A stretch of DNA of 64,000 nt from Thiomicrorhabdus sp. Milos-T2. GTDB lineage: Bacteria > Pseudomonadota > Gammaproteobacteria > Thiomicrospirales > Thiomicrospiraceae. The DNA lies in the NCBI RefSeq assembly GCF_000702325.1, contig NZ_KL370892.1:310001-374000 (forward strand), given 5' to 3'. The position numbers and the translations under genes are program-made. The notes beneath the pieces were generated by a model. It was not told where the DNA came from, did no database searches, and saw only the letters and a list, made by a program, of their open reading frames with translations. How positions within the stretch are numbered: position 1 is the first letter of the stretch; each line of letters starts with the position of its first letter. Shown one piece after another: positions 1 through 64,000 of this stretch.

Positions 1-1182
1 ATTCTGCCTTAACATTCCCATTGAAAATGAAATAATAGGTGCCATTAACGGGGCTAAAATCATTGCTCCAATAATCACTGGAGCAGAATTGGCAAACAGT
101 CCCACAGTGGCTAATAAGGTTGAGAGCACCATTAAAACTAAATAAGACTCTGACAGTTGAGCGTTTTCTTTTAGAGTGATAAAGGTTTCTTTAAGCTCTT
201 CTGGATCTTCATGATGAATCCAAGGTAAAGATCGGTTAGATAATTCTTTAGCGGATGATTCGCCTTTTGGAATGCGTGATAATCTGATAGATTCTTTTTG
301 CTCACTCGGGTTAGCTTTGTCTTCAGCTGAATGACTTAAGACTTGTAAAGCATCTCTTTGTAAGTTTATCTCTAAGCTTTTTGCTGAACACTCTGATTCA
401 TCAACACGATATTCAATTTCTGACTCACTGGAAACGGTTAATTTTTCGGTTTTAATGTGTCCAATATAATCTGGTAGGCTTTTACTTGGTTTATGCTTAG
501 TCAGAATTTGTGTGACGAGAAAACGTAAAACCTCGGTAATGCTTCTCGGCGCTAATAACACGGCATTGAGATTAGGTTCTTGAACAGAACTCTTTTCTAT
601 AATTTGTTGAGTAAAATCACTGGCATTAGGCTTATAAACAATAGTCATGCCTAATAAAGCGGTTTGTATTAAGCTCTGTTTAGCGGTTTCTATTGTGTAT
701 GCTTGTAGACGCATTTGGCTAAAATTAAAGGCTAATGAAAAAAAATGACTCCACTTAGACCAAAAGGGTTCATTTAAGTTGGCGGTTGGCTTCATGGTAA
801 TCGGGTTACCCACCGTAACAGAACCTAAAACTAACTGTGAATTACAGTATAAAAGGTCTGCCAAACTCGCTTCATCGGCTAAAGAAATGTCTTCAATGGC
901 CTCTTCTATCTCTGCAAGAATGTTAAAAGATTGATAAGCCCGAGTCATCTCTGGATGAGGCAAAAAGCCTACTTGCCATTGTTGGTTTACCGCTTGTGGT
1001 AACAATGAATATAAATCAACATCTGGCAACCATACAATGACTTTTCTTTGTTCTAAAATTTGTGGTTCGGAAGACGGGTTAAAAGCCAAATACTCACAAT
1101 CAAGCGCTTCTAAAAGTGGCTGAACATCTTTTGCAAAAACATCACTTAAATTTGAGTCATACAAAACTATGTAGTTAGCCAC
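1..1182 (-). CDS. DUF389 (TIGR00341-like) membrane protein, 3' end cut by window
   Basis: 394 codons are visible and the gene runs off the left edge. The start is GTG at 1180-1182, preceded by a good GGAGG ribosome site, and the reading frame stays open to base 1. The first ~340 residues are soluble and contain an acidic/Ser-rich linker (roughly residues 265-330). Near residues 345-394 hydrophobic helices begin with the motif SAPVIIGAMILAPLMAPI, the signature of the DUF389 family. DUF389 proteins are multi-pass inner-membrane proteins of unknown function, so no substrate is proposed. It lies downstream of hemF and hslR on the same strand and may be cotranscribed with them. Family assignment is confident. 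Confidence 0.85.
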   Translation of the reverse strand, partial: MANYIVLYDSNLSDVFAKDVQPLLEALDCEYLAFNPSSEPQILEQRKVIVWLPDVDLYSLLPQAVNQQWQVGFLPHPEMTRAYQSFNILAEIEEAIEDISLADEASLADLLYCNSQLVLGSVTVGNPITMKPTANLNEPFWSKWSHFFSLAFNFSQMRLQAYTIETAKQSLIQTALLGMTIVYKPNASDFTQQIIEKSSVQEPNLNAVLLAPRSITEVLRFLVTQILTKHKPSKSLPDYIGHIKTEKLTVSSESEIEYRVDESECSAKSLEINLQRDALQVLSHSAEDKANPSEQKESIRLSRIPKGESSAKELSNRSLPWIHHEDPEELKETFITLKENAQLSESYLVLMVLSTLLATVGLFANSAPVIIGAMILAPLMAPIISFSMGMLRQN

Positions 1183-1254
1183 AAAGCCTCCAAAATTAAA
1201 TTATTAACACTTAAAACCAAGGTAGAAATTAACCGTAGAAATTAACCGCAGAAA

Positions 1255-1623
1255 CTAACCGTAAAAATTATCAATTTTACGTCTATCACGTTTGGTAGGT
1301 CTGCCAGCACCTTTTTCTCGGTACCCCACCAATGCCATATCAGCAGTTGGTTTTCTTTGGTTTAAGACTTCACTGTCTAATTGATATAGTGTTATCGCTT
1401 GTTCAGCATTACCTCGTTTATCACTCACAATAAGCACGGTAACCTCAACTTGACGATGAACTTGGGTAATTTTTAGTTTATCGCCAACCGATAAGGTTTT
1501 GCTTGGTTTGGGTTTAATACCATTTAGCTCAACCTTTCCGCCTTTAATGGCTTCTAAAGCCACGCCTCGAGTTTTAAAGAAGCGGGCAGCCCAAAGCCAT
1601 TTATCTACTCGTAACTTATCCAT
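1255..1623 (-). CDS. hslR: Hsp15-like S4-domain RNA-binding protein
   Basis: 122 residues. The N-terminus (about residues 4-60) is an S4 RNA-binding domain: RVDKWLWAARFFKTRG followed by KGGKVELNG. The C-terminus is basic (GAGRPTKRDRRKID), typical of HslR/Hsp15. In E. coli Hsp15 binds stalled 50S subunits still carrying nascent chain-tRNA and helps recycle them after heat shock. Length is close to the family norm. It starts four bases after the hemF stop codon on the same strand, so the two are probably translated from one transcript. The family call is firm; the exact cellular role is taken from E. coli. Confidence 0.92.
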   Translation of the reverse strand: MDKLRVDKWLWAARFFKTRGVALEAIKGGKVELNGIKPKPSKTLSVGDKLKITQVHRQVEVTVLIVSDKRGNAEQAITLYQLDSEVLNQRKPTADMALVGYREKGAGRPTKRDRRKIDNFYG

Positions 1624-1627
1624 ATAC

Positions 1628-2605
<978 letters not shown>

Positions 2606-2722
2606 TCACCCTATTCTAGTCTGAATTAAGTTGGAAAACCATGCCACAAAGTCCTTAATGTCATGCATCTAATAACTTAAGTGGCTGACTAAGTAAAATA
2701 TTCAAAACACACCTAAAAACTT

Positions 2723-2734
2723 ACCAGGCCTGGT
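2723..2734. repeat. Iterated palindrome ACCAGGCCTGGT (copy in hemF upstream gap)
   Basis: Perfect 12-bp palindrome, extended to 14 bp by flanking T/A. It lies in the 479-bp gap 2585-3063 upstream of hemF. This gap also holds MITE copy A; nothing else was recognised in it. Confidence 0.9.
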
Positions 2735-2755
2735 AGAATTAATAAAATGTAAATT

Positions 2756-2934
2756 GAGACCTTTGCACGAGACTATGCGCGAGTAAAAATGGTTCTAGGT
2801 GCCCCTTGAGGGTAAAAATTCACCTGATTTTTGTTGAAAACCTTGTGAATAGCTAGCTATTCCCTGCGTTTTCCGCCGCAATCAGGCAAATTTTCCCTCA
2901 TTTTTCTTTCGCACCTATCTCGTGCAAAGGTCTC
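2756..2934 (+). mobile_element. MITE-like element, copy A
   Basis: 179 bp with perfect 17-bp terminal inverted repeats GAGACCTTTGCACGAGA and no coding capacity. It is flanked by the 5-bp direct repeat AAATT (2751-2755 and 2935-2939), which shows transposition. The centre has the palindrome GAATAGCTAGCTATTC. It carries a 20-bp nested insert at 2795-2814 that is absent from copy B. Orientation is arbitrary: '+' is the direction in which the CGAGTAAAAATGG side comes first. Confidence 0.9.
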
Positions 2935-3063
2935 AAATTAACGTTTAATTTCACGGAAAAAAATATCAAAGACATTTGTTAGAGTCGATGAACATAGGGA
3001 GTATTAACCTTTTTAATCATTCATCGAATCTAGCAAAAGTCTTATTAATAAGGTGTTAAGAAA

Positions 3064-3591
3064 ATGAAGTCTTTTATCAGATTATTTCCTCTAATTGTTT
3101 TACTACTTTTAAATCAACAGGCTTTTGCTGGGAAGTCCACCCAAACCATGCTAAAAGATTTTCATAAGTTCGGTATTACTCATTGTGATGAATTTATCCA
3201 AAAGAATACCGCCACCCCAGGTAGTTGGAAATACTTTATAAACAAACATCCAGGGGGAATTGATGGGCCAAGTACCGAGGTAGCTTTAACCCAGATTTCT
3301 GGAAGTCGAGGACAAAGCTTTAAAACTGATTACACTTTTATACAAACGCTAAAAAAATGTTTTTTACATAAACAGGGACAAATTACTGCCTTTGAAAACT
3401 GCGATAAAGCTGTTGATAAAAATATCTGGAAAGTTCAATTTAACCTACCAGACTATGATTACAAACGTTATAAAGATAAAACAGGGATTGTTCTTTATGC
3501 CAAAGATATCGAAATAAATGGCAATAAAGCCTGCTTATTAGATTATGAATTTCGCGTGCAAGGTGAGCACAGTATTTACCGTAAATTATAG
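3064..3591 (+). CDS. Exported protein of unknown function with four cysteines
   Basis: 175 residues; the family was not recognised. A clear Sec signal peptide spans residues 1-22 (MKSFIRL, hydrophobic core, QQAFA cleavage site). The mature part has four cysteines (in HCDEF, KCFLH, NCDKA and ACLLD), enough for two disulfides, consistent with a periplasmic location. No transmembrane segment follows the signal. It is preceded by a GGTG-containing leader at 3051 and stands alone between two MITE-bearing gaps. An envelope protein is the most that can be said. Confidence 0.75.
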   Translation: MKSFIRLFPLIVLLLLNQQAFAGKSTQTMLKDFHKFGITHCDEFIQKNTATPGSWKYFINKHPGGIDGPSTEVALTQISGSRGQSFKTDYTFIQTLKKCFLHKQGQITAFENCDKAVDKNIWKVQFNLPDYDYKRYKDKTGIVLYAKDIEINGNKACLLDYEFRVQGEHSIYRKL

Positions 3592-3658
3592 AAGATACCT
3601 TAAGACAATCTAAAGACTAGATTCAGACACTCTCCCGTTTACGGGTTTACTATATATA

Positions 3659-3695
3659 AAGACCTTTGCACAAATAGGGCTCGTGCAACGCTCTC
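3659..3695. repeat. Degenerate remnant of MITE end
   Basis: The sequence GACCTTTGCAC followed shortly by CTCGTGCAA resembles the two TIRs of the MITE family brought together with the interior deleted. It lies 25 bp upstream of intact copy B, within the 331-bp gap 3592-3922. Confidence 0.5.
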
Positions 3696-3719
3696 TATAT
3701 TTTTATAGTTCGTTAATAA

Positions 3720-3878
3720 GAGACCTTTGCACGAGAGTATGTACGAGTAAAAATGGTTAAAATTCACCCGATTTTTGTTGAAAAACTTGCGAATAGCTAG
3801 CTATTCCCTACGTTTTCCGCCGCAATCAGGCAAATTTTCCCTCATTTTTCTTTCGCACCTATCTCGTGCAAATGTCTC
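3720..3878 (+). mobile_element. MITE-like element, copy B (minimal form)
   Basis: 159 bp, the shortest full copy and without nested inserts, so it serves as the reference form. The ends are GAGACCTTTGCACGAGA and its complement with one change (AATGTCTC). The 5-bp target duplication AATAA is at 3715-3719 and 3879-3883. It fills most of the gap before the DUF4197 gene. Confidence 0.9.
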
Positions 3879-3922
3879 AATAAGTTTTATTAGCAAGAAG
3901 TTTTATTATAAAGGGTTTAATT

Positions 3923-4714
3923 ATGCATAGTTTAAAACACACTTTTACCACTACCTTATTAGCAGCACCGTTAAGTTTTACGCTGCTTGCTTTTAGTTGT
4001 AGTAGTCATGCAAGTTGGCTAGATCAAGGTGCCGATTTATTAAAAAGCTACCAAGCAAGTCAATCTAAACCCGAAAGTAAATCAACCAGCGTACCAGGCC
4101 TGCCAAAAGATCTTTCAAGCGAAGAGATTCAAAAAGCCTTTAAAGAAGCATTAACTAAAGGTTCTGAAACCGTCGTCAGTAAACTAAGTGTTAAGGATGG
4201 CTTTAATGCCGACCCTAAAATCCATATTCCTCTACCGAGTTCTCTAAAAACAGTTCAATCTACACTCAGCCAGTTCGGTATGAGTCAATACATGGATGAT
4301 GTCGAAACTAAATTAAATCGCGCTGCAGAAGCAGCTACACCTGAAGCCAAAGCACTATTTTTGAATGCTATAAAAGAGATGTCTTTTGATGACGTTAAAA
4401 AGATTTACGAAGGCCCTAAAGATTCAGCAACTCAGTACTTAAAATCCAAAACGTCTGCTAGTCTAAAAACCAAAATGGAACCCATCGTAGAAAAATCACT
4501 CAATGAAGTGGGGGCAATAACGGCTTACGATAAAGCGATTAGTAAATACAAAAAAATGCCTTTTGTGCCTGATGTTAAAGCCGATTTACTAAACCATGTG
4601 GTTGATGAAGGAATGAACGGCATGTTTTATTATATTGCTCAAGAAGAGACCGCTATTCGCAAAGATCCCATTAAGCAATCTACCGAATTACTTAAAAAAG
4701 TCTTTGGAAAATAG
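3923..4714 (+). CDS. DUF4197 domain protein, exported
   Basis: 263 residues. The signal peptide is at residues 1-30 (ends SSHAS), followed by a Ser/Lys-rich linker and a mainly helical DUF4197 domain from about residue 58 (LPKDLSSEEIQKAFKEALTKG) to the end. The domain features VSKLSVKDGFNADPKIHIPLP and a terminal ...LLKKVFGK are present. The function of DUF4197 is unknown. The protein is predicted to be periplasmic, or possibly a lipoprotein: the Cys at residue 26 sits in a poor lipobox. MITE copies B and C bracket the gene closely on both sides. Confidence 0.85.
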   Translation: MHSLKHTFTTTLLAAPLSFTLLAFSCSSHASWLDQGADLLKSYQASQSKPESKSTSVPGLPKDLSSEEIQKAFKEALTKGSETVVSKLSVKDGFNADPKIHIPLPSSLKTVQSTLSQFGMSQYMDDVETKLNRAAEAATPEAKALFLNAIKEMSFDDVKKIYEGPKDSATQYLKSKTSASLKTKMEPIVEKSLNEVGAITAYDKAISKYKKMPFVPDVKADLLNHVVDEGMNGMFYYIAQEETAIRKDPIKQSTELLKKVFGK

Positions 4715-4732
4715 TCTTAATTTTTACCGGCT

Positions 4733-4948
4733 GAGACCTTTGCACGAGAGTATGCACAAGTAAAAATGGTTAAAATTCACCTGATTTTTGTTGAAAAACT
4801 TGCGAATAGCTAGCTATTCCCTGCGTTTTCCGCCGCAAACGAAGAACTCGACGCCCGAAGGGGTAAGTCGAGAATCAGGCAAATTTTTTACCCTCAAGGG
4901 GGTACTTACGCCTATTTTTCTTTCGCACCTATCTCATGCAAAGGTCTC
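4733..4948 (+). mobile_element. MITE-like element, copy C (with two nested inserts)
   Basis: 216 bp. The left TIR is GAGACCTTTGCACGAGA; the right TIR has one change (CTCATGCAAAGGTCTC). Flanks CGGCT and AGGCT suggest a 5-bp duplication with one mismatch. Relative to copy B it carries a 36-bp insert at 4838-4873 with a CTCGAC/GTCGAG stem and an ~18-bp insert near 4897-4914. The 61-codon open frame that runs through it is not considered a gene. Confidence 0.88.
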
Positions 4949-4984
4949 AGGCTTTAGAAAAACAGAATGCTGAACGGAATACTT

Positions 4985-5809
4985 ATGAACGTCTTATCCT
5001 TTTTAAAACACTTTATTCTTACCTCTATCTTATTGGGTTTAGTGGCTTGTACCTCAAGCAGCACTAAACAAGGTACCGTGGGTATTAAGCGTGAACAGCT
5101 ATTACTTGTTTCCCCTGCCCAAATGACTCATGGTGCTCAAATCGCTTATAACTCGGTGTTAAAAGAGGCTAGAACAGCTAAAAAACTCAATACCAATAGT
5201 GCCATGGTAAAAAGGGTTCGCCGAATTGCCAATAGAATTATCCCGCAAACAGCGGTATTTCGTAGTGATGCCCCTAAGTGGGATTGGGAAGTCAATGTAT
5301 TAGAATCTGACCAATTAAATGCCTGGTGTATGCCTGGTGGAAAAATTGCTTTTTATACCGGAATCATCAAAAAGCTTAAGCTTACCGATGCCGAAATAGC
5401 CGCCATTATGGGTCACGAAATATCACATGCTTTACGCGAGCATGGAAGAGAAAGAGCCTCAGAACAAGCACTAACCCAAGTAGGCCTCAATGCATTAAGC
5501 ATTTTTACTGGAGTCCGTGGCCCAACGCTTGATGCCGCAGCAATGGCACTTCAAGTCACTTTAACACTACCCAATAGCCGAACTCATGAAGTAGAAGCAG
5601 ACCGTATGGGAGTAGAACTTGCTGCACGAGCAGGCTATAACCCTTATGCTGCGGTCAATGTTTGGAAAAAAATGGAAAAACAATCTAAAGGCGGACAACC
5701 ACCAGAAATCCTAAGTACTCACCCGTCACACGCAAACCGTATTAAAGACTTAACAAAATATGCTAAAAAAGTAGAACCGCTTTTTTACAAAGCCATTGGT
5801 AAAAAATAA
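4985..5809 (+). CDS. M48-family metalloprotease, lipoprotein
   Basis: The start at 4985 is chosen over an in-frame ATG at 4967 because GGAA sits five bases upstream and the product then begins with a normal lipoprotein signal (MNVLSFLKHF, lipobox LVAC with Cys22). The zinc-protease motif HEISH is at about residues 144-148, with the downstream Glu ligand in HEVEADRMG. This is the layout of periplasmic BepA/LoiP-type M48 proteases that degrade or refold misassembled outer-membrane proteins. At 274 residues it lacks the BepA TPR tail and so is closer to LoiP/YggG. It is probably anchored in an envelope membrane facing the periplasm. Confidence 0.9.
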   Translation: MNVLSFLKHFILTSILLGLVACTSSSTKQGTVGIKREQLLLVSPAQMTHGAQIAYNSVLKEARTAKKLNTNSAMVKRVRRIANRIIPQTAVFRSDAPKWDWEVNVLESDQLNAWCMPGGKIAFYTGIIKKLKLTDAEIAAIMGHEISHALREHGRERASEQALTQVGLNALSIFTGVRGPTLDAAAMALQVTLTLPNSRTHEVEADRMGVELAARAGYNPYAAVNVWKKMEKQSKGGQPPEILSTHPSHANRIKDLTKYAKKVEPLFYKAIGKK

Positions 5810-5816
5810 CTAAGGG

Positions 5817-5835
5817 ACTTTTGCAAAGGTCTCAC
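5817..5835. repeat. MITE end relic
   Basis: GACTTTTGCAAAGGTCTC directly after the protease stop codon looks like two MITE termini fused after internal deletion. No interior remains. Confidence 0.45.
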
Positions 5836-5856
5836 AAAGAGTTATAAAGGTAAGTT

Positions 5857-6423
5857 CTAACGTAAAACTTTATTTGTTACTGCTTCTCTAATTTGGGTAG
5901 GTTCTTTTAGGTTACCTAAACGGCCGTTGAGGCAAAAAACCTTATCAGAAAACTCCGAATAAACTTCTTGGCACGACATCGCTGGTAAATGATTAGATTT
6001 ATTGGCACTAGTTGAAACAATTGGCCCTTCAAAAGCCAAGCATAATTGTTTCACAATTGGATGGTCTGAAACTCGAATAGCCACCGTCTCTCTTCCGCCT
6101 GTTATCCAGTCTGGCATTGGTTTTTGATTATTTTGTTTTAACGGTAAAACCCAAGTTACCGGGCCAGGCCAAGTTTTTAATACGCTTTGCTCCCAGTCCA
6201 TTCCTTTCAACTCAACCCAATCATGAATTTGTTCAATATTTGCAGCCACTAAAATCACCCCTTTTTCCATCGGTCGCTGCTTCACGTGAAACAATTTTTC
6301 TACCGCATTTTTATTAAATGGATCACAACCCAAACCATAGACGGCTTCTGTTGGATAAGCAATCACTTGACCGCGTTTAAGAACCTCAATCGCTTCAGAG
6401 ACTTGGTTTGGTATATGTTTCAT
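5857..6423 (-). CDS. tsaC: Threonylcarbamoyl-AMP synthase (YrdC/TsaC)
   Basis: An upstream in-frame ATG would add 35 unconserved hydrophobic residues, so the start MKHIPNQ at 6423 is chosen, giving 188 residues as usual for TsaC. The enzyme makes threonylcarbamoyl-AMP from threonine, bicarbonate and ATP for tRNA t6A37 modification. Visible motifs are AYPTEAVYGLGCDP, KQRPMEKGVILV and the P-loop-like STSANKSN. A parS-like 16-mer (6278-6293) lies inside the coding region. In Pseudomonas yrdC lies near hemF and the origin, as here. Confidence 0.93.
   Translation of the reverse strand: MKHIPNQVSEAIEVLKRGQVIAYPTEAVYGLGCDPFNKNAVEKLFHVKQRPMEKGVILVAANIEQIHDWVELKGMDWEQSVLKTWPGPVTWVLPLKQNNQKPMPDWITGGRETVAIRVSDHPIVKQLCLAFEGPIVSTSANKSNHLPAMSCQEVYSEFSDKVFCLNGRLGNLKEPTQIREAVTNKVLR
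6278..6293. promoter_or_regulatory. parS-like ParB-binding site (1 mismatch)
   Basis: TGCTTCACGTGAAACA differs from the consensus TGTTTCACGTGAAACA at one position. It is embedded in the tsaC coding sequence. parS sites are typically found within genes near oriC, and four more are in this window. Confidence 0.6.
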
Positions 6424-6552
6424 TAACAGTAGATAACCTTTAAACCGTAAATTGAGAGATTTGCAAATGTTGAGGACAAAAGAAAAAATGTAGTAACAAT
6501 TTTCTGTTTTAGGCGAAAAATGCCGCAAATAACCAACTTAATTTACCAACTT

Positions 6553-6564
6553 ACCAGGCCTGGT
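6553..6564. terminator. Iterated palindrome, 20-bp extended form, between thrB and tsaC
   Basis: The core ACCAGGCCTGGT is extended to a perfect 20-bp palindrome (6549-6568). It lies just after the thrB stop (minus strand), where it could form a terminator hairpin. One of the repeated family described in the findings. Confidence 0.7.
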
Positions 6565-6586
6565 AAGTCTAAAAAACAATTTACAA

Positions 6587-7537
6587 CTACAGTGTACGAT
6601 GGATATTTAACACTTGTTTAAAGACATCAGGGTCTTTAATTTGAGTGATTTCACCCTCTCTTGGAATATGCTTATCTTTAAGGCGAGATATAAAAAAGCG
6701 AAGTGCCGCTAGACGCAATGCTGCTGGCCATGCAGCTTGTTCTTCTTCTGTTAAAGAACGCTGAGTTTGGTAGGCAGAAAGCATTTCATCAAGTCGTTTC
6801 TGATCAAACTCAATATTGGCTGGGTTATCCGCATGAATTCGGCACCAATCGTTAACCATAACCGCCAAATCGTATAACATTGGAGCATTACACGCATAAT
6901 ACAAATCAATAATGCCCGTTAATGCATCACCATTAAACATTGCATTATCACAGAACAAATCTGCATGAATCACACTTTGAGGTAATTCAGACCAATTAGT
7001 TTTAGATTGAAAAGCTATCTCATCTTCAATCAGTTCGCACTCATCTTGTTCTAAATAAGATTGAATTTCGGCAAATGTATTTTGCATCCAATCCAATCCT
7101 CTATCATTTTCTCTATGGCCTTCATAATGGCTTCCTGCCATATGAAAACGTGCTAACTGCCCACCCATCACACCGCATTGAGTAATTGAAGGATCCTCCA
7201 CCGTGCTCCCTGTTAAACGCTCAACTAATGCTGCCGGTTTACCACAAAGTTCTTTTAAATAGCCATTTGAATGCGTTGGAATTGGATGTGCTGTTGGGAT
7301 ATTGTGTTCAGCCATAAACGCCATAATATTTAAAAAGTAAGGTAACTCATCAAAGGTATGGTGTTCAAAAATCGTTAAAACAAATTGTTCTAATTGACCA
7401 TGCTTAATGGTATTTACAAAATAATTGGTGTTTTCAATCCCCGCACTAATCCCTACAAAGGAATCTAAAGTGCCAACATCAAAATCTTCTAAAAAGGCGA
7501 TTAATTGGTTTTCTTCAACGACTGTATAGACAGACAT
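6587..7537 (-). CDS. thrB: Homoserine kinase (ThrB, APH-fold type)
   Basis: The start MSVYTVVEE at 7537 matches the conserved beginning of this family; the upstream in-frame ATG at 7585 adds 16 unrelated residues. 316 residues. The aminoglycoside-phosphotransferase fold is indicated by the catalytic loop VIHADLFCDNAMF and the metal-binding GIIDLYYA segment. The enzyme phosphorylates L-homoserine to O-phosphohomoserine in threonine synthesis. It is the Pseudomonas-type ThrB, unrelated to the GHMP-fold enzyme of E. coli. It diverges from polA across a 61-bp gap, an arrangement that echoes thrB/polA proximity in Pseudomonas. Confidence 0.93.
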   Translation of the reverse strand: MSVYTVVEENQLIAFLEDFDVGTLDSFVGISAGIENTNYFVNTIKHGQLEQFVLTIFEHHTFDELPYFLNIMAFMAEHNIPTAHPIPTHSNGYLKELCGKPAALVERLTGSTVEDPSITQCGVMGGQLARFHMAGSHYEGHRENDRGLDWMQNTFAEIQSYLEQDECELIEDEIAFQSKTNWSELPQSVIHADLFCDNAMFNGDALTGIIDLYYACNAPMLYDLAVMVNDWCRIHADNPANIEFDQKRLDEMLSAYQTQRSLTEEEQAAWPAALRLAALRFFISRLKDKHIPREGEITQIKDPDVFKQVLNIHRTL

Positions 7538-7598
7538 AGAGTAAAGTCTCGTAATTGGGTAAAATGAATGCTCAAATTTTATCACATGAGCACCTTAA

Positions 7599-10439
7599 AT
7601 GACCGATTCCAATGCGCAAATTTCTTTTAACGCCGACAGCCCTTTTATTTTAGTGGACGGTTCTTCTTATTTATTTAGGGCTTTTCATGCCATGCCACCA
7701 CTCACCAATGGCAAGGGACAAGCAACGGGAGCCATATTTGGTGTGATTAATATGCTCGGTAAGCTCATTGAACAGTATCAACCCAAAAAGATGGCTGTGA
7801 TTTTTGATGCTAAGGGAAAAACCTTTAGACATGAGATGTACGATGAGTATAAAGCCCACCGCCCACCAATGCCGGATGAGCTAAGATCTCAAATTGAACC
7901 TATTCATGAAATTGTAAAAGCTTTAGGCTTACCACTTTTGGTCATTGATGGCGTTGAGGCTGACGATGTAATGGGAACCTTTGCGCAACAAGCAACAGAA
8001 GCCAAACATGACACCTTAATATCAACCGGTGATAAAGATTTAGCGCAATTAGTGAATGAACACGTTACTTTAATTAACACCATGAATGACACGCTTTCTA
8101 CACCAGAGAGCGTGGTTGAAAAGTTTGGTGTACGTCCTGACCAAATCATTGATTACCTAGCTCTAGTTGGTGATAGCGCCGATAATATTCCAGGGATTCC
8201 AAAATGTGGCCCTAAAACAGCGGTTAAATGGCTGACCTCATTTGGCAATATTGATAATTTGATAGCGAACGCCCCAATGATTGGTGGCAAAATTGGTGAA
8301 AACCTGCGCAACAACCTAGACCAACTCGCTCTTTCTAGAGAACTTACTACCATTAAATTAGATTGTGACTTGCCCGTTAGTTTGGATGATATTCAACGTA
8401 CTCAGCCCGATATGGCTCGTTTACAAGAACTGTTTACCGAATACGATTTACGTAACTGGCTAAACCAAGTCATGAATGGTCAAGTGCCTTTTTCAAAAAC
8501 TACTGGTGCTAAAGCACACAGTCAAACCGTACAAAAGCAGTCTAATGGAACTAAGGATGATTCAAATGTTGAAGCTAACACTCAAACAGAAGCCATTACA
8601 GCGAGTGCCGTTGAATCAAACTATGAAACCATATTAACAGCAGAAGACTTTGAAACTTGGATAGAACGGATTGAAAATGCTGAACTATTTGCCATAGATA
8701 CTGAAACCACCTCTTTAAATACACTTCAAGCGAAAATAGTCGGGGTTTGCTTAGCGGTAAAAGACCCTGAAAACCCGGGTAACCAGGCCTGCTATATTCC
8801 GCTTACTCACGATTATGAAGGAGCCCCTGAACAACTTGATATTGACAGGGTGCTAAACCGATTAAAACCCATCTTAGAAAACCCAAATGTAGCTAAATGC
8901 GGTCAAAATCTTAAATATGATTGGCATGTGTTGCAAAATCATGGCATTTCACTTAAAGGGATGCAGTTTGACACCATGCTGGAATCCTACAGTTTAAACA
9001 GTGTTGCTACTCGCCATAATATGGATGATTTAGCATTAAAATACCTAAATCATCGCACCACGCATTTTGAAGAGATTGCCGGTAAAGGTAAAAAGCAACT
9101 TACCTTTAATCAAATTGAAATTGAAACAGCGGCGCATTATGCCGCAGAAGATGCAGACATTACTTTGCAACTACATCAAACACTTTGGCAGCAATTAGAA
9201 GCAGAACCGACTATTAAAAAGGTATTTACCGACATAGAAATGCCTTTAATGCCTGTTTTAGCACACATGGAACGTAATGGTGTCTTACTTGATACTGATA
9301 TGCTCGCTGTGCAAAGTGAAGAAATTAGCAAGAAGTTAACAGAACTCGAACAAAAGGCACATTTAATCGCCGGAGAGGTCTTTAACCTTAACTCTTCGAA
9401 GCAATTACAGGTTATTCTATTTGAAAACTTAGAACTTCCTATTATTAAAAAAACCCCTAAAGGTGCACCCTCAACTGCAGAACCGGTATTAGCTGAGCTA
9501 GCGGAACAAGGCCATGAAATGCCAATTCTTATTTTAGAGTATCGTAGCTTAGCTAAATTAAAATCAACCTATACAGATTCTTTACCTAAACAAGTTGATC
9601 CAAATACCGGTCGAGTTCATACCTCTTATATGCAAGCTGTCGCCTCTACGGGACGTTTATCTTCTACCGAACCGAACCTTCAAAACATTCCTATTCGTTC
9701 TGCAGAAGGTCGTCGTATTCGCCAGGCTTTTATAACCAGGCCTGGTTATAAAATGGTTGCTGCGGATTACTCACAAATTGAGCTTAGAATTATGGCCCAC
9801 CTTTCAGGAGATGCGGGGTTATTAAAAGCCTTTGCGGAAGGTAAAGATATTCACCAAGCCACTGCAGCAGAAATTTTTGGCGTAACTTTAGAAGAAGTCA
9901 CTACAGAACAACGTCGCAGTGCCAAAGCCGTTAACTTTGGTTTAATTTACGGAATGTCTGCCTTTGGGTTAGCTAAACAGTTAAATGTAGGGCGACACCT
10001 TGCACAAGAATATATAGACCTTTACTTCTCACGCTACCCTGGCGTTTTGCATTATATGCAAGAGACTAAAGAGCAAGCAAAAGAGACCGGTTATGTAGAA
10101 ACTCTCTTAGGACGCAGATTGTACTTGCCAGATATCAATGCTCGTAATGGTCAACTAAGACAGTACGCTGAACGTACTGCAATAAATGCACCCATGCAAG
10201 GAACCGCGGCAGACATTATTAAAACCGCCATGATTCAAATTGAAGGTTGGTTGCAGAGTTGTACTTTTGATATTCAAATGATTATGCAAGTACACGATGA
10301 ATTGGTTTTTGAAGTGGCTGAAGACCAATTAGAAGCGGTTAAAGCAGAAATTAAAACTTTAATGGAATCGGCATTAACACTTAAAGTGCCGTTAATTGTA
10401 GAAATTGGTGAAGGCAATAACTGGGATGAAGCCCATTAA
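7599..10439 (+). CDS. polA: DNA polymerase I
   Basis: 946 residues with all three domains. The 5'-3' flap nuclease (about 1-290) begins ILVDGSSYLFRAFHAMPP. The 3'-5' proofreading exonuclease (about 330-520) keeps the acidic motif FAIDTETTS, so proofreading is probably intact. The polymerase domain has motif A (DYSQIELRIMAHLSGD), motif B (RRSAKAVNFGLIYGMSAFG) and motif C (VHDELVFEV). A Gln/Thr-rich spacer lies at about 303-340. The iterated palindrome occurs in frame at 9735-9746, encoding part of TRPGY. It acts in replication and repair. A strong hairpin terminator follows. Confidence 0.98.
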   Translation: MTDSNAQISFNADSPFILVDGSSYLFRAFHAMPPLTNGKGQATGAIFGVINMLGKLIEQYQPKKMAVIFDAKGKTFRHEMYDEYKAHRPPMPDELRSQIEPIHEIVKALGLPLLVIDGVEADDVMGTFAQQATEAKHDTLISTGDKDLAQLVNEHVTLINTMNDTLSTPESVVEKFGVRPDQIIDYLALVGDSADNIPGIPKCGPKTAVKWLTSFGNIDNLIANAPMIGGKIGENLRNNLDQLALSRELTTIKLDCDLPVSLDDIQRTQPDMARLQELFTEYDLRNWLNQVMNGQVPFSKTTGAKAHSQTVQKQSNGTKDDSNVEANTQTEAITASAVESNYETILTAEDFETWIERIENAELFAIDTETTSLNTLQAKIVGVCLAVKDPENPGNQACYIPLTHDYEGAPEQLDIDRVLNRLKPILENPNVAKCGQNLKYDWHVLQNHGISLKGMQFDTMLESYSLNSVATRHNMDDLALKYLNHRTTHFEEIAGKGKKQLTFNQIEIETAAHYAAEDADITLQLHQTLWQQLEAEPTIKKVFTDIEMPLMPVLAHMERNGVLLDTDMLAVQSEEISKKLTELEQKAHLIAGEVFNLNSSKQLQVILFENLELPIIKKTPKGAPSTAEPVLAELAEQGHEMPILILEYRSLAKLKSTYTDSLPKQVDPNTGRVHTSYMQAVASTGRLSSTEPNLQNIPIRSAEGRRIRQAFITRPGYKMVAADYSQIELRIMAHLSGDAGLLKAFAEGKDIHQATAAEIFGVTLEEVTTEQRRSAKAVNFGLIYGMSAFGLAKQLNVGRHLAQEYIDLYFSRYPGVLHYMQETKEQAKETGYVETLLGRRLYLPDINARNGQLRQYAERTAINAPMQGTAADIIKTAMIQIEGWLQSCTFDIQMIMQVHDELVFEVAEDQLEAVKAEIKTLMESALTLKVPLIVEIGEGNNWDEAH
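9735..9746. repeat. Iterated palindrome inside polA (20-bp extended form)
   Basis: Perfect ACCAGGCCTGGT within a 20-bp palindrome at 9731-9750, read as codons for I-T-R-P-G-Y. It shows that the motif is tolerated in an essential coding region between motifs of the polymerase domain. Confidence 0.9.
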
Positions 10440-10451
10440 TTTCTAACCCAA

Positions 10452-10483
10452 AAACTCTCCTTTCTTCTTCAAGGAGAGTTTTT
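10452..10483 (+). terminator. Rho-independent terminator of polA
   Basis: 11-bp perfect stem AAACTCTCCTT / AAGGAGAGTTT with an 8-nt pyrimidine-rich loop and a short T run, 12 bases after the polA stop codon. Confidence 0.9.
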
Positions 10484-10669
10484 ACAAACAGAGCTTCAAT
10501 GTTTAATGCAAAGCTCTCTTATTGTTTCATTCTCTCCACAATGACATCATTTCTAAACAATTAACCTCATTTTAAAACAAAACCTAACTCTCATCCCAAT
10601 CGTATAAAGTTCTCTAAACGACAATATAAAACCCTCTCTAATTATTAATGTAATAAATTTACATTTATA

Positions 10670-10698
10670 TTGACAACCGGTATTAAAAATTCTACTAT
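10670..10698 (+). promoter_or_regulatory. Predicted sigma-70 promoter for small exported protein
   Basis: TTGACA (10670-10675), a 17-bp spacer, then TACTAT (10693-10698), about 67 bp before the next start codon. The surrounding 325-bp gap 10440-10764 contains the polA terminator, AT-rich DNA and an imperfect inverted repeat (TTTACATTTA / AAATGTAAATG) around the promoter that could be an operator. Nothing else was seen. Confidence 0.65.
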
Positions 10699-10764
10699 TT
10701 CAAATGTAAATGTTTAACATTTTTAAAATTTAACCGTTAATATAATGAATTAAGAGGCCTTGCC

Positions 10765-11016
10765 ATGAAAATACTCTTTGCAAAAACTATCATAAAAACC
10801 GCTATTATCACCTCATTAATTGCAGCTACCTTTGTATCAATGTCTAGCATAGCAATTGACAAAAACAGCGCACAAGCCGAACAAGAAGAAATTATGCAAA
10901 TCCAAGGCAAGATAGAAGCCATGACACAAGCAATGCAAAACAATCAGGCCATAATCAAAACCGTTAAAGAACTTCACGCTCAAGTACATGAAAATTTACT
11001 TTTAAATCAACAATAG
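10765..11016 (+). CDS. Small exported or membrane-anchored helical protein, unknown
   Basis: 83 residues; the family was not recognised. The N-terminal hydrophobic stretch (about residues 9-29) is a signal peptide or anchor. The remainder is polar, Gln/Glu-rich and likely a single coiled coil (EEIMQIQGKIEAMTQAMQNNQAIIKTVKEL). A leader GAGGCC stands 8-13 bases before the ATG. It has its own good promoter and is followed by an inverted repeat (TTGTGCC / GGCACAA near 11105-11124). It could be a small envelope or stress protein; this is only a guess from shape. Confidence 0.65.
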   Translation: MKILFAKTIIKTAIITSLIAATFVSMSSIAIDKNSAQAEQEEIMQIQGKIEAMTQAMQNNQAIIKTVKELHAQVHENLLLNQQ

Positions 11017-11144
11017 TCGACGGAAACCGATAAAAATGAAAAGGGTTCTGAAGAGACTCAAACCACTGCGCTAAATTAATTTTTACCACATGAAACCTTT
11101 TCCTTTTGTGCCCCATAAGGCACAAGACTTTAATGAGATTTAAA

Positions 11145-11864
11145 ATGACTCATATAATTTTTAAAAATATTCTGCTATCCGTTATCATTCTTGTGTTGGG
11201 AATTATTGCCTTAAATACGGTTGCATCCGCTCATGAAAACACTAAACTCACTACTGGTTTGTTTTATGTTGATGGCCAAAGTGACACGATTAACAAGGAC
11301 AATGTCTTATCAACCTCTGTTCCCTTAGAGCTATCCATAAAAAATGAAAAATTGTCGTTTGGGGTTTCAATGGCCTATTTATCCGTAAAAAGCGGAACAT
11401 TCAAAGAGAGTGGATTAGGTGATACTATTATTAGTCTTGGCTATGACTTAACTCATCAATTTTCGGTCAAGTTAAAACAAAAGATAGCAACCGGAGATGC
11501 TAATAAAGGCTTAAGTACAGGTAAAGATGATGTTTCTGTACAGTTAGATTACTTTACTAGTTTAAATAATAAAGTATCGTTATTTACGACTTTAGGCTAT
11601 AAAAAAGTGGGTAAAGTCGAAGAATTAAACATGCAAGACAGCCTTTACGCATCCGTCGGTACAGGACATATTTTTAGCAATAAAACCCGCATTGGGGTGA
11701 GCTTAGATTACAAAGAAAGTATTTTTAAAAACCTAGAGAATCAATTAGGGGTTGCCGCATTTGTTAGCAAACCTTTAAATTCAAACTACAGTTTAACTGG
11801 CTTTGCCGGTTATGATCTCACCAAAACCAAAAGTATTGGTGTCAGTTTAACAACTCAATTTTAA
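11145..11864 (+). CDS. Outer-membrane beta-barrel-like protein
   Basis: The start is placed at MTHIIFKN (11145), where the signal peptide (residues 1-32, ending VASAH) begins normally; an upstream in-frame ATG at 11106 adds 13 residues. The mature part is made of alternating short amphipathic strands rich in Gly, Ser and aromatic residues (LSFGVSMAYLSV, DTIISLGYDLT, KTRIGVSLDYK) and ends in F (SLTTQF), the usual outer-membrane protein terminus. This looks like a small transporter/MetA-pathway type barrel. It is the first of three closely spaced genes with the DUF6502 and DUF5666 proteins. Confidence 0.75.
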   Translation: MTHIIFKNILLSVIILVLGIIALNTVASAHENTKLTTGLFYVDGQSDTINKDNVLSTSVPLELSIKNEKLSFGVSMAYLSVKSGTFKESGLGDTIISLGYDLTHQFSVKLKQKIATGDANKGLSTGKDDVSVQLDYFTSLNNKVSLFTTLGYKKVGKVEELNMQDSLYASVGTGHIFSNKTRIGVSLDYKESIFKNLENQLGVAAFVSKPLNSNYSLTGFAGYDLTKTKSIGVSLTTQF

Positions 11865-11873
11865 AGTTTATAT

Positions 11874-12740
11874 ATGACTCAAGAAACCACAACACCCTTA
11901 AAAGAAAAAGCCTTAGCTAAAGCATTAAGTAACATGCTAAGACCTTTAGTTCGTTTATTAATTCATCAAGATATTACCTATATTGGATTATTAAACTTAC
12001 TTAAACGTACCTACGTTGAGGTGGCAGAAGAGTCATTTACTATTGAAAATAAAAAACTGACAGACAGTCGAATCAGCTTATTAACGGGAATTCATCGAGG
12101 AGATGTTAAACGTATTCGTACAGAAAACCTTAATCAACCTACCGAAAAAGAGTTAAAAGCGAGTTTAAGCTCTCAACTCATCTCTATCTGGATGGGACAT
12201 CAAGGTTATATTAATAAGAATGGCGAGCCTTTAGCTCTTTTTCGCTATCAACAAGATGGCAGCCCCTCTTTTGAAGAGCTGGTTTTTTCAGTTTCCAAAG
12301 ACAAACACCCGCGCTCTATTCTGGATGAATGGTTAAGCCAAAATCTAGTGGAATTAGTGACTAAAAATAAGATAGAAAAAGTACAACTAAGCCAAGCTAG
12401 TTACGTTCCCGCAGAAGATTTTGAAGAAAAATTATTTTTTGCGGGCAAAAATATTGGTAGTCACTTAACAACCGTTGCCCATAACCTAGAAAACCAAGTA
12501 CCGGCTATGTTTGATAGAGCGGTTTATTATTCAGGCTTAACAGAAGCCTCCATTCAAAAACTAGAAGCCAGTTCTAATGAGAAGATGTTAGCCGCACTCA
12601 CCGAACTTAACCAACTAGCAAGTCAGCTACAAGAGCAGGATAAAAATAGCGAACACGCTAAAAAAGCTAATCGTGAAATGCATGTTGGCGCATATTTTTG
12701 CCAAAGCTTAACCAAACAACCAACACATTCTAAAGATTAA
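11874..12740 (+). CDS. DUF6502 family protein
   Basis: 288 residues. The N-terminal half matches the DUF6502 pattern: SNMLRPLVRLLIHQDITYIGLLNLLKRTYVEVAEESF, then TDSRISLLTGIHRGDVKRIR, which looks like a winged-helix/HTH segment. The C-terminal third is helical (EASIQKLEASSNEKMLAALTELNQLASQLQEQ) and may be a coiled coil. No signal peptide is present, so it is probably cytoplasmic. Function is unknown; a DNA-binding or regulatory role is inference from the HTH-like segment. It starts 9 bases after the barrel gene and ends 11 bases before the DUF5666 gene. Confidence 0.8.
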   Translation: MTQETTTPLKEKALAKALSNMLRPLVRLLIHQDITYIGLLNLLKRTYVEVAEESFTIENKKLTDSRISLLTGIHRGDVKRIRTENLNQPTEKELKASLSSQLISIWMGHQGYINKNGEPLALFRYQQDGSPSFEELVFSVSKDKHPRSILDEWLSQNLVELVTKNKIEKVQLSQASYVPAEDFEEKLFFAGKNIGSHLTTVAHNLENQVPAMFDRAVYYSGLTEASIQKLEASSNEKMLAALTELNQLASQLQEQDKNSEHAKKANREMHVGAYFCQSLTKQPTHSKD

Positions 12741-12751
12741 GGTTAAGCCAA

Positions 12752-13675
12752 ATGCTAAACGTATTGAAACCAAATGGGGCTATAACCAAACACATCAAAA
12801 ACCTACTGACTGTTTTAGGTTTGAGTATAGCGGTTTCCGCCTGCCAAATATGGCCAACCGAACCCACCTCTTCTAAAAATACTAACCAAACAATAATAGC
12901 CCATAAATCAGGGTTTGGTGGTACCGGAAAAACCGGCACTGAAAACACAAAAATAGCCGCTAACTCTGGGTTTGGTGGCACGGGTAAAACCGCCTCCAAT
13001 TCAGGTTTTGGCGGCACAGGTATTATTGGCACTATTACCAAATTTGGGAGTATTTGGGTTAATGGCATTGAGGTTGAATACAACAATGATGTCAAAGTAA
13101 GTTCTAATGTTTCCGCGCATGAAACGTTACAAATTGGTCAACAGGTCATTGTTGAAACTGATATTGCTAAAGTTCGTCCATGGACTGAAAATATTTACAT
13201 TTTTTATCCTATTGCCGGGCAAATTGAAACGGTTTCTGCTAATCAAATTACAGTTGATGGCAAACTCATTTACCTAAATTCTCAAACCCAAATTAGTAAA
13301 GGTATTAAGCTTAAGGTGGGAAATTTTGTGGCTATCAATGGCTACCCTGATAATAACAATCACTGGTTAGCCAACAGAATCAGTCATAATCCTAAAGCGT
13401 TACATATTTATCAATTAGCGCCAGATGTTTCCTTTTCTGATCAGGTTCATCAACTATTAATTGAAATCACAAAACCGCAATTATCAGCCTTAAACAACTC
13501 GTTTAAAGGCCTACCTATTGCGATTATTGAAACCCGTAAAAAGTCAGAATCTAATCAAAAGTATCTGTTAAAAGCGAAAATTGAAAAAGGCGAAATTACC
13601 CAATATGACTTATTAAAGTATCAGTCTGCAATTAATAAACTAAAACAACGTTTTGAACTTAATAAAATTAATTAA
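12752..13675 (+). CDS. DUF5666 domain lipoprotein-like protein with GFGGTG repeats
   Basis: 307 residues. The signal region ends with a possible lipobox (LSIAVSAC, Cys about residue 31). Three GFGGTG repeats follow (roughly residues 52-90), then repeating beta modules of the DUF5666 type (GTITKFGSIWVNGIEVEY; GQIETVSANQITVDGKLIYL). DUF5666 resembles OB-like beta domains and its function is unknown. The gene is the last of a tight cluster with the barrel and DUF6502 genes, which suggests an envelope-linked system with a cytoplasmic partner. Confidence 0.8.
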   Translation: MLNVLKPNGAITKHIKNLLTVLGLSIAVSACQIWPTEPTSSKNTNQTIIAHKSGFGGTGKTGTENTKIAANSGFGGTGKTASNSGFGGTGIIGTITKFGSIWVNGIEVEYNNDVKVSSNVSAHETLQIGQQVIVETDIAKVRPWTENIYIFYPIAGQIETVSANQITVDGKLIYLNSQTQISKGIKLKVGNFVAINGYPDNNNHWLANRISHNPKALHIYQLAPDVSFSDQVHQLLIEITKPQLSALNNSFKGLPIAIIETRKKSESNQKYLLKAKIEKGEITQYDLLKYQSAINKLKQRFELNKIN

Positions 13676-13742
13676 GATGTAAAAAATTAAATTTAATCTG
13701 GCAAGACAGCAGTTAATTACTAATCTAACTTGAAAAAAATTC

Positions 13743-14070
13743 ATTATCAGATTTGAGTTATTTTCCACTTTTGTGATGTTTAATATTGAAGCTTGGGCAA
13801 ACGCCTTAACTCCCCTTGTAATAAATGGTGCAAGGTTCTTAGCGTAGTGAACGGTAAAAAAACGCTGCTGTTTGAGCTTAGCGAGTTCAGCGTTTTCAGT
13901 TCACAAGCTTAGAACTTGCCCATTTATGGAGTGGGGTTTGTTTTTTGGTTACTTTTTTGCCAAACTGCAAAAAGTAACGAGAAGCCTGTGTGACAAAATT
14001 TAAGGCAAAGTATTCTATTTAAAATAGGCTTCTCAATCGCTGTACTGTCTGATTTAATCTAAGCTTTTAC
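13743..14070 (+). repeat. Structured ~330-bp non-coding repeat, copy 1
   Basis: Closely similar to 25084-25409 and 59631-60052. It contains a long imperfect hairpin at 13822-13926 (arms TAAATGG.GCAAG... and ...CTTGCCCATTTA, with an inner AAAACGCTG / CAGCGTTTT stem) and a second perfect hairpin at 13948-13978 (GTTACTTTTT / AAAAAGTAAC). The ends share only a short ATCAGA / TCTGAT inverted pair. It fills most of the gap 13676-14166 and has no plausible ORF. Confidence 0.85.
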
Positions 14071-14110
14071 AATTAAGAGTAATTAAAGATAAATCAAAGT
14101 AAATAAAACA

Positions 14111-14122
14111 ACCAGGCCTGGT
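14111..14122. terminator. Iterated palindrome, 22-bp form, downstream of engB
   Basis: The core ACCAGGCCTGGT sits in a perfect 22-bp palindrome (14106-14127), 40 bp beyond the minus-strand engB stop codon. It is a plausible hairpin terminator for engB. Confidence 0.7.
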
Positions 14123-14166
14123 TGTTTCGAAAGTCTTAAAAGTTAGTCGCTAAACTAACGGCTAAC

Positions 14167-14865
14167 TTAGTTAAAACGACGAATATTGCCTTTGGTTTTG
14201 GGTTTTTTGCTACCAGGACGTATTTTCTTTTGATTTACAGGTTCTTTTTTCTCTTTTGGCGGGCGTTCATATTCCATCCACTCATCTAATTTATTCCATA
14301 CCTCATTGAGTCCTTCTCGTTTTAACGATGAGAATAATTGAGCAGTTGCATGTGGATACTCTTCTTTAAGTAATTGCTGTAATTTAAGCAACTCAGCCTT
14401 AGCTGGGCCTTTTTTGAGTTTATCTGATTTAGTTAATAACACATGCACAGGCAAACCAATCTGCTGAGTCCAGTCCAACATAACCAAATCTATTTCAGTT
14501 GGCGGTATGCGTGAATCCATTAATAAAATAAGCCCTTTTAGAGCCTCTCTTTTTTCAATATATGTGGTTAGGCCAGCTTCCCATGCACGTTTAACCTTCA
14601 CATTCACCTTAGCAAAGCCATAACCAGGTAAATCAACCAAGGCACGGGTTTCATCTACTGGAAAAAAGTTAATTAACTGAGTTCTACCTGGAGTTTTACT
14701 GGTTCTAGCTAAGGTTCTTTGAGAGGTAATCACGTTTAATGCACTAGATTTACCTGCATTAGAACGACCGGCAAAAGCGATTTCATGAGTCAACTCTTCT
14801 GGACATAAATTAAGTGTAGGCACACTTTTAAGATAATTCGCTTTTTGGTATAAAGGATGTTGCAT
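14167..14865 (-). CDS. engB: Ribosome biogenesis GTPase EngB (YihA/YsxC)
   Basis: 232 residues. Canonical GTPase motifs: G1 GRSNAGKSSALN (about residue 33), G3 DLPGYG, G4 TKSD, G5-like SSLKREG. EngB acts in late 50S subunit assembly in the cytoplasm. A basic C-terminal tail (KKEPVNQKKIRPGSKKPKTKG) extends beyond the core domain and may contact RNA. Close to polA, as in E. coli and Pseudomonas, and divergent from resB over a 274-bp AT-rich gap in which no clear promoter was identified. Confidence 0.95.
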   Translation of the reverse strand: MQHPLYQKANYLKSVPTLNLCPEELTHEIAFAGRSNAGKSSALNVITSQRTLARTSKTPGRTQLINFFPVDETRALVDLPGYGFAKVNVKVKRAWEAGLTTYIEKREALKGLILLMDSRIPPTEIDLVMLDWTQQIGLPVHVLLTKSDKLKKGPAKAELLKLQQLLKEEYPHATAQLFSSLKREGLNEVWNKLDEWMEYERPPKEKKEPVNQKKIRPGSKKPKTKGNIRRFN

Positions 14866-15139
14866 AGTGTTAAATTTAAGTCCGTTAATGTTGAAGGTTG
14901 TTATAAACGAAAGGTCTCTAAAATCGTATTTTAATACTTTATCAATGATTTACATAAGTATATACTCTATCCTATTTTTTAACGAATTCTAATCTAGTAA
15001 AGTGAAATTTTCATAAGGTTAAACCCCTTTTAAAAACAAGGTTTTAATCTAATAATAATGAATTTTTCTATATAAAACAGGTAACTAGCATTTTGCGTGT
15101 TTTTGAGATACTAGAGAATAACAACTAAATTGATATTTT

Positions 15140-17224
15140 ATGACTGAACTGAATCAAGCAGAAACAGCACCAAGCCAAACACCTTTAGAGCCTGAAAAAG
15201 GACAATCACAAGGTAATCGTCCAAAAAAACCCAGTGTTTTTTTGAACTTTATTGCCTCAATGAACCTAGCCGTAACTTTATTGATTATGCTCTCTATCGC
15301 TTCAGTAATTGGTACGGTTTTAAAACAAAACCAAACCATGCAAGACTACATCATTAAATTTGGTCCTTTTTGGTCACAGGTATTTAATGATTTAGGTTTG
15401 TTTCATGTTTATGGTGCAGCTTGGTTTGTTTTAGTTTTAGTTTTCTTACTCTTTTCAACCAGTGTTTGTGTGACCAGAAACACTCCTGGTTTCTTAAAAG
15501 ACTTTAAACAGTTCAGCGAGAAGCTTTCTAAAAATGCCATTAAACACCAACCTAACAGTGCCATAGTTGAAAGCCATTTAGCGATAGAAGAGCAACAGGG
15601 TTATGCTAAAGCACTCCTTGAAAACAAGGGTTATAAGACTAAAGTGCACCAACGTAATGATGGTAGCGTTACCGTAGCGGGTTTAAAAGGTCGCTGGAAC
15701 CGTTTAGGTTATTTCTTTACTCATATCGCAATTATTGTTATTTGTGTAGGCGCTCTTCTAGATAGTAATTTACTGCTTAAGTTCCGTGAATTAAGCGGGG
15801 ATTTAAAAGCTGAAACCCGAACTGTAAGTTTAGATAAAATTCCCCAGCAATCTTGGTTAGGGCCAGAAAATCTATCATTCCGTGGATCAGTTAATGTCCC
15901 TGAAGGTGAAAAAACTGATGTTCTATTTTTACCTTATGAAGATGGCTATCTAGTCCAAAAATTGCCCTTTACAGTGGTTAATGAAGATTTCCGTATTAAA
16001 TATTACGATACAGGTATGCCAAAATCATTTGAAAGTGACTTGATTTTAACCGCACCTGATTTAGATAAACCTATCAGAAAAACCATTAAGGTTAACCACC
16101 CTTTATATTACAAAAACTACGCGATTTACCAATCTTCTTTTGGCGACGGTGGAACTAAGTTAAAGCTTAAAATTCACCCATTATTATCACCCATTGAAAA
16201 CTCTATTAAGCTTAATACCCAAGTTAACGGCATTGAACCTTTAAAAACTCCTGTAGGTACTTTTAAAGCAGAATTTAATGACTTTAAAATGCACAATATT
16301 GTCCCGGCGACAGAGGAAGAGAGAAAACTTACCGGACACAAAATGCATAACAATGGCCCAACCATTATCTTTAAAGTTCGTAACGAACAAGGTAAAGCAT
16401 GGGAATATGAAAATTATATGCTGCCATCTAAACAAGAAAATCGTTGGTTCTTTATGACAGGTGTGCGCACAAGCAATGCTGAACCATTTAGATATCTATT
16501 TATTCCTGCCGATGCACAACGTAAAAAAGAACGCTTCTTTAAGTTCTTAATTAGCTTAAATAATCCTTTAAAAATTAAATCACTATTTACAAAGTTATAT
16601 CCTAAAGAAGCCAATATATCGCAAAAAACTTACGACATTCAAATTAAATTACTACAACAACTCATCATGTTATTCCGTAACAAAGGCTTTAAGGGTATTA
16701 CTGGGTTTGTTGAAAAAAATGTTCCAGAAGCTGATCGTAAAAAAGTCTCTGATTACTACTTTGCCCAAACCAGCCTTGCTTTACAAACCCTATATATGGA
16801 TATATTGATTCAAGAAGGTGTCGCTAAAACTCAAGATGATGATATTTCTGAATTTGATAAAACCTGGTTTGAAGATGCATTAAATACCATTACTAGCTTA
16901 TCAGCCTATGGTCCACCCATGTATTTTGAAATTGATAGTTTTACAGAGGTTCAAGCAACAGGGTTACAAATTACTAAATCACCAGGTAAAGATGTCGTTT
17001 ACTTTGGTAGTGCAATGTTAATTATTGGGGTGTTTTTCTTATTCTACCTAAGACAACGTCGTGCTTGGATTCATGTTGAGCAAAAAACCGATGAAAATGG
17101 TGATAATGATGGAACAGAAATCACTGTTGCCGCCAAAGATAATAGAAATTTACCGGAAACCACTACAGAATTTGAATCTATTGTGACTAAGATTCAAGAT
17201 TATAATAATAAGTCACAAACTTAA
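15140..17224 (+). CDS. resB: Cytochrome c biogenesis protein ResB/Ccs1
   Basis: 694 residues. Three N-terminal membrane helices (near residues 33-60, 83-107 and 188-210) precede a very large periplasmic domain, with a last helix near 635-655 (VVYFGSAMLIIGVFFLFYL). This is the ResB layout; ResB and ResC/CcsA form the system II haem handler and cytochrome c synthetase. It is longer than many ResB proteins because of a helical insert at about residues 450-570. ccsB follows 85 bp downstream and a DsbA-like oxidoreductase after that, giving a cytochrome c maturation operon. Such a pathway supplies the diheme peroxidase encoded at 21460. Confidence 0.92.
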   Translation: MTELNQAETAPSQTPLEPEKGQSQGNRPKKPSVFLNFIASMNLAVTLLIMLSIASVIGTVLKQNQTMQDYIIKFGPFWSQVFNDLGLFHVYGAAWFVLVLVFLLFSTSVCVTRNTPGFLKDFKQFSEKLSKNAIKHQPNSAIVESHLAIEEQQGYAKALLENKGYKTKVHQRNDGSVTVAGLKGRWNRLGYFFTHIAIIVICVGALLDSNLLLKFRELSGDLKAETRTVSLDKIPQQSWLGPENLSFRGSVNVPEGEKTDVLFLPYEDGYLVQKLPFTVVNEDFRIKYYDTGMPKSFESDLILTAPDLDKPIRKTIKVNHPLYYKNYAIYQSSFGDGGTKLKLKIHPLLSPIENSIKLNTQVNGIEPLKTPVGTFKAEFNDFKMHNIVPATEEERKLTGHKMHNNGPTIIFKVRNEQGKAWEYENYMLPSKQENRWFFMTGVRTSNAEPFRYLFIPADAQRKKERFFKFLISLNNPLKIKSLFTKLYPKEANISQKTYDIQIKLLQQLIMLFRNKGFKGITGFVEKNVPEADRKKVSDYYFAQTSLALQTLYMDILIQEGVAKTQDDDISEFDKTWFEDALNTITSLSAYGPPMYFEIDSFTEVQATGLQITKSPGKDVVYFGSAMLIIGVFFLFYLRQRRAWIHVEQKTDENGDNDGTEITVAAKDNRNLPETTTEFESIVTKIQDYNNKSQT

Positions 17225-17309
17225 AAATTAACCCGAGAGCTTTAAATAAGTTGCATAAGTATTATGTCAGCTCTCGATCTTAATTCACAAACGCAATAAG
17301 GCTACGATT

Positions 17310-18488
17310 ATGCAAACTGCAAACTATATGGATGAATTTAAAGATTCAAAAAAAACATCCCTATCAATAAGAGATATTGCCTGGGCAATATTTGTTATTT
17401 TAGGGGCATTATATGCATGGAACCAATACGGCAGCTTAATGGATCAATTTGAAGTAGGAATCCTATCTGGTGTTACGGTTGGTTTAATTGTTCTCGGTAA
17501 ACTGTGGCGAAGTATTCAACAGCTTACCCTTTGGGTAACAGGTTTAACATTCTTAGCATTGTGGAGTTATCAGATTCACGGCAACGTGATTACGGCAAAT
17601 GAGCAAGCTTTCTTCCTCAAGTTCTTAGTATCCAGTCAATCCGCGACTATGTGGATGAGCGCTTTATTTGTGCTTGCTGGCATCACCTACTTTTTTGCTC
17701 TCTTTACTAAATCAGAATTTGCCGGTAAAAGTGCCTCTGTATTTGCTTGGAGTGCGGTTACTTTTGGCTTAGTCGGAATGATGGTTCGCTGGCGTGAATC
17801 CTATATTATCAATTTTGATTACGGCCATATTCCCGTCAGTAGTTTATATGAAGTATTCATACTATTTACTGTGATTACCGGTCTTTTATACCTGTTTTAT
17901 GAACAACGCTACAAAACTCGTGCATTAGGCGGTTTTGTTATGCTGGTTATCAGTGCGGCCGTAGCATTCTTGCTATGGTATACCTTTGATAAACAAGCAA
18001 ACGTGATTCAACCACTAGTTCCTGCTTTAAAAAGCTACTGGATGAAAATACACGTTCCAGCTAACTTTATTGGTTACGGTGCATTCTCTATTGCTGCCAT
18101 GATTGGTTTAGCTTATCTAATAACAAACAAAGCGCTTGAGAAAAATCCAGATAGCGGTTTTGCTAAAACAATGCCATCTCTAGATATGATGGATGACTTA
18201 ATGTACAAAGTCATCTCTTTAGGCTTTGCCTTCTTTACGATTGCTACGGTATTAGGAGCAATGTGGGCGGCAGAAGCCTGGGGTGGATATTGGTCATGGG
18301 ATCCAAAAGAGACTTGGGCATTAATTGTTTGGCTTAACTATGCGGCTTGGTTACATATTCGTATGTCTAAGGGCTTCCGTGGTGCACCAATGGCTTGGTG
18401 GGCTTTAATAGGTTTATTAGTGACAACTTTCGCCTTCTTAGGGGTAAACATGTTCTTGTCAGGTTTACACTCTTACGGCGAACTATAA
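17310..18488 (+). CDS. ccsB: System II cytochrome c synthase subunit CcsB (ResC/CcsA type)
   Basis: 392 residues, polytopic (about eight helices). The haem-binding tryptophan-rich WWD-type motif is plain: WGGYWSWDPKETWALIVW near residue 325, with conserved His residues in KIHVPANFIGYG and LHIRMSKG. It ligates haem to apocytochromes at the periplasmic face with ResB. The downstream dsbA-like gene starts 15 bases after its stop codon, behind a good AAAGGAT ribosome site, so the three genes probably form one operon. Confidence 0.94.
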   Translation: MQTANYMDEFKDSKKTSLSIRDIAWAIFVILGALYAWNQYGSLMDQFEVGILSGVTVGLIVLGKLWRSIQQLTLWVTGLTFLALWSYQIHGNVITANEQAFFLKFLVSSQSATMWMSALFVLAGITYFFALFTKSEFAGKSASVFAWSAVTFGLVGMMVRWRESYIINFDYGHIPVSSLYEVFILFTVITGLLYLFYEQRYKTRALGGFVMLVISAAVAFLLWYTFDKQANVIQPLVPALKSYWMKIHVPANFIGYGAFSIAAMIGLAYLITNKALEKNPDSGFAKTMPSLDMMDDLMYKVISLGFAFFTIATVLGAMWAAEAWGGYWSWDPKETWALIVWLNYAAWLHIRMSKGFRGAPMAWWALIGLLVTTFAFLGVNMFLSGLHSYGEL

Positions 18489-18503
18489 TAAAAGGATATA
18501 AGT

Positions 18504-19130
18504 ATGCAACGTAGAGCATTTCTAGCAGGCTGTACAGGCCTGTTAGCCGCTAACAGTCTACCCGCCTTTTCTGCTAGTAGTTTTGGCTTAGTAGAAGGTG
18601 TGGAATACAAATTAGTTCCACAACCTCAACCAACTATGCCTTACCCAAAAAAAGTAGTCGAAGTTTTTGGCTACTCTTGCCCGCATTGCTATCACTTAGA
18701 ACCAAGCTTAAATGAGTGGTTAAAAAACAAACCAAAAGACATCCATTTTGAACGTATGCCGGTAGTATTTAATAACCCTAATTGGATATTTATGGCTCGT
18801 GTGTTTTTTACCGCTCAAGAATTAGGCGTTATTGAACAATCTCACAAACCCTTTTTTGACGCCTTACATAGAGATAAAAAAGAGTTGTTTACGGTTGAAG
18901 CTATTGCTAAATTTTTTACCCAATTTGGTGTTAAAGAATCTGATTTCATCAATAACTTTAAAAGTTTTAAGGTGGATCAATTAGTTCGTAAAGCCGCTAA
19001 ATTAACACGCGCTTATGGCGTTGAAGGTGTGCCTGCAATTATCGTTAATGGTAAATATATTACCGATGTTGGTATGAATGGCAGTCGCGATAATATGTGG
19101 AATGCAGTTAACAATTTAGCTAATAAATAA
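18504..19130 (+). CDS. dsbA: Thiol:disulfide interchange protein DsbA
   Basis: 208 residues. The signal peptide has a twin-arginine-like start (MQRRAFLAG) and ends PAFSA. The active site GYSCPHCYHLE (CPHC, the DsbA dipeptide PH) lies near residues 55-60, and the cis-proline loop GVEGVPAIIVNG near residue 175. DsbA oxidises cysteine pairs in the periplasm. Placement after resB-ccsB links it to handling apocytochrome cysteines. In Pseudomonas dsbA also lies close to engB and polA. Confidence 0.93.
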   Translation: MQRRAFLAGCTGLLAANSLPAFSASSFGLVEGVEYKLVPQPQPTMPYPKKVVEVFGYSCPHCYHLEPSLNEWLKNKPKDIHFERMPVVFNNPNWIFMARVFFTAQELGVIEQSHKPFFDALHRDKKELFTVEAIAKFFTQFGVKESDFINNFKSFKVDQLVRKAAKLTRAYGVEGVPAIIVNGKYITDVGMNGSRDNMWNAVNNLANK

Positions 19131-19244
19131 TTTTTTTCTTGCGGGGGAACCTTTCCTCGCAACCTACCTATCTAAAAATTCTTAAACAATAATCCTTAAT
19201 CAATAATCATTAAATAAATCAGCCAAGATGCTTAATTTAAAGCC

Positions 19245-19256
19245 ACCAGGCCTGGT
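19245..19256. repeat. Iterated palindrome downstream of dsbA
   Basis: Perfect ACCAGGCCTGGT in the 394-bp gap 19131-19524, which also holds MITE copy D. A weak G-rich inverted repeat (19139-19162) precedes it. No other feature was seen in the gap. Confidence 0.9.
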
Positions 19257-19290
19257 TATTTGATTTTTTAGTCTTCATAATAAACTCAAT

Positions 19291-19449
19291 GAGACCTTTG
19301 CACGAGATAGGTGCGAAAGAAAAATGAGGAAAAATTTACCTGATTGCGGCGGAAAACGAAGGGAATAGCTAGCTATTCGCAAGTTTTTCAACAAAAATTG
19401 GGGAAATTTTACCCATTTTTACTCGTGCATATTCTCGTGCAAAGGTCTC
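19291..19449 (-). mobile_element. MITE-like element, copy D
   Basis: 159 bp, minimal form in reverse orientation relative to copies A-C. Perfect GAGACCTTTGCACGAGA ends. Flanks (TCAAT / AATAT) do not give a clean duplication. It lies upstream of the acetolactate synthase gene; copy E lies downstream in the same orientation. Confidence 0.88.
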
Positions 19450-19524
19450 AATATTAAAAACAGACCCTCTTATTTAGTTTTTACTAAAATGATGGGCAAT
19501 CTACCTTAAAAAAGCGAGCAAGCA

Positions 19525-21180
19525 ATGAAAGCGGCTAATCTATTTGTTAAATGCCTTGAAAATGAAAACGTTGAATACATTTTTGGTATTCCCGGTGAAG
19601 AAAACCTAGATATTATGGATGCCCTGCTTGATTCCGAAATAGATTTTATTACCACTCGCCATGAACAAGGCGCGGCTTATATGGCCGACGTTTATGGGCG
19701 TTTAACTGGAAAACCTGGCGTTTGTCTTTCTACCTTAGGGCCAGGCGCCACAAATTTAGTTACCGGTGTTGCTGATGCCAATATGGATAATGCTCCTTTA
19801 GTCGCCATTGCCGGTCAGGCTGCAACTACTCGTCTTCACAAAGAATCTCATCAGGTAGTGGATTTAGTGAGTATGTTTAAACCTATTACCAAATACTCCA
19901 CTCAAGTTTTAGAACCTGAAACCATTCCTGAAGTAGTGCGTAAAGCCTTTAAATTAGCCCAAGCTGAAAAACCCGGTGCAACTTTTATTGATTTACCCGA
20001 AAATATTACTGAAATGCATACGGATGAAGCCCCGCTACCCACCAGCACCAATCGTTTAACTTTTGCTGACCGTAGCCTAATCAAACAAGCTGCAGAACTG
20101 GTAAAAAAAGCTAAATATCCACTTATATTAGTTGGTAATGGAGCGGTACGTTCACGGGCAGGAAGCCATATAGAAAACTTTGTTGAAACCCATAAAATTC
20201 CAGTAGTGAATACCTTTATGGCTAAAGGAATTATTCCTTTTTACTCGGATATGGCAATGGGAACCGCTGGACTGCAAAAAGGTGACTATGAAAATGCTGG
20301 CTTTGCTAAAGCCGATTTAATTATCTGTGTTGGTTTTGATATGGTTGAATATCACCCTCATCTTTGGAACCCAAATGGACAACACACAATTATTCATATT
20401 GATACCAAAAAAGCAGAAGTAGATAACCGCTATATTCCAGAAATAGAACTCATCGGCAATATTGGCCCTAACCTATCTGCTTTAGGGGATGCCTTAAGTG
20501 ACACCCTTTCTAACCCTATAAACAGTAGTCAAATAGACTTTTATTTACGCGATGCCATGATTAAAGAGATGAATCGTTGCCGTAAAAGTGATGCTTGGCC
20601 AATGCTACCGCAAAAAATAATTTGGGATTTACGAACTGCCATGCAATCAGAAGATATTGCGATAAGTGATGTAGGTGCCCACAAGATGTGGATGGCACGT
20701 ATGTTTCGTTGCGATGAACCCAATACCTGTATTATCTCAAATGGCTTTGCTGGTATGGGTATTGCTGTACCAGGTGCAATTGCGGCAAAACTCGCTTATC
20801 CAGAAAAAGGCGTGGTTGCGGTAACAGGTGATGCAGGATTCATGATGAATTCTCAAGAAATTGAGACCGCATTAAGATCCAACACCCCTATTGTTATTCT
20901 TATTTGGAATGACAGCCAATATGGTTTAATAGAATGGAAGCAAAAACGCCGTTTTGGTCGCTCAGCCTATATTGATTTTAAAAATCCAAACTTTGTGGAT
21001 TATGCAGAATCATTTGGGGCTAAAGGGGTTAGAATTGAAAAAGCTGCTGAACTTTTACCGGTATTACAAACAGCATTAAAAACACCAACAGTCACGGTTA
21101 TTGACTGTCCTGTTAATTACTCTGAAAATGATCGTTTAACAGAACTACTTGGTAATGTATTGTCGGAAATTAATGCATAA
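19525..21180 (+). CDS. alsS: Acetolactate synthase, catabolic type, catalytic subunit
   Basis: 551 residues, a thiamine-diphosphate enzyme condensing two pyruvates to 2-acetolactate. Features are the N-terminal GIPGEENLDIMDAL, the catalytic Glu in TTRHEQGAAYMADVYGR, and the cofactor-binding region VTGDAGFMMNSQEIETALR...WNDSQYG. No regulatory-subunit gene (ilvN) and no decarboxylase gene (alsD) is adjacent, which favours the catabolic AlsS/BudB type, but use in valine synthesis cannot be excluded. The gene stands alone, bracketed by MITE copies D and E. Confidence 0.85.
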   Translation: MKAANLFVKCLENENVEYIFGIPGEENLDIMDALLDSEIDFITTRHEQGAAYMADVYGRLTGKPGVCLSTLGPGATNLVTGVADANMDNAPLVAIAGQAATTRLHKESHQVVDLVSMFKPITKYSTQVLEPETIPEVVRKAFKLAQAEKPGATFIDLPENITEMHTDEAPLPTSTNRLTFADRSLIKQAAELVKKAKYPLILVGNGAVRSRAGSHIENFVETHKIPVVNTFMAKGIIPFYSDMAMGTAGLQKGDYENAGFAKADLIICVGFDMVEYHPHLWNPNGQHTIIHIDTKKAEVDNRYIPEIELIGNIGPNLSALGDALSDTLSNPINSSQIDFYLRDAMIKEMNRCRKSDAWPMLPQKIIWDLRTAMQSEDIAISDVGAHKMWMARMFRCDEPNTCIISNGFAGMGIAVPGAIAAKLAYPEKGVVAVTGDAGFMMNSQEIETALRSNTPIVILIWNDSQYGLIEWKQKRRFGRSAYIDFKNPNFVDYAESFGAKGVRIEKAAELLPVLQTALKTPTVTVIDCPVNYSENDRLTELLGNVLSEINA

Positions 21181-21238
21181 ATAAGAGCTTTACCTAATTA
21201 GTAAATAGAGAATAGAGACCTTGAAAAAGTCTCTAATA

Positions 21239-21422
21239 GAGGCCTTTGCACGAGATAGGTGCGAAAGAAAAATGAGGTAAAATTTGCCTGATTGCGGCGG
21301 AAAACGCAGGGAATAGCTAGCTATTCGCAAGTTGTCGCCCAACGGAAGTGCCCTTGGGGTACAACAAAAATCGGGTGAATTTTAACCATTTTTACTCGTA
21401 CATACTCTCGTGCAAAGGTCTC
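21239..21422 (-). mobile_element. MITE-like element, copy E (one nested insert)
   Basis: 184 bp with ends GAGGCCTTTGCACGAGA (one change) and TCTCGTGCAAAGGTCTC. A perfect 5-bp duplication TAATA is at 21234-21238 and 21423-21427. A 28-bp insert at about 21334-21361 corresponds to those in copies G and H. A short relic (GAGACCTTG...AGTCTC) lies just upstream at 21213-21233. Confidence 0.9.
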
Positions 21423-21459
21423 TAATAAATAATGATTTTTAATCGTTTAGGATAATTTT

Positions 21460-22515
21460 ATGAAACGTCGTCTATTTAATTATTTACTACCAGGCCTGAT
21501 AACTTTAAGTTTAGTGGGTTGTAACCAACAAGATACGAGTCAACTTAACTTCGAAAAAACGGCTTATGAACCTACTATTTTAAGTAATGCAGTAGAAAAT
21601 TCACGAACCAAATATAATCAGCCGCTTCCAAAACTCGAAGATCTTCATCTAAATACAAAAAAAGTAACCTTAGGTAATCGTCTCTATCACGATACTCGCC
21701 TTTCTGGTAACGGAAAATTAATGTGCGCCAGTTGTCATGGCTTATCTATCGGTGGCGATGACAATATGCCGGTTGCTCTAGGTATTGATGGACAAAAAGG
21801 TCCTATTAATGCACCGACGGTATTAAATAGTGGTTTTAACTTTAAACAATTTTGGGATGGTCGAGCTCGTAACTTACGTAATCAAGCTGAAGGCCCTGTA
21901 GCAAACCCAATTGAAATGGGTGCTAAATGGGAAAATGTCGTTCCAAGAATTCAAGCCGTTAATAAATACCAACAATGGTTTAAAGAAATTTATCCTCAAG
22001 AAGGTATTACCAAATTTACTATCACTGATGCTATTGCTGAATTTGAGCGTAGCTTAATTACTCCTGCACCCATAGATGCATATTTGCATGGGGACGATAA
22101 CGCTTTAACGACTAGCCAAAAAGCCGGTTACAAGCTGTTTCAATCTTATGGTTGTGTTGCCTGTCATCAAGGGGTTAACTTTGGTTCTAATATGATGCAA
22201 AAATTTGGTGCCTTAAAAGCCTATTTTTCAGATAAAGATGAAACAACGGTTGATAAAGGTCTCTATAACATTACCAAAAAAGCAGCGCATAAAAATGTTT
22301 TTAAAGTACCTACTTTAAGAAACATTGAGCTAACCGCACCCTATTTTCACAATGCTGGAGCCAAAACATTGGATGAAGCAATTAATGTAATGGGATTAAA
22401 TCAGTTAGGCCGTCAAATTCCTGATGAAGACCGTACCAAGATAGCTAGTTTCCTTACCGCCTTAACCGGTACTTTAGATGTTAAACCATTACCAGCACCT
22501 AAAGACGGCGAATAA
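21460..22515 (+). CDS. Diheme cytochrome c peroxidase (CcpA/MauG family), lipoprotein
   Basis: 351 residues. The lipobox LSLVGC gives a lipidated Cys about residue 21. Two c-type haem sites are visible: CASCHG (about residue 90) and CVACHQG (about residue 230), the diheme peroxidase arrangement. The C-terminal [20 protein letters not shown] is a family hallmark. It reduces H2O2 with electrons from cytochrome c or a similar donor in the periplasm. The chemoreceptor gene starts 14 bases after its stop codon, so the two are probably co-expressed. The start [10 protein letters not shown] is supported by the signal sequence. Confidence 0.93.
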
Positions 22516-22529
22516 GCGGGAGAGAAAAT

Positions 22530-24548
22530 ATGCAACAGTTATCACAAAAAATTATCATGCTCCTTATTGCAGTCATTATGTTTGCTGTAGGAACGGTTAT
22601 TTTAATTAAACCTTCTATTAACACAACTCATCATGAAAAATATCAAGAAGCGTTTTCTAAGCTAGAAAACCACTATTTACGAATGAGTGAAAATGCTTTT
22701 AAAGCTGCTCAAGGAACGGTAGCGCATTACGATTTTATGCAATCTAACTTAGTTGTGTTAAAGCGTACAGCTAATGCAATGCAATTTTATCCTGAATATT
22801 TAGATAGCGACGCTATATCAAAACTTAAACCTGAAGTTGACGCTATTATTAATAATATTGAAGAACTAGATGGCTTGGCCATTGAGTTTATGCGAGTAAA
22901 TTCATTACTAAATAACTCTAAAATGTATTTACCTATTTTGATTAATGAGTACAGAGTTAAAGAAACTACCATGCATATGAAGCAATTACTGTCTTTTTTA
23001 GAAAAACAGATTATGCTTTATCAATCAGGTAGCAGTAACGTTTCAGAACAACAAATATTACAAACCTTTAAAACTGTTGCTAAATATACAACCGCAATTA
23101 GTAAGCCTAACCTAATTAATTTAAAAACTCATATTTCTATTATTTTGGAATACCATAATTTAGTAACTAAAATTCTTAAAGAAATTAGTGAATCTAAAGT
23201 AGAAAATTCAATTGAAACGGCTAGTAAAACTTATTCAGAAGCCTATCAAAAAACCAATGCCTTAACGTTAATGCTAACTAATGTATTAATTGGTCTTGTT
23301 GTAGCGCTTTTAGTGATAGTTGGTGTACTTGTTATTAATGTTCAACGTAGTAATAAAGCAGCAGCTGAAGCAAGTGCTGATTTAGAAATAAAACTTTCTG
23401 AACTCGATCAACAAAAGCGGTTAGCTGATAAACAAGTTGAAGAAGTTAAAGAGGCGCAAATTAAAGTTGCGGCTCACCAAAAAGAATCAGAAGAAAATAA
23501 CACCAAACTGGTTGCAGCCATTGAACAAATTAATCAATTAATGGAAAAAGTCGCACAAGGTCATTTTGCTGAACGTCTAGAAGAAACTTTATTTCAAGGT
23601 GATTTAGCTAACCTCCGTAATAGTGTTCATAGTGCTTTAGATACACTGCAAGCTAGTATGAAAGAAATTGGTGAGGTTTCTGATAAATTATCTAATGGAG
23701 ATTTAAGTCGTAAAATTAATGGTCAATATAGTGGTGAATTAGGCTTAGTTAAAAATGCCATTAATGGTTCTATTGAAAACCTAGCTAAACTTATTTCTCA
23801 AGTCTCTTCGGTATCTTCTGGAATTCAGCAAAAAATTACAGAAGTACGTTCAGATTCAGATAATGTTGCTCAAAGCACAAATCGTCAATCAGAAACACTG
23901 ATTTTAACAATGCAAGCGGTTGATGATACCTCTGACAAAATTAAATCAAATACTCAAAATACTCAACATGCTGAACAAATTACGAGTGAACAAGTTGTAG
24001 TATTAAATGAAGGTATGTCGGTAATGACCGATATGGTGAGTGCAATGGATGACATTAAACACTCTTCAGAAAGTATTGTAGATATTATTAACCTTATTGA
24101 TAGTATTGCGTTTCAAACAAACTTACTCGCACTTAATGCGGCCGTTGAAGCAGCTCGTGCAGGTGAACAAGGTCGAGGCTTTGCTGTTGTTGCCGGAGAG
24201 GTTCGTAACTTAGCTGGTAAGTCAGCTGATGCGGCTAAAGACATTTCTAGCTTAATTGAAGACTCTAATAAAAAGGTTCAAACTGGGGTAAATTTAGTTA
24301 ATAATGTGAACCAATCATTGGATAATATCAAACACAAAGTAGAAGATTTACAATCTGCTGTAAAATCAATTAATGAAGCAAGTATTGATCAAAGCCACAG
24401 TGCGCAAAATATCACCCAAGCGGTTTCTGAAGCTGAAAATATCAGTAAACAGAATACTCAAATGATTAACAATACTGTTCATCAAATGAATTTAATGGTT
24501 GAAGCTTCTCAAGAATTAGATAGTGTTGTTCGCTCATTTAAGTTATAA
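22530..24548 (+). CDS. Methyl-accepting chemotaxis protein
   Basis: 672 residues. First membrane helix at residues about 8-27, then a ~210-residue helical periplasmic sensor region, then a second helix near 245-272. A coiled-coil stretch and HAMP-like repeats follow ([29 protein letters not shown]). The signalling hairpin tip [34 protein letters not shown] is textbook MCP. The ligand is unknown. The close coupling to the cytochrome c peroxidase gene suggests redox or peroxide taxis, which is inference from context. The palindrome-based terminator at 24606-24654 follows. Confidence 0.95.
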
Positions 24549-24605
24549 ACTTAAACAAAGCTTTTAAATAACTACAAATAGATTAAAACAATCATGTAAT
24601 TTAAA

Positions 24606-24654
24606 ATACTCTACCTTACCAAGTTACCAGGCCTGGTAAGTTAGAGTATTTTTT
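24606..24654 (+). terminator. Terminator built on the iterated palindrome (core 24626-24637)
   Basis: The core ACCAGGCCTGGT is enclosed by an outer stem ATACTCTA (24606-24613) / TAGAGTAT (24642-24649) and followed by a T run. This is the clearest case where the palindrome forms part of a rho-independent terminator, here for the chemoreceptor gene. Confidence 0.8.
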
Positions 24655-24722
24655 GTTTGTATCATTATAATTTTGCAATTTTAAACTAATCGAGTCTAAT
24701 CTAATAATCTAAAGGAATTTCT

Positions 24723-25061
24723 ATGATTTATATAGAACGTGATAACCAGGGTGATATTCAAAATATTCAATTTTCACCAGGAACCAATTTAGAAGAAATT
24801 AGTTTACATGATCCCAAATTAAAACAATATATTGAGCAACAACCCAACGGTGATGAAATCATTCAAAAAGTGCTAAATCAACTCGATTTAGATATGGTTC
24901 GAGTCATTGAAGATTTAATTGATATTTTAATTGATAAGAATCTTATGTTATTTACAGATTTACCCGATCCGGTTCAAAATAAAATTCTTTTTAAGAAAAG
25001 TATTCGTAACATCTCTAACAACACTTCAATTATTGAAGACGAAGAGTTAATTAATTTTTAA
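24723..25061 (+). CDS. Small conserved protein ('tryptophan synthase beta-like')
   Basis: 112 residues, no signal peptide. It begins MIYIERDNQGDIQ and has the conserved central segment LDLDMVRVIEDLIDILIDKNLMLFTDLPDPVQNKIL. This resembles a small gammaproteobacterial family that databases label tryptophan synthase beta-like, a label carrying no demonstrated function. It is acidic and mainly helical. A good AAAGGAA ribosome site precedes the ATG. Structured repeat copy 2 follows directly. Confidence 0.75.
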   Translation: MIYIERDNQGDIQNIQFSPGTNLEEISLHDPKLKQYIEQQPNGDEIIQKVLNQLDLDMVRVIEDLIDILIDKNLMLFTDLPDPVQNKILFKKSIRNISNNTSIIEDEELINF

Positions 25062-25083
25062 GCACTTTATTTGTAATAAATTG

Positions 25084-25409
25084 ATTATCAGATTTGAGTT
25101 ATTTACCACTTTTGTGATGTTGAAGATTGAAGCTTGGACAAACGCCTTAACTCCCCTTGTAATAAATGGTGCAAGGTTCTTAGTGAAGTGAACGGTAAAA
25201 AAACGCTGCTGTTTGAGCGAAGCGAGTTCAGCGTTTTCAGTTCACAAGCTTAGAACTTGCCCATTTATGGAGCGGGGTTTGTTTTTTGGTTACTTTTTGC
25301 CAAATTGCAAAAAGTAACGGGAAGCCTGAGTGACAAAATTTAAGGCAAAGGCTTAATATTTAAAAGGCTTCTCAATCACTGTACTGTCTGATTTAATTTG
25401 AGTTTTTAC
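25084..25409 (+). repeat. Structured ~330-bp non-coding repeat, copy 2
   Basis: Very similar to copy 1 (13743-14070), including the long hairpin around the AAAACGCTG / CAGCGTTTT stem and the GTTAC...GTAAC hairpin. It lacks the micro-inserts of copy 3. It fills the 359-bp gap 25062-25420 between a plus-strand gene end and the recQ end; nothing else was seen there. Confidence 0.85.
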
Positions 25410-25420
25410 TCTTTTTTTAT

Positions 25421-27217
25421 TTACATTACCCTTAAAGCAGCTAAAAATTCAAAGCCATAATTTTCTAATTTCTTTTCACCAACCCCATTAATGGCTAATA
25501 AATCTGCATCTGTTTGCGGTCTTTTTTGAGCCATTTCAACTAAAGTAGCATCACCAAAAATTTGATAAGCGGGTTTATCTTCACTTTCAGCAATCTCTTT
25601 GCGTAAAATTCTCAACTCTTCAAAACAATCTCTGTCTTTATCTAATAAAGTCTCTTTTGAAGAACTACGCTTACCAGGCCTGGTAACTTTACTCAGCGAC
25701 TTTTTAGGAAACGCTAACTGAATCTCAGTTTTACCTTTTAAAACATCACCAGAGAGCTCTGTAAGCTTTAATACCGAATAATTTTGAATATCTTGATAGA
25801 TATACCCTAAATGAATTAATTGACGCAAAATACTTGACCATTCTTGCGCTGAATACTCTTTACCCACACCATAAGTACTTAATTGATGATGATTCAAATT
25901 ACGGATACGTTCATTATCCATTCCACGTAACACATCAATGAGGTGTTTAGCACCAAACCCTTGCTGTAATCGGTAAATACAAGATAACGCTTTTTGGGCG
26001 GCTTCTTTGCCATCAAATAAGGTGGGAGGATCTAAACAAATATCACAATTTCCGCAAGCCTTATGACTCGGTTCTGAAAAATAATTAAGTAATACATTTC
26101 GTCGGCAAGTTTGCGCTTCCGCAAAATCAACCATACTAGAGAGTTTAAAATTCTCTAAACGACGTTGTTCTTCATCCGTGACATTTTCAACAAAATGTTT
26201 AGCGGTAGCCACATCTTGCATTCCAAATAACAGTAACGCTTCTGAAGGCAAACCATCACGCCCTGCTCGGCCTGTTTCTTGGTAATAACCTTCTATATTT
26301 TTGGGTAAATCATAATGCACCACAAAACGAACATTGGGTTTATCTATCCCCATTCCAAAAGCAACCGTGGCAACAACAATATCCACTTCATCTCGAATAA
26401 ATTGTTGATGCACAGTTTTTCTAATTTCTGTAGGTAAGCCAGCGTGATATGCTTTAGCGTTATAACCTTCATCTTTCAGTTTTTCTGCAACTTCTTCAAC
26501 CCGTTTACGACTTAACGCATAGATAATTCCGCTGACATTCGGTTGAGTCTCTAAAAACCCCAATAATTGTTTCATTGGATTGTTTTTTTCTAATACTCTA
26601 TAACGAATATTAGGACGATCAAAACTACTAACATGTACCTTAGGTTGATGAAACTGAAGCTTATCAATAATATCTTGGCGAGTAGCTCTATCTGCAGTAG
26701 CAGTAAGTGCAATAAAAGGCACTTGTTTAAACTTCTCTCTTAAAGCACCCATTTGACGATATTCAGGTCTAAAATCATGGCCCCACTGCGAAATACAATG
26801 AGCTTCATCAATCGCAAACAACGCAATAGGCATACTTTGTAAACGTTGAATAAAACTTTGATTAAGCAAACGTTCAGGAGAAACATATAACAAATCTAAT
26901 TCACCAGAATGCAGTTGAGATAAAACCGCTTCTGCCGATTGAGCATCTAAACTAGAGTTGTAATAAGCAGCCGCCACACCGTTAGCTTGTAGGGCTGAAA
27001 CTTGATCTTGCATTAAAGCAATTAACGGGGAAACCACAATGGCTGTGCCTGCTCTTAATAAAGCCGGAATTTGATAACAAAGTGATTTACCGCCTCCTGT
27101 AGGCATTAAAACAAAACAGTCTTGGCCAGAGATTAAATCTTCAATAATCTCTTGTTGCTGGCTTCTAAAAGAGTCGTAACCATAAACGGTTTGTAAAACA
27201 TCTAATGCAGTTTTCAT
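25421..27217 (-). CDS. recQ: ATP-dependent DNA helicase RecQ
   Basis: 598 residues. Superfamily 2 helicase motifs: Walker A MPTGGGKSLCYQIP, Walker B AIDEAHCISQWGHDFR, and motif VI QETGRAGRDG. The RQC zinc site has cysteines in QTCRRN...ACGNCDICLD, and a C-terminal HRDC domain (about 525-598) is present. It unwinds DNA 3'-5' in recombination and replication-fork repair. The iterated palindrome occurs within the gene at 25673-25684. The upstream gap carries another palindrome copy that could terminate the nitroreductase transcript. Confidence 0.97.
   Translation of the reverse strand: MKTALDVLQTVYGYDSFRSQQQEIIEDLISGQDCFVLMPTGGGKSLCYQIPALLRAGTAIVVSPLIALMQDQVSALQANGVAAAYYNSSLDAQSAEAVLSQLHSGELDLLYVSPERLLNQSFIQRLQSMPIALFAIDEAHCISQWGHDFRPEYRQMGALREKFKQVPFIALTATADRATRQDIIDKLQFHQPKVHVSSFDRPNIRYRVLEKNNPMKQLLGFLETQPNVSGIIYALSRKRVEEVAEKLKDEGYNAKAYHAGLPTEIRKTVHQQFIRDEVDIVVATVAFGMGIDKPNVRFVVHYDLPKNIEGYYQETGRAGRDGLPSEALLLFGMQDVATAKHFVENVTDEEQRRLENFKLSSMVDFAEAQTCRRNVLLNYFSEPSHKACGNCDICLDPPTLFDGKEAAQKALSCIYRLQQGFGAKHLIDVLRGMDNERIRNLNHHQLSTYGVGKEYSAQEWSSILRQLIHLGYIYQDIQNYSVLKLTELSGDVLKGKTEIQLAFPKKSLSKVTRPGKRSSSKETLLDKDRDCFEELRILRKEIAESEDKPAYQIFGDATLVEMAQKRPQTDADLLAINGVGEKKLENYGFEFLAALRVM
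25673..25684. repeat. Iterated palindrome inside recQ
   Basis: Perfect ACCAGGCCTGGT in frame in the linker before the HRDC domain, read on the minus strand as part of VTRPGK. Confidence 0.9.
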
Positions 27218-27306
27218 TTATTCTCGGGGGATTATTTAATTAGCGTTGTAAAAGTGCCGTTAAAATAGAGTATTTAACGACTTTAATCAAGCAATGAATA
27301 GAGTTT

Positions 27307-27318
27307 ACCAGGCCTGGT
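27307..27318. terminator. Iterated palindrome between nitroreductase and recQ genes
   Basis: Perfect ACCAGGCCTGGT, 16 bases beyond the nitroreductase stop codon (minus strand). A possible transcription terminator. Confidence 0.6.
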
Positions 27319-27333
27319 AGAATCATAAAAAAA

Positions 27334-27945
27334 TTACTCAAAATAGATTGTCACTTCTTCTATAGGTTTACGTTTAGGGGGGATTTTAGGCTGACAATTT
27401 TCTTCAATTTTTCCTAAATACAGTGCACCAATTAATTGAATATTTTCTGGTTCTATATTTAACAATTTATAAGTTCTAGAATCGTTAATAATCGGTCCTG
27501 TACTCCATTGCATACCCATATTTTGTTGCCAAGCCATTAAATGAAAGTTTTGAATAGCACAAGCACAAGCAGCGTAATCTTCTTGACGCACAATAGGGTC
27601 TTCTACAATTACCTGGCCAACTAAAATCACTTGAGGGATTGCTCTAAATTTTTGAAGAGCTTTTTCATAAAAAGATTGGTAACAACTTGGATCACTTTGC
27701 GTTTTTTTCTTTGCTCGATTATCCGCGTAAACTTCAGCTAATTGATTTTTAAGATTTTCGCCTGCTATATAAAAACGCCAAGGCTGAGTTAATTTATGAT
27801 TAGGTGCCCAAATAGCGGCTTGCAAACAATTCTGCAATTCAATAGAGTCAATTGGATGAATTTTTGAGTCTAAAAATTGGTAACATGTTCTTCTTTCTTT
27901 AATTAATTTTAATAAAGAATGAGTATTAATTGGTGTGGATTGCAT
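27334..27945 (-). CDS. Nitroreductase family flavoprotein
   Basis: 203 residues. The family pattern is clear: an N-terminal RRTCYQF segment (equivalent to the usual RRS-R-F), AAIWAPNHKLTQPWRFYI near residue 50, and a later QNMGMQWSTGPI segment lining the flavin site. FMN-dependent NAD(P)H oxidoreductase of unknown physiological substrate, cytoplasmic. It resembles the small YdjA-type nitroreductases. It shares strand with recQ, separated by a palindrome, and its start lies at the edge of the DnaA-box-containing gap upstream of the OxyR-like gene. Confidence 0.88.
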   Translation of the reverse strand: MQSTPINTHSLLKLIKERRTCYQFLDSKIHPIDSIELQNCLQAAIWAPNHKLTQPWRFYIAGENLKNQLAEVYADNRAKKKTQSDPSCYQSFYEKALQKFRAIPQVILVGQVIVEDPIVRQEDYAACACAIQNFHLMAWQQNMGMQWSTGPIINDSRTYKLLNIEPENIQLIGALYLGKIEENCQPKIPPKRKPIEEVTIYFE

Positions 27946-27999
27946 TAATAGAGACCTTTGCTTTGCGTTTCAATGAGGTTGTAAATTTAAGATAAGCCT

Positions 28000-28257
28000 T
28001 ATGGATAACTTATTTATATTTGTGGATAACTATCAATAAATAGACAATGTTAAATTTTATCCACAATTCACGCACACTTACACACATACTTTATCAGAAA
28101 CTATACCCACAACTTAATCACAAACTAACTAATTGATAAAATCATTAAAATTCAACTTATCTACATAAATCTCTGCTCTAATAAGAATAAAAAGAAGTTA
28201 TATATATAAAAAATATATACTTTACTTAGATAACGACTTCATAGCCAATTATCCACT
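28000..28257. promoter_or_regulatory. Cluster of DnaA-box-like sites in AT-rich divergent gap
   Basis: Two perfect DnaA boxes: TTATCCACA at 28057-28065 and its complement TGTGGATAA at 28021-28029. Three one-mismatch sites: TATGGATAA at 28000-28008, TTATCTACA at 28157-28165, TTATCCACT at 28249-28257. The 348-bp gap 27946-28293 is strongly AT-rich, with TATATA runs near 28200. It could be a replication origin, a DnaA titration site or DnaA-controlled promoters. A MITE-end relic (GAGACCTTTGC) lies at 27951-27961. Confidence 0.55.
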
Positions 28258-28293
28258 ATATTCAAAAAAAATGACTTTATAAAAGATCTTTCT

Positions 28294-29211
28294 ATGACAT
28301 TAAATGAACTTAAATATATTGTTGCAGTCGCCAAAGAAAAACATTTTAGAAAAGCTTCTGAACTCTGTTTTGTGAGTCAACCAACTTTAAGTGTGGCAAT
28401 TAAAAAGTTAGAAGATGAATTAGGCATCACCCTATTTGAAAGACGTAAACAAGATGTATTAATTACCCCAATAGGAAAAAAAATTATTAGCATTGCTGAA
28501 GAGATTTTAGAACGCAGTAATGACATTAAACAAATTGCTAAAGAAGCCCAAGGTGATTTAACAACAGAATTAAAAATTGGAGCCATTTATACTATTGCGC
28601 CCTATTTACTTCCTAAATTAATACCTAGTTTTCATAAAATAGCACCCAATATTCCTTTGGTTATTGATGAAAACTATACGCATGTTTTAGCGAATCAATT
28701 AAAATCGGGTGAATTAGATATTGTGATTCTCTCTTTGCCTTTTAACGAACCTAATATTGAAACTTACCCTCTCTATGAAGAAACTTTTAGTGCCGTTGTC
28801 CCTAATAACAGTTCTTTAGCTAAAAGTAATAAAGCCGTTGATTTAGAGAATTTAAAAGATGAAACCGTTTTATTATTAGGTTCAGGCCATTGTTTTAGAG
28901 ATCAAGTGGTAGAGGCTTTTCCTAATTTAATTAATATTAATAATCAAAATAGCCATTTACAAAAAACATTTGAAGGCAGTTCATTAGAAACTATTCGTTA
29001 TATGGTTTCTTCGGGTGCAGGTATATCTATATTTCCATGCACATCGCTCTCAGAACGCGATGAGGAGCTTTTTACAATAAAGCCAATAAAATCCCCTGTA
29101 CCAAAAAGAACGGTTGCTCTTGCATGGCGTAAGACGTTTTCAAGAATGCAGGCTTTAGAATTATTTAAACAGGCAATTGAAGAAATTAAAATTCCTTGTA
29201 CTTTTTCTTAG
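28294..29211 (+). CDS. LysR-type regulator, OxyR-like, lacking the second redox cysteine
   Basis: 305 residues. The N-terminal LysR helix-turn-helix is at about 1-60 (MTLNELKYIVAVAKEKHFRKA, SQPTLSVAIKKLEDELG). The effector domain has OxyR signatures such as LLLGSGHCFRDQV, in which the Cys matches the peroxide-reactive Cys199 of E. coli OxyR, and SSLETIRYMVSSGAGISIFP. The position expected for Cys208 has no Cys (VVEAFPNL). It could sense peroxide through a sulfenic acid or another cysteine. It may control the nearby cytochrome c peroxidase, but no operator was identified. Confidence 0.85.
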   Translation: MTLNELKYIVAVAKEKHFRKASELCFVSQPTLSVAIKKLEDELGITLFERRKQDVLITPIGKKIISIAEEILERSNDIKQIAKEAQGDLTTELKIGAIYTIAPYLLPKLIPSFHKIAPNIPLVIDENYTHVLANQLKSGELDIVILSLPFNEPNIETYPLYEETFSAVVPNNSSLAKSNKAVDLENLKDETVLLLGSGHCFRDQVVEAFPNLININNQNSHLQKTFEGSSLETIRYMVSSGAGISIFPCTSLSERDEELFTIKPIKSPVPKRTVALAWRKTFSRMQALELFKQAIEEIKIPCTFS

Positions 29212-29270
29212 TACTTTTTCTTAAATAGATTAAACTTTTAAAAACTAAATAATCTCAAGTAAAAAATAAA

Positions 29271-30032
29271 ATGAAATATAACCTACAAATAAAAACTCTA
29301 TTATTAATCAGCCTTTTCAGTTTAAATGCTTGGAGTAATACCCAAGCAGAGGTTCCCAAAAAAGCACCGGAAGTAATGAATTCAGAAGATCCCTATGAAT
29401 CATTTAACCGAGTGATGTTTGATTTTAATATGGGGTTTAACGATACCCTAGGTAGACCTATTGCAGATGTATATAACGGGATATTGCCCCAACCTGCTAG
29501 AACAGGAATTAGTAATGTTTTTGGTAATTTAAAAACACCGCTATCAGCACTTAACTGTTTTTTGCAAGGCAAACCAGAAGAGGGTCTTTCTGAAATTATG
29601 CGATTTACAATTAACAGTACTTTTGGGTTATTTGGATTACTTGATATTGCCGAACCTGCTGGCTTAGAAGCTAAACAAGAAGATTTTGGACAAACTTTAT
29701 ATCAATGGGGTGTTTGGAATGAAAGTAACTATTTAGTTTTACCAATTGTAGGCTCTTATACCACACGAGAATTAGTCGGTGGTTTAGGTGATAGTGCTGC
29801 AGATCCTATTTATAGAACCGTTTTAGAAGATACAGATTCTTCTGGTAGAGTGTTGATATATATGGGAGATAAATTTATTAGTTACACCAAAGTTGTGAAA
29901 TTACTAGAAGATATGAAAAATCAACCTGACCCTTATGTCTTTAGTCGAGAGAGCTACTTACAGTATCGCACTAATCTTATTTATGATGGTAATCCCCCTC
30001 AAAACAACTTAGATGATTTTGATTTTGAATAA
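29271..30032 (+). CDS. mlaA: MlaA/VacJ family outer-membrane lipid asymmetry protein
   Basis: 253 residues. Core family sequence: DPYESFNRVMFDFNMGFNDTLGRPIADVY, then INSTFGLFGLLDIAEPAGLEAKQEDFGQTLYQWG and NYLVLPIVGSYTTRELVG. MlaA removes misplaced phospholipids from the outer leaflet together with OmpC-type porins and MlaC. The signal peptide (residues 1-26) ends LNAWSNTQA and has no lipobox cysteine, unlike most MlaA lipoproteins. The histidine kinase gene begins at the base after the stop codon, so translation is probably coupled. Confidence 0.92.
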   Translation: MKYNLQIKTLLLISLFSLNAWSNTQAEVPKKAPEVMNSEDPYESFNRVMFDFNMGFNDTLGRPIADVYNGILPQPARTGISNVFGNLKTPLSALNCFLQGKPEEGLSEIMRFTINSTFGLFGLLDIAEPAGLEAKQEDFGQTLYQWGVWNESNYLVLPIVGSYTTRELVGGLGDSAADPIYRTVLEDTDSSGRVLIYMGDKFISYTKVVKLLEDMKNQPDPYVFSRESYLQYRTNLIYDGNPPQNNLDDFDFE

Positions 30033-31814
30033 ATGAATACTTTAGAGACTAAAAATAATTCGTTTCAAGAAACCCTTCAAAAACAACAGTTATTGTTAGT
30101 TTTAGAAAATACCCTGAGTAGTAGTTTGGGTAATTTTGGTGTTGCGCTTTTAATAACCTTAATTTTTAACCATTTTATGGACAGTGCGCTGGTCTATGGA
30201 TGGTTTTTCTTTATGACCGTTATTTCTACAATACGATTTTTTGTTGGGAAGTATCTTTATAAAAAGATAAAACAAGGTATTTATAAATCAGAATATGAAA
30301 TGGCAATTTATATTATTGTTGTTTTAACAGGAATAGGTTGGGGTAGCGCTGCTGTTTTATTTATTAATGAACAAAATATTCAAACAAATTCTTATTTAGC
30401 AATTGCTATAGCTGGAATAGTAGCAGGAAGTACAGCATCACTCATCTCTATTAAAAAACTATTTTTTAGCTTTTTAATTACCTCTTTATTTCCAACGTTT
30501 TTGATATTTTTATTTGTCGGTGGAATAGAAAATCTCTATTTTTCAATGATGATCTTATTTTTTATTTTGTTTATGTTTAAAAATGGGAATGTGTTTAGTT
30601 CTAATATTGCTGAGAATGTAAAATTAATTCATGAAAATAAAGTATTAATTAAAAACCTTGAAATAGAAAAAAATCATGCTTTACAAACAAGTGAGTTAAA
30701 AAGTCAATTTTTAGCGAATATGTCACATGAAATTCGTACGCCAATGAACGCTATTTTAGGTTTTATTCATCTTTTAAAAGAGAATGAAGTAGACTCTAAA
30801 AGAATCAGTTATTTTGATTCTGTTATTTATTCAAGTGAAAATTTATTACATATTATTAACAATATTTTAGATTTCAGTAAAATTGAATGTAATCAATTAA
30901 AAATAGTAAAAAATTCTTTTAATCCAACACCTTTATTTAAAAACACCCTACAAATTTTTGAAGATGAAGCGAATCAAAAAAATATTCAATTAGAATTTAG
31001 TTGTAAGGAAAGTCTTCCTAACAAAATTATAGGTGATGAATTTAGACTGACTCAAATTATTAGTAATTTAGTCTCCAATGCCATTAAATTTTCATTAGAA
31101 AATGTCAATGTGATCCTGCAAGCCAGCTACAACCAAAAAACCGGTAAATTATCGGTTGCTGTTTATGATGAAGGGATTGGAATTTCTAAAGAAAAACAAC
31201 AAGAAATATTTGAGTCTTTTTACCAAGTCGACTCGTCAACAACTCGTAAATTTGGTGGTATAGGTTTAGGGTTATCTATTTCATCAATGTTAGTAAAAAA
31301 AATGGGTGGAAAACTTGAAGTTGAATCGGTTGAAAATAAAGGCAGTAAATTCTTTTTTACCATACCAGCACCGGTTGATCAAACGACTAATATTAAGCCT
31401 GAGTTGGCTCAAAAAAATATAACAGAATTTAAACCTATAAATGGCCATATTTTGTTGGTTGAAGATGTACTGTTAAATCAAAAATTAATGATTGCGTATT
31501 TGAATAAATTTGGTCTCACTTATGAGATTGCTAAAGATGGTCTTGAAGCGGTTCAAGCTTTTAAAAATAGCGAGTTTTCAGTGATTTTAATGGATGAAAA
31601 TATGCCTAATATGTCAGGTATAGAAGCGACTCATGAAATTCGTAAAATAGAGTTGTTAAATAACCGTCAACCTATCCCTATTATTGCGGTCACTGCCAAT
31701 GCTTTAAAGGACGATAAAGCCCGTTTTTTAGCTGAAGGTTTCAATGAATATTTACCAAAGCCTGTTAATATCAAACTACTCTATCAAACCTTAGATAAAG
31801 TGATTAACGATTAA
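30033..31814 (+). CDS. Hybrid sensor histidine kinase with receiver domain
   Basis: 593 residues. Six or so N-terminal membrane helices (about 25-190) form an integral membrane sensor module with almost no external loops. A coiled coil leads into the HisKA domain (FLANMSHEIRTPMNAILGFI, phospho-His about residue 234). The HATPase_c domain has N (LVSNAIKF), G1 (YDEGIGI) and G2 (GGIGLGLSI) boxes. The C-terminal receiver (about 470-590) has phospho-Asp in ILMDENMPNMSG and Lys in YLPKPV. No partner HPt or output gene is adjacent. Immediate coupling to mlaA suggests an envelope-related signal, by inference only. Confidence 0.93.
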   Translation: MNTLETKNNSFQETLQKQQLLLVLENTLSSSLGNFGVALLITLIFNHFMDSALVYGWFFFMTVISTIRFFVGKYLYKKIKQGIYKSEYEMAIYIIVVLTGIGWGSAAVLFINEQNIQTNSYLAIAIAGIVAGSTASLISIKKLFFSFLITSLFPTFLIFLFVGGIENLYFSMMILFFILFMFKNGNVFSSNIAENVKLIHENKVLIKNLEIEKNHALQTSELKSQFLANMSHEIRTPMNAILGFIHLLKENEVDSKRISYFDSVIYSSENLLHIINNILDFSKIECNQLKIVKNSFNPTPLFKNTLQIFEDEANQKNIQLEFSCKESLPNKIIGDEFRLTQIISNLVSNAIKFSLENVNVILQASYNQKTGKLSVAVYDEGIGISKEKQQEIFESFYQVDSSTTRKFGGIGLGLSISSMLVKKMGGKLEVESVENKGSKFFFTIPAPVDQTTNIKPELAQKNITEFKPINGHILLVEDVLLNQKLMIAYLNKFGLTYEIAKDGLEAVQAFKNSEFSVILMDENMPNMSGIEATHEIRKIELLNNRQPIPIIAVTANALKDDKARFLAEGFNEYLPKPVNIKLLYQTLDKVIND

Positions 31815-31824
31815 ATCAATAACT

Positions 31825-31836
31825 ACCAGGCCTGGT
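31825..31836. repeat. Iterated palindrome, 20-bp form, after the hybrid kinase
   Basis: Core ACCAGGCCTGGT within a perfect 20-bp palindrome (31821-31840) ending in a short T run, 10 bases after the kinase stop codon. It is followed by a second, conventional terminator. Confidence 0.9.
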
Positions 31837-31860
31837 AGTTTTGGTTAATTTAAAACAATA

Positions 31861-31885
31861 AAAAACCCGCAAATGCGGGTTTTTA
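31861..31885. terminator. Bidirectional terminator between kinase and nhaA genes
   Basis: Perfect 10-bp stem AAAAACCCGC / GCGGGTTTTT with loop AAAT. A-run on one side and T-run on the other suit both converging transcripts. Confidence 0.93.
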
Positions 31886-31916
31886 AGTATTTTATATTGC
31901 TAAGGTCTCAGTTTAT

Positions 31917-33287
31917 TTAATCAATAGAATGGATGGGTTTGGCTATAAAACGTAACCAAATAAATCCAATTAAACCTGCAAATAGAGACGCAAATAAAAT
32001 CCCTGTTTTAGCTTGTAAAAGCATCTCTAATCCACCTTCAGAACCATACCAAGCCAGTTCAGCGATAAAGATAGACATAGTAAAACCAATGCCCCCTAAA
32101 AATGAGACCCCAAAGATTTGACTCATGGTGGTATTTTTAGGCATACGTGCTAATCCAAGTTTAATCGCGATTAAGGCAAAACCGCTAATGCCAACCACTT
32201 TACCAATGACCAGGCCTGCCATAACCCCCATAGTAACCGGTTCAAATAACATAGCTTGCATACCATTAAAGTGAAGGGCGATACCTGCATTAGCTAAGGC
32301 AAATAGGGGAATAACGATTAAACTCACCGGTAAATGAAAATCATGTTCTAAACGATTAAGTGGGGCCTGTACAGCGTGAACGGTATCTTCCATGTGATGA
32401 AGTACGGCTTTTTGTTGATCATGTAATTCATGATTTTCCCCCACGGGATATTGTTTAAATTTATCCGTGAGCTTACCCATATGTTGGTCAAAAAATTGTG
32501 GATCAAATTTAGGTTTATGAGGAATAGCCAGCGCCGTTAAGATACCGGCAATGGTTGCGTGAACACCCGATTCCAACATAAATATCCACATAATCCCGCC
32601 GATAATAAAATAGGGCAATGGCTGATGAATACCAAAACGATTAAAGGCAATTAAAATACCAAAAAAAGCAAAGGCCATGAGTAACGAGAACATATGAATT
32701 TGGTCGGTATAGAATAAGGCAATCACCGTCACGGCCATTAAATCATCGACAATTGCCAATGCCACTAAAAAAGTCACTAAAGCAACCGGAACGCGTCGTC
32801 CTAATAAAACCAACGCACTAATGGCAAAAGCAATATCGGTTGCCATAGGGATTCCCCAACCATTTTCACTTGGTAATCCAAAGTTGATGTAGTAATAAAT
32901 AAGAGCGGGCACGGCCACACCGCCAATTGCCGCAAAAATCGGTAACATTGCATTTTTAGGTTCAGATAATTCACCACTTAATACTTCACGCTTAATCTCT
33001 AAACCAATCACAAAAAAGAATAAAGCCATCAAGCCATCATTTATCCAATGGTGAAGAGAGTGATCAATACTAAAACTTCCCACACTCACGGTTAAATGAG
33101 TATGGAAAATATGAGCATAGGTTTCAGCTAAAGGCGAGTTGGCTAAAATAAGCGCAACCACGGTCATTAGCATTAACACTAAACCTGTTGTGGTTTGTTG
33201 ATGTAAGAAATGTTCAAAAGGCGTCGCGACCTTATTAAACATACGTTCCCAGGGAGCGAGAATTTTATATTTTGGTAATGGTTTCAT
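31917..33287 (-). CDS. nhaA: Na+/H+ antiporter NhaA
   Basis: 456 residues, about 12 helices. The ion-binding aspartate pair is in LVALAIVDDLMAVTVIALFY, matching Asp163/Asp164 of E. coli NhaA; WINDGLMALFFFVIGLEIKRE and GWGIPMATDIAFAISAL are also conserved. It exports Na+ in exchange for H+ across the inner membrane. It is longer than the E. coli protein, mainly from a hydrophilic loop at about 255-305 (KPKFDPQFFDQHMGKL...). It diverges from nhaD across a 75-bp gap, so the two antiporters may be coordinately controlled. Confidence 0.95.
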   Translation of the reverse strand: MKPLPKYKILAPWERMFNKVATPFEHFLHQQTTTGLVLMLMTVVALILANSPLAETYAHIFHTHLTVSVGSFSIDHSLHHWINDGLMALFFFVIGLEIKREVLSGELSEPKNAMLPIFAAIGGVAVPALIYYYINFGLPSENGWGIPMATDIAFAISALVLLGRRVPVALVTFLVALAIVDDLMAVTVIALFYTDQIHMFSLLMAFAFFGILIAFNRFGIHQPLPYFIIGGIMWIFMLESGVHATIAGILTALAIPHKPKFDPQFFDQHMGKLTDKFKQYPVGENHELHDQQKAVLHHMEDTVHAVQAPLNRLEHDFHLPVSLIVIPLFALANAGIALHFNGMQAMLFEPVTMGVMAGLVIGKVVGISGFALIAIKLGLARMPKNTTMSQIFGVSFLGGIGFTMSIFIAELAWYGSEGGLEMLLQAKTGILFASLFAGLIGFIWLRFIAKPIHSID

Positions 33288-33362
33288 GTTATTAATTCTT
33301 TTTATTTCAATAGTCTCAAACCATTATAATACAGGGAATATTTTCAATAGAAAGGGTTAAAA

Positions 33363-34781
33363 ATGAAAAACGTTTTATTGTTTTTAGGCTTAAGTCTGGG
33401 CTTGTTATTACCAAGCCTGGGGTACGCCAGTGAAACAGAAAACTTAATGGACTTAACGGGTCATTGGGCAGGCTATTTAAGCATTGGTATTTTTGTGGCG
33501 GCTTATCTATTAGTCATGACCGAAGAATTTACGCATTTAAGAAAATCTAAACCGGTTATTTTAGCGGCGGGCTTAATTTGGTCACTAATTGCTTATGTGA
33601 TGATTCAAAATGATATGCCGAATGTTGCGGAAGAAGCGGTTCGCCATAATATTTTAGAGTTTGCAGAGCTCTTTTTATTCTTATTAGCCGCAATGACTTA
33701 CATCAATGCGATGGAAGAGCGTCGAGTATTTGGTGCTTTGCGTGGTTGGCTAGTTTCTAAAGGTTTTACTTATAAACAACTCTTTTGGATTACTGGTTTA
33801 TTAGCTTTCTTTATTTCACCTGTTGCAGATAACTTAACCACTGCGCTTCTAATGGGAGCCGTCATTTTAGCGGTTGGCGCAAATTCACCTAAATTTGTAA
33901 CCCTAGGGTTTATAAACGTGGTGGTTGCCGCTAATGCGGGGGGTGCCTTTAGTCCATTTGGTGACATTACAACGCTAATGGTTTGGCAAAAAGGATTGCT
34001 GCATTTCAATGAGTTTTTTAACCTGTTTATACCAGCTTTAGTCAACTTTGCTGTACCCGCTATTTTAATGACCTTTTTCTTACCAAAAGGGGCGCCAAAA
34101 GCATTAAATGAAACCATTGCAATGCGACGTGGGGCTAAACGTATTGTTTTCTTATTCTTTATTACGATTACGACTGCGGTTTCTATGCACAACTTCTTAC
34201 ATATGCCACCGGTATTGGGCATGATGATGGGGCTGGCTTATTTACAATTCTTTGCTTATTTCTTAAAGAAAACCGGTGAAGTCTCTTACGAATATAGCAG
34301 TATGGGTGAAGGGGAAACTCACGGTAAACTTCAACCGGTTACATTCGATATATTTAACAAAATTGCCCGTTCAGAGTGGGATACCTTACTGTTCTTCTTT
34401 GGGGTTATTTTGGCAGTTGGTGGTTTGGGAACCTTAGGATATTTATCATTAGCTTCTGAAGTCATGTATACCCAATGGGGCGCAACTAATGCCAACATTG
34501 CTGTAGGGGTATTTTCTTCAATTGTTGATAATATACCGGTGATGTTTGCGGTATTAACGATGAATCCAGATATGAGTGATGGACAATGGTTGTTAGTGAC
34601 ATTAACAGCTGGGGTAGGGGGTTCATTACTTTCAGTTGGTTCGGCTGCTGGGGTCGCCTTAATGGGACAATCAAAAGGCCAATACACTTTCTTTAGTCAC
34701 CTTAAATGGACACCTGCGATTGCTTTAGGTTATATCGCTAGTATTTGGGTACATATGATGATTAATAGTCAGCTATTTTAA
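33363..34781 (+). CDS. nhaD: Na+/H+ antiporter NhaD
   Basis: 472 residues. A signal-like first helix ends GYASE, followed by about 12 transmembrane helices. Conserved ion-transporter superfamily segments include ISPVADNLTTALLMGAVILAVG, NAGGAFSPFGDITTLMVW and the C-terminal SSIVDNIPVMFAVLTMNPDMS...GGSLLSVGSAAGVALMGQ. NhaD is typical of marine and alkaliphilic bacteria and supports sodium homeostasis at alkaline pH. Two polar helices match the usual pair containing Asp and Thr/Ser residues. A strong terminator follows. Confidence 0.95.
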   Translation: MKNVLLFLGLSLGLLLPSLGYASETENLMDLTGHWAGYLSIGIFVAAYLLVMTEEFTHLRKSKPVILAAGLIWSLIAYVMIQNDMPNVAEEAVRHNILEFAELFLFLLAAMTYINAMEERRVFGALRGWLVSKGFTYKQLFWITGLLAFFISPVADNLTTALLMGAVILAVGANSPKFVTLGFINVVVAANAGGAFSPFGDITTLMVWQKGLLHFNEFFNLFIPALVNFAVPAILMTFFLPKGAPKALNETIAMRRGAKRIVFLFFITITTAVSMHNFLHMPPVLGMMMGLAYLQFFAYFLKKTGEVSYEYSSMGEGETHGKLQPVTFDIFNKIARSEWDTLLFFFGVILAVGGLGTLGYLSLASEVMYTQWGATNANIAVGVFSSIVDNIPVMFAVLTMNPDMSDGQWLLVTLTAGVGGSLLSVGSAAGVALMGQSKGQYTFFSHLKWTPAIALGYIASIWVHMMINSQLF

Positions 34782-34809
34782 AAATTAAATTTACTCTATT
34801 TAAAAATGT

Positions 34810-34846
34810 AAAAAGCAGTTAAGAGGTAACTCTTAACTGCTTTTTT
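34810..34846 (+). terminator. Terminator after nhaD
   Basis: Perfect 16-bp stem from 34810-34825 and 34830-34845, GTAA tetraloop, T run. Symmetry means it can also serve the converging CheY-like gene. Confidence 0.95.
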
Positions 34847-34893
34847 ATTTACTTAATTAATTAAATCCAAACTTTTGCAAAGGAATCTATTAT

Positions 34894-35436
34894 TTAAGAA
34901 TGCTGATCACGTTTTAGCTTAGCTAAATAAGCTTTTCGCTTTTCAGGAGGCATAGCGGCCAACATTTTTTGTAATTTCGCCTTTTGTTCTGCCGCAAAAT
35001 TTTGACTTGCTTGAGAAGGAGGTGCGATTTTAGCACCACGTTTTTCTAAGCTTTTACGTTCATCAATTTTATCAATTTTTTCTTTAAGAATAGCGGCAGT
35101 AAAAGGTTTAACTATATACCCATCTACACCAGCTTGAGCAGCTTCTAATATTTGGCTACGTTTCTGTTCGGCAGTAATTAACATAAAAGGCATATCTTTT
35201 AAGTTTTCATCAGCACGAACTTTTTTAAGTAAATCTATTCCTGTCATTTCAGGCATGTTCCAATCACTAACAATAAAGTCATATTTTCCAGACTGAATCA
35301 TAGGCCATGCTTTAGAGCCATCATTTGCATCATCAATATTAGTAAAACCCAATTCTTTTAAAAGGTTGGTTACTATTCTAATCATGGTAGCGAAGTCATC
35401 TACTACAAGAATGTTTATATTTTTATCGATTGCCAT
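34894..35436 (-). CDS. CheY-like response regulator with basic C-terminal tail
   Basis: 180 residues. The receiver domain (1-130) has acidic pocket VVDDF, phosphoacceptor Asp58 in FIVSDWNMPEMTG, Thr in LITAEQ and Lys in YIVKPF, and closely resembles chemotaxis CheY. Unlike ordinary CheY (about 125 residues) it carries a further ~50-residue tail rich in Lys, Gln and Ala (AAEQKAKLQKMLAAMPPEKRKAYLAKLKRD). No kinase or flagellar gene lies next to it. A motility or chemotaxis role is likely from the domain alone; the tail function is unknown. Confidence 0.88.
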   Translation of the reverse strand: MAIDKNINILVVDDFATMIRIVTNLLKELGFTNIDDANDGSKAWPMIQSGKYDFIVSDWNMPEMTGIDLLKKVRADENLKDMPFMLITAEQKRSQILEAAQAGVDGYIVKPFTAAILKEKIDKIDERKSLEKRGAKIAPPSQASQNFAAEQKAKLQKMLAAMPPEKRKAYLAKLKRDQHS

Positions 35437-35630
35437 AATTTCAACCAGTGGATTAATTTAATTGGTTCATTATAAATTTACAAAAATCTATATCAATAAA
35501 AACTTAGCTAGATTTGTACCATAACCACAAAATAAGTAAATTATTGGAATAAATAATGATTTTAATACGTGAAATTAGGTATTTGAGAGAGTTTTTTTAT
35601 TTAAGAAGGGAGTTTTAAGGGGGGTGTTTA

Positions 35631-35661
35631 AAATCCCCTCTCTTATAAATAGAGGGGATTT
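35631..35661. terminator. Terminator after the lysine-rich protein gene
   Basis: 11-bp perfect stem AAATCCCCTCT / AGAGGGGATTT with a 9-nt loop, four bases past the stop codon of the minus-strand gene. Confidence 0.88.
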
Positions 35662-35665
35662 GAAG

Positions 35666-35866
35666 TTATGCCGCTTTTTTGACAGCTTTTTTAGCGGCGA
35701 CTTTTACCTTTTTCTTGCTAGAAAGGCCTTTTTTCATAACTTTTTTAGTTGCAGATTTAATAACACTTTTAGCATTTTTCTTTTTAACGTCTTTTTTAGC
35801 AACGGCTTTCATTGTTGCTTTAGTTGTTGCTTTTTTAACGATTTTTTTCTTTAGTGCTTTAGCCAT
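35666..35866 (-). CDS. Small histone H1-like lysine-rich protein
   Basis: 66 residues, of which 27 are Lys and most others Ala, Val, Thr or Ser, without aromatic residues. This composition is that of bacterial histone H1-like/HctA-type tails that bind DNA non-specifically. The gene is supported by an AAGGT ribosome site before MAKALKKK and its own terminator. Reverse-strand open frames over the same DNA are low-complexity Phe-rich shadows. It is probably a nucleoid-associated protein; no globular domain is visible. Confidence 0.8.
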   Translation of the reverse strand: MAKALKKKIVKKATTKATMKAVAKKDVKKKNAKSVIKSATKKVMKKGLSSKKKVKVAAKKAVKKAA

Positions 35867-36043
35867 TTTTATTACCTTTAACTTATATATAAAAAAAATT
35901 ATTACTAACTTTTAGTAATAACTTATAGTTAATAATAACTTTAATAGAATTTAAATACAAATATTTTGAGTATGTTTATATAATGAGAGCCTTGCATTGC
36001 ATGCTGATGCAAAATATATATTTTAATTTATAGGTTTTACTAA

Positions 36044-36301
36044 ATGACGTTCATTGAGTTTAAAAAACATTTATTAGACGCAGAAATCACTTTGCCTAAA
36101 TTCAGCAAATTAATAAAGGTGAGTGAAAAAAATATTCAATCTTACAAAAAGAAGGGCGAAATACCTAACCCAATTGCGGTGATTGTCGTTTGTTTTGTAG
36201 AGATGAAAAAAGCAGGTTTAGACTATAAAGAAATTATTGAAAACCTTGAGTTGACTGCCAAAACCAAAAAAGGGGTTGGGTTTGCTAACAAATCTAAATA
36301 A
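36044..36301 (+). CDS. Small HTH-like protein, unknown
   Basis: 85 residues. The sequence FIEFKKHLLDAEITLPKFSKLIKVSEKNIQSYKKKGEIPNPIAVIVV resembles a short Cro/CI-type helix-turn-helix: a helix, a turn at SEKN, and a recognition helix IQSYKKKGEIP. It lacks an effector domain. The start is preceded by weak ribosome-site sequence only. It shares the intergenic space with the histone-like gene, from which it diverges over 177 bp of very AT-rich DNA. DNA binding is inference from the motif. Confidence 0.6.
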   Translation: MTFIEFKKHLLDAEITLPKFSKLIKVSEKNIQSYKKKGEIPNPIAVIVVCFVEMKKAGLDYKEIIENLELTAKTKKGVGFANKSK

Positions 36302-36354
36302 CCGACTGTTGAGCCTGAATAATCTAATTAACTAACTTTATTGATAAACATCTC

Positions 36355-36819
36355 CTATAAAATAGGCATTGCGGTTTTATTAACGACTTTTCTTAAGACA
36401 AAACTGGTATGAACCCCGCTTACACCTGTAATCTGAGTAATATGATTGAGTAATAAATCTTGGTAAGCTTCTAAATCTTTAACAAGTACCTTTAATTGAT
36501 AATCGGCTGTTTGGCCGGTTAGTAATAAACACTCCAAAACATTAGGCATAGATATCACTGTTTTTTCAAATTCTGAAAAACGTTCTTTAGTATGCTTGTC
36601 CATTGATATATGTACCAGAGCCATTAAATCTAAACCCAATTTTTTAGAATCTAATAAGGTTCTATAGCCAATAATCACTCCAGACTCATCTAAAGCCTTA
36701 AAGCGTCTTAAACAAGCTGATGGCGACAAACCTATTTGATCAGCTATTTCTTGATTGGTTAAACGACCATTATTCTGTAATGCCTTTAAAATCGCTTTAT
36801 CGTAGTTATCTAATTTCAT
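36355..36819 (-). CDS. Lrp/AsnC family transcriptional regulator
   Basis: 154 residues. N-terminal HTH: KLDNYDKAILKALQNNGRLTNQEIADQIGLSPSACLRRFKALDESGVIIGY, an almost exact Lrp pattern. The C-terminal RAM/AsnC ligand-binding domain spans about 70-150, with the GVSGVHTSFVLR segment. Such proteins sense amino acids, often leucine. Divergent orientation from leuA with a 161-bp gap suggests that it regulates leuA and itself. Confidence 0.93.
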   Translation of the reverse strand: MKLDNYDKAILKALQNNGRLTNQEIADQIGLSPSACLRRFKALDESGVIIGYRTLLDSKKLGLDLMALVHISMDKHTKERFSEFEKTVISMPNVLECLLLTGQTADYQLKVLVKDLEAYQDLLLNHITQITGVSGVHTSFVLRKVVNKTAMPIL

Positions 36820-36918
36820 AAATTCTCTATATTTAGCATCATATGTTAATAATTATTATTTTATATAAATTCTATATCATTATTAAACGTATAAATAGAA
36901 TTATTCACAATAAAATAT

Positions 36919-36930
36919 ACCAGGCCTGGT
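36919..36930. repeat. Iterated palindrome in the lrp-leuA divergent promoter region
   Basis: Perfect ACCAGGCCTGGT 50 bp before the leuA start codon. This is one of the few copies in a promoter region rather than at a gene end, so a simple terminator role does not explain it. Confidence 0.9.
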
Positions 36931-36980
36931 AATAAAATAGGAGTTATTAAATAACCTACATTGCCGTAGAGAAGAGAATA

Positions 36981-38648
36981 ATGAATCCAATAAAATATCA
37001 GCGAACTCCTAGCCCACAATTAACAAATCGCCAGTGGCCAAATAATTTTTTAGAAAAAGCACCTATTTGGGTGAGTGTTGATTTACGTGATGGTAATCAA
37101 GCGTTAGCAAACCCCATGACCGTTGACCAAAAATTAGCTCTTTGGCAGCAACTGGTGAATATGGGTTTTAAAACTATTGAAATTGGTTTTCCATCAGCAA
37201 GTCAGCTTGAATTTGATTTTACTCGTCGTTTAATAGAAGAAGATTTGATTCCTGATGATGTTACTGTGCAAGTATTAGTTCAAGCTCGTGAACATTTAAT
37301 TGAACGTACTTATGAGTCTTTGCAGGGCGTTAAGCAAGCCGTGATACACGTTTATAACACCACCTCAATTGTGCAACGTGAGAATGTGTTTGAAAAAACT
37401 AAAAACAAAATTAAAGCAATGGCTATACAGGGCGCAAAATGGGTTAAAGAATATGCCCAAAAGGCCAATGAATCTCATCCTGGTTCTAAGTGGATATTTC
37501 AATATTCGCCTGAGAGTTTTTCGCAAACGGAAACCGATTATGCGGTAGAAGTTTGCCAAGCCGTTATGAACGTTTGGCAACCTACCCCAGACAATAAATG
37601 CATTTTAAACTTACCAGCAACGGTAGAAAGTACTTCTCCAAACCGTTTTGCAGACCAGGTTGAATACTTTATTACGCATCTTAAAAATCGTGAGTCTGCG
37701 TTAATTTCAATTCATACTCATAATGATCGTGGTTGTGCTGTTGCCGCGGCAGAATTATCGTTATTAGCCGGTGCTGATCGTATTGAAGGCACGTTATTAG
37801 GTAATGGTGAGCGAACTGGTAATATGGATATTGTTACCCTAGCCATGAATTTATTTAGTGAAGGAATAGACCCTAAATTAGATTTATCTGATCCAAATCA
37901 ATGGATTCCTGTGGTAGAAGAGGTAACGCAGATTAAAACCCATCCACGTCATCCTTGGGTGGGTGATGTGGTGTATACCGCCTATTCAGGTAGTCATCAA
38001 GATGCGATTCGTAAATGTCTATTAAAGCAAAAAGCAGATGCTCCCTGGAATGTCGCTTATTTACCAATTGACCCTAAAGATGTAGGGCGTGATTATGAGG
38101 CAATTATTAGAGTCAATAGCCAATCAGGTAAAGCAGGTTCTGCCTTTGTTTTGGCTCAAGAATATGGTTTAAATCTACCAAAATGGGTACAACTAGATTT
38201 TGCACCGATTGCCCAAAAATTAGCAGAAAAGCAGGGCGGGGTGGTGAGTCATAGAGAGTTATATAATGAGTTTACTAACCAATATGAATTAGAAGATACT
38301 GCTATTCAAATCAATCACTATCAACTGCATAGAGAGGGTGATTTAGAGCATTTATCTATTGAGGTAAATGGTGAACTTTGGCAAGGAACCGGTAACGGAA
38401 CCTTAAGTGCATTATGTGACGCTTGGCACAAACGTACAGGGTATTCAGTTGATGTTATGGATTACGCTGAACATGCTTTACATACCTTGGATGAAAGTCC
38501 AAATGGTGAACAGGGTAAAAATGCTCAAGCTATGGCTTATGTCTATTTACAAATAAATAATAGTCGTTCAGTAGGCGTTGCTAAAGCAAAAGATACCGTT
38601 TCAGCAATGGTAATGGCTTTGTTAAAAGGGCTAAATAGAAACACTTAA
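36981..38648 (+). CDS. leuA: 2-isopropylmalate synthase (long LeuA form)
   Basis: 555 residues. It condenses acetyl-CoA with 2-oxoisovalerate in leucine synthesis. Catalytic region: [17 protein letters not shown] (Arg-Asp of the active site), [37 protein letters not shown] (His metal ligands). The C-terminal regulatory domain (about 430-555), which binds leucine in this family, is present. It belongs to the longer LeuA2 group. Neighbouring Lrp-type regulator suggests leucine-responsive control. The start at ATGAATCCAATAAAA follows an AGAGAAGAG leader. Confidence 0.96.
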
Positions 38649-38732
38649 TTTATTAAAACCCTTTGCAATAATGAGTATTAAAGAAATTAAACTTGGATAA
38701 AAATAGTTCGTTTTAATTTTCTAGAGTATTTA

Positions 38733-38744
38733 ACCAGGCCTGGT
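38733..38744. repeat. Iterated palindrome downstream of leuA
   Basis: Perfect ACCAGGCCTGGT, 85 bp after the leuA stop codon in the 334-bp gap 38649-38982. The gap otherwise contains MITE copy F only. Confidence 0.9.
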
Positions 38745-38785
38745 AATATTTGTTTTATATGGTTGTTATATTAGTGTGTCATAAT

Positions 38786-38944
38786 GAGACCTTTGCACGA
38801 GAGTATGCACGAGTAAAAATGGTTAAAATTTCCCCGATTTTTGTTGAAAAACTTGCGAATAGCTAGCTATTCCCTACGTTTTCCGCCGCAATCAGGCAAA
38901 TTTTTCCTCATTTTTCTTTCGTACCTATCTCGTGCAAAGGTCTC
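38786..38944 (+). mobile_element. MITE-like element, copy F
   Basis: 159 bp minimal form. Perfect 17-bp TIRs and perfect 5-bp duplication ATAAT (38781-38785, 38945-38949). No nested inserts. Confidence 0.92.
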
Positions 38945-38982
38945 ATAATATTTATATTGTCTGATAATAATGAGTAAAAACG

Positions 38983-39585
38983 ATGTATATAACCCCTCAA
39001 GATTCAACCCCTGTTGAGCTCTATCAATTATTAACAGGTGGTATTGTTCCTAGGCCAATCGCCTGGATTAGCACTCAAAATGCGCAAGGTTTAACTAACT
39101 TAGCACCTTATTCTTTTTTTAGTGTGGCAAGTTGTAATCCGCCAGTTTTAACCTTTACCAATGTCCCTTCTAGAGATATATTTACCAAAGATACGTTGGC
39201 TAACTTACAAGAAACCAAAGAGTGTGTGGTGCATATTGTACCGGCGAATCAAGCAGATTTAATGAATGCCAGTTGTGCTAGTTATTCATCTTCGCAAAGT
39301 GAAATTGATGAAATTGGTATTGAAACTGTCGCTAGTCATAAAGTGAATCCGCCTAGTATTAAATCGGCAGCAGTTCGTTACGAATGTACTTTAAAAGAAA
39401 CCATTACTATCTCTGATAAGCCTATTGGTGGGGTATTAGTGTTACTTGATGTTGTAGCAATACATGTTGATGAATCAGTAATGAAAGACAATATAATCCA
39501 AGCAAATTTACTAGATACAATTGGTAAATTGGGTGGTAATGATTATTGTCATTCTAAGGCAGACATTAATTTACCCCGTCCTTAA
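38983..39585 (+). CDS. Flavin reductase-like FMN-binding protein
   Basis: 200 residues of the flavin-reductase (split-barrel, DIM6/NTAB) family: VELYQLLTGGIVPRPIAWISTQNAQGLTNLAPYSFFSVASCNPPVLTF is the FMN-binding beginning, with SRDIFTKDTLANLQETKECVVHIV following. Substrate is unknown; members reduce flavins or act in diverse redox steps. Cytoplasmic. Monocistronic: MITE copy F lies upstream and a terminator at 39631 follows. A parS-like site sits just after the stop codon. Confidence 0.87.
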   Translation: MYITPQDSTPVELYQLLTGGIVPRPIAWISTQNAQGLTNLAPYSFFSVASCNPPVLTFTNVPSRDIFTKDTLANLQETKECVVHIVPANQADLMNASCASYSSSQSEIDEIGIETVASHKVNPPSIKSAAVRYECTLKETITISDKPIGGVLVLLDVVAIHVDESVMKDNIIQANLLDTIGKLGGNDYCHSKADINLPRP

Positions 39586-39597
39586 ATATCTAATGAT

Positions 39598-39613
39598 TGT
39601 TTCATGTGGAACA
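39598..39613. promoter_or_regulatory. parS-like site (1 mismatch)
   Basis: TGTTTCATGTGGAACA; on the complementary strand TGTTCCACATGAAACA, one base from TGTTCCACGTGAAACA. Intergenic, immediately after the flavin reductase gene. Confidence 0.5.
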
Positions 39614-39630
39614 TAAAATCAATTTAAACT

Positions 39631-39659
39631 AAAACCTCGCAAATGCGGGGTTTTTTTTT
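39631..39659 (+). terminator. Terminator of flavin reductase gene
   Basis: Stem AAAACCTCGC / GCGGGGTTTT (one T-G pair), loop AAAT, nine-T tail. Confidence 0.92.
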
Positions 39660-39705
39660 GCCACTATGCTATGGTTAATAAGTCATTCTTTTTAAGATAC
39701 TTATC

Positions 39706-41538
39706 ATGAAAAATTATCGTTATTTAAATCAATATAACTTTGCCTATATCGCTACGTTTATTTTATCTCTGAGCATAATGCTATTTTCTTCTATAGCTTT
39801 TGCAGGAGAAAATGCTCCAAAGCTTGATTGGTTTCTCATGTTAATGAAACTTTTAGGGGGGTTAGCCCTATTTCTATATGGTATGGAGCAACTTATTAAA
39901 AGCCTGCTTGTGGTAGCAGGTGAGCAGATGAAAAACCTTTTAGCAAAACTTACAACAAATAGAGTGATGGGTGCGATTACGGGAGCGGGTGTTACGGCTG
40001 TAATTCAATCTTCATCTGTTACCAGTGTGCTGACTGTTGGCTTTGTATCTGCAGGCCTAATGACAGTAGGACAGGCAGCAGGGGTTATTATGGGAGCCAA
40101 TTTGGGTACAACCATAACGGCTCAGGTGATTGCTTTTAAGGTCACTAATTTTGCTTTATTAATGATTGCAGTAGGATTTGCCATACAATTTTTTTCTAAA
40201 CTCAATAAGAAAATTGCAATTGGCCGTCTAATTATGGGTTTAGGCCTTATCTTTTTTGGTATGAATATTATGAGTGAGGGCATGGCACCACTTAAGGATT
40301 ACCAACCTTTTTTAGATCTAATGCTACAAATGCAAACCCCTATTTATGGCATATTAATAGGTTTTATTTTTACAGCTTTAGTGCAGTCCTCATCAGCAAC
40401 TATCGGTATTATTATTGTTATGGCGAGCAATGGTTTTTTAACATTACCAGCGGGTATTGCCTTGGCAATGGGGGCAAATGTAGGTACTACGGTCACGGCT
40501 CTATTAGCGACTATTGGTAAATCAAGAGAAGCTAAAAGAACAGGTTATATTCACCTTCTTTTTAATGTTATTGGAGTATTAATATTTCTTCCTTTTATTC
40601 CAGAATTAGCTCATTTTTCTGCCTATTTAACCAATCCTAATCTAATTGATATTAATCAAAATACAATGAATATTGCCTTTTTGGCAGAACACACTCCGCG
40701 CCAAATTGCTAATGCTAATACCCTATTCAATTTTATTTCACTGGTAATCTTTTTACCGTTGATACCCGTTTTTATTTGGGTGGTTAATAAAATAGTGCCT
40801 ATTTTGGATAATGAAAAAAATTCTGCTGAATTTGAAATTAAGTTTTTGGATGAGAGCCTGTTAAGTACTCCTTCAATGGCAATGCAGGCTGTACGTCAAG
40901 AGATTGAAATTTATCAACAAAAACATTCATTTTTTTATAAACGAGTCATGTCATTAATAGAGAATCCAAATCTAGATAAGTTATCTAGAGAAGATTTAAA
41001 TCTTCAGCGCTTTAGAAGTTATCAACGAAAAATTTTACGATATTTGGGTAAAATCAACCAGTCAGAATTATCGTCAAATGAACAAAATGAATACTTAAAG
41101 TTGTTAAATGTTGTAAACGTTATGGAATCTATGCTTGAAACGATAGAATTTAATGTTTTAAATGTATTGCACAGTTTGTTTCAGAATAGTACTAAACCGA
41201 GTGAAACAATGAATCAACTTGTGGGACAACTCTCTAATGAAGTGGGTAAATCAATAGACAGAGCTTTGTTGAGTATTAGTGAGCAGAATAAAGAACCAGC
41301 GCTTTCTGTTATTGCAATTAAGCCAACGATTGATTTGCTTATTCAAGAAGCACTTAAGCATCAAATAAAAAAGTTTCAACCAACTGAAGAGCGTTTAACG
41401 ATTTTTAGATTTGAAATGCAATTGGTAGATGGATTTAAACAATTACATACTTTAGCTAAACGAATTGCAAGATTACAATTAATTGAAGTTCCGATTGAAA
41501 ATAAGATAGATAACCCAGGTTTTGAAAAAGTGGATTAA
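39706..41538 (+). CDS. Na/Pi cotransporter family protein with PhoU-like tail
   Basis: 610 residues. Two inverted-repeat transport motifs are evident: VIQSSSVTSVLTVGFV (about residue 98) and LVQSSSATIGIIIVMASNG (about residue 226), the QSSS signature of NptA/PF02690 cotransporters. GANLGTTITAQVIA and GANVGTTVTALLA accompany them. The C-terminal ~230 residues are helical and PhoU-like. Probably takes up phosphate with Na+, in keeping with the Na+ economy suggested by NhaA/NhaD. A signal-like first helix is present. Phosphate uptake next to an arsenate-detoxification cluster is notable, since phosphate transporters also admit arsenate. Confidence 0.9.
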   Translation: MKNYRYLNQYNFAYIATFILSLSIMLFSSIAFAGENAPKLDWFLMLMKLLGGLALFLYGMEQLIKSLLVVAGEQMKNLLAKLTTNRVMGAITGAGVTAVIQSSSVTSVLTVGFVSAGLMTVGQAAGVIMGANLGTTITAQVIAFKVTNFALLMIAVGFAIQFFSKLNKKIAIGRLIMGLGLIFFGMNIMSEGMAPLKDYQPFLDLMLQMQTPIYGILIGFIFTALVQSSSATIGIIIVMASNGFLTLPAGIALAMGANVGTTVTALLATIGKSREAKRTGYIHLLFNVIGVLIFLPFIPELAHFSAYLTNPNLIDINQNTMNIAFLAEHTPRQIANANTLFNFISLVIFLPLIPVFIWVVNKIVPILDNEKNSAEFEIKFLDESLLSTPSMAMQAVRQEIEIYQQKHSFFYKRVMSLIENPNLDKLSREDLNLQRFRSYQRKILRYLGKINQSELSSNEQNEYLKLLNVVNVMESMLETIEFNVLNVLHSLFQNSTKPSETMNQLVGQLSNEVGKSIDRALLSISEQNKEPALSVIAIKPTIDLLIQEALKHQIKKFQPTEERLTIFRFEMQLVDGFKQLHTLAKRIARLQLIEVPIENKIDNPGFEKVD

Positions 41539-41770
41539 CTTAGGTTTTTTTTGCAATTTAAATTTATTTGTTAAAAAAATGGCTTTCAAATTTATATGTT
41601 GTTGCCATTTTTTCAATATAGCTAATGCATATGGCTAGGTTTTCTATAAAAACTACTATATGAGCTTATATTTAAGGATTTTTTATCAAGTTTGATGTTT
41701 TTATAGAAAAATATCTTTAATTAATAATATTAACCATATTTTTATTATGGTTTATAGTTATCCATGTCTT

Positions 41771-42127
41771 TTATTCGTTAGAGCAGGCCAGATTACCTTT
41801 TTTAAGTCTTTTGTTATCTTCAATTATAGAATCACATTGTTCTAGTTGTAGTTTTAAGTTTTCCATTTCAATTATTGTCATATTTTCTTTTATTAAAGAA
41901 TAGTGCATCCAAACACCTTCACGCCAAGATTCAACCAGACCTGAATTTTTTAAATAAGCCAAATGTCTTGAAATAGTGCTTTGCCCAATTCCTAAAATAT
42001 CAACTATTTCACACACGCAAAACGAGTCTTTTGTTATTAACAAATTAAGAATTCGTAAACGAATTGGATCTGATAAGGCTTTAAATAGTTGGGTAATGTT
42101 ATCTAGTTTCATATTATCTAGTGTCAT
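41771..42127 (-). CDS. arsR: ArsR-family arsenic-responsive repressor
   Basis: 118 residues. Winged helix: LFKALSDPIRLRILNLLITKDSFCVCEIVDILGIGQSTISRHLAYLKNSGLVESWREGVWMHYSL. The CVCE segment provides the Cys-x-Cys pair that binds As(III) in classic ArsR proteins; another Cys pair region is near the end (QCDSIIED, NLACSNE). Binding arsenite releases DNA. Alternative start at MKLDNI five residues downstream. It is divergent from the six-gene arsenic cluster, with a possible operator in the 99-bp gap. The 232-bp gap on its other side (41539-41770) holds nothing recognisable. Confidence 0.92.
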   Translation of the reverse strand: MTLDNMKLDNITQLFKALSDPIRLRILNLLITKDSFCVCEIVDILGIGQSTISRHLAYLKNSGLVESWREGVWMHYSLIKENMTIIEMENLKLQLEQCDSIIEDNKRLKKGNLACSNE

Positions 42128-42185
42128 ATTCTTTTTTAGAATTAATTTATAAGTTGTAATTTACCATAAATAAGATAATAATATC

Positions 42186-42207
42186 AATACATCCGTTTAT
42201 ACGTATT
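42186..42207. promoter_or_regulatory. Possible ArsR operator
   Basis: Short inverted repeat AATAC-N12-GTATT in the divergent arsR/MBL promoter region. Proposed only from position and symmetry. Confidence 0.3.
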
Positions 42208-42226
42208 TAATAGACTATGATTTTAT

Positions 42227-43162
42227 ATGAAGAGTTTAAAGTTAATTTTATCGTCGGTATTTTTGGTCAGTAGTTTATTTACTGCCCCTGTTATAGCCAT
42301 GGATTTTAAATTTAATCAGGTAACAGATAATGTTTATGCTTATATTGGACCTATAAATGATCGCACACCTGAAAACTTAGGTTTAAATAATAATATTGGT
42401 CTTGTGGTGACACAGAAAGGGGCAGTATTAATTGACTCAGGTGCTGGAATACCTTCAGCTAAGGCGCTTGAAAAGGCGGCTAAAAAAATAACCAATTTAC
42501 CTATTATTGCAGTTATTAATACCGGTAGTCAGGACCATCGTTGGTTGGGTAACGGGTATTTTGCTGGAAAGGGTGCAAAAATTTATGCGCTGGAAAAAAC
42601 CGTGACTACTCAAAAATCAAAGGGTGATGAGGAAGTACGCCACATGACCTTTGTATCAAAATCTTTTTCTACAACTAAGCCTTTATCATCAACTGAAAAG
42701 TTAGCCGGGGATAAAGCAAAGATTACAATTGGTGGTGTGGTATTTGAGTTGAAATATTTTGGTGATGCGCATTTTCCGGGTGATGCAGTTGTATGGTTGC
42801 CTAAGCAATCTGTGTTATTTTCTGGTGACCTAATCTATGTTGATCGTATGCTAGGGGTTCACCCATTTTCAAATGTAGCAAGTTGGCAAAAGGCTTATCA
42901 CAAAGCACAAACTTTACCTGCTAAGTTTATCGTTCCTGGGCATGGTCAAGTTTGTGATTGGGATAAAGCAAATCAAGATACCGGTAATTATTTAGATAAG
43001 TTGGTTACAGTACTATCAGCGGCCGCTGAAGATATGACTGGTGTGCAACAAGCTGTAGATGACAACAAAGACTGGCCTGAATTTAAACACCTAAAACACT
43101 ATGATTCTTGGCATAAAACAATCTTAAACCGTACTTATCTTCAATTTGAAAATGAGATGTAG
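42227..43162 (+). CDS. Exported metallo-beta-lactamase-fold protein with altered metal motif
   Basis: 311 residues with a signal peptide (1-24, ends VIAMD). MBL-fold landmarks: NNIGLVVTQKGAVLIDSGAG, GDAHFPGDAVVWLP, VLFSGDLIY and VPGHGQVCDW. The usual HxHxDH zinc motif is replaced: VINTGSQDHRWLGN keeps the surrounding NT...LGN frame but loses the first two His. It is therefore either a mono-metal or differently liganded enzyme. It is the first gene after arsR and overlaps the arsenic transcript, 10 bases before the permease, so a role with organic or thiolated arsenic is possible but unproven. Confidence 0.82.
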   Translation: MKSLKLILSSVFLVSSLFTAPVIAMDFKFNQVTDNVYAYIGPINDRTPENLGLNNNIGLVVTQKGAVLIDSGAGIPSAKALEKAAKKITNLPIIAVINTGSQDHRWLGNGYFAGKGAKIYALEKTVTTQKSKGDEEVRHMTFVSKSFSTTKPLSSTEKLAGDKAKITIGGVVFELKYFGDAHFPGDAVVWLPKQSVLFSGDLIYVDRMLGVHPFSNVASWQKAYHKAQTLPAKFIVPGHGQVCDWDKANQDTGNYLDKLVTVLSAAAEDMTGVQQAVDDNKDWPEFKHLKHYDSWHKTILNRTYLQFENEM

Positions 43163-43172
43163 GTAAACCACT

Positions 43173-44165
43173 ATGTTTGAAGTGTTTACTCTTTTGGGTG
43201 ATTGGGTTTCCTTTCAATTATTTGGGCTTTCACCCGACACTCAAATAGGTGCTGCCGTTCAGTTTTTTGTGATGGATACCACTAAAATCTTCTTTTTATT
43301 GGTGGTTATCATCTATGTCATGGGGCTGCTTAGGGCAATGATTTCAACCGAGCGTGTTAGGCAAATCGTGGCGGGTCGTCCTCAGTGGTTGGCGCGTTCA
43401 CTTGCGATTACACTGGGTGGCGTCACGCCATTCTGTTCCTGCTCATCGGTTCCTCTGTTTATTGGTTTTGTAGAGGCAAGAATCCCTATTGGTATTACCT
43501 TCGCTTTTTTAATTGCTAGCCCAATGATTAATGAGGTGGCGGTAGTTTTATTAATGACCATTTTGGGTTGGGAAGTTGCCTTGCTGTATGTTTTAGCAGG
43601 CCTGGTGGTTGCTTATATTGGTTCTATCGTTATTGAATGGTTTAAACCAGAACGTTGGGTAGAATCGTATGTTTGGGATATTAAAATGCGCCAACAACAA
43701 GAACTAGAAGCCAATAGTGGTGGATTTAATCAACGCCATGAATTTGCTTGGAATGAAGTAAAAGTGATTGTTAAACGTATTTGGCATTGGCTATTTATTG
43801 GTATTGCATTAGGGGCGGCTTTTCATGGCTTTGTTCCAGAGGCTTGGGTGAGTACCTATCTAGGAGATTCGTCTAACTGGTGGAGTGTACCTGCCGCTGT
43901 TTTAGTGGGCGTACCGCTTTATTCAAATGCCACTGGCGTCATTCCTTTGATTGAAGCGATGATCAATAAAGGAGTTCCCATTGGGACAAGTTTGGCGCTT
44001 ATGATGAGTATTGCTGCACTCTCTTTACCGGAACTGCTTATTTTACGTAAAGTGATTAAATGGCAGGCATTAGGTATTTTTGTGGGGGTACTTACGGTGG
44101 CCTTTATATTGGTCGGTTATTTATTTAATTTTATTCAACCTAACTTACCAGACCTGGTAAGTTAG
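43173..44165 (+). CDS. arsP: ArsP-type permease (PF03773)
   Basis: 330 residues, about eight helices. Hallmark GGVTPFCSCSSVPLFIGFVEARIPIGITFAFLIASPMINEVAV with the conserved Cys pair of CSCSS, and a second half-motif LVGVPLYSNATGVIPLIEAMINKGVPIGTSLALMMS. Members include ArsP, which exports trivalent organoarsenicals, and relatives of unknown substrate. The position between arsR/MBL and a thioredoxin-like gene supports a metalloid role. The final codons overlap a near-perfect copy of the iterated palindrome (44147-44158, one mismatch), which may attenuate transcription. Confidence 0.82.
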   Translation: MFEVFTLLGDWVSFQLFGLSPDTQIGAAVQFFVMDTTKIFFLLVVIIYVMGLLRAMISTERVRQIVAGRPQWLARSLAITLGGVTPFCSCSSVPLFIGFVEARIPIGITFAFLIASPMINEVAVVLLMTILGWEVALLYVLAGLVVAYIGSIVIEWFKPERWVESYVWDIKMRQQQELEANSGGFNQRHEFAWNEVKVIVKRIWHWLFIGIALGAAFHGFVPEAWVSTYLGDSSNWWSVPAAVLVGVPLYSNATGVIPLIEAMINKGVPIGTSLALMMSIAALSLPELLILRKVIKWQALGIFVGVLTVAFILVGYLFNFIQPNLPDLVS

Positions 44166-44217
44166 TAATAAATTTTTGATTTTGATTTTTTAATTTTTAT
44201 ATTTAAAGGAAGTTTTT

Positions 44218-44847
44218 ATGAAAGGTAATATTATGATTCGCATGATTTCGTTAATGATTATTGTGCCAATTTTGTTAGCCCACTTTAGTGGACAAGTTGA
44301 TTTACTTAAACCTAATTGGCTATGGTTAACTTTGTTTGCGGGGCTTAATGCATTGCAGGCTACTTTTACGGGTTGGTGTCCGGTAAGTCGTTTTTTACCA
44401 CAAGATAAAAATACGGGAGCGTGCTGTATTTCAGATACAACTGGTACTTGTTGTTCAACTCCTGAAGAGTCTAAAAGTTCATCGGCTTGTTGTGGTGATG
44501 ATGTTTCACGTGAAACAAAGTCAAATGATTGTTGTTCCGATAGTAAAGAAGAATCATGTTGTTCAGGTTCTGATACGGCAAAAGAATCTTCTTGTTGTGA
44601 AGGCGATACTTTAGAGATAAAAGTATTGGGGACAGGTTGTACTACCTGTAATAATACTATTAAATTAATAGAAGCCACCTCAAGTGAAATGGCTGTTAAA
44701 GTTTCTGTCATTAAGGTAGAAGATGTTGCACAAATTGCCTCTTATGGTGTTATGAGTACACCAGGTATTGTTATCAATGAACAGGTGGTGCATAGTGGTG
44801 GAATGCCATCAAAACAGTTAATTGAAGAATGGTTAACAAAAGCTTAA
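44218..44847 (+). CDS. Fusion: YgaP-like membrane segment, Cys-pair-rich linker, thioredoxin-like domain
   Basis: 209 residues; AAAGGAAG precedes the chosen ATG. Residues about 5-65 form a DUF2892/YgaP-type membrane hairpin ([18 protein letters not shown]). About 66-140 is a Ser/Glu/Asp linker with six Cys-Cys pairs at roughly even spacing. The C-terminal ~75 residues are a Thioredoxin_3 (redox-active disulfide) domain with active site GTGCTTCNNT and cis-Pro loop MSTPGIVIN. The Cys pairs are suited to binding As(III) or other soft metals. Thioredoxin_3 proteins are commonly neighbours of PF03773 permeases. A perfect parS site lies in the linker-coding DNA. Confidence 0.85.
44502..44517. promoter_or_regulatory. 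parS site, perfect match
   Basis: TGTTTCACGTGAAACA, identical to the canonical 16-bp ParB-binding site, within the Cys-rich gene. It encodes part of DVSRET, so the site is accommodated in the linker. Confidence 0.85.
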
Positions 44848-44892
44848 TAAAACAGAACAATAAAAATGAATAATAAACGCTGGAGAATATAT

Positions 44893-45363
44893 ATGTATAA
44901 CGTTTTATTTATCGATCAAGAAAACTCAGTGAGGAGTATTCTTGCCGAAGCGCTTTTGAATCATTGGGGCAAAGATAAATTTAACGCTTATAGCTCTGGC
45001 AGTGAACCTAGTGGTGAAGTTCACCCACAGGTTATAGAAACACTTAAGCATGCTAAGTTACCTACCGAGAATTTATATTCAAAAAGTGTGAATGAATTCT
45101 CTAAAGAAGATTCTCCGCAAATGGATTTTGTTTTTATTTTATGTGACAAGGTAAGAGGAGAGGTTTGTCCTATTTGGCCAGACCATACCATCACTTCTGT
45201 ATGGGCAATAGATAGTCCATATAGTGATGACCTCAATATTGACGCTATAAGAGAAATACTTCATTCCCTAGAAAATAGAATTAATTTATTTGTGCAGTTA
45301 CCTATTAGCAAACTTGAGCACCTAAAGCTAAAAGAAGAAATACACAATTTAAGTCATCACTAG
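44893..45363 (+). CDS. ArsC/low-MW phosphatase-like protein without nucleophilic Cys
   Basis: The start at 44893 is preferred to the in-frame ATG at 44866 because GGAG stands seven bases upstream and MYNVLFI is the normal family beginning; 156 residues. The fold matches thioredoxin-coupled arsenate reductases: GSEPSGEVHPQVIETLK, SKSVNEFSKEDSPQMDFVFILCDKVRGEVCPIWP. The catalytic P-loop CxxNSxRS reads DQENSVRS, so the attacking Cys is Asp. The two later cysteines (FILCD, GEVCP) that form the ArsC relay are retained. It is probably not an arsenate reductase in the usual sense. Part of the arsenic cluster. Confidence 0.82.
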   Translation: MYNVLFIDQENSVRSILAEALLNHWGKDKFNAYSSGSEPSGEVHPQVIETLKHAKLPTENLYSKSVNEFSKEDSPQMDFVFILCDKVRGEVCPIWPDHTITSVWAIDSPYSDDLNIDAIREILHSLENRINLFVQLPISKLEHLKLKEEIHNLSHH

Positions 45364-45376
45364 AGACTAATAACTA

Positions 45377-45462
45377 GAGACTTTTGCAAGAGTCGATGAA
45401 TGGTTAAAAAAGACCATAATTCTTTATCTTTTTCTTACCTCCCCAACTCGTGAAAAGGTCTC
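45377..45462. repeat. Degenerate short MITE-like copy
   Basis: 86 bp with imperfect ends GAGACTTTTGCAAGAG and CTCGTGAAAAGGTCTC; the interior is diverged and shortened. It lies between the arsC-like and GAPDH genes. Confidence 0.6.
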
Positions 45463-45480
45463 TAAAGGGATTTAAAAATA

Positions 45481-46503
45481 ATGAAAAAAATTAGAATAGC
45501 CATCAATGGTTTTGGTCGTATGGGTCGTTTGGCAATGCGTGTTGCTTTTGATTGGCCAGAAGTTGAGATTGTACATATTAATGAAATCGCAACCGATGCT
45601 GTAGGTTCTGCCCACTTACTCAATTTTGATTCAGCTCATGGTCGCTGGCATCATGAGGCTATTGAACAAAATGGGCAAATCATTGTGGCTGACACCGTGA
45701 TTGGCTATTCAATGAATAAAGTGGTTTCTGATACTCAATGGGGCGATTTAAATGTAGATGTGGTTATTGAATCTACAGGAAAATTTAGAACGATTGAAAC
45801 AATTCAACCTTATCTTGATCAAGGTGTTAAGCAAGTCATTGTTGCTGCTCCGATGAAAGAGGGGATAAAGAATATTGTGATGGGAATCAATGATGACATT
45901 GTGGTTGCTGGACAAGACCCAATTATTACAGCCGCATCTTGTACCACCAATTGTATTGCACCTGTCATTAAAGTAATGCATGAAAAGCTCGGCATTAAAC
46001 ACGGCATGATTACAACAATGCATGACAGAACCAATACTCAAAAAGTAGTGGATCATGGCCATAAAGATTTGCGTAGAGCACGTGCCAGTTTTGAATCATT
46101 AATCCCAACCTCAACGGGTTCAGCTACGGCAATAGGTACTATCTTTCCTGAACTTAATGGCAAGTTAAATGGGGTGGCGGTGCGTGTACCACTGATGAAT
46201 GCATCGCTAACGGATTTAGTCTTAGAAATGGAAAACCCAACTTCTGTTGAAGAGGTTAATGGTGTGCTTAAAGAAGCCTCAGAAACTTATCTAAAGGGTA
46301 TTTTAGGTTTTGAAACTCGTCCATTGGTCTCTGTTGATTACGAAGGTGAAACTTGCTCTAGTGTGATTGATGTTCCATCGACCATGGTCGTTAATGGAAC
46401 TCAAGTAAAACTATTGGCTTGGTATGACAATGAAATAGGTTATGTCTCTCGTATGATGGAATTAGCGGTTAAGGTTGCTAATGATAATAATTCTGTGAGT
46501 TAA
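45481..46503 (+). CDS. ArsJ-associated glyceraldehyde-3-phosphate dehydrogenase
   Basis: 340 residues. Rossmann start [16 protein letters not shown], catalytic Cys in [12 protein letters not shown] (about residue 155), His in [12 protein letters not shown], and [10 protein letters not shown] at the end. The divergence from glycolytic GapA, together with arsJ immediately downstream, identifies the resistance enzyme. It uses arsenate in place of phosphate to form 1-arseno-3-phosphoglycerate, which ArsJ exports. MITE copy G and two palindrome copies separate it from arsJ. Confidence 0.92.
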
Positions 46504-46510
46504 GTTATAA

Positions 46511-46750
46511 GAGACCTTTGCATGAGAGTATGCACGAATAAAAATGGTTCTAGGTGCCCCTTGAGGGTAAAAATTCACCTGATTTTTGTTGTACACCAAT
46601 GGCTCTTCCGTTGGGCGACAACTTGTGAATAGCTAGCTATTCCCTGCGTTTTCCGCCGCAAACGAAGAACTCGACGCCCGAAGGGGTAAGTCGAGAGTCA
46701 GGCAAATTTTCTCTCATTTTTCTTTCGCACCTATCTCGTGCAAAGATCTC
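46511..46750 (+). mobile_element. MITE-like element, copy G (three nested inserts)
   Basis: 240 bp, the largest copy. Ends GAGACCTTTGCATGAGA and TCTCGTGCAAAGATCTC (one change each); flanks TATAA/TATAT give a 4/5 duplication. Inserts relative to copy B: 20 bp at 46550-46569 (as copy A), 28 bp at 46592-46619 (as copies E/H) and 36 bp at 46661-46696 (as copy C). It interrupts the space between the GAPDH and arsJ genes. Confidence 0.9.
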
Positions 46751-46818
46751 TATATGAGTGCTTTTTAGGAATGATTGTTAAAGCAAAGTTCCGTTCTATT
46801 ATTGTTGAGTTATAAATC

Positions 46819-46855
46819 ACCAGGCCTGGTTAAATGTATATTTACCAGGCCTGTT
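46819..46855. repeat. Two iterated palindromes side by side upstream of arsJ
   Basis: Perfect ACCAGGCCTGGT at 46819-46830 and a one-mismatch copy ACCAGGCCTGTT at 46844-46855, 13 bp apart, ending 29 bp before the arsJ start codon. Confidence 0.88.
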
Positions 46856-46884
46856 TAATTTGGATTAGGAAAAAGGTTTTACAA

Positions 46885-48069
46885 ATGAATGCAACCAAAC
46901 AATATGCCATTGTGACGGCCAATTATTGGGCCTATACATTAACTGATGGTGCTTTACGCATGTTGGTTTTATTGTATTTTTATCAGCTTGGTTATTCCCC
47001 ATTAGAGATTGCTATGCTGTTTTTGTTTTATGAATTTTTTGGCATTGTAACCAACTTAGTTGGGGGTTGGTTAGGCGCAAGGTTAGGGCTTAATGTCACC
47101 ATGAATATTGGTCTGAGCCTGCAAATAATTGCTCTTCTTATGTTAACGGTCCCTAATGAATGGCTAGGGGTTGTCTATGTGATGGCGGCTCAGGCATTAT
47201 CCGGTATAGCTAAAGACTTAAATAAAATGAGTGCCAAAAGTAGTATTAAATCTTTGGCGAGTGATGCTGATGGAACGCTCTATAAATGGGTTAGTTTATT
47301 AACGGGTTCTAAAAATGCATTAAAAGGCGTTGGCTTCTTTTTAGGTGCAGTGTTGCTTGAATGGGTTGGTTTTGCTAATTCAATGTGGGTGATGTCTGCA
47401 ATGTTATTAGTGGCCTTAATTGTCTCACTATTATTTTTAGATGGGTCTTTAGGTAAATCTAAAAGTAAGAGCAAATTTAATGAAATGTTTTCAAAATCGG
47501 CTGCCATTAATTGGTTGTCTGCCGCCCGGTTCTTCTTGTTTGGTGCACGTGATATTTGGTTTGTTGTGGCCTTACCAATCTATTTACAAGGTGTATTAGG
47601 GTGGAGCTTTCATGAGGTTGGAAGCTTTATGGCCTTATGGGTCATTGGTTATGGGTTCATACAAGCTAGTACACCAAGAATACTCAGCTTATCGAAAAAA
47701 CAAAATAGTAATCCAACAGTCAGCACGGCTATGAAACTGGCTTTAGCTTTAGCACTAGTCCCTTTAGTTATGGCTTGGCAATTATCTAATAGCCCACAAT
47801 TAGTGATTATTATTGGGTTAGGTCTGTTTGCGCTGTTTTTTGCCGTTAACTCGGCAGTACATTCATACTTAATTGTGTCAATGGCCAATGAAGATGGGGC
47901 TTCAAAAGACGTAGGTTTTTACTATATGGCAAATGCCGGCGGTCGCTTAATGGGTACGGTGTTGTCAGGTTATGTTTATCAAACATTTGGAATGGAAGCC
48001 TGCTTAATGTTTTCAACCGTTTTCATTATAATGTCAGCAGGCCTGGTATTAAGAGTACCCAGCTCTTAA
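46885..48069 (+). CDS. arsJ: Organoarsenical efflux MFS transporter ArsJ
   Basis: Start MNATKQYAI at 46885, with AAAAAGG upstream; an earlier in-frame ATG (46834) would include the palindrome region and is rejected. 394 residues, 11-12 helices. TANYWAYTLTDGALRMLVLLYFYQLGYSPLEIAMLFLFYEFFGIVTNLVGGWLGARLG is characteristic of ArsJ. It exports 1-arseno-3-phosphoglycerate made by the upstream GAPDH, giving arsenate resistance without reduction. A partial palindrome (CAGGCCTGGT) is embedded near the 3' end. Confidence 0.93.
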   Translation: MNATKQYAIVTANYWAYTLTDGALRMLVLLYFYQLGYSPLEIAMLFLFYEFFGIVTNLVGGWLGARLGLNVTMNIGLSLQIIALLMLTVPNEWLGVVYVMAAQALSGIAKDLNKMSAKSSIKSLASDADGTLYKWVSLLTGSKNALKGVGFFLGAVLLEWVGFANSMWVMSAMLLVALIVSLLFLDGSLGKSKSKSKFNEMFSKSAAINWLSAARFFLFGARDIWFVVALPIYLQGVLGWSFHEVGSFMALWVIGYGFIQASTPRILSLSKKQNSNPTVSTAMKLALALALVPLVMAWQLSNSPQLVIIIGLGLFALFFAVNSAVHSYLIVSMANEDGASKDVGFYYMANAGGRLMGTVLSGYVYQTFGMEACLMFSTVFIIMSAGLVLRVPSS

Positions 48070-48094
48070 GATAGTTATCTCACTACAACCTTTA

Positions 48095-48241
48095 TTAACA
48101 CGAAGACACGAAGTCACGAAGATTAAAGAGTTGAAAGTTAGAGGATATTCGATGAATGTCTCAGCTGAGTTATAATTCTCTAACGGTTTCCTTATATCTT
48201 TTTCCCAATCAATCTTCGTGTCTTCGTGACTTCGTGGTTAA
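48095..48241. repeat. Inverted repeat of CACGAAG units
   Basis: Left arm 48095-48124 has three tandem CACGAAG-type octamers; right arm 48211-48241 is the near-exact reverse complement. The ~85-bp centre is unremarkable. Could form a large cruciform or serve as arsJ terminator. Confidence 0.8.
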
Positions 48242-48288
48242 CTTATAAAAATATCAATCACAAATCCTAGAATAATAAGGTCGCAATT

Positions 48289-48708
48289 ATGTGGATTCAA
48301 AAAACAATTACCTTAAAGCCACAGCCACGAGGTTTTCATTTAGTTACCAATGAAATTCTTTCTAACTTACCAGAACTGCGTGATATTAATATTGGCTTAA
48401 TGCATATCCTGATTAAGCATACCTCCGCATCACTCACCATTAATGAAAATGCTGATCCCTCTGTGCGTGATGATTTTGAAAGCTTTTTTAATGATGTTGT
48501 GACTGAAAATAAACCGTATTTTACTCATACCTATGAAGGTTCAGACGATATGCCTGCACACTTAAAAAGTAGCCTTTTAGGATTTGATTTAACGCTTCCA
48601 ATTACCAATGGCTCTCCAAACCTAGGGACTTGGCAAGGTATCTATTTATGTGAACACCGTAATCAGGGTGGTTCAAGAACATTGGTAATAACGATTCAAG
48701 GCGAGTAA
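48289..48708 (+). CDS. yjbQ: YjbQ family (UPF0047) protein
   Basis: 139 residues. Family sequence MWIQKTITLKPQPRGFHLVTNEI, LMHILIKHTSASLTINENADPSVRDDFESFF, and GTWQGIYLCEHRNQGGSRTLVITIQGE. The conserved His and Arg residues are all present. YjbQ proteins show weak thiamine-phosphate synthase activity in vitro; the physiological role is unclear. Cytoplasmic. Its 3' flank contained an extended palindrome that the IS110 element has split. Confidence 0.92.
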   Translation: MWIQKTITLKPQPRGFHLVTNEILSNLPELRDINIGLMHILIKHTSASLTINENADPSVRDDFESFFNDVVTENKPYFTHTYEGSDDMPAHLKSSLLGFDLTLPITNGSPNLGTWQGIYLCEHRNQGGSRTLVITIQGE

Positions 48709-48735
48709 TCGTCACTGGATTTAACTATTTAATTT

Positions 48736-48744
48736 ACCAGGCCT
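48736..48744. repeat. Left half of the palindrome split by IS110
   Basis: ACCAGGCCT, continuing at 49976-49980 as CTGGT after the element. Joining the flanks with one CT restores a 22-bp perfect palindrome identical in core to the iterated motif. Confidence 0.9.
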
Positions 48745-48756
48745 TATATGTTGAAA

Positions 48757-48960
48757 GTGTTCTCCAGAAGTGGAGAATTTATTAAGGACGCTTAGTAAAG
48801 GGATAAAGAGATCTTGCTACCAGGCCAATGACACCCAGAGTGATCCAGGTTATCAGATTAAGACCTTTATCCCCACACACTATAAACTGAACGGTATCTT
48901 AGGCAGGACAAGACTCCTAGCCTGTATTCATAAGGTTAGTATAGCCATAGTGTGAACTTA
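48757..48960 (+). ncRNA. Predicted IS110 bridge RNA with target and donor loops
   Basis: Three structured parts are visible. (1) 5' hairpin TTCTCC/GGAGAA at 48760-48777. (2) Target loop closed by GGGATAAAG (48800-48808) and CTTTATCCC (48865-48873), containing TACCAGGCC (48818-48826), identical to the left target, and CCAG (48845-48848), complementary to CTGG on the right. (3) Donor loop closed by CACACTAT (48876-48883) and ATAGTGTG (48947-48954), containing ACGGTATCT (48891-48899), identical to the right end of the element, and ATAAG (48930-48934), complementary to CTTAT at the left end. Exact transcript ends are unknown. Confidence 0.85.
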
Positions 48961-49002
48961 CTAAACGAAATTAAATCCTAGCATAAAATAGGTATTTCGA
49001 AC

Positions 49003-49953
49003 ATGAAAATATACATCGGCATAGACATCAGCAAAGACACCTTTGACGTAGCGGTTTCAACTCAAAAGCAAAGTGTCACTTTTAATAACACCCCAGCGGG
49101 GTTTAAAAAGTTTATCAAATGGATGAGCCTTTTTGATTCTCCACACATCGCGATGGAAGCCACCGGGAAATACTATTTAGGCCTCGCATTGCATCTTTAC
49201 GAACAAGAATACCCTGTGTATGTGATCAACCCATTTAAAATCAAACATCATGCACAATCCAAACTAAAGCGTGTTAAAACCGACAGTGAAGATGCTAAGC
49301 TCATCGCAGATTTTTGTGAAGTACACAAACTCAAACCTTGGCAGCCTGACAGTCCGATTATCGCTAAGCTACAAGAGTTCTCAGCACTTCAATCCTTGTT
49401 AATTCAAACAAAAACCCGCATTAAAAACCAAATGCAAAGTTCGACAGAAATTGAAGTACAGAAAATTCAAATAGCTCAGATTAAACAGTTAGAAAAGCAG
49501 ATTGAAAAGATTCAATCCCAAATGAAAGGCTGCGTTCAACAGGATGTTGAATTGGCTAAGCAGATGGCATTATTAAAGTCCATTAAAGGACTGGGTGAAA
49601 AAACAGCGATTGAACTCATCACTCATATCAAAGACATTTATCGTTTTGATAATGCAAAGGCCTTAGCCTGTTACTCTGGTCTTGTTCCACAAATACAGCA
49701 ATCGGGTAGTAGTTTAAATCGCTCATCGCTTTCAAAAATGGGCAATGCAAATTTAAGGAAGTGTCTCTACATGCCTGCGGTAAATAGTATTGCATACAAC
49801 CCTGTCTTAAAATCCTTTGCAGACAATCTGAGAAAAAGAGGGGTTGCAGGTAAGAAGATAGTTGCCGCGGTAATGCGCAAATTAATTCATCTGGTTTATG
49901 CTATTCTGAAGAGTGGTAAACCCTTTGATCCAGAATATAAGATTGGTGCTTGA
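49003..49953 (+). CDS. IS110-family transposase (bridge-RNA-guided recombinase)
   Basis: 316 residues, intact. N-terminal RuvC-like DEDD domain: YIGIDISKDTFDVA (Asp8), MEATGKYY (Glu), KTDSEDAKLIADF (two Asp). A helical coiled-coil region follows (about 145-185). The C-terminal Tnp20 domain has SIKGLGEKTAIELIT, ALACYSGLVPQIQQSGSS and SLSKMGNANLRKCLYM, the last including the candidate catalytic serine region. It should act with the RNA encoded just upstream. No stop or frameshift, so the element may be active. Confidence 0.95.
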   Translation: MKIYIGIDISKDTFDVAVSTQKQSVTFNNTPAGFKKFIKWMSLFDSPHIAMEATGKYYLGLALHLYEQEYPVYVINPFKIKHHAQSKLKRVKTDSEDAKLIADFCEVHKLKPWQPDSPIIAKLQEFSALQSLLIQTKTRIKNQMQSSTEIEVQKIQIAQIKQLEKQIEKIQSQMKGCVQQDVELAKQMALLKSIKGLGEKTAIELITHIKDIYRFDNAKALACYSGLVPQIQQSGSSLNRSSLSKMGNANLRKCLYMPAVNSIAYNPVLKSFADNLRKRGVAGKKIVAAVMRKLIHLVYAILKSGKPFDPEYKIGA

Positions 49954-50101
49954 CTATGAAAATCAAACACGGTATCTGGTAAATTGAGTTGAATATTTAA
50001 TAAATACCCATACAAATAGATATGCGCTATATCATTAACTTTATCAGTTAATAGCCTATACAAATATTCAAATAAAAGACCAATTAAAAGACCTATTCCT
50101 T

Positions 50102-52165
50102 ATGACACAATCTTCAATAGCAGTAACTCCAAACCCTTTTTTATCGGATTCACATTTTCCAGAATTTAATGCGTTTCACGTGGAACATATTGAACCTGCC
50201 GTTTCACAACTGTTGGCCGAAAATAAACAAGTCATTGATGACCTAGTTGCTTCAACGCAAGAGCCTACATGGAAAAATTTTGTAGAACCTCTTGAGAGCA
50301 TCGATAATCGTTTTGAAAAAGTGTGGGGGCCTGTTGGGCATTTAGATGCGGTTATGAACAGTGACGATTGGCATAAAGCCTATACCAACTGTTTAGAGAA
50401 GGTAACGCAGTATTACACTGAGAATGGACAAAATGCGGGTCTATATAAAAAGTTCAATGCTATTTCACAGAGTGAAGAGTACCCAGATTACAATCTTGCA
50501 CAGAAAAAAGTCATTGAAAATGCACTGCGTAACTTTCGTTTAAGCGGTATTGCTTTGCCAGCCGAGAAGCAAGCTATCTATAAAGAGTTAAAACAGCGTT
50601 TATCACAAAATAGCAGTCAGTTTGGTAATAACGTGCTTAAGTCAACCCAGGCTTGGTCAAAGCATATTGAAGATAAAAAAGAATTAGCAGGCCTGCCAGA
50701 ATCGGCAATAGGGCTATTACAGCAATTAGCAGAGCAAAAGTCGTTAACAGGTTGGTGTGTTACGTTAGATTTTCCGTCGTATTTAGCGGTTATGACCCAT
50801 GCAGACAATAGAGAATTACGAGCTGAAGTTTATAAGGCATTCTCAACTCGTGCCTCAGACCAGGCAGATAATACCGAGTTTGATAATAGTGAATTAATTG
50901 AAATTATTCGTGCTGACCGTTATCAATTAGCGACTCTATTAGAGTTTGAAAATTATGCAGAATACTCATTAGCCACCAAAATGGCAGAGTCAACTGATCA
51001 GGTTTTAGGTTTTTTAAGAGATTTAGCGGTTAAGTCAAAACCACAGGCTCAACAAGAATTAGCCACCCTAAAAGCCTTTGCTAAAACGGAACTTGGCATT
51101 GAAGATTTTCAACCTTGGGATGTGACCTATGCATCTGAAAAACTTAAAAACCAAACACTTTCGCTCTCACAAGAAAAACTACGCCCTTACTTCCCCGTAG
51201 AAAAAGTTTTACAGGGTTTGTTCTCAATTACTCAAAATTTATTTGGTATTAAAATTAATATTAAAACAGGTGTTGAGACTTGGCATGAAGATGTGCGGTT
51301 TTTTGAATTAACCGATGATACTAATCAAGTGATTGGGCATTTTTATTTAGATTTATACGCCCGTGAAAATAAACGCGGTGGTGCTTGGATGGATTCAGCC
51401 ATTACACGCTGGAAACATCCTAATGGTCAATTACAAACACCAGTAGCCTATTTAGTGTGTAACTTTACACCACCTATTGGCGATGCAGAAGCCTGTTTAA
51501 CCCATGATGAAGTGACTACGTTATTTCATGAGTTTGGTCACGGGATTCACCACTTATTTACCAAAATGGAACAGTTAGATATTTCTGGTATTGCAGGTGT
51601 GCCGTGGGATGCAGTTGAATTACCATCGCAATTTATGGAGAACTTTTGTTGGGAGCGTGAAGGAATAGATTTCATCTCTTCACATGTTGAAACGGGTGAA
51701 ATATTACCTAATGATTTATTTGAAGCACTGCAAAAAGGCCGTGGTTTTCAGTCAGCGATGATGATGTTACGCCAAATTGAATTTGCATTGGTGGATTTTG
51801 ATTTACACACCTTTTATAACCCAGAATCACCAGAAGGTGTTTTAGATATTGCTAAACGAATTAGAGATGAAGTAGCGGTGGTACAACCACCAAGTTACGC
51901 TCGACAATTACACAGCTTTAGCCATATTTTTGCAGGCGGTTATGCGGCAGGTTATTACAGTTACAAATGGGCAGAAGTTTTATCAGCAGATGCCTTTAGT
52001 CTGTTTGAAGAAACGGGTATTTTAAATGCAGAGACAGGTATGCACTTTAAAAACACCATTTTAGCGGCAGGTGGCTCAATTGATCCGATGGTATTGTTTA
52101 AAACCTTTAGAGGTCGTGAACCAGAGATTGATGCGTTATTAAGACACAGTGGGATTGCGGCTTAA
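50102..52165 (+). CDS. prlC: Oligopeptidase A (M3 metallopeptidase)
   Basis: 687 residues. Zinc motif HEFGHGIHHLF near residue 473 and the third ligand region ENFCWERE are typical of M3 peptidases. Conserved YLDLYARENKRGGAWMDS precedes it. PrlC degrades short peptides, including signal-peptide fragments, in the cytoplasm. Start ATGACACAATC; normal length for the family. A parS-like site lies at its 5' end. A hairpin terminator follows. Confidence 0.96.
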   Translation: MTQSSIAVTPNPFLSDSHFPEFNAFHVEHIEPAVSQLLAENKQVIDDLVASTQEPTWKNFVEPLESIDNRFEKVWGPVGHLDAVMNSDDWHKAYTNCLEKVTQYYTENGQNAGLYKKFNAISQSEEYPDYNLAQKKVIENALRNFRLSGIALPAEKQAIYKELKQRLSQNSSQFGNNVLKSTQAWSKHIEDKKELAGLPESAIGLLQQLAEQKSLTGWCVTLDFPSYLAVMTHADNRELRAEVYKAFSTRASDQADNTEFDNSELIEIIRADRYQLATLLEFENYAEYSLATKMAESTDQVLGFLRDLAVKSKPQAQQELATLKAFAKTELGIEDFQPWDVTYASEKLKNQTLSLSQEKLRPYFPVEKVLQGLFSITQNLFGIKINIKTGVETWHEDVRFFELTDDTNQVIGHFYLDLYARENKRGGAWMDSAITRWKHPNGQLQTPVAYLVCNFTPPIGDAEACLTHDEVTTLFHEFGHGIHHLFTKMEQLDISGIAGVPWDAVELPSQFMENFCWEREGIDFISSHVETGEILPNDLFEALQKGRGFQSAMMMLRQIEFALVDFDLHTFYNPESPEGVLDIAKRIRDEVAVVQPPSYARQLHSFSHIFAGGYAAGYYSYKWAEVLSADAFSLFEETGILNAETGMHFKNTILAAGGSIDPMVLFKTFRGREPEIDALLRHSGIAA
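50172..50187. promoter_or_regulatory. parS-like site (1 mismatch)
   Basis: CGTTTCACGTGGAACA; complement TGTTCCACGTGAAACG, one base from TGTTCCACGTGAAACA. It lies inside the prlC coding region. Confidence 0.6.
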
Positions 52166-52201
52166 AATATCTATGGTTTATGAATTATTACAAAGAAAAA
52201 A

Positions 52202-52225
52202 GCCTTTACTCAAAAGAGTAAAGGC
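52202..52225 (+). terminator. Terminator after prlC
   Basis: Perfect 10-bp stem GCCTTTACTC / GAGTAAAGGC with AAAA loop, 36 bases past the stop codon; T run is weak. The gap 52166-52514 otherwise holds MITE copy H. Confidence 0.75.
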
Positions 52226-52280
52226 AAATTGGTTTATCTTAGAGCTAAAATGAACCAATACAACAAGAATGAATATATAA

Positions 52281-52464
52281 GAGACCTTTGCACGAGAGTA
52301 TGCGCGAGTAAAAATGGTTAAAATTCACCTGATTTTTGTTGTACCCCAAGGGTACTTCCGTTGGGCGACAACTTGCGAATAGCTAGCTATTCCCTGCGTT
52401 TTCCGCCGCAATCAAGCAAATTTTCTCTCATTTTTCTTTCGCACCTATCTCGTGCAAAGGTCTC
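52281..52464 (+). mobile_element. MITE-like element, copy H (one nested insert)
   Basis: 184 bp, perfect 17-bp TIRs, perfect TATAA duplication (52276-52280, 52465-52469). The 28-bp insert at 52342-52369 contains TACCCCAAGGGTA and sits at the same position as in copies E and G. Confidence 0.92.
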
Positions 52465-52514
52465 TATAAGGCTTTCAGAGATTGTAGGCTTTTTTTATTT
52501 GTGATGAGTCAATA

Positions 52515-53816
52515 TTAAAATACCATCATTAATTGTGCAGAAAGGCGGTTGTCTATACTATCAAGGATAGTATGAACAGCGGAAGATGCCGGAGTATTTG
52601 GTGCATCAATATTACGGATTTCATAGTTTAAACGTACCGATGTCTTTTTATTAAAGAAGTACTGAGCACCCAATGTGGTTGTAGTGAAAACACGTTTAGC
52701 CGTCGCACCTCCATCACCATTCGAATCTGTCGCAGAATTTAAAACATCATAACGTGCGTTTAGTTCCATATTAGGCATTACACGATAACCTAGGTCAATT
52801 TGGTAGGCATCTGCCTTTTGATCTTTGAGAACACTAAAAGTTCCCCCGTTTGCAGGGGTTCTTGCCCCAGTTGTTCCGTTATAAATCATGCCGTCAGCGG
52901 TAATATATTCAGCGGCTGCACGGTATTTACCATCAAAATAGGTTGCACCTAAACCAGCACGATCTAGCTTGTGTCCTGATGTACCATCAATCGTGCGTTT
53001 TCCATTGTGACTCCAAGCATAGAACTTCATACTATGACTGCGTGGCCCTTTAGATTTCCCGAAAGCCTTTTCAGTAGAAAGGTAGAGGTAGGTATCTTTA
53101 TCATTATCGTTATCTTGTAATGCAAGCCCATTACCATTACCAAACATAGCGGCGTAGCTAGTTTCCCACTCACCTGTTTTAAAAGAATCAAAGATCTGAA
53201 CACCGGTATCTCTAACGGCACCAACAGATGATTTACGAGCGGTATCACCTGATGAATTTGTGAAGAAACGTTCAACAAGTAAACGACCTGTCCCATTAGT
53301 AAAATTAACGTAGTTAAAGACTGGAATCCCTTTAAAAGATTCTTCTGAACCAGGTGTTTTGAATAGACCTGCACGAATACGAGCACCTGGGATTTTGTTA
53401 ATTGTAATACTGGCATCAGTGAGTTGGCCTTGTGAAGCTTTGCCTCCTGTTGTGATACCGTTGTTACCAAATTCCATCATTAAAAAGTAGTTAACATCTT
53501 TATCTAACGGAAAGTTGGCACCACGTGCCCCAATACGAGCACGCTTAATATTAAAACCGCTAGCATTCGTTAGCTGTGGTGCTAATTGGTTAAAGGCTGC
53601 TGATTGTCCAATACCAGGCCCTGCTTTAAGCTTTGTATCATCTGTTTGTTGATAATCAATTTGTGCAAACCCCCATACTTTAGCTCTAGGAGCTTGATCG
53701 TTTTTTTCAGTCCCTTGTAACATTAACCAGTTTGCTGCTTGAACCTGAGTACTGCAAAGTACGGTGGTAATCGCTAAAATTAGGCCTGTTTTATTAAATT
53801 GGGTAATTGTCTTCAT
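52515..53816 (-). CDS. Phosphate-selective-type (OprO/OprP-like) porin
   Basis: 433 residues with a 27-residue signal peptide (QVQAA). The mature sequence alternates amphipathic strands with Gly/Asn/Asp-rich loops and ends in LMMVF (terminal Phe). FNIKRARIGARGANFPLDKDVNYFLMMEFG and AGLFKTPGSEESF are reminiscent of the porin O/P family. Substrate cannot be assigned. It lies 84 bp downstream of the dsrE-like gene on the same strand, divergent from the ECF sigma factor pair, and is a candidate member of that regulon. Confidence 0.85.
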   Translation of the reverse strand: MKTITQFNKTGLILAITTVLCSTQVQAANWLMLQGTEKNDQAPRAKVWGFAQIDYQQTDDTKLKAGPGIGQSAAFNQLAPQLTNASGFNIKRARIGARGANFPLDKDVNYFLMMEFGNNGITTGGKASQGQLTDASITINKIPGARIRAGLFKTPGSEESFKGIPVFNYVNFTNGTGRLLVERFFTNSSGDTARKSSVGAVRDTGVQIFDSFKTGEWETSYAAMFGNGNGLALQDNDNDKDTYLYLSTEKAFGKSKGPRSHSMKFYAWSHNGKRTIDGTSGHKLDRAGLGATYFDGKYRAAAEYITADGMIYNGTTGARTPANGGTFSVLKDQKADAYQIDLGYRVMPNMELNARYDVLNSATDSNGDGGATAKRVFTTTTLGAQYFFNKKTSVRLNYEIRNIDAPNTPASSAVHTILDSIDNRLSAQLMMVF

Positions 53817-53900
53817 ATTTATTCTCTTTATCTCTCTAAGGTTGCTAATTGTTTTTTATCTTTTATTTTTTTGTCTTGATAGTTATTTACGTGTCTTTGA

Positions 53901-54362
53901 TTAAGGTTTTAAAACCTGCCATCCAGCGGCATTAAGTTGCAAAATTCGGCCTGCACCCGCAGCGACATTAGTTACCCCTTCTTGAAGTTCAGGTCTATGG
54001 CCAAGTTTTTTTGCCATGTTTTTAATCGTGTTTTCACAGGCACTAAAACGAACACCAGAATCCATTAAAATCTTAATACGTGGAGTATTCACATTACCGT
54101 CAAATAAGAGGCGTAAACCAGGACCAAAGGCCACTACTTCAATATCAACATTATCAGCACCGTAGTAACGTTGAAGATTCCCAGCAACGTTTAGAACTAA
54201 GGTTTGTTTAAAAGGATTGTTGTCACTAATTTGCAAAACAATTTTATGTTCTGCAAAGGTATCAGGTAAGGGAGCCTCTTTTTGGGGAGCTGCATTGCTA
54301 GGGAGTGATGTAAATAGAGCAAACATAAAGCCCATCAGTTTGACTAAATTGAGTTTTTTCAT
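53901..54362 (-). CDS. Periplasmic DsrE-family protein
   Basis: 153 residues, signal peptide at 1-24 (LPSNAAP). Mature part is a DsrE fold: HKIVLQISDNNPFKQTLVLNVAGNL, IEVVAFGPGLRLLFDGN, VRFSACENTIKNMAKKLG, then GAGRILQLNAAGWQVLKP. The single Cys in FSACEN is at the usual DsrE cysteine position. DsrE-type proteins bind or transfer sulfane sulfur. Tandem 12-bp repeats lie in its leader (54377-54400). It is divergent from the ECF sigma factor, whose partner appears to end with the same type of domain. Confidence 0.88.
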   Translation of the reverse strand: MKKLNLVKLMGFMFALFTSLPSNAAPQKEAPLPDTFAEHKIVLQISDNNPFKQTLVLNVAGNLQRYYGADNVDIEVVAFGPGLRLLFDGNVNTPRIKILMDSGVRFSACENTIKNMAKKLGHRPELQEGVTNVAAGAGRILQLNAAGWQVLKP

Positions 54363-54376
54363 AAAAATTTCCTTGA

Positions 54377-54400
54377 TTATTTTGGTTCTTATTTTGGTTC
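54377..54400 (-). promoter_or_regulatory. Tandem 12-bp direct repeat in the dsrE leader
   Basis: GAACCAAAATAA occurs twice head to tail (minus strand), 15-38 bases before the dsrE start codon. A related GAACCGAATAA occurs in opposite orientation near 54431-54441. Possible regulator binding sites. Confidence 0.45.
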
Positions 54401-54590
54401 AAAATTTGGCGCGCTTAACTAGTAAACGTTTGAACCGAATAAATTATTCCATTGATTTAAGATGAAAGATTTTATTGGCCTAACAACTTTTTAAATATCG
54501 TAAATTGCTAATATATAAAAGGTTTTACAAATAAAAATTTATAGATTAGTATCAAAAAAGAGCTAATTTGAATAAGAAATAAAAACCACT

Positions 54591-55163
54591 ATGACGTTAT
54601 CCATTAAGGTTAAAAATTTGTTTGGGGACAAACAAAAAAAACGAAAATTAAATGCATTATTTGCAGAGAAATACCAAAACTTATATCGTTTGGCGTATGC
54701 TTGGTGTCACCAACCAGCTCAAGCGGAAGATTTGGTTCAAGAGACTTTGCTGAAAGCCTTAGAAAAATCTAATGATATTGAAAATTTAGAGCATTTAGAC
54801 GCATTTCTTGCCACAATCATGCGAAATACTTTTTTAGATGTTATGCGTTTTAACAAACGATGGCAGTGGACAAATGAGAATGAAATCGATGAATTTTTTT
54901 CTAAGGATTGCAGTGAAACTGAGATGATTGCTCAACAAAAATCAGAATGTTTATATAAGGCAATGGCAAGTTTACCTTTTGAACAGAGAGAGGCCATTGC
55001 TTTGGTAGATTTACAAGGGTTTAGTTACCAACAAATTGCAGATATTACAGCAACCCCCATTGGCACGGTTATGAGCAGAATTTCACGAGGGCGTGAGAGT
55101 CTGTTAAAACGTATGAAACACATTGAAAAGTATGGAACCAACATTGTTCCATTGCGGAGATAG
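54591..55163 (+). CDS. ECF-type RNA polymerase sigma factor
   Basis: 190 residues. Region 2: LFAEKYQNLYRLAYAWCHQPAQAEDLVQETLLKALEK and FLATIMRNTFLDVMR. Region 4: ALASLPFEQREAIALVDLQGFSYQQIADITATPIGTVMSRISRGRESL (starting MASLPFEQ), the -35-binding HTH. It directs transcription under control of the downstream anti-sigma factor, whose start lies 2 bp after its stop codon. Divergent from dsrE-porin, which are the likely targets. The 228-bp gap was searched by eye for a shared ECF promoter without a convincing match. Confidence 0.94.
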   Translation: MTLSIKVKNLFGDKQKKRKLNALFAEKYQNLYRLAYAWCHQPAQAEDLVQETLLKALEKSNDIENLEHLDAFLATIMRNTFLDVMRFNKRWQWTNENEIDEFFSKDCSETEMIAQQKSECLYKAMASLPFEQREAIALVDLQGFSYQQIADITATPIGTVMSRISRGRESLLKRMKHIEKYGTNIVPLRR

Positions 55164-55165
55164 AG

Positions 55166-55891
55166 ATGAAACATTCTATTGAAACTTATCATTTGCACGC
55201 TTATATAGACGGTGAATTGAGTTATGAAGAAGCAGCCGAAGTGGAAGCGGCGATTGCGGTAGATTTAAAGCTTAAAGAGAAGCTTGAAGAGCTTAATCAA
55301 CTAAAAACTAAAATGTCTTTAGCTTATACCGAGAATATACCTAAACCGGTTAATAGCAAACTACCTAATTTTGAAAACAAACATACGTTGGAAAACAAAC
55401 ATACGCCTTGGTGGACGACTTCAAAAGCTGCCGCTGCTTCACTTTTTTTGGGTTTGTTAATCGGTTCAGGTGCTTTAAAGTTGTATATGGCTAATAATTT
55501 GGCGGATTCGCCGATGATGCATCAAACCGTTGCAGAAAGTTCACAGAATTATCTGGTACATTTAGATTCTGACCTCCCTGAAAAAGAGCAAAAAACCATT
55601 AAACAAATTGAAAGCTTATTAGATGATTCTGATCCCAACATTAGAGTTGACCTTATTTCAAACTATAAAGGGGTTGAGTTGTTTGATGTCAATAATCCCA
55701 ATAGTAAAGAGTTGTTGAGATTGGTGGGTAAATACCCAAATTTGACACTGTTTGCCTGTAAAAGAGCATTAGAACGTGCCAAAAAAGAGGGAAGACCAAT
55801 AACCGTTTTACCGCAAGTTAAGAAAGATAAACCCGCGATAGATGCCGTAGTGGAAAGACTAAAGTCTGGTTGGAACTATATTAAAATTTAA
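55166..55891 (+). CDS. Anti-sigma factor with C-terminal DsrE-like domain
   Basis: 241 residues. Cytoplasmic anti-sigma region about 1-85 (YHLHAYIDGELSYEEAAEVEAAI, typical of ECF anti-sigma factors but without zinc-finger cysteines). One membrane helix near 90-110 (AAAASLFLGLLIGSGALKLYM). The external part (about 125-241) resembles the adjacent DsrE protein: VDLISNYKGVELFD, LTLFACKRALERAKKEG, AVVERLKSGWNYIKI align with VEVVAFGPG-type, FSACENTIKN and LNAAGWQVLK segments. The single Cys is conserved. This suggests sensing of periplasmic sulfur species. Confidence 0.82.
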   Translation: MKHSIETYHLHAYIDGELSYEEAAEVEAAIAVDLKLKEKLEELNQLKTKMSLAYTENIPKPVNSKLPNFENKHTLENKHTPWWTTSKAAAASLFLGLLIGSGALKLYMANNLADSPMMHQTVAESSQNYLVHLDSDLPEKEQKTIKQIESLLDDSDPNIRVDLISNYKGVELFDVNNPNSKELLRLVGKYPNLTLFACKRALERAKKEGRPITVLPQVKKDKPAIDAVVERLKSGWNYIKI

Positions 55892-55984
55892 TAACGCTAC
55901 TTGATGGAGTTGATATTATTTTGGATATGTCGGAAAGACGATATGAGGTAAACTAATCTAAATATTACCAATATGAATTTATAA

Positions 55985-57310
55985 ATGATTAATACGCCAA
56001 AACCAGAGCAACGATGTTTGTTAATAAATAGAAGCTTTTACCCGCTGTTTTGGGTACAGTTTTTAGGCGCTTTTAATGATAATCTATTCAAAAATGCCTT
56101 GGTCATGTTGATTACTTTTCGGTTATCAAACTCTGCTGGTGATACGGGTTTATTAATTACCTTAGCGGCAGGGTTATTCATTTTACCCTTTTTTTTATTC
56201 TCATCTTTAGCGGGTCAAATTGCTGACCGCTACCCTAAATATATTCTGATAAAAAAAATTAAATTGGCTGAAGTCTTAATCATGGGATTGGGTGCAATAG
56301 CTTTATTAAGTCAGGATCTCTGGTTACTGTTTTTAACGTTGTTTTTAATGGGTAGTCAGTCTGCTTTTTTTGGGCCTATTAAGTATTCTATTTTGCCTGA
56401 AATACTAACAGATAATGCCTTAATAAAAGGTAATGGACTATTTAGTGGTTCTACCTTTATCGCAATTCTTCTTGGCACTATTTTGGGTGGGTTTGGTGTT
56501 CTTTTAGAAGACGGTTTAAAGGTCATGTCTGTTGCGGTTATTGTGGTCGCAATTATTGGTTATCTAATCAGTTTACAAGTGCAACAAGGTCAAGCGGCAG
56601 ATAACACTTTGCAGATAGAGTTAAATATATTTAAAAGTACTCGCTCAATGATTGTAGAAAGCCTTAATTACAAAACGGCTTTTTTCTCTGTTCTGGCAAT
56701 TTCTTGGTTTTGGTTTATTGGCGCTGTTTTACTCAGTCAAATGCCAACCTTAGTTAAATATGACTTACAAGCTAATGACAATGTTGTTATCGCCTACTTA
56801 ACCTTGTTTTCAATTGGAATTGGCGTAGGAGCAGGTTTAGTTTCTAAATTTATGTCTTCACAAGTGCATATTAGATGGCATTGGCTGATGTTACTAGGCA
56901 TGTCCTTGTCTTTATTGATAACGGTAATAAGTATTGAGAATACCGATTTTGTTGAGTTAGCCGCCGCACAAAATGTTCCACATGAAACGCTTTTAAATTT
57001 CTTAGAATTTATCGTTATTTGGCCCGCTAATATCAGTTTTTTTGCATTAGGAATGCTGGCAGTACTGGGAGGGGCTTATATTGTGCCGCTTTACACACTA
57101 TTGCAAACGCATACACCTAATTCGGTACGTGCTAGAATGGTCGCTGTTAACAACATAATGAACGCATTATTAATGGTGCTTTCAGCGATATTATTAATGA
57201 TAGGTTTTGCTTTTGAGCTAAGTTTACTCAATATGTTAATGATATTGGCGGCTGTGAATGTATTGTTAGTCGCACTACTTTTTGCAAAAAGGTTTTTAGC
57301 TTCGCAATAA
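55985..57310 (+). CDS. lplT: Lysophospholipid transporter LplT-like MFS protein
   Basis: 441 residues, about 12 helices. PLFWVQFLGAFNDNLFKNALVMLI at the N-terminus and GSQSAFFGPIKYSILPEIL are hallmarks of LplT-type flippases. It moves lysophosphatidylethanolamine and related lipids inward across the inner membrane for reacylation by Aas, whose gene follows after 136 bp. A parS-like sequence lies inside the gene near its end. The two genes are a classic functional pair. Confidence 0.92.
   Translation: MINTPKPEQRCLLINRSFYPLFWVQFLGAFNDNLFKNALVMLITFRLSNSAGDTGLLITLAAGLFILPFFLFSSLAGQIADRYPKYILIKKIKLAEVLIMGLGAIALLSQDLWLLFLTLFLMGSQSAFFGPIKYSILPEILTDNALIKGNGLFSGSTFIAILLGTILGGFGVLLEDGLKVMSVAVIVVAIIGYLISLQVQQGQAADNTLQIELNIFKSTRSMIVESLNYKTAFFSVLAISWFWFIGAVLLSQMPTLVKYDLQANDNVVIAYLTLFSIGIGVGAGLVSKFMSSQVHIRWHWLMLLGMSLSLLITVISIENTDFVELAAAQNVPHETLLNFLEFIVIWPANISFFALGMLAVLGGAYIVPLYTLLQTHTPNSVRARMVAVNNIMNALLMVLSAILLMIGFAFELSLLNMLMILAAVNVLLVALLFAKRFLASQ
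56974..56989. promoter_or_regulatory. parS-like site (2 mismatches)
   Basis: TGTTCCACATGAAACG versus TGTTCCACGTGAAACA. Weakest of the five sites; inside lplT. Confidence 0.35.
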
Positions 57311-57446
57311 AATTGAACTCACAAAGCTAAGCCCAAGTGTCATATTTTGTTGAAACGAAAAAGTTACAAAGACTAAGATAAAGAACAAAGACAAAGAACA
57401 ATATTAAAGCGCAAAGAGGCGTTTTAAAGAAAAGATAGGATTTTGA

Positions 57447-59609
57447 ATGAAGTGGTTATTTAAACTAATCGTAAAAGGGTTATTTAAGCTTATTTATCGT
57501 GTGGAGGTAAAGGGGTTAGATAACTACCAAAAAGCCATTGAAAGTGAGCGACCGGTGTTAATCATTGCCAATCATGTCTCTTTACTGGATGGTCCTTTAC
57601 TTGATTTGTTTATTCCAGGTGAAACGACTTTTATGGTCGATAAGTCCCACACTAAAAAGTGGACTGAGCGTTTTATCTTATCGATGAGCCACTTTTTTAC
57701 TGTTGACATTCATAGTGCGTACGCTGCCAAACATATGATTGACGAACTTAAAAAAGGCCGTCAATGCATGATATTTCCAGAGGGAAGAATCACCACTACT
57801 GGCGCAATAATGAAAGTGTATGAAGGAACAGGTTTAGTCGCTGAAAAAACCAATGCAGCCGTATTGCCAGTAAATATTGGAGGCGCTCTTTATAGCCGTT
57901 TTTCATATTTAGATGGAACAAAATATGCGTTTATTAAACGTTTTTGGTTTCCTAAAATTACCCTTAGCATTCAACCTTTTGCGGAAATTAAGTTAGACCC
58001 TGCTATTAAGGGTTCTAAAAAACATAAGTTTTATAAAAGTATTGTTTTCAATTTACTGCGTGATGGCGGCTACTATGGTGCAGTTAAATCTGAATCTATC
58101 TTTTCAAAACTGCTGGCGGCTAAAGGCCAATATCAAGCAAAAGCACAAGTGATTGAAGATATTAATGAGGCGAAATTAAGTCTAAAAAAATTGACTCAAG
58201 CTTCGGTTATTTTAGGTAAGGCATTACAAAAACAATTAACAGATGAAAAGCGTGTAGGGTTAATGCTACCGAATGTATCGGGTATGCCAGCCACATTTTT
58301 TGCCTTGCAAGCCTATGGTTATGTGCCTGCTATGATTAACTTTACTGCTGGACAAGCGGCGATTCAATCAGCCTGCACAACCGCAGAACTAAAAACGATT
58401 GTGACCTCTAGAAAGTTTGTTGAGGCGTTTGAAATTCAACCGTTAGTTGATGCATTGTCTGAAAATGTGTGTTTCCTCTATTTAGAAGACGTGCGTGAAA
58501 CGATTGGATTAGGTTCAAAGTTAGCAGGCCTGGTAACGCCTCCAAAATCTTTACCAGGTTACAAAGTGTCGGCTGAAAATGAAGCGGTTGTTTTGTTTAC
58601 TTCAGGTTCTGAAGGGGTGCCAAAAGGGGTTGTGCTTTCGCATAATAATTTGGTGAGCAATATTGAACAAATTAATGCCATGCTCAACCTATTACCAACT
58701 GAAAAAATATTTAATGCTTTACCTACGTTTCACTGTTTTGGGCTGACTGCAGGTATGTTGTGGCCAATATTAAAAGGTGCTCAAGTCTATATGTATCCTT
58801 CGCCGGTGCATTACGGGATTGTTCCAGAGATGGTTTACCAAACTAACTCACGTTATATATTTGGAACAGACACCTTTTTTAGTGGTTATGCCCGTAAAGC
58901 AGATAATTTTGATTTTTATAGTATTCGTGCCTTAATTGCAGGTGCTGAGCGTTTACGTCCAGAAACTCGTGAGGTTTACGCTAGTAAATACCATCAACCT
59001 ATCTATGAGGGTTATGGCGTAACAGAAACGACCCCCGTGCTAGCGGTCAATATTCCCACTGCCTACAAACATGGTTCGGTAGGTCAATTTGTACCTGCGG
59101 TTGAACACCGTTTAGAACCTGTCCCCGGGATTGAAGAAGGTGGTCGTTTACATGTAAAAGGGCCCAATATCATGCTGGGTTACTTAATGCCAGATAAACC
59201 AGGCCTGTTGCAACCACCAGAAGGTGGTTGGCATGATACAGGTGATATTGTTGAAGTTGATAGTGATGGTTTTGTTTGGATAAAAGGGCGTGCTAAACGT
59301 TTTGCCAAAATTGGCGGCGAGATGGTTTCATTAACCGCAGTTGAAACTTACATTAATAAGGCAAGTCCAGAAGGCCATCATGTGGTTGTAGCCGTGCCAG
59401 ATGAGCGTAAAGGCGAGCAATTGGTGTTAGTGACTGATGACAATACCTTAAGCAGAAAAACCGTTACAGATGCCGCTAAAGATGCTCTAGTTTCTGAGTT
59501 AATGATTCCGAAGACAGTTATCTTAGTAGAAGCTGTTCCAGTTTTAGGTACGGGTAAAACTAATTATCCAGAAGTACAAAAAATAGCAGAACGACATTTT
59601 AGTAGTTAA
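57447..59609 (+). CDS. aas: Bifunctional lysophospholipid acyltransferase / acyl-ACP synthetase (Aas)
   Basis: 720 residues. PlsC-type acyltransferase domain (about 1-200): IIANHVSLLDGPLLD (HX4D motif) and MIFPEGRITTTG. AMP-forming acyl ligase domain (about 235-715): FTSGSEGVPKGVVLSHNN (P-loop), YEGYGVTETTPVL, WHDTGDIVEVDSDGFVWIKGRAKRFAKIGGEM. It reacylates lysophospholipids delivered by LplT using acyl-ACP. Full length and intact. Two partial palindromes lie in the coding region (58525 and 59198). Confidence 0.94.
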   Translation: MKWLFKLIVKGLFKLIYRVEVKGLDNYQKAIESERPVLIIANHVSLLDGPLLDLFIPGETTFMVDKSHTKKWTERFILSMSHFFTVDIHSAYAAKHMIDELKKGRQCMIFPEGRITTTGAIMKVYEGTGLVAEKTNAAVLPVNIGGALYSRFSYLDGTKYAFIKRFWFPKITLSIQPFAEIKLDPAIKGSKKHKFYKSIVFNLLRDGGYYGAVKSESIFSKLLAAKGQYQAKAQVIEDINEAKLSLKKLTQASVILGKALQKQLTDEKRVGLMLPNVSGMPATFFALQAYGYVPAMINFTAGQAAIQSACTTAELKTIVTSRKFVEAFEIQPLVDALSENVCFLYLEDVRETIGLGSKLAGLVTPPKSLPGYKVSAENEAVVLFTSGSEGVPKGVVLSHNNLVSNIEQINAMLNLLPTEKIFNALPTFHCFGLTAGMLWPILKGAQVYMYPSPVHYGIVPEMVYQTNSRYIFGTDTFFSGYARKADNFDFYSIRALIAGAERLRPETREVYASKYHQPIYEGYGVTETTPVLAVNIPTAYKHGSVGQFVPAVEHRLEPVPGIEEGGRLHVKGPNIMLGYLMPDKPGLLQPPEGGWHDTGDIVEVDSDGFVWIKGRAKRFAKIGGEMVSLTAVETYINKASPEGHHVVVAVPDERKGEQLVLVTDDNTLSRKTVTDAAKDALVSELMIPKTVILVEAVPVLGTGKTNYPEVQKIAERHFSS

Positions 59610-59630
59610 CGACTATTTTTATCTTTAATG

Positions 59631-60052
59631 AGATTTGAATCATTTTCACTCTTGTGATGCTTAATATTGTAGCTTGGACAAAGGCCATAAGTCCCCTTGT
59701 AATAAATGGTGCAAGGTTCTTAGTGTAGTGAACGGTAAAGAAACGCTGCTGTTTGAGTACCCCAAGGGCATTTCCTACGGGGCACCAGCGAGTTCAGCGT
59801 TTTCAGTTCACAAGCTTAGAACTTGCCCATTTATGGAGTGGGGTTTGTTTTTTCTTGTCTCTGCAGCCAAGTTCTTCGTTTGGTTACTTTTTTGCCAAAT
59901 TGCAAAAAGTAACGGGAAGCCTGAGTGACAATATTTAAGGCAACGGCTAATATTTAAAAAGGCTTCTCAATCGCTGTACTATGAAGTGACCCCAAAAAGT
60001 TGGACACTAACTCTGGGGTGACTTCACTGTCTGATTAAATCTAAGCGTTTAC
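59631..60052 (+). repeat. Structured non-coding repeat, copy 3, with nested inserts
   Basis: Matches copies 1 and 2 but is about 90 bp longer. Extra pieces: 29 bp at 59758-59786 (TACCCCAAGGGCA...CGGGGCACC) in the loop of the long hairpin; 28 bp near 59854-59881 ending TTCTTCGTTT; and ~45 bp at 59982-60026 with TGACCCC / GGGGTGA inverted ends. An 84-codon frame through it is not a gene. It fills most of the 503-bp gap 59610-60112; the remainder holds the palindrome. Confidence 0.85.
59982..60026. mobile_element. IS3-like end pair, ~45-bp remnant
   Basis: Inverted ends GAAGTGACCCC / GGGGTGACTTC (one mismatch) enclose AAAAAGTTGGACACTAACTCT. TGACCCCAAAAAGTTGGACA resembles the termini of IS3-group elements. 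It is flanked by ACT on both sides, a 3-bp duplication, and is absent from copies 1 and 2. Confidence 0.6.
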
Positions 60053-60085
60053 AAATAATTCAGTGTTATTGCCTTTTCCAAGGCT

Positions 60086-60097
60086 ACCAGGCCTGGT
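60086..60097. terminator. Iterated palindrome downstream of batD
   Basis: Perfect ACCAGGCCTGGT in an 18-bp palindrome (60083-60100), 13 bases beyond the minus-strand batD stop codon. Probable terminator hairpin for the Bat operon. Confidence 0.7.
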
Positions 60098-60112
60098 AGC
60101 TTTAAATAAGGC

Positions 60113-61858
60113 TTAGTTTTGGTATAAATCGGTTAATTCGCCTTTCTTTTTGGCTTGTGTATTGTGTCGAGTAATGAGTGATGCCCAGTTATCACAGATT
60201 GTTTGCTGCGTTCTGTCATCTAGATTTTGTCCTGCAAAAAGATGAGCTTCTAATTGAAAGATGGCTGCCTTTAGCTTCTCATTAGGTATTGCATCGACAT
60301 TGTTAATGTTTAGATCATCATGTAGCTGTCTTAAAAGTTCTTTATAAAAAGAGGGTAAAGGCATCTCACACCACTGATGATTAAAGCTCTGTTGTACACT
60401 GCCATTTTCAGTAATCACTGTTGGATTTTTACCAATAGTCAATTGCAAAGCGTTTATTTGTTTACGAGTTCGTAATAGTAATAATAACGTTATAAGCCAT
60501 AATGAAATAACCACGGCTAACATAATTGGCCAAACCCAAAATGGAATTAAAAGCACGCTGGCTTGTTCCGGTACCTGGCTGTAGTTAGGTCGAATATATT
60601 GATTATTTAACTCTTGGTTTTTACCTTGATTAAGGGCATTTTCTGCCTTGTTTGTATTGGATGTAGTTTGAGTGACAGGGGGAATATTCGTGTTGCTTGG
60701 ATCCGCCGCCCAAATGGTTAAGGGCTGACTTTTGAGTACCGTGGTTTCTAGGCGTTGGGTCTGAGTATTCCACCAAGTGATTTTTTCATCAGGAAGCGTT
60801 AAGGTCCCTTCTTGAGTGGGTACGATAGCTTGAGAAATCACCTTTATACTGTGAACCCCTTTTTCAGAAAGAGTTTGATTGTTTTTTGCTTCGTCAGCAT
60901 AGACTTTATAGTTTTGTCCATTTTGAGTGGTAATCGTTGGAAGTTGACTCTCTTTTAAGCCATCAACCTCAAGTGTAATAATTCGGCGCAAACTATCACC
61001 TACACGAATGGTGTCTGGTAGATTTTGCCATTTTTGAGTAAGCGATAGTGAATGAGCAGGTAACCAGTAGCCTTGTGGATTTTTAACCGCAGGTAATACT
61101 TTTATAACCATTTTTTTGGCAACCGACTGAACCCCTTTTTGTTTACCTCTTAAATGTAAAACGCCTGTGAAAGAGGGTGCAGAAATGGCAAAGTCGCCGC
61201 TTGACTGAGGAAACAAAGCATATTGCCATTCATAAACCGTATATTGTTGACCATTAATGGTTTTACCATAAACAGATTGTTCTTTGAGAGACTCAACCAG
61301 GGCATTACCAAATTGTGGTGGGCGAATATTCCCATTGACTAAACTGCCTTTATGATAGAAACGTAGTGTGTAAATAATTTGTTCTTGAACATAAGCTTGG
61401 GTTTTATCAACACTAGATTCTAAAAAGTAGGGACGGTTATCATCACTATATTGGGCTTTTGTAACCTTAATAGGATAGGGCTGGCTTTTAACTCCATTAA
61501 TCTCAAATGGCGGAATCATTAGGGTGCCAACTTGTTTAGGGAGTATTTGTATACGCCAAATAGTATGAGAACTATAGCTACCATTCACAATAGAAATTTG
61601 ATTGCTTTGTTGCTTGTTGATGACATCAAACTGGTCTTTTAACGTGCTTAAATCAAGTTTACTGTCGCTAGTTTGAAAATCGGTATCAATGGTTAAAGTC
61701 ACAATATCGCCTAATTCTACATTTTGGCGATCAGTTTTCACGGTAATAGAATCCGCCCAGCCAAAAGCAGAATAAAGCGTTAAGCACATTAATAACACCA
61801 GGCCTGGTAGTTTATTGAGTAGTGAATGACGAGAAGTGATGACAATTGGTTGATTCAT
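60113..61858 (-). CDS. batD: BatD-like protein
   Basis: Start ATG at 61858 chosen over a GTG at 61870; 581 residues. Signal peptide (ends FGWADS) then repeated Ig-like beta domains: KTDRQNVELGDIVTLTIDTDFQ, AYVQEQIIYTLRFYHKG, PDTIRVGDSLRRIITLEVDGL. One membrane helix near 447-468 (LIPFWVWPIMLAVVISLWLI) and a cytoplasmic tail. This is the BatD (oxygen tolerance) pattern. It follows the VWA/TPR gene with the reading frames abutting. The signal-peptide DNA contains a perfect palindrome copy (61797-61808). Confidence 0.9.
   Translation of the reverse strand: MNQPIVITSRHSLLNKLPGLVLLMCLTLYSAFGWADSITVKTDRQNVELGDIVTLTIDTDFQTSDSKLDLSTLKDQFDVINKQQSNQISIVNGSYSSHTIWRIQILPKQVGTLMIPPFEINGVKSQPYPIKVTKAQYSDDNRPYFLESSVDKTQAYVQEQIIYTLRFYHKGSLVNGNIRPPQFGNALVESLKEQSVYGKTINGQQYTVYEWQYALFPQSSGDFAISAPSFTGVLHLRGKQKGVQSVAKKMVIKVLPAVKNPQGYWLPAHSLSLTQKWQNLPDTIRVGDSLRRIITLEVDGLKESQLPTITTQNGQNYKVYADEAKNNQTLSEKGVHSIKVISQAIVPTQEGTLTLPDEKITWWNTQTQRLETTVLKSQPLTIWAADPSNTNIPPVTQTTSNTNKAENALNQGKNQELNNQYIRPNYSQVPEQASVLLIPFWVWPIMLAVVISLWLITLLLLLRTRKQINALQLTIGKNPTVITENGSVQQSFNHQWCEMPLPSFYKELLRQLHDDLNINNVDAIPNEKLKAAIFQLEAHLFAGQNLDDRTQQTICDNWASLITRHNTQAKKKGELTDLYQN
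61797..61808. repeat. Iterated palindrome inside batD signal-peptide region
   Basis: Perfect ACCAGGCCTGGT, read on the minus strand as L-P-G-L-V in the hydrophobic core. Confidence 0.9.
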
Positions 61859-61863
61859 GATAT

Positions 61864-63978
61864 TTACCACTGTTTGTCTGAAGCTTGATCCTTGCGAGGA
61901 TTTTGCTGAAATTGATATTCAAATTTACGTTTTAAGAATAGCCCCGGTTGATCTGGAATTTGTTTTAACCAGTTTTGGTTAGCTTGTTCTTCTTCGCTGA
62001 GCTTAGGACGAGGATTAGACTTAGAACCCTCTCCAGTTGTTTTGGATGACTTTGATTGCGCTGATTGAGATGAACCATCATCCAGCTTAGTAGGCGACAT
62101 TTCAGAGGCTGGGTCTTTTGGGTTTGGTTTTTTATCATCCTGAGAATTATCACCTTCTGCAATAGCGGGCTTATCTAAGTCATTAGCTCCCTGTGTTTGA
62201 TTATTGCTGTTTTGATTCCCCATTTCTTGAGAGTTAGATGAGGATTGTGGATTTTTTGATGTGTTTGGTGATGGTTGAGATGAATCATTAGAATCCCCAG
62301 AACCGTTGGACTCATTGATTGCGTTACCGGAGTTATCACTCTTGTCATTAGCATTGGTTGAAGAGGTATTATCTGAATTTTTATCTGAACTAGCATCAGA
62401 ATCAGAAGGGTTTGACGATTGCTCTTGTTGATTACCAGCGTTATTTTCCTGATTTTGGGTGTGGCCCTTTTGATTTTTTGATGAAGAATTCTGCTCTTTA
62501 TCATCTTGGTTTTGCTGGTTTTTGGGTTTGTTTTCTGGCGGTTTTTGAGCTAAAAGGTTATTGATAATGGCTAAATTAGCTTGTGCATCTTTAAAATCAG
62601 GCTTAATTTGTAAGGCTTTTTCATAAGCTTCTTTTGCGCCCTGAAGGCTTCCTGAAAGCGCTAAAGCATTGCCACGATTATAGTGACCCGTAGGCGATTT
62701 ATCCAAATTGAACATTTTGGCTGCTTCGGCATATTTTCCTTGGCGATAAAGTGCACTTGCACGCCATTGAGGGTTTTCAAAATGCGCACCCGCGGCCTCA
62801 TATTTTTTCTTTTTCCAGGCATCGTAACCTTGCTGGTCTGGTGATTTAAACATAGAGGAGAGTGAAGGTAATTCGGTTAACCAATCTTTGGCATAACTGG
62901 GTTGAGGGGTTAATAAGGCGGTGGGAGCAATAACAACCAAGGTGAATGCTAATAAGGTGCCTCTTCTAAAAATAAGCGCAACTAATGGAATAATTAAGAA
63001 TAAGAAATAAGCACCTATATCCAAAGGGTGTTTAACGTCTTTTTGACGATCATTACCTTCATTACCTTCTTGAGATTTTGAATCGTCAGTGGCAGCTAGT
63101 TTTTGGGGAAGTAGCTCAGCTACATTGCCTTCACCTGGAATTAAAGGAATCCACTCAATATCACTATTTTGACTAAGTTGCTGAAAACGCTGAAGAGGCA
63201 GCTTAGGCATAATCAGTTTGTCATCTTCATCTTTTAGCAAACCGTAATTAGGAATTTGTACCACGCCACCTCTATCGGTACCCACCGTCATAACGGTCAT
63301 GCTATAGGCGTGCGAATCGAACCAATCGGTAACCGTTTCCACCTCTTGTTTTTCAATATCATCGGTAATCCATAAAATATGGCCTTGGGTGATATTGGCC
63401 CCTTTAAAGAGTTTGGTGGCTTTTTCAAAACCAAGAAGGGGGTTAGCGCCATAATTAGGCATCATCACGGGGTTAAGACTGGGCAATAAGTTTAATAAGG
63501 TTCTATTATCTTCAGAAATAGGGCTAATGGTATGTGCAGAACTAGCATAAGCTACCATGCCAGTAGCAAATTCTGGATGCTGTTTTAGTAAGTCGGTTAA
63601 CTTGTATTTAACGCGTGATAGTCGATTAGGGCTTAAGTCATCTGCCAACATAGATAGCGATAAATCTAAAACAATGACCACACCTTGTTGGGCTTTTTGA
63701 GCGGGTAATTCAATAGATTTAACCCACGGCCCAGAAAGCGCTAACACCGCTAAAATCCATGCAGTGGTAATGCCTAAATAGCCTATTTTTTCATTTACAG
63801 AAGGCTCATTAGAGTTATCTTCACCGAGTAATAAAGTACGAAATTTGGGATCAATAACTTTATGCCAGGCACCTTGTTTAGCATTGGCTTGCCAAGCACG
63901 CCAAATTAGCCAGGCAATGGGTAACAGGGCCAAAAAACACCAAGGACGTAAAAAGTGAATGCTATTTAATACTTCCAT
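61864..63978 (-). CDS. VWA plus TPR protein (BatB/BatC fusion)
   Basis: 704 residues. Two N-terminal helices, then a VWA domain (about 95-290) with MIDAS motif VVIVLDLSLSMLADDLSPNRLSR. A helix pair near 325-365 is followed by TPR repeats (about 395-480; GHYNRGNALALSGSLQGAKEAYEKALQIKPDFKDAQANLAIINN). The last ~200 residues are low-complexity Asn/Gln/Ser/Asp-rich. BatB and BatC are separate proteins in Bacteroides; here they are one. Part of a Bat operon reading leftward; a gene to the right probably ends at 63983-63985 (TAG), too little to annotate. Confidence 0.9.
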   Translation of the reverse strand: MEVLNSIHFLRPWCFLALLPIAWLIWRAWQANAKQGAWHKVIDPKFRTLLLGEDNSNEPSVNEKIGYLGITTAWILAVLALSGPWVKSIELPAQKAQQGVVIVLDLSLSMLADDLSPNRLSRVKYKLTDLLKQHPEFATGMVAYASSAHTISPISEDNRTLLNLLPSLNPVMMPNYGANPLLGFEKATKLFKGANITQGHILWITDDIEKQEVETVTDWFDSHAYSMTVMTVGTDRGGVVQIPNYGLLKDEDDKLIMPKLPLQRFQQLSQNSDIEWIPLIPGEGNVAELLPQKLAATDDSKSQEGNEGNDRQKDVKHPLDIGAYFLFLIIPLVALIFRRGTLLAFTLVVIAPTALLTPQPSYAKDWLTELPSLSSMFKSPDQQGYDAWKKKKYEAAGAHFENPQWRASALYRQGKYAEAAKMFNLDKSPTGHYNRGNALALSGSLQGAKEAYEKALQIKPDFKDAQANLAIINNLLAQKPPENKPKNQQNQDDKEQNSSSKNQKGHTQNQENNAGNQQEQSSNPSDSDASSDKNSDNTSSTNANDKSDNSGNAINESNGSGDSNDSSQPSPNTSKNPQSSSNSQEMGNQNSNNQTQGANDLDKPAIAEGDNSQDDKKPNPKDPASEMSPTKLDDGSSQSAQSKSSKTTGEGSKSNPRPKLSEEEQANQNWLKQIPDQPGLFLKRKFEYQFQQNPRKDQASDKQW

Positions 63979-64000
63979 GTGCTCTTACTATGCCCCCACT

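What the first reader, a model, noticed from the sequence alone, without database searches (positions are those of the whole stretch)
48736..49980. IS110 element whose bridge RNA is readable and targets the genome's iterated palindrome
Seen: removing the element and one CT restores a 22-bp perfect palindrome with core ACCAGGCCTGGT, the same motif found 14 other times in this window. The non-coding left end has two loops closed by perfect stems. The first contains TACCAGGCC (left target) and CCAG (pairs with CTGG on the right). The second contains ACGGTATCT, identical to the element's right terminus, with the match running on as TA into the left end (11 nt across the predicted circle junction), and ATAAG, complementary to CTTAT at the left end. 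Known: IS110 recombinases use bridge RNAs with target and donor loops, and CT cores occur. Inference: this IS is programmed for a highly repeated landing site, giving it hundreds of safe intergenic targets while each insertion destroys a palindrome.
Basis: partly seen in the sequence, partly recalled or inferred. Interest (0 to 1): 0.93.

Follow-up and report, generated by a model that had tools for sequence, protein, structure and literature searches.

The report
Bridge-RNA jumping gene targeting iterated palindrome
A small bacterial jumping gene carries an RNA guide that matches a short palindrome repeated hundreds of times in its host's genome, and nearly all of its copies examined there sit in that palindrome; this resembles the known E. 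coli element IS621, but the palindrome itself is unexplained and the guide may follow local versions of it.

Summary
Window 48745-49977 is a 1,233-bp IS110-family element. Removing it and one CT restores a 22-bp palindrome whose 12-bp core occurs 14 other times in the window and 498 times in the genome. Its left end folds like an IS621-type bridge RNA, with target and donor guides in loops. Of 9 readable copies (7 complete, 2 with assembly gaps), 9 follow (T/A)ACCAGGC-CT and 8 continue GGT. The ninth interrupts an ORF at a guide-matching, non-palindromic site. A same-genus element with related RNA but other guides sits at its own guides' match, not in a palindrome, though its host has 557. So the guide sets the site. 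IS110 elements guided to repeated palindromes (IS621/REP) are known: a new member of a known kind. Two additions: the guide base outside the core agrees with the commoner of two host flanking bases (T or G) in three hosts (one variant copy differs); and the palindrome is a HIP-like motif, at 100 or more copies in 25 of 62 family genomes but at most 5 in 365 others, with another form in a relative. 'Safe intergenic' is half true: 43 of 88 sampled palindromes lie in ORFs.

The parts
48745..49977 (+). whole IS110 element with one copy of the CT core (1,233 bp)
   Evidence: 7 complete copies of the same length in the genome with the same ends
48743..48744 (+). CT core, left junction
   Evidence: shared dinucleotide at both junctions
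49976..49977 (+). CT core, right junction
48733..48742 (+). left target flank, TTTACCAGGC
   Evidence: (T/A)ACCAGGC in 9 of 9 readable copies of the genome
49978..49985 (+). right target flank GGTAAATT
   Evidence: GGT in 8 of 9 readable copies
48751..48960 (+). predicted bridge RNA, about 210 nt (both ends inferred from the junction promoter and the last stem)
   Evidence: fold z -3.2; covariance model matches
48760..48777 (+). 5' stem-loop of the bridge RNA
   Evidence: 7 pairs unchanged in 5 of 5 sequences
48800..48873 (+). target-binding loop with its closing stem (48800-48808 with 48865-48873; 48812-48815 with 48860-48863)
   Evidence: two pairs changed on both sides between hosts, all cells paired
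48818..48826 (+). left target guide TACCAGGCC
48845..48848 (+). right target guide CCAG (pairs with CTGG)
48876..48954 (+). donor-binding loop with its closing stem (48876-48883 with 48947-48954)
48891..48901 (+). left donor guide ACGGTATCTTA, identical to right end + core + left end of the circle
48930..48934 (+). right donor guide ATAAG (pairs with CTTAT, 48743-48747)
49003..49953 (+). IS110 recombinase ORF, 316 aa (PF01548 + PF02371)
   Evidence: related to ISCro4 9t56 and IS621 8wt6
49950..49955 (+). TTGACT, -35-like box of a promoter completed only in the circle (17 nt to TATCTT across the junction)
   Evidence: same spacing in the NP51 element; activity not tested

Best explanation
This is an IS110-family (IS621-like) insertion sequence. 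Its recombinase excises the element as a circle. The circle joins the right end (TTGACT...TATCT) to the left end and so completes a sigma-70-like promoter that makes a bridge RNA of about 210 nt from the left end. The donor loop pairs with the circle junction (ACGGTAT-CT-TAT). The target loop pairs with ACCAGGC-CT-GG, which lies across the centre of a palindrome present about 500 times in the host. Recombination at the CT core inserts the element into the palindrome. Shown here: anatomy, insertion sites, guide-to-target and guide-to-donor matches, conserved structure. Inferred from homology: excision, RNA production, catalysis.
For: PF01548 and PF02371 hits and relation to the solved IS621 and ISCro4 recombinases. 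9 of 9 readable left junctions end (T/A)ACCAGGC-CT (8 T, 1 A) and 8 of 9 right junctions read CT-GGT; in the relative NP51, 7 of 7 left ends follow ACCAGGC-CT and 10 of 10 right ends precede GG. Empty site restored exactly. Left-end fold z -3.2, 0 of 200 shuffles as stable; 180 of 180 cells paired, two compensated pairs in the target-loop stem, none when the partners are slid. A covariance model of this left end matches 5 of 32 other IS110-type loci scanned at E <= 0.01 (L050, L065, L051, L101, L074). Guides move with targets: the G032 element L051 has guides TTGACCACC and GTAG and sits at TTGACCA-CT-ACACC (8/9 and 4/4), while this element's guides fit that site only 2/9 and 2/4. NP51 copy L054 has guide GTCACCAGGCC and flank GTCACCAGGCC. 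G011 copy L050 has right guide CCCAG and right flank CTGGG. The ninth own copy sits at a guide-matching site that is not palindromic.
Against: No RNA, circle or transposition data. The left guide mismatches the second core base (CA against CT), as in L050 (CA) and L051 (CC), whereas IS621 strongly preferred core pairing (PMC11208160, passage). The inner 176 nt fold only moderately better than shuffles (z -2.35). In one search shuffles reach the observed number of pairs changed on both sides in 241 of 500; the 5 rows are closely related. The promoter scan of the linear element found no more sites than shuffles (4 against a mean of 3.7); the junction promoter was found by eye. 26 of 32 other IS110-type loci gave no match to the RNA model at E <= 1. 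Copies in one genome are not fully independent.
Confidence: 0.94

Rival explanations
1. The recombinase recognises the palindrome (hairpin, cruciform or a bound protein), and the matching left-end segment is incidental.
For: 8 of 9 insertions in this genome are in perfect palindromes.
Against: The ninth copy is at a non-palindromic site that matches the guide. 996 of 1,247 ACCAGGCCTG sites are in palindromes anyway, so 8 of 9 is about what guide matching alone predicts. In G032, with 557 palindromes, the one IS110-type copy found sits elsewhere, at its own guides' match.
Confidence: 0.04
2. The target-like segment in the left end is a captured copy of a target, or a leftover repeat, with no guide role.
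For: The segment is identical to the flank, and the palindrome is frequent in the genome.
Against: It lies at the homologous place in the target loop in own, NP51, G011 and G032 elements, and changes with the flank where both can be read. A separate right guide and two donor guides are also in place.
Confidence: 0.02

Closest known systems
IS621 (E. coli), IS110 family
   Same: Recombinase family; left-end RNA with 5' stem-loop, target and donor loops; CT core; short right target guide (4 nt); target in a repeated palindromic element (REP); promoter completed on circularisation (PMC11208160, passages)
   Different: The target is a perfect palindrome found in and between genes rather than a REP; the left guide mismatches the second core base; the recombinase is distant (phmmer 180.6 bits, E 4e-52)
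ISCro4 (9t56)
   Same: Closest solved recombinase by sequence (194.4 bits, E 3e-56)
   Different: Target and RNA not compared here
ISPpu9, ISPpu10, ISPa11 and other REP-targeting elements
   Same: Insertion into much-repeated palindromes (PMC1525189 abstract; PMC11187229 passages)
   Different: Different hosts, different repeats; IS1111-type members have the RNA downstream of the gene (PMC11187229 passage)
HIP1 of cyanobacteria (for the palindrome, not the IS)
   Same: Short GC-rich perfect palindrome at high copy number, replaced by another palindrome in some relatives; near-matches deviate mostly at the outer positions (PMC4390886 abstract and section 2.5.3)
   Different: Different sequence and phylum; strongly enriched between convergent genes; no PF00145 match at E <= 1e-20 in 7 of 10 palindrome-rich genomes searched

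Membership tests
IS110 family with bridge RNA | DEDD RuvC-like domain plus Transposase_20 domain | tested here: met
   PF01548 100.5 bits and PF02371 77.4 bits, both over cut-off
IS110 family with bridge RNA | non-coding left end upstream of the gene with a 5' stem-loop and two looped stems | tested here: met
IS110 family with bridge RNA | target guides match the insertion site and covary with it among relatives | tested here: met
   only five guide types (own, NP51 main, L054, L050, L051), four of them for the same core target
IS110 family with bridge RNA | donor guides match the circle junction | tested here: met
   11-nt left donor guide and 5-nt right donor guide
IS110 family with bridge RNA | scarless insertion at a dinucleotide core | tested here: met
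   CT at both junctions; palindromic empty sites restored on joining the flanks for 8 of 9 copies
IS110 family with bridge RNA | RNA binds the recombinase; circle intermediate | not testable with these tools
   needs bench work
REP element (for the palindrome) | confined to extragenic DNA | tested here: not met
   43 of 88 sampled copies inside ORFs of at least 100 aa (simple ORF calling)
HIP (for the palindrome) | short perfect palindrome at very high copy number in and between genes | tested here: met
   498 copies in 2.66 Mb, 0 for the reversed control
HIP (for the palindrome) | alternate palindromes in relatives that lack the main one | tested here: met
   G027: 0 ACCAGGCCTGGT but 1,025 ACCGGCCGGT. 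Seen in one genome only; no comparable palindrome in 100-kb samples of G030, G031 and G051
HIP (for the palindrome) | matching DNA methyltransferase in the genome | tested here: inconclusive
   no PF00145 match at E <= 1e-20 in 7 of 10 palindrome-rich genomes searched, this one included; N4 and N6 methyltransferases not tested

The most novel reading that the evidence does not exclude
The bridge RNA of this IS lineage co-evolves with its hosts' versions of a family-specific iterated palindrome. The guide base outside the core is T where TACCAGGCC prevails and G where GACCAGGCC prevails. The palindrome is an unrecognised genome-wide signal of this sulfur-oxidiser family, with different forms in different species, so that the element follows a moving but abundant target.
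Probability: 0.35. Interest if true: 0.72.

Novelty: new member of a known kind. Interest (0 to 1): 0.52.

Why it matters
It is a clean natural case of a bridge-RNA element whose guides can be read against every readable copy in the genome, with in-genome and in-genus controls indicating that the guide and not the palindrome sets the site. How natural bridge RNAs acquire new guides is, as far as I know (recalled, not searched), little studied; a lineage whose guides seem to follow the host's version of one abundant motif makes that testable by sequence comparison. It also exposes an iterated palindrome, abundant only in one family among the genomes sampled, whose own function is unknown.

Tried and rejected
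Rfam: no bridge-RNA match; the only hit at E <= 1 was a microRNA model far below its gathering score. Class-wide protein search at E <= 1e-80: only this genome (1 of 369). Viral contigs gave 10 distant relatives at 27-30% identity; 7 of the 10 were scanned with the RNA model, without a match at E <= 1. Plasmid hits at 35-39% (12 records) were not pursued. Of the 80 loci (the best 80 of 99), only some were scanned with model R1; one search used 45 sources in all, 13 of them own or NP51 copies. Of the other 32, six matched at E <= 1 (L050, L065, L051, L101, L074, L076); L191, L195, L196 and L197 did not; L200 was not scanned. L065 has a recognisable left end but its guides fit the flanks only partly by eye and it was left out of the table; L101, L074 and L076 were not analysed further.

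Tests that gave little or mixed results: G at the outer position in 4 of 6 NP51 insertions is not above that host's background (P 0.32); in this genome T in 8 of 9 gives P 0.016. C after CTGG, expected from the NP51 right guide, was first counted as 2 of 7 (P 0.14); with three right ends fetched later it is 4 of 10 (P 0.012), but three of these share one longer repeat, and counting them once gives 2 of 8 (P 0.18). The host-tracking idea rests on three hosts; only T and G were counted genome-wide, A and C were not; and the NP51 variant L054 has C. A dense signal in G051 (98 per 100 kb) was a CRISPR-like array. In G008 an 11-mer resembling the G007 motif was seen in 9 one-kb bins, but several unrelated 11-mers had the same count, so it may be a transposon. 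A C5-methyltransferase explanation of the palindrome is not supported.

Literature: no paper held has ACCAGGCCTGGT; 106 hold one of CCAGGCCTGG, ACCGGCCGGT or ACCAGGCCTG, the 15 listed being on unrelated subjects and 91 not seen; none has Thiomicrorhabdus with IS110. Searches for palindromes, iterated palindromes or uptake sequences were seen as listings, capped; of these papers I opened PMC4390886 (abstract, one section, one passage) and PMC6501319 (passages), which do not mention this palindrome in what I saw.

Full report
What is there. Window 48745-49977 is an IS110-family element of 1,233 bp. Its 316-aa ORF (49003-49953) matches both defining domains and is related to the solved ISCro4 and IS621 recombinases. 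The genome (2.66 Mb, two contigs) holds 7 complete copies, 97-100% identical in protein, and two more whose interiors are runs of N in the assembly. A 37-bp truncated left end lies after CTACCAAGCC beside the copy in L006 and is not counted among the 9. The host is in the same genus as G034, whose contigs have the same lengths as those of Thiomicrorhabdus sp. NP51. In the family, 7 of 62 genomes have an IS110-type gene.

Insertion sites. Of 9 readable left junctions in this genome, 8 read TACCAGGC-CT and 1 reads AACCAGGC-CT; of 9 right junctions, 8 read CT-GGT and 1 reads CT-GTT. The exception, L001, sits in an ORF (334 codons stop to stop across the joined site); L008 sits at the last codons of a 306-codon frame; the other seven have no frame longer than 60 codons across the site. 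The genome has 498 exact ACCAGGCCTGGT and none of the reversed control. ACCAGGCCTG occurs 1,247 times on the two strands, 996 of them within those palindromes, so guide matching alone would put about 80% of insertions in palindromes.

The RNA. The left end folds into a 5' stem-loop, a target-binding loop and a donor-binding loop (z -3.2; the inner 176 nt alone z -2.35), the order reported for IS621-type bridge RNAs (PMC11208160, passages). Between this genome's copies and those of NP51, 36 proposed pairs are all kept (180 of 180 cells); two pairs in the target-loop stem change on both sides, and no slid structure shows any such change. The alignment has only 5 distinct, closely related rows, and shuffles reach the observed number of both-side pairs in 241 of 500 (the number of such cells and the covariation score in 6 of 500). 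Left ends of own and NP51 elements are 83% identical, the ORFs 63% in DNA; of the aligned left-end columns 22 of 44 differ in the target loop and 10 of 182 elsewhere. A covariance model from these rows matches, among 32 other IS110-type loci scanned, G011 L050 (91.5 bits), L065 (34.7), G032 L051 (26.8), L101 (23.1), L074 (22.5) and weakly L076; E-values are rough.

Guide and target move together. This element: guides ACCAGGCCA and CCAG, site ACCAGGC-CT-GG (8/9, 4/4). NP51 main type: GACCAGGCCT and GCCAG; left flanks GACC in 4 and AACC in 2 of 6 copies. NP51 L054: guide and flank both GTCACCAGGCC (11 of 11). G011 L050: right guide CCCAG, right flank CTGGG. G032 L051: guides TTGACCACC and GTAG, site TTGACCA-CT-ACACC (8/9, 4/4), while the palindrome guides fit that site only 2-3 of 9 and 2 of 4. 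G032 has 557 palindromes, so palindromes alone do not attract an IS110 element; this control is one insertion by a recombinase 34% identical to this one.

Host tracking (suggestive). Sites ACCAGGCCTGG preceded by T and by G number 572 and 123 in this genome, 171 and 434 in G034, 42 and 149 in G011 (whole genomes, both strands; A and C not counted there; in samples T is 0.49 here and G is 0.49 in G034, the commonest base in each). The guides have T, G and G respectively. Against it: three hosts only; NP51 L054 has C; the left insertion preference is above background only in this genome (8 of 9 T, P 0.016; NP51 4 of 6 G, P 0.32). On the right, NP51 insertions have the C expected from the guide in 4 of 10 (P 0.012), or 2 of 8 if copies in one shared repeat are counted once (P 0.18).

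Circle promoter. Joining the ends gives TTGACT, 17 nt, TATCTT, in own and NP51 elements alike. IS621 excision is reported to reconstitute a promoter (PMC11208160, passage). A generic scan of the linear element found nothing beyond shuffles.

The palindrome. In the family, 41 of 62 genomes hold at least one copy, 25 of 62 hold at least 100, and 21 of 62 hold none. In a class-wide draw of 369 genomes, of which 4 are in the family, the other 365 hold at most 5 copies. In 464 kb of this genome 88 copies were found, 43 in ORFs of at least 100 aa and 45 between them; density per 100 kb is 138 between convergent genes, 67 between tandem genes, 29 between divergent genes and 11 in ORFs (simple ORF calling). 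One-mismatch neighbours number 43 against 88 exact, 36 of the 43 at the outer two positions. G027 has none of it but 1,025 ACCGGCCGGT; G007 has an asymmetric relative, AAAATCTGCCAGGCTGGGG-like (31 CCAG(G/C)CTGG in 200 kb); 100-kb samples of G030, G031 and G051 showed no comparable palindrome. It behaves like the highly iterated palindromes of cyanobacteria (PMC4390886, abstract and section 2.5.3), but 7 of 10 palindrome-rich genomes searched, this one included, have no PF00145 (C5 cytosine methyltransferase) match at E <= 1e-20. Its function remains open.

Verdict. The IS is a new member of the IS110/IS621 kind, and being guided to a repeated palindrome has precedent in IS621 and other REP-targeting elements (PMC11208160 passages, PMC1525189 abstract, PMC11187229 passages). 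The guide-versus-palindrome controls, the possible host tracking and the unexplained palindrome are the parts worth following.

Noticed in passing
whole window; 14 sites from 2723 to 61808: The iterated palindrome ACCAGGCCTGGT is abundant only in one family among the genomes sampled, has another form in at least one relative (ACCGGCCGGT, 1,025 copies in G027) and an asymmetric relative in G007, and is densest between convergent genes.
   Followed up: partly
window 2756-2934, and seven further centres at 3793, 4806, 19365, 21313, 38859, 46629, 52379: A second repeat, MITE-like: GAGACCTTTGCACGAG ends facing each other around ATAGCTAGCTAT; 30 centres in a 400-kb sample of the genome. A similar end sequence occurs in G011 locus L191.
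   Followed up: no
L006:622-658: A 37-bp truncated left end of the same IS lies after CTACCAAGCC, probably an older insertion at a one-mismatch target.
   Followed up: partly
L001: The one copy outside a palindrome interrupts an ORF that looks like a conjugation relaxase with an HD domain, near an integrase-like ORF (my reading; no family search run).
   Followed up: no
L228 (G051), from about position 9900: CRISPR-like array with a 60-bp period, 97 repeats sharing CTGCCGCCAAGGCAG.
   Followed up: no
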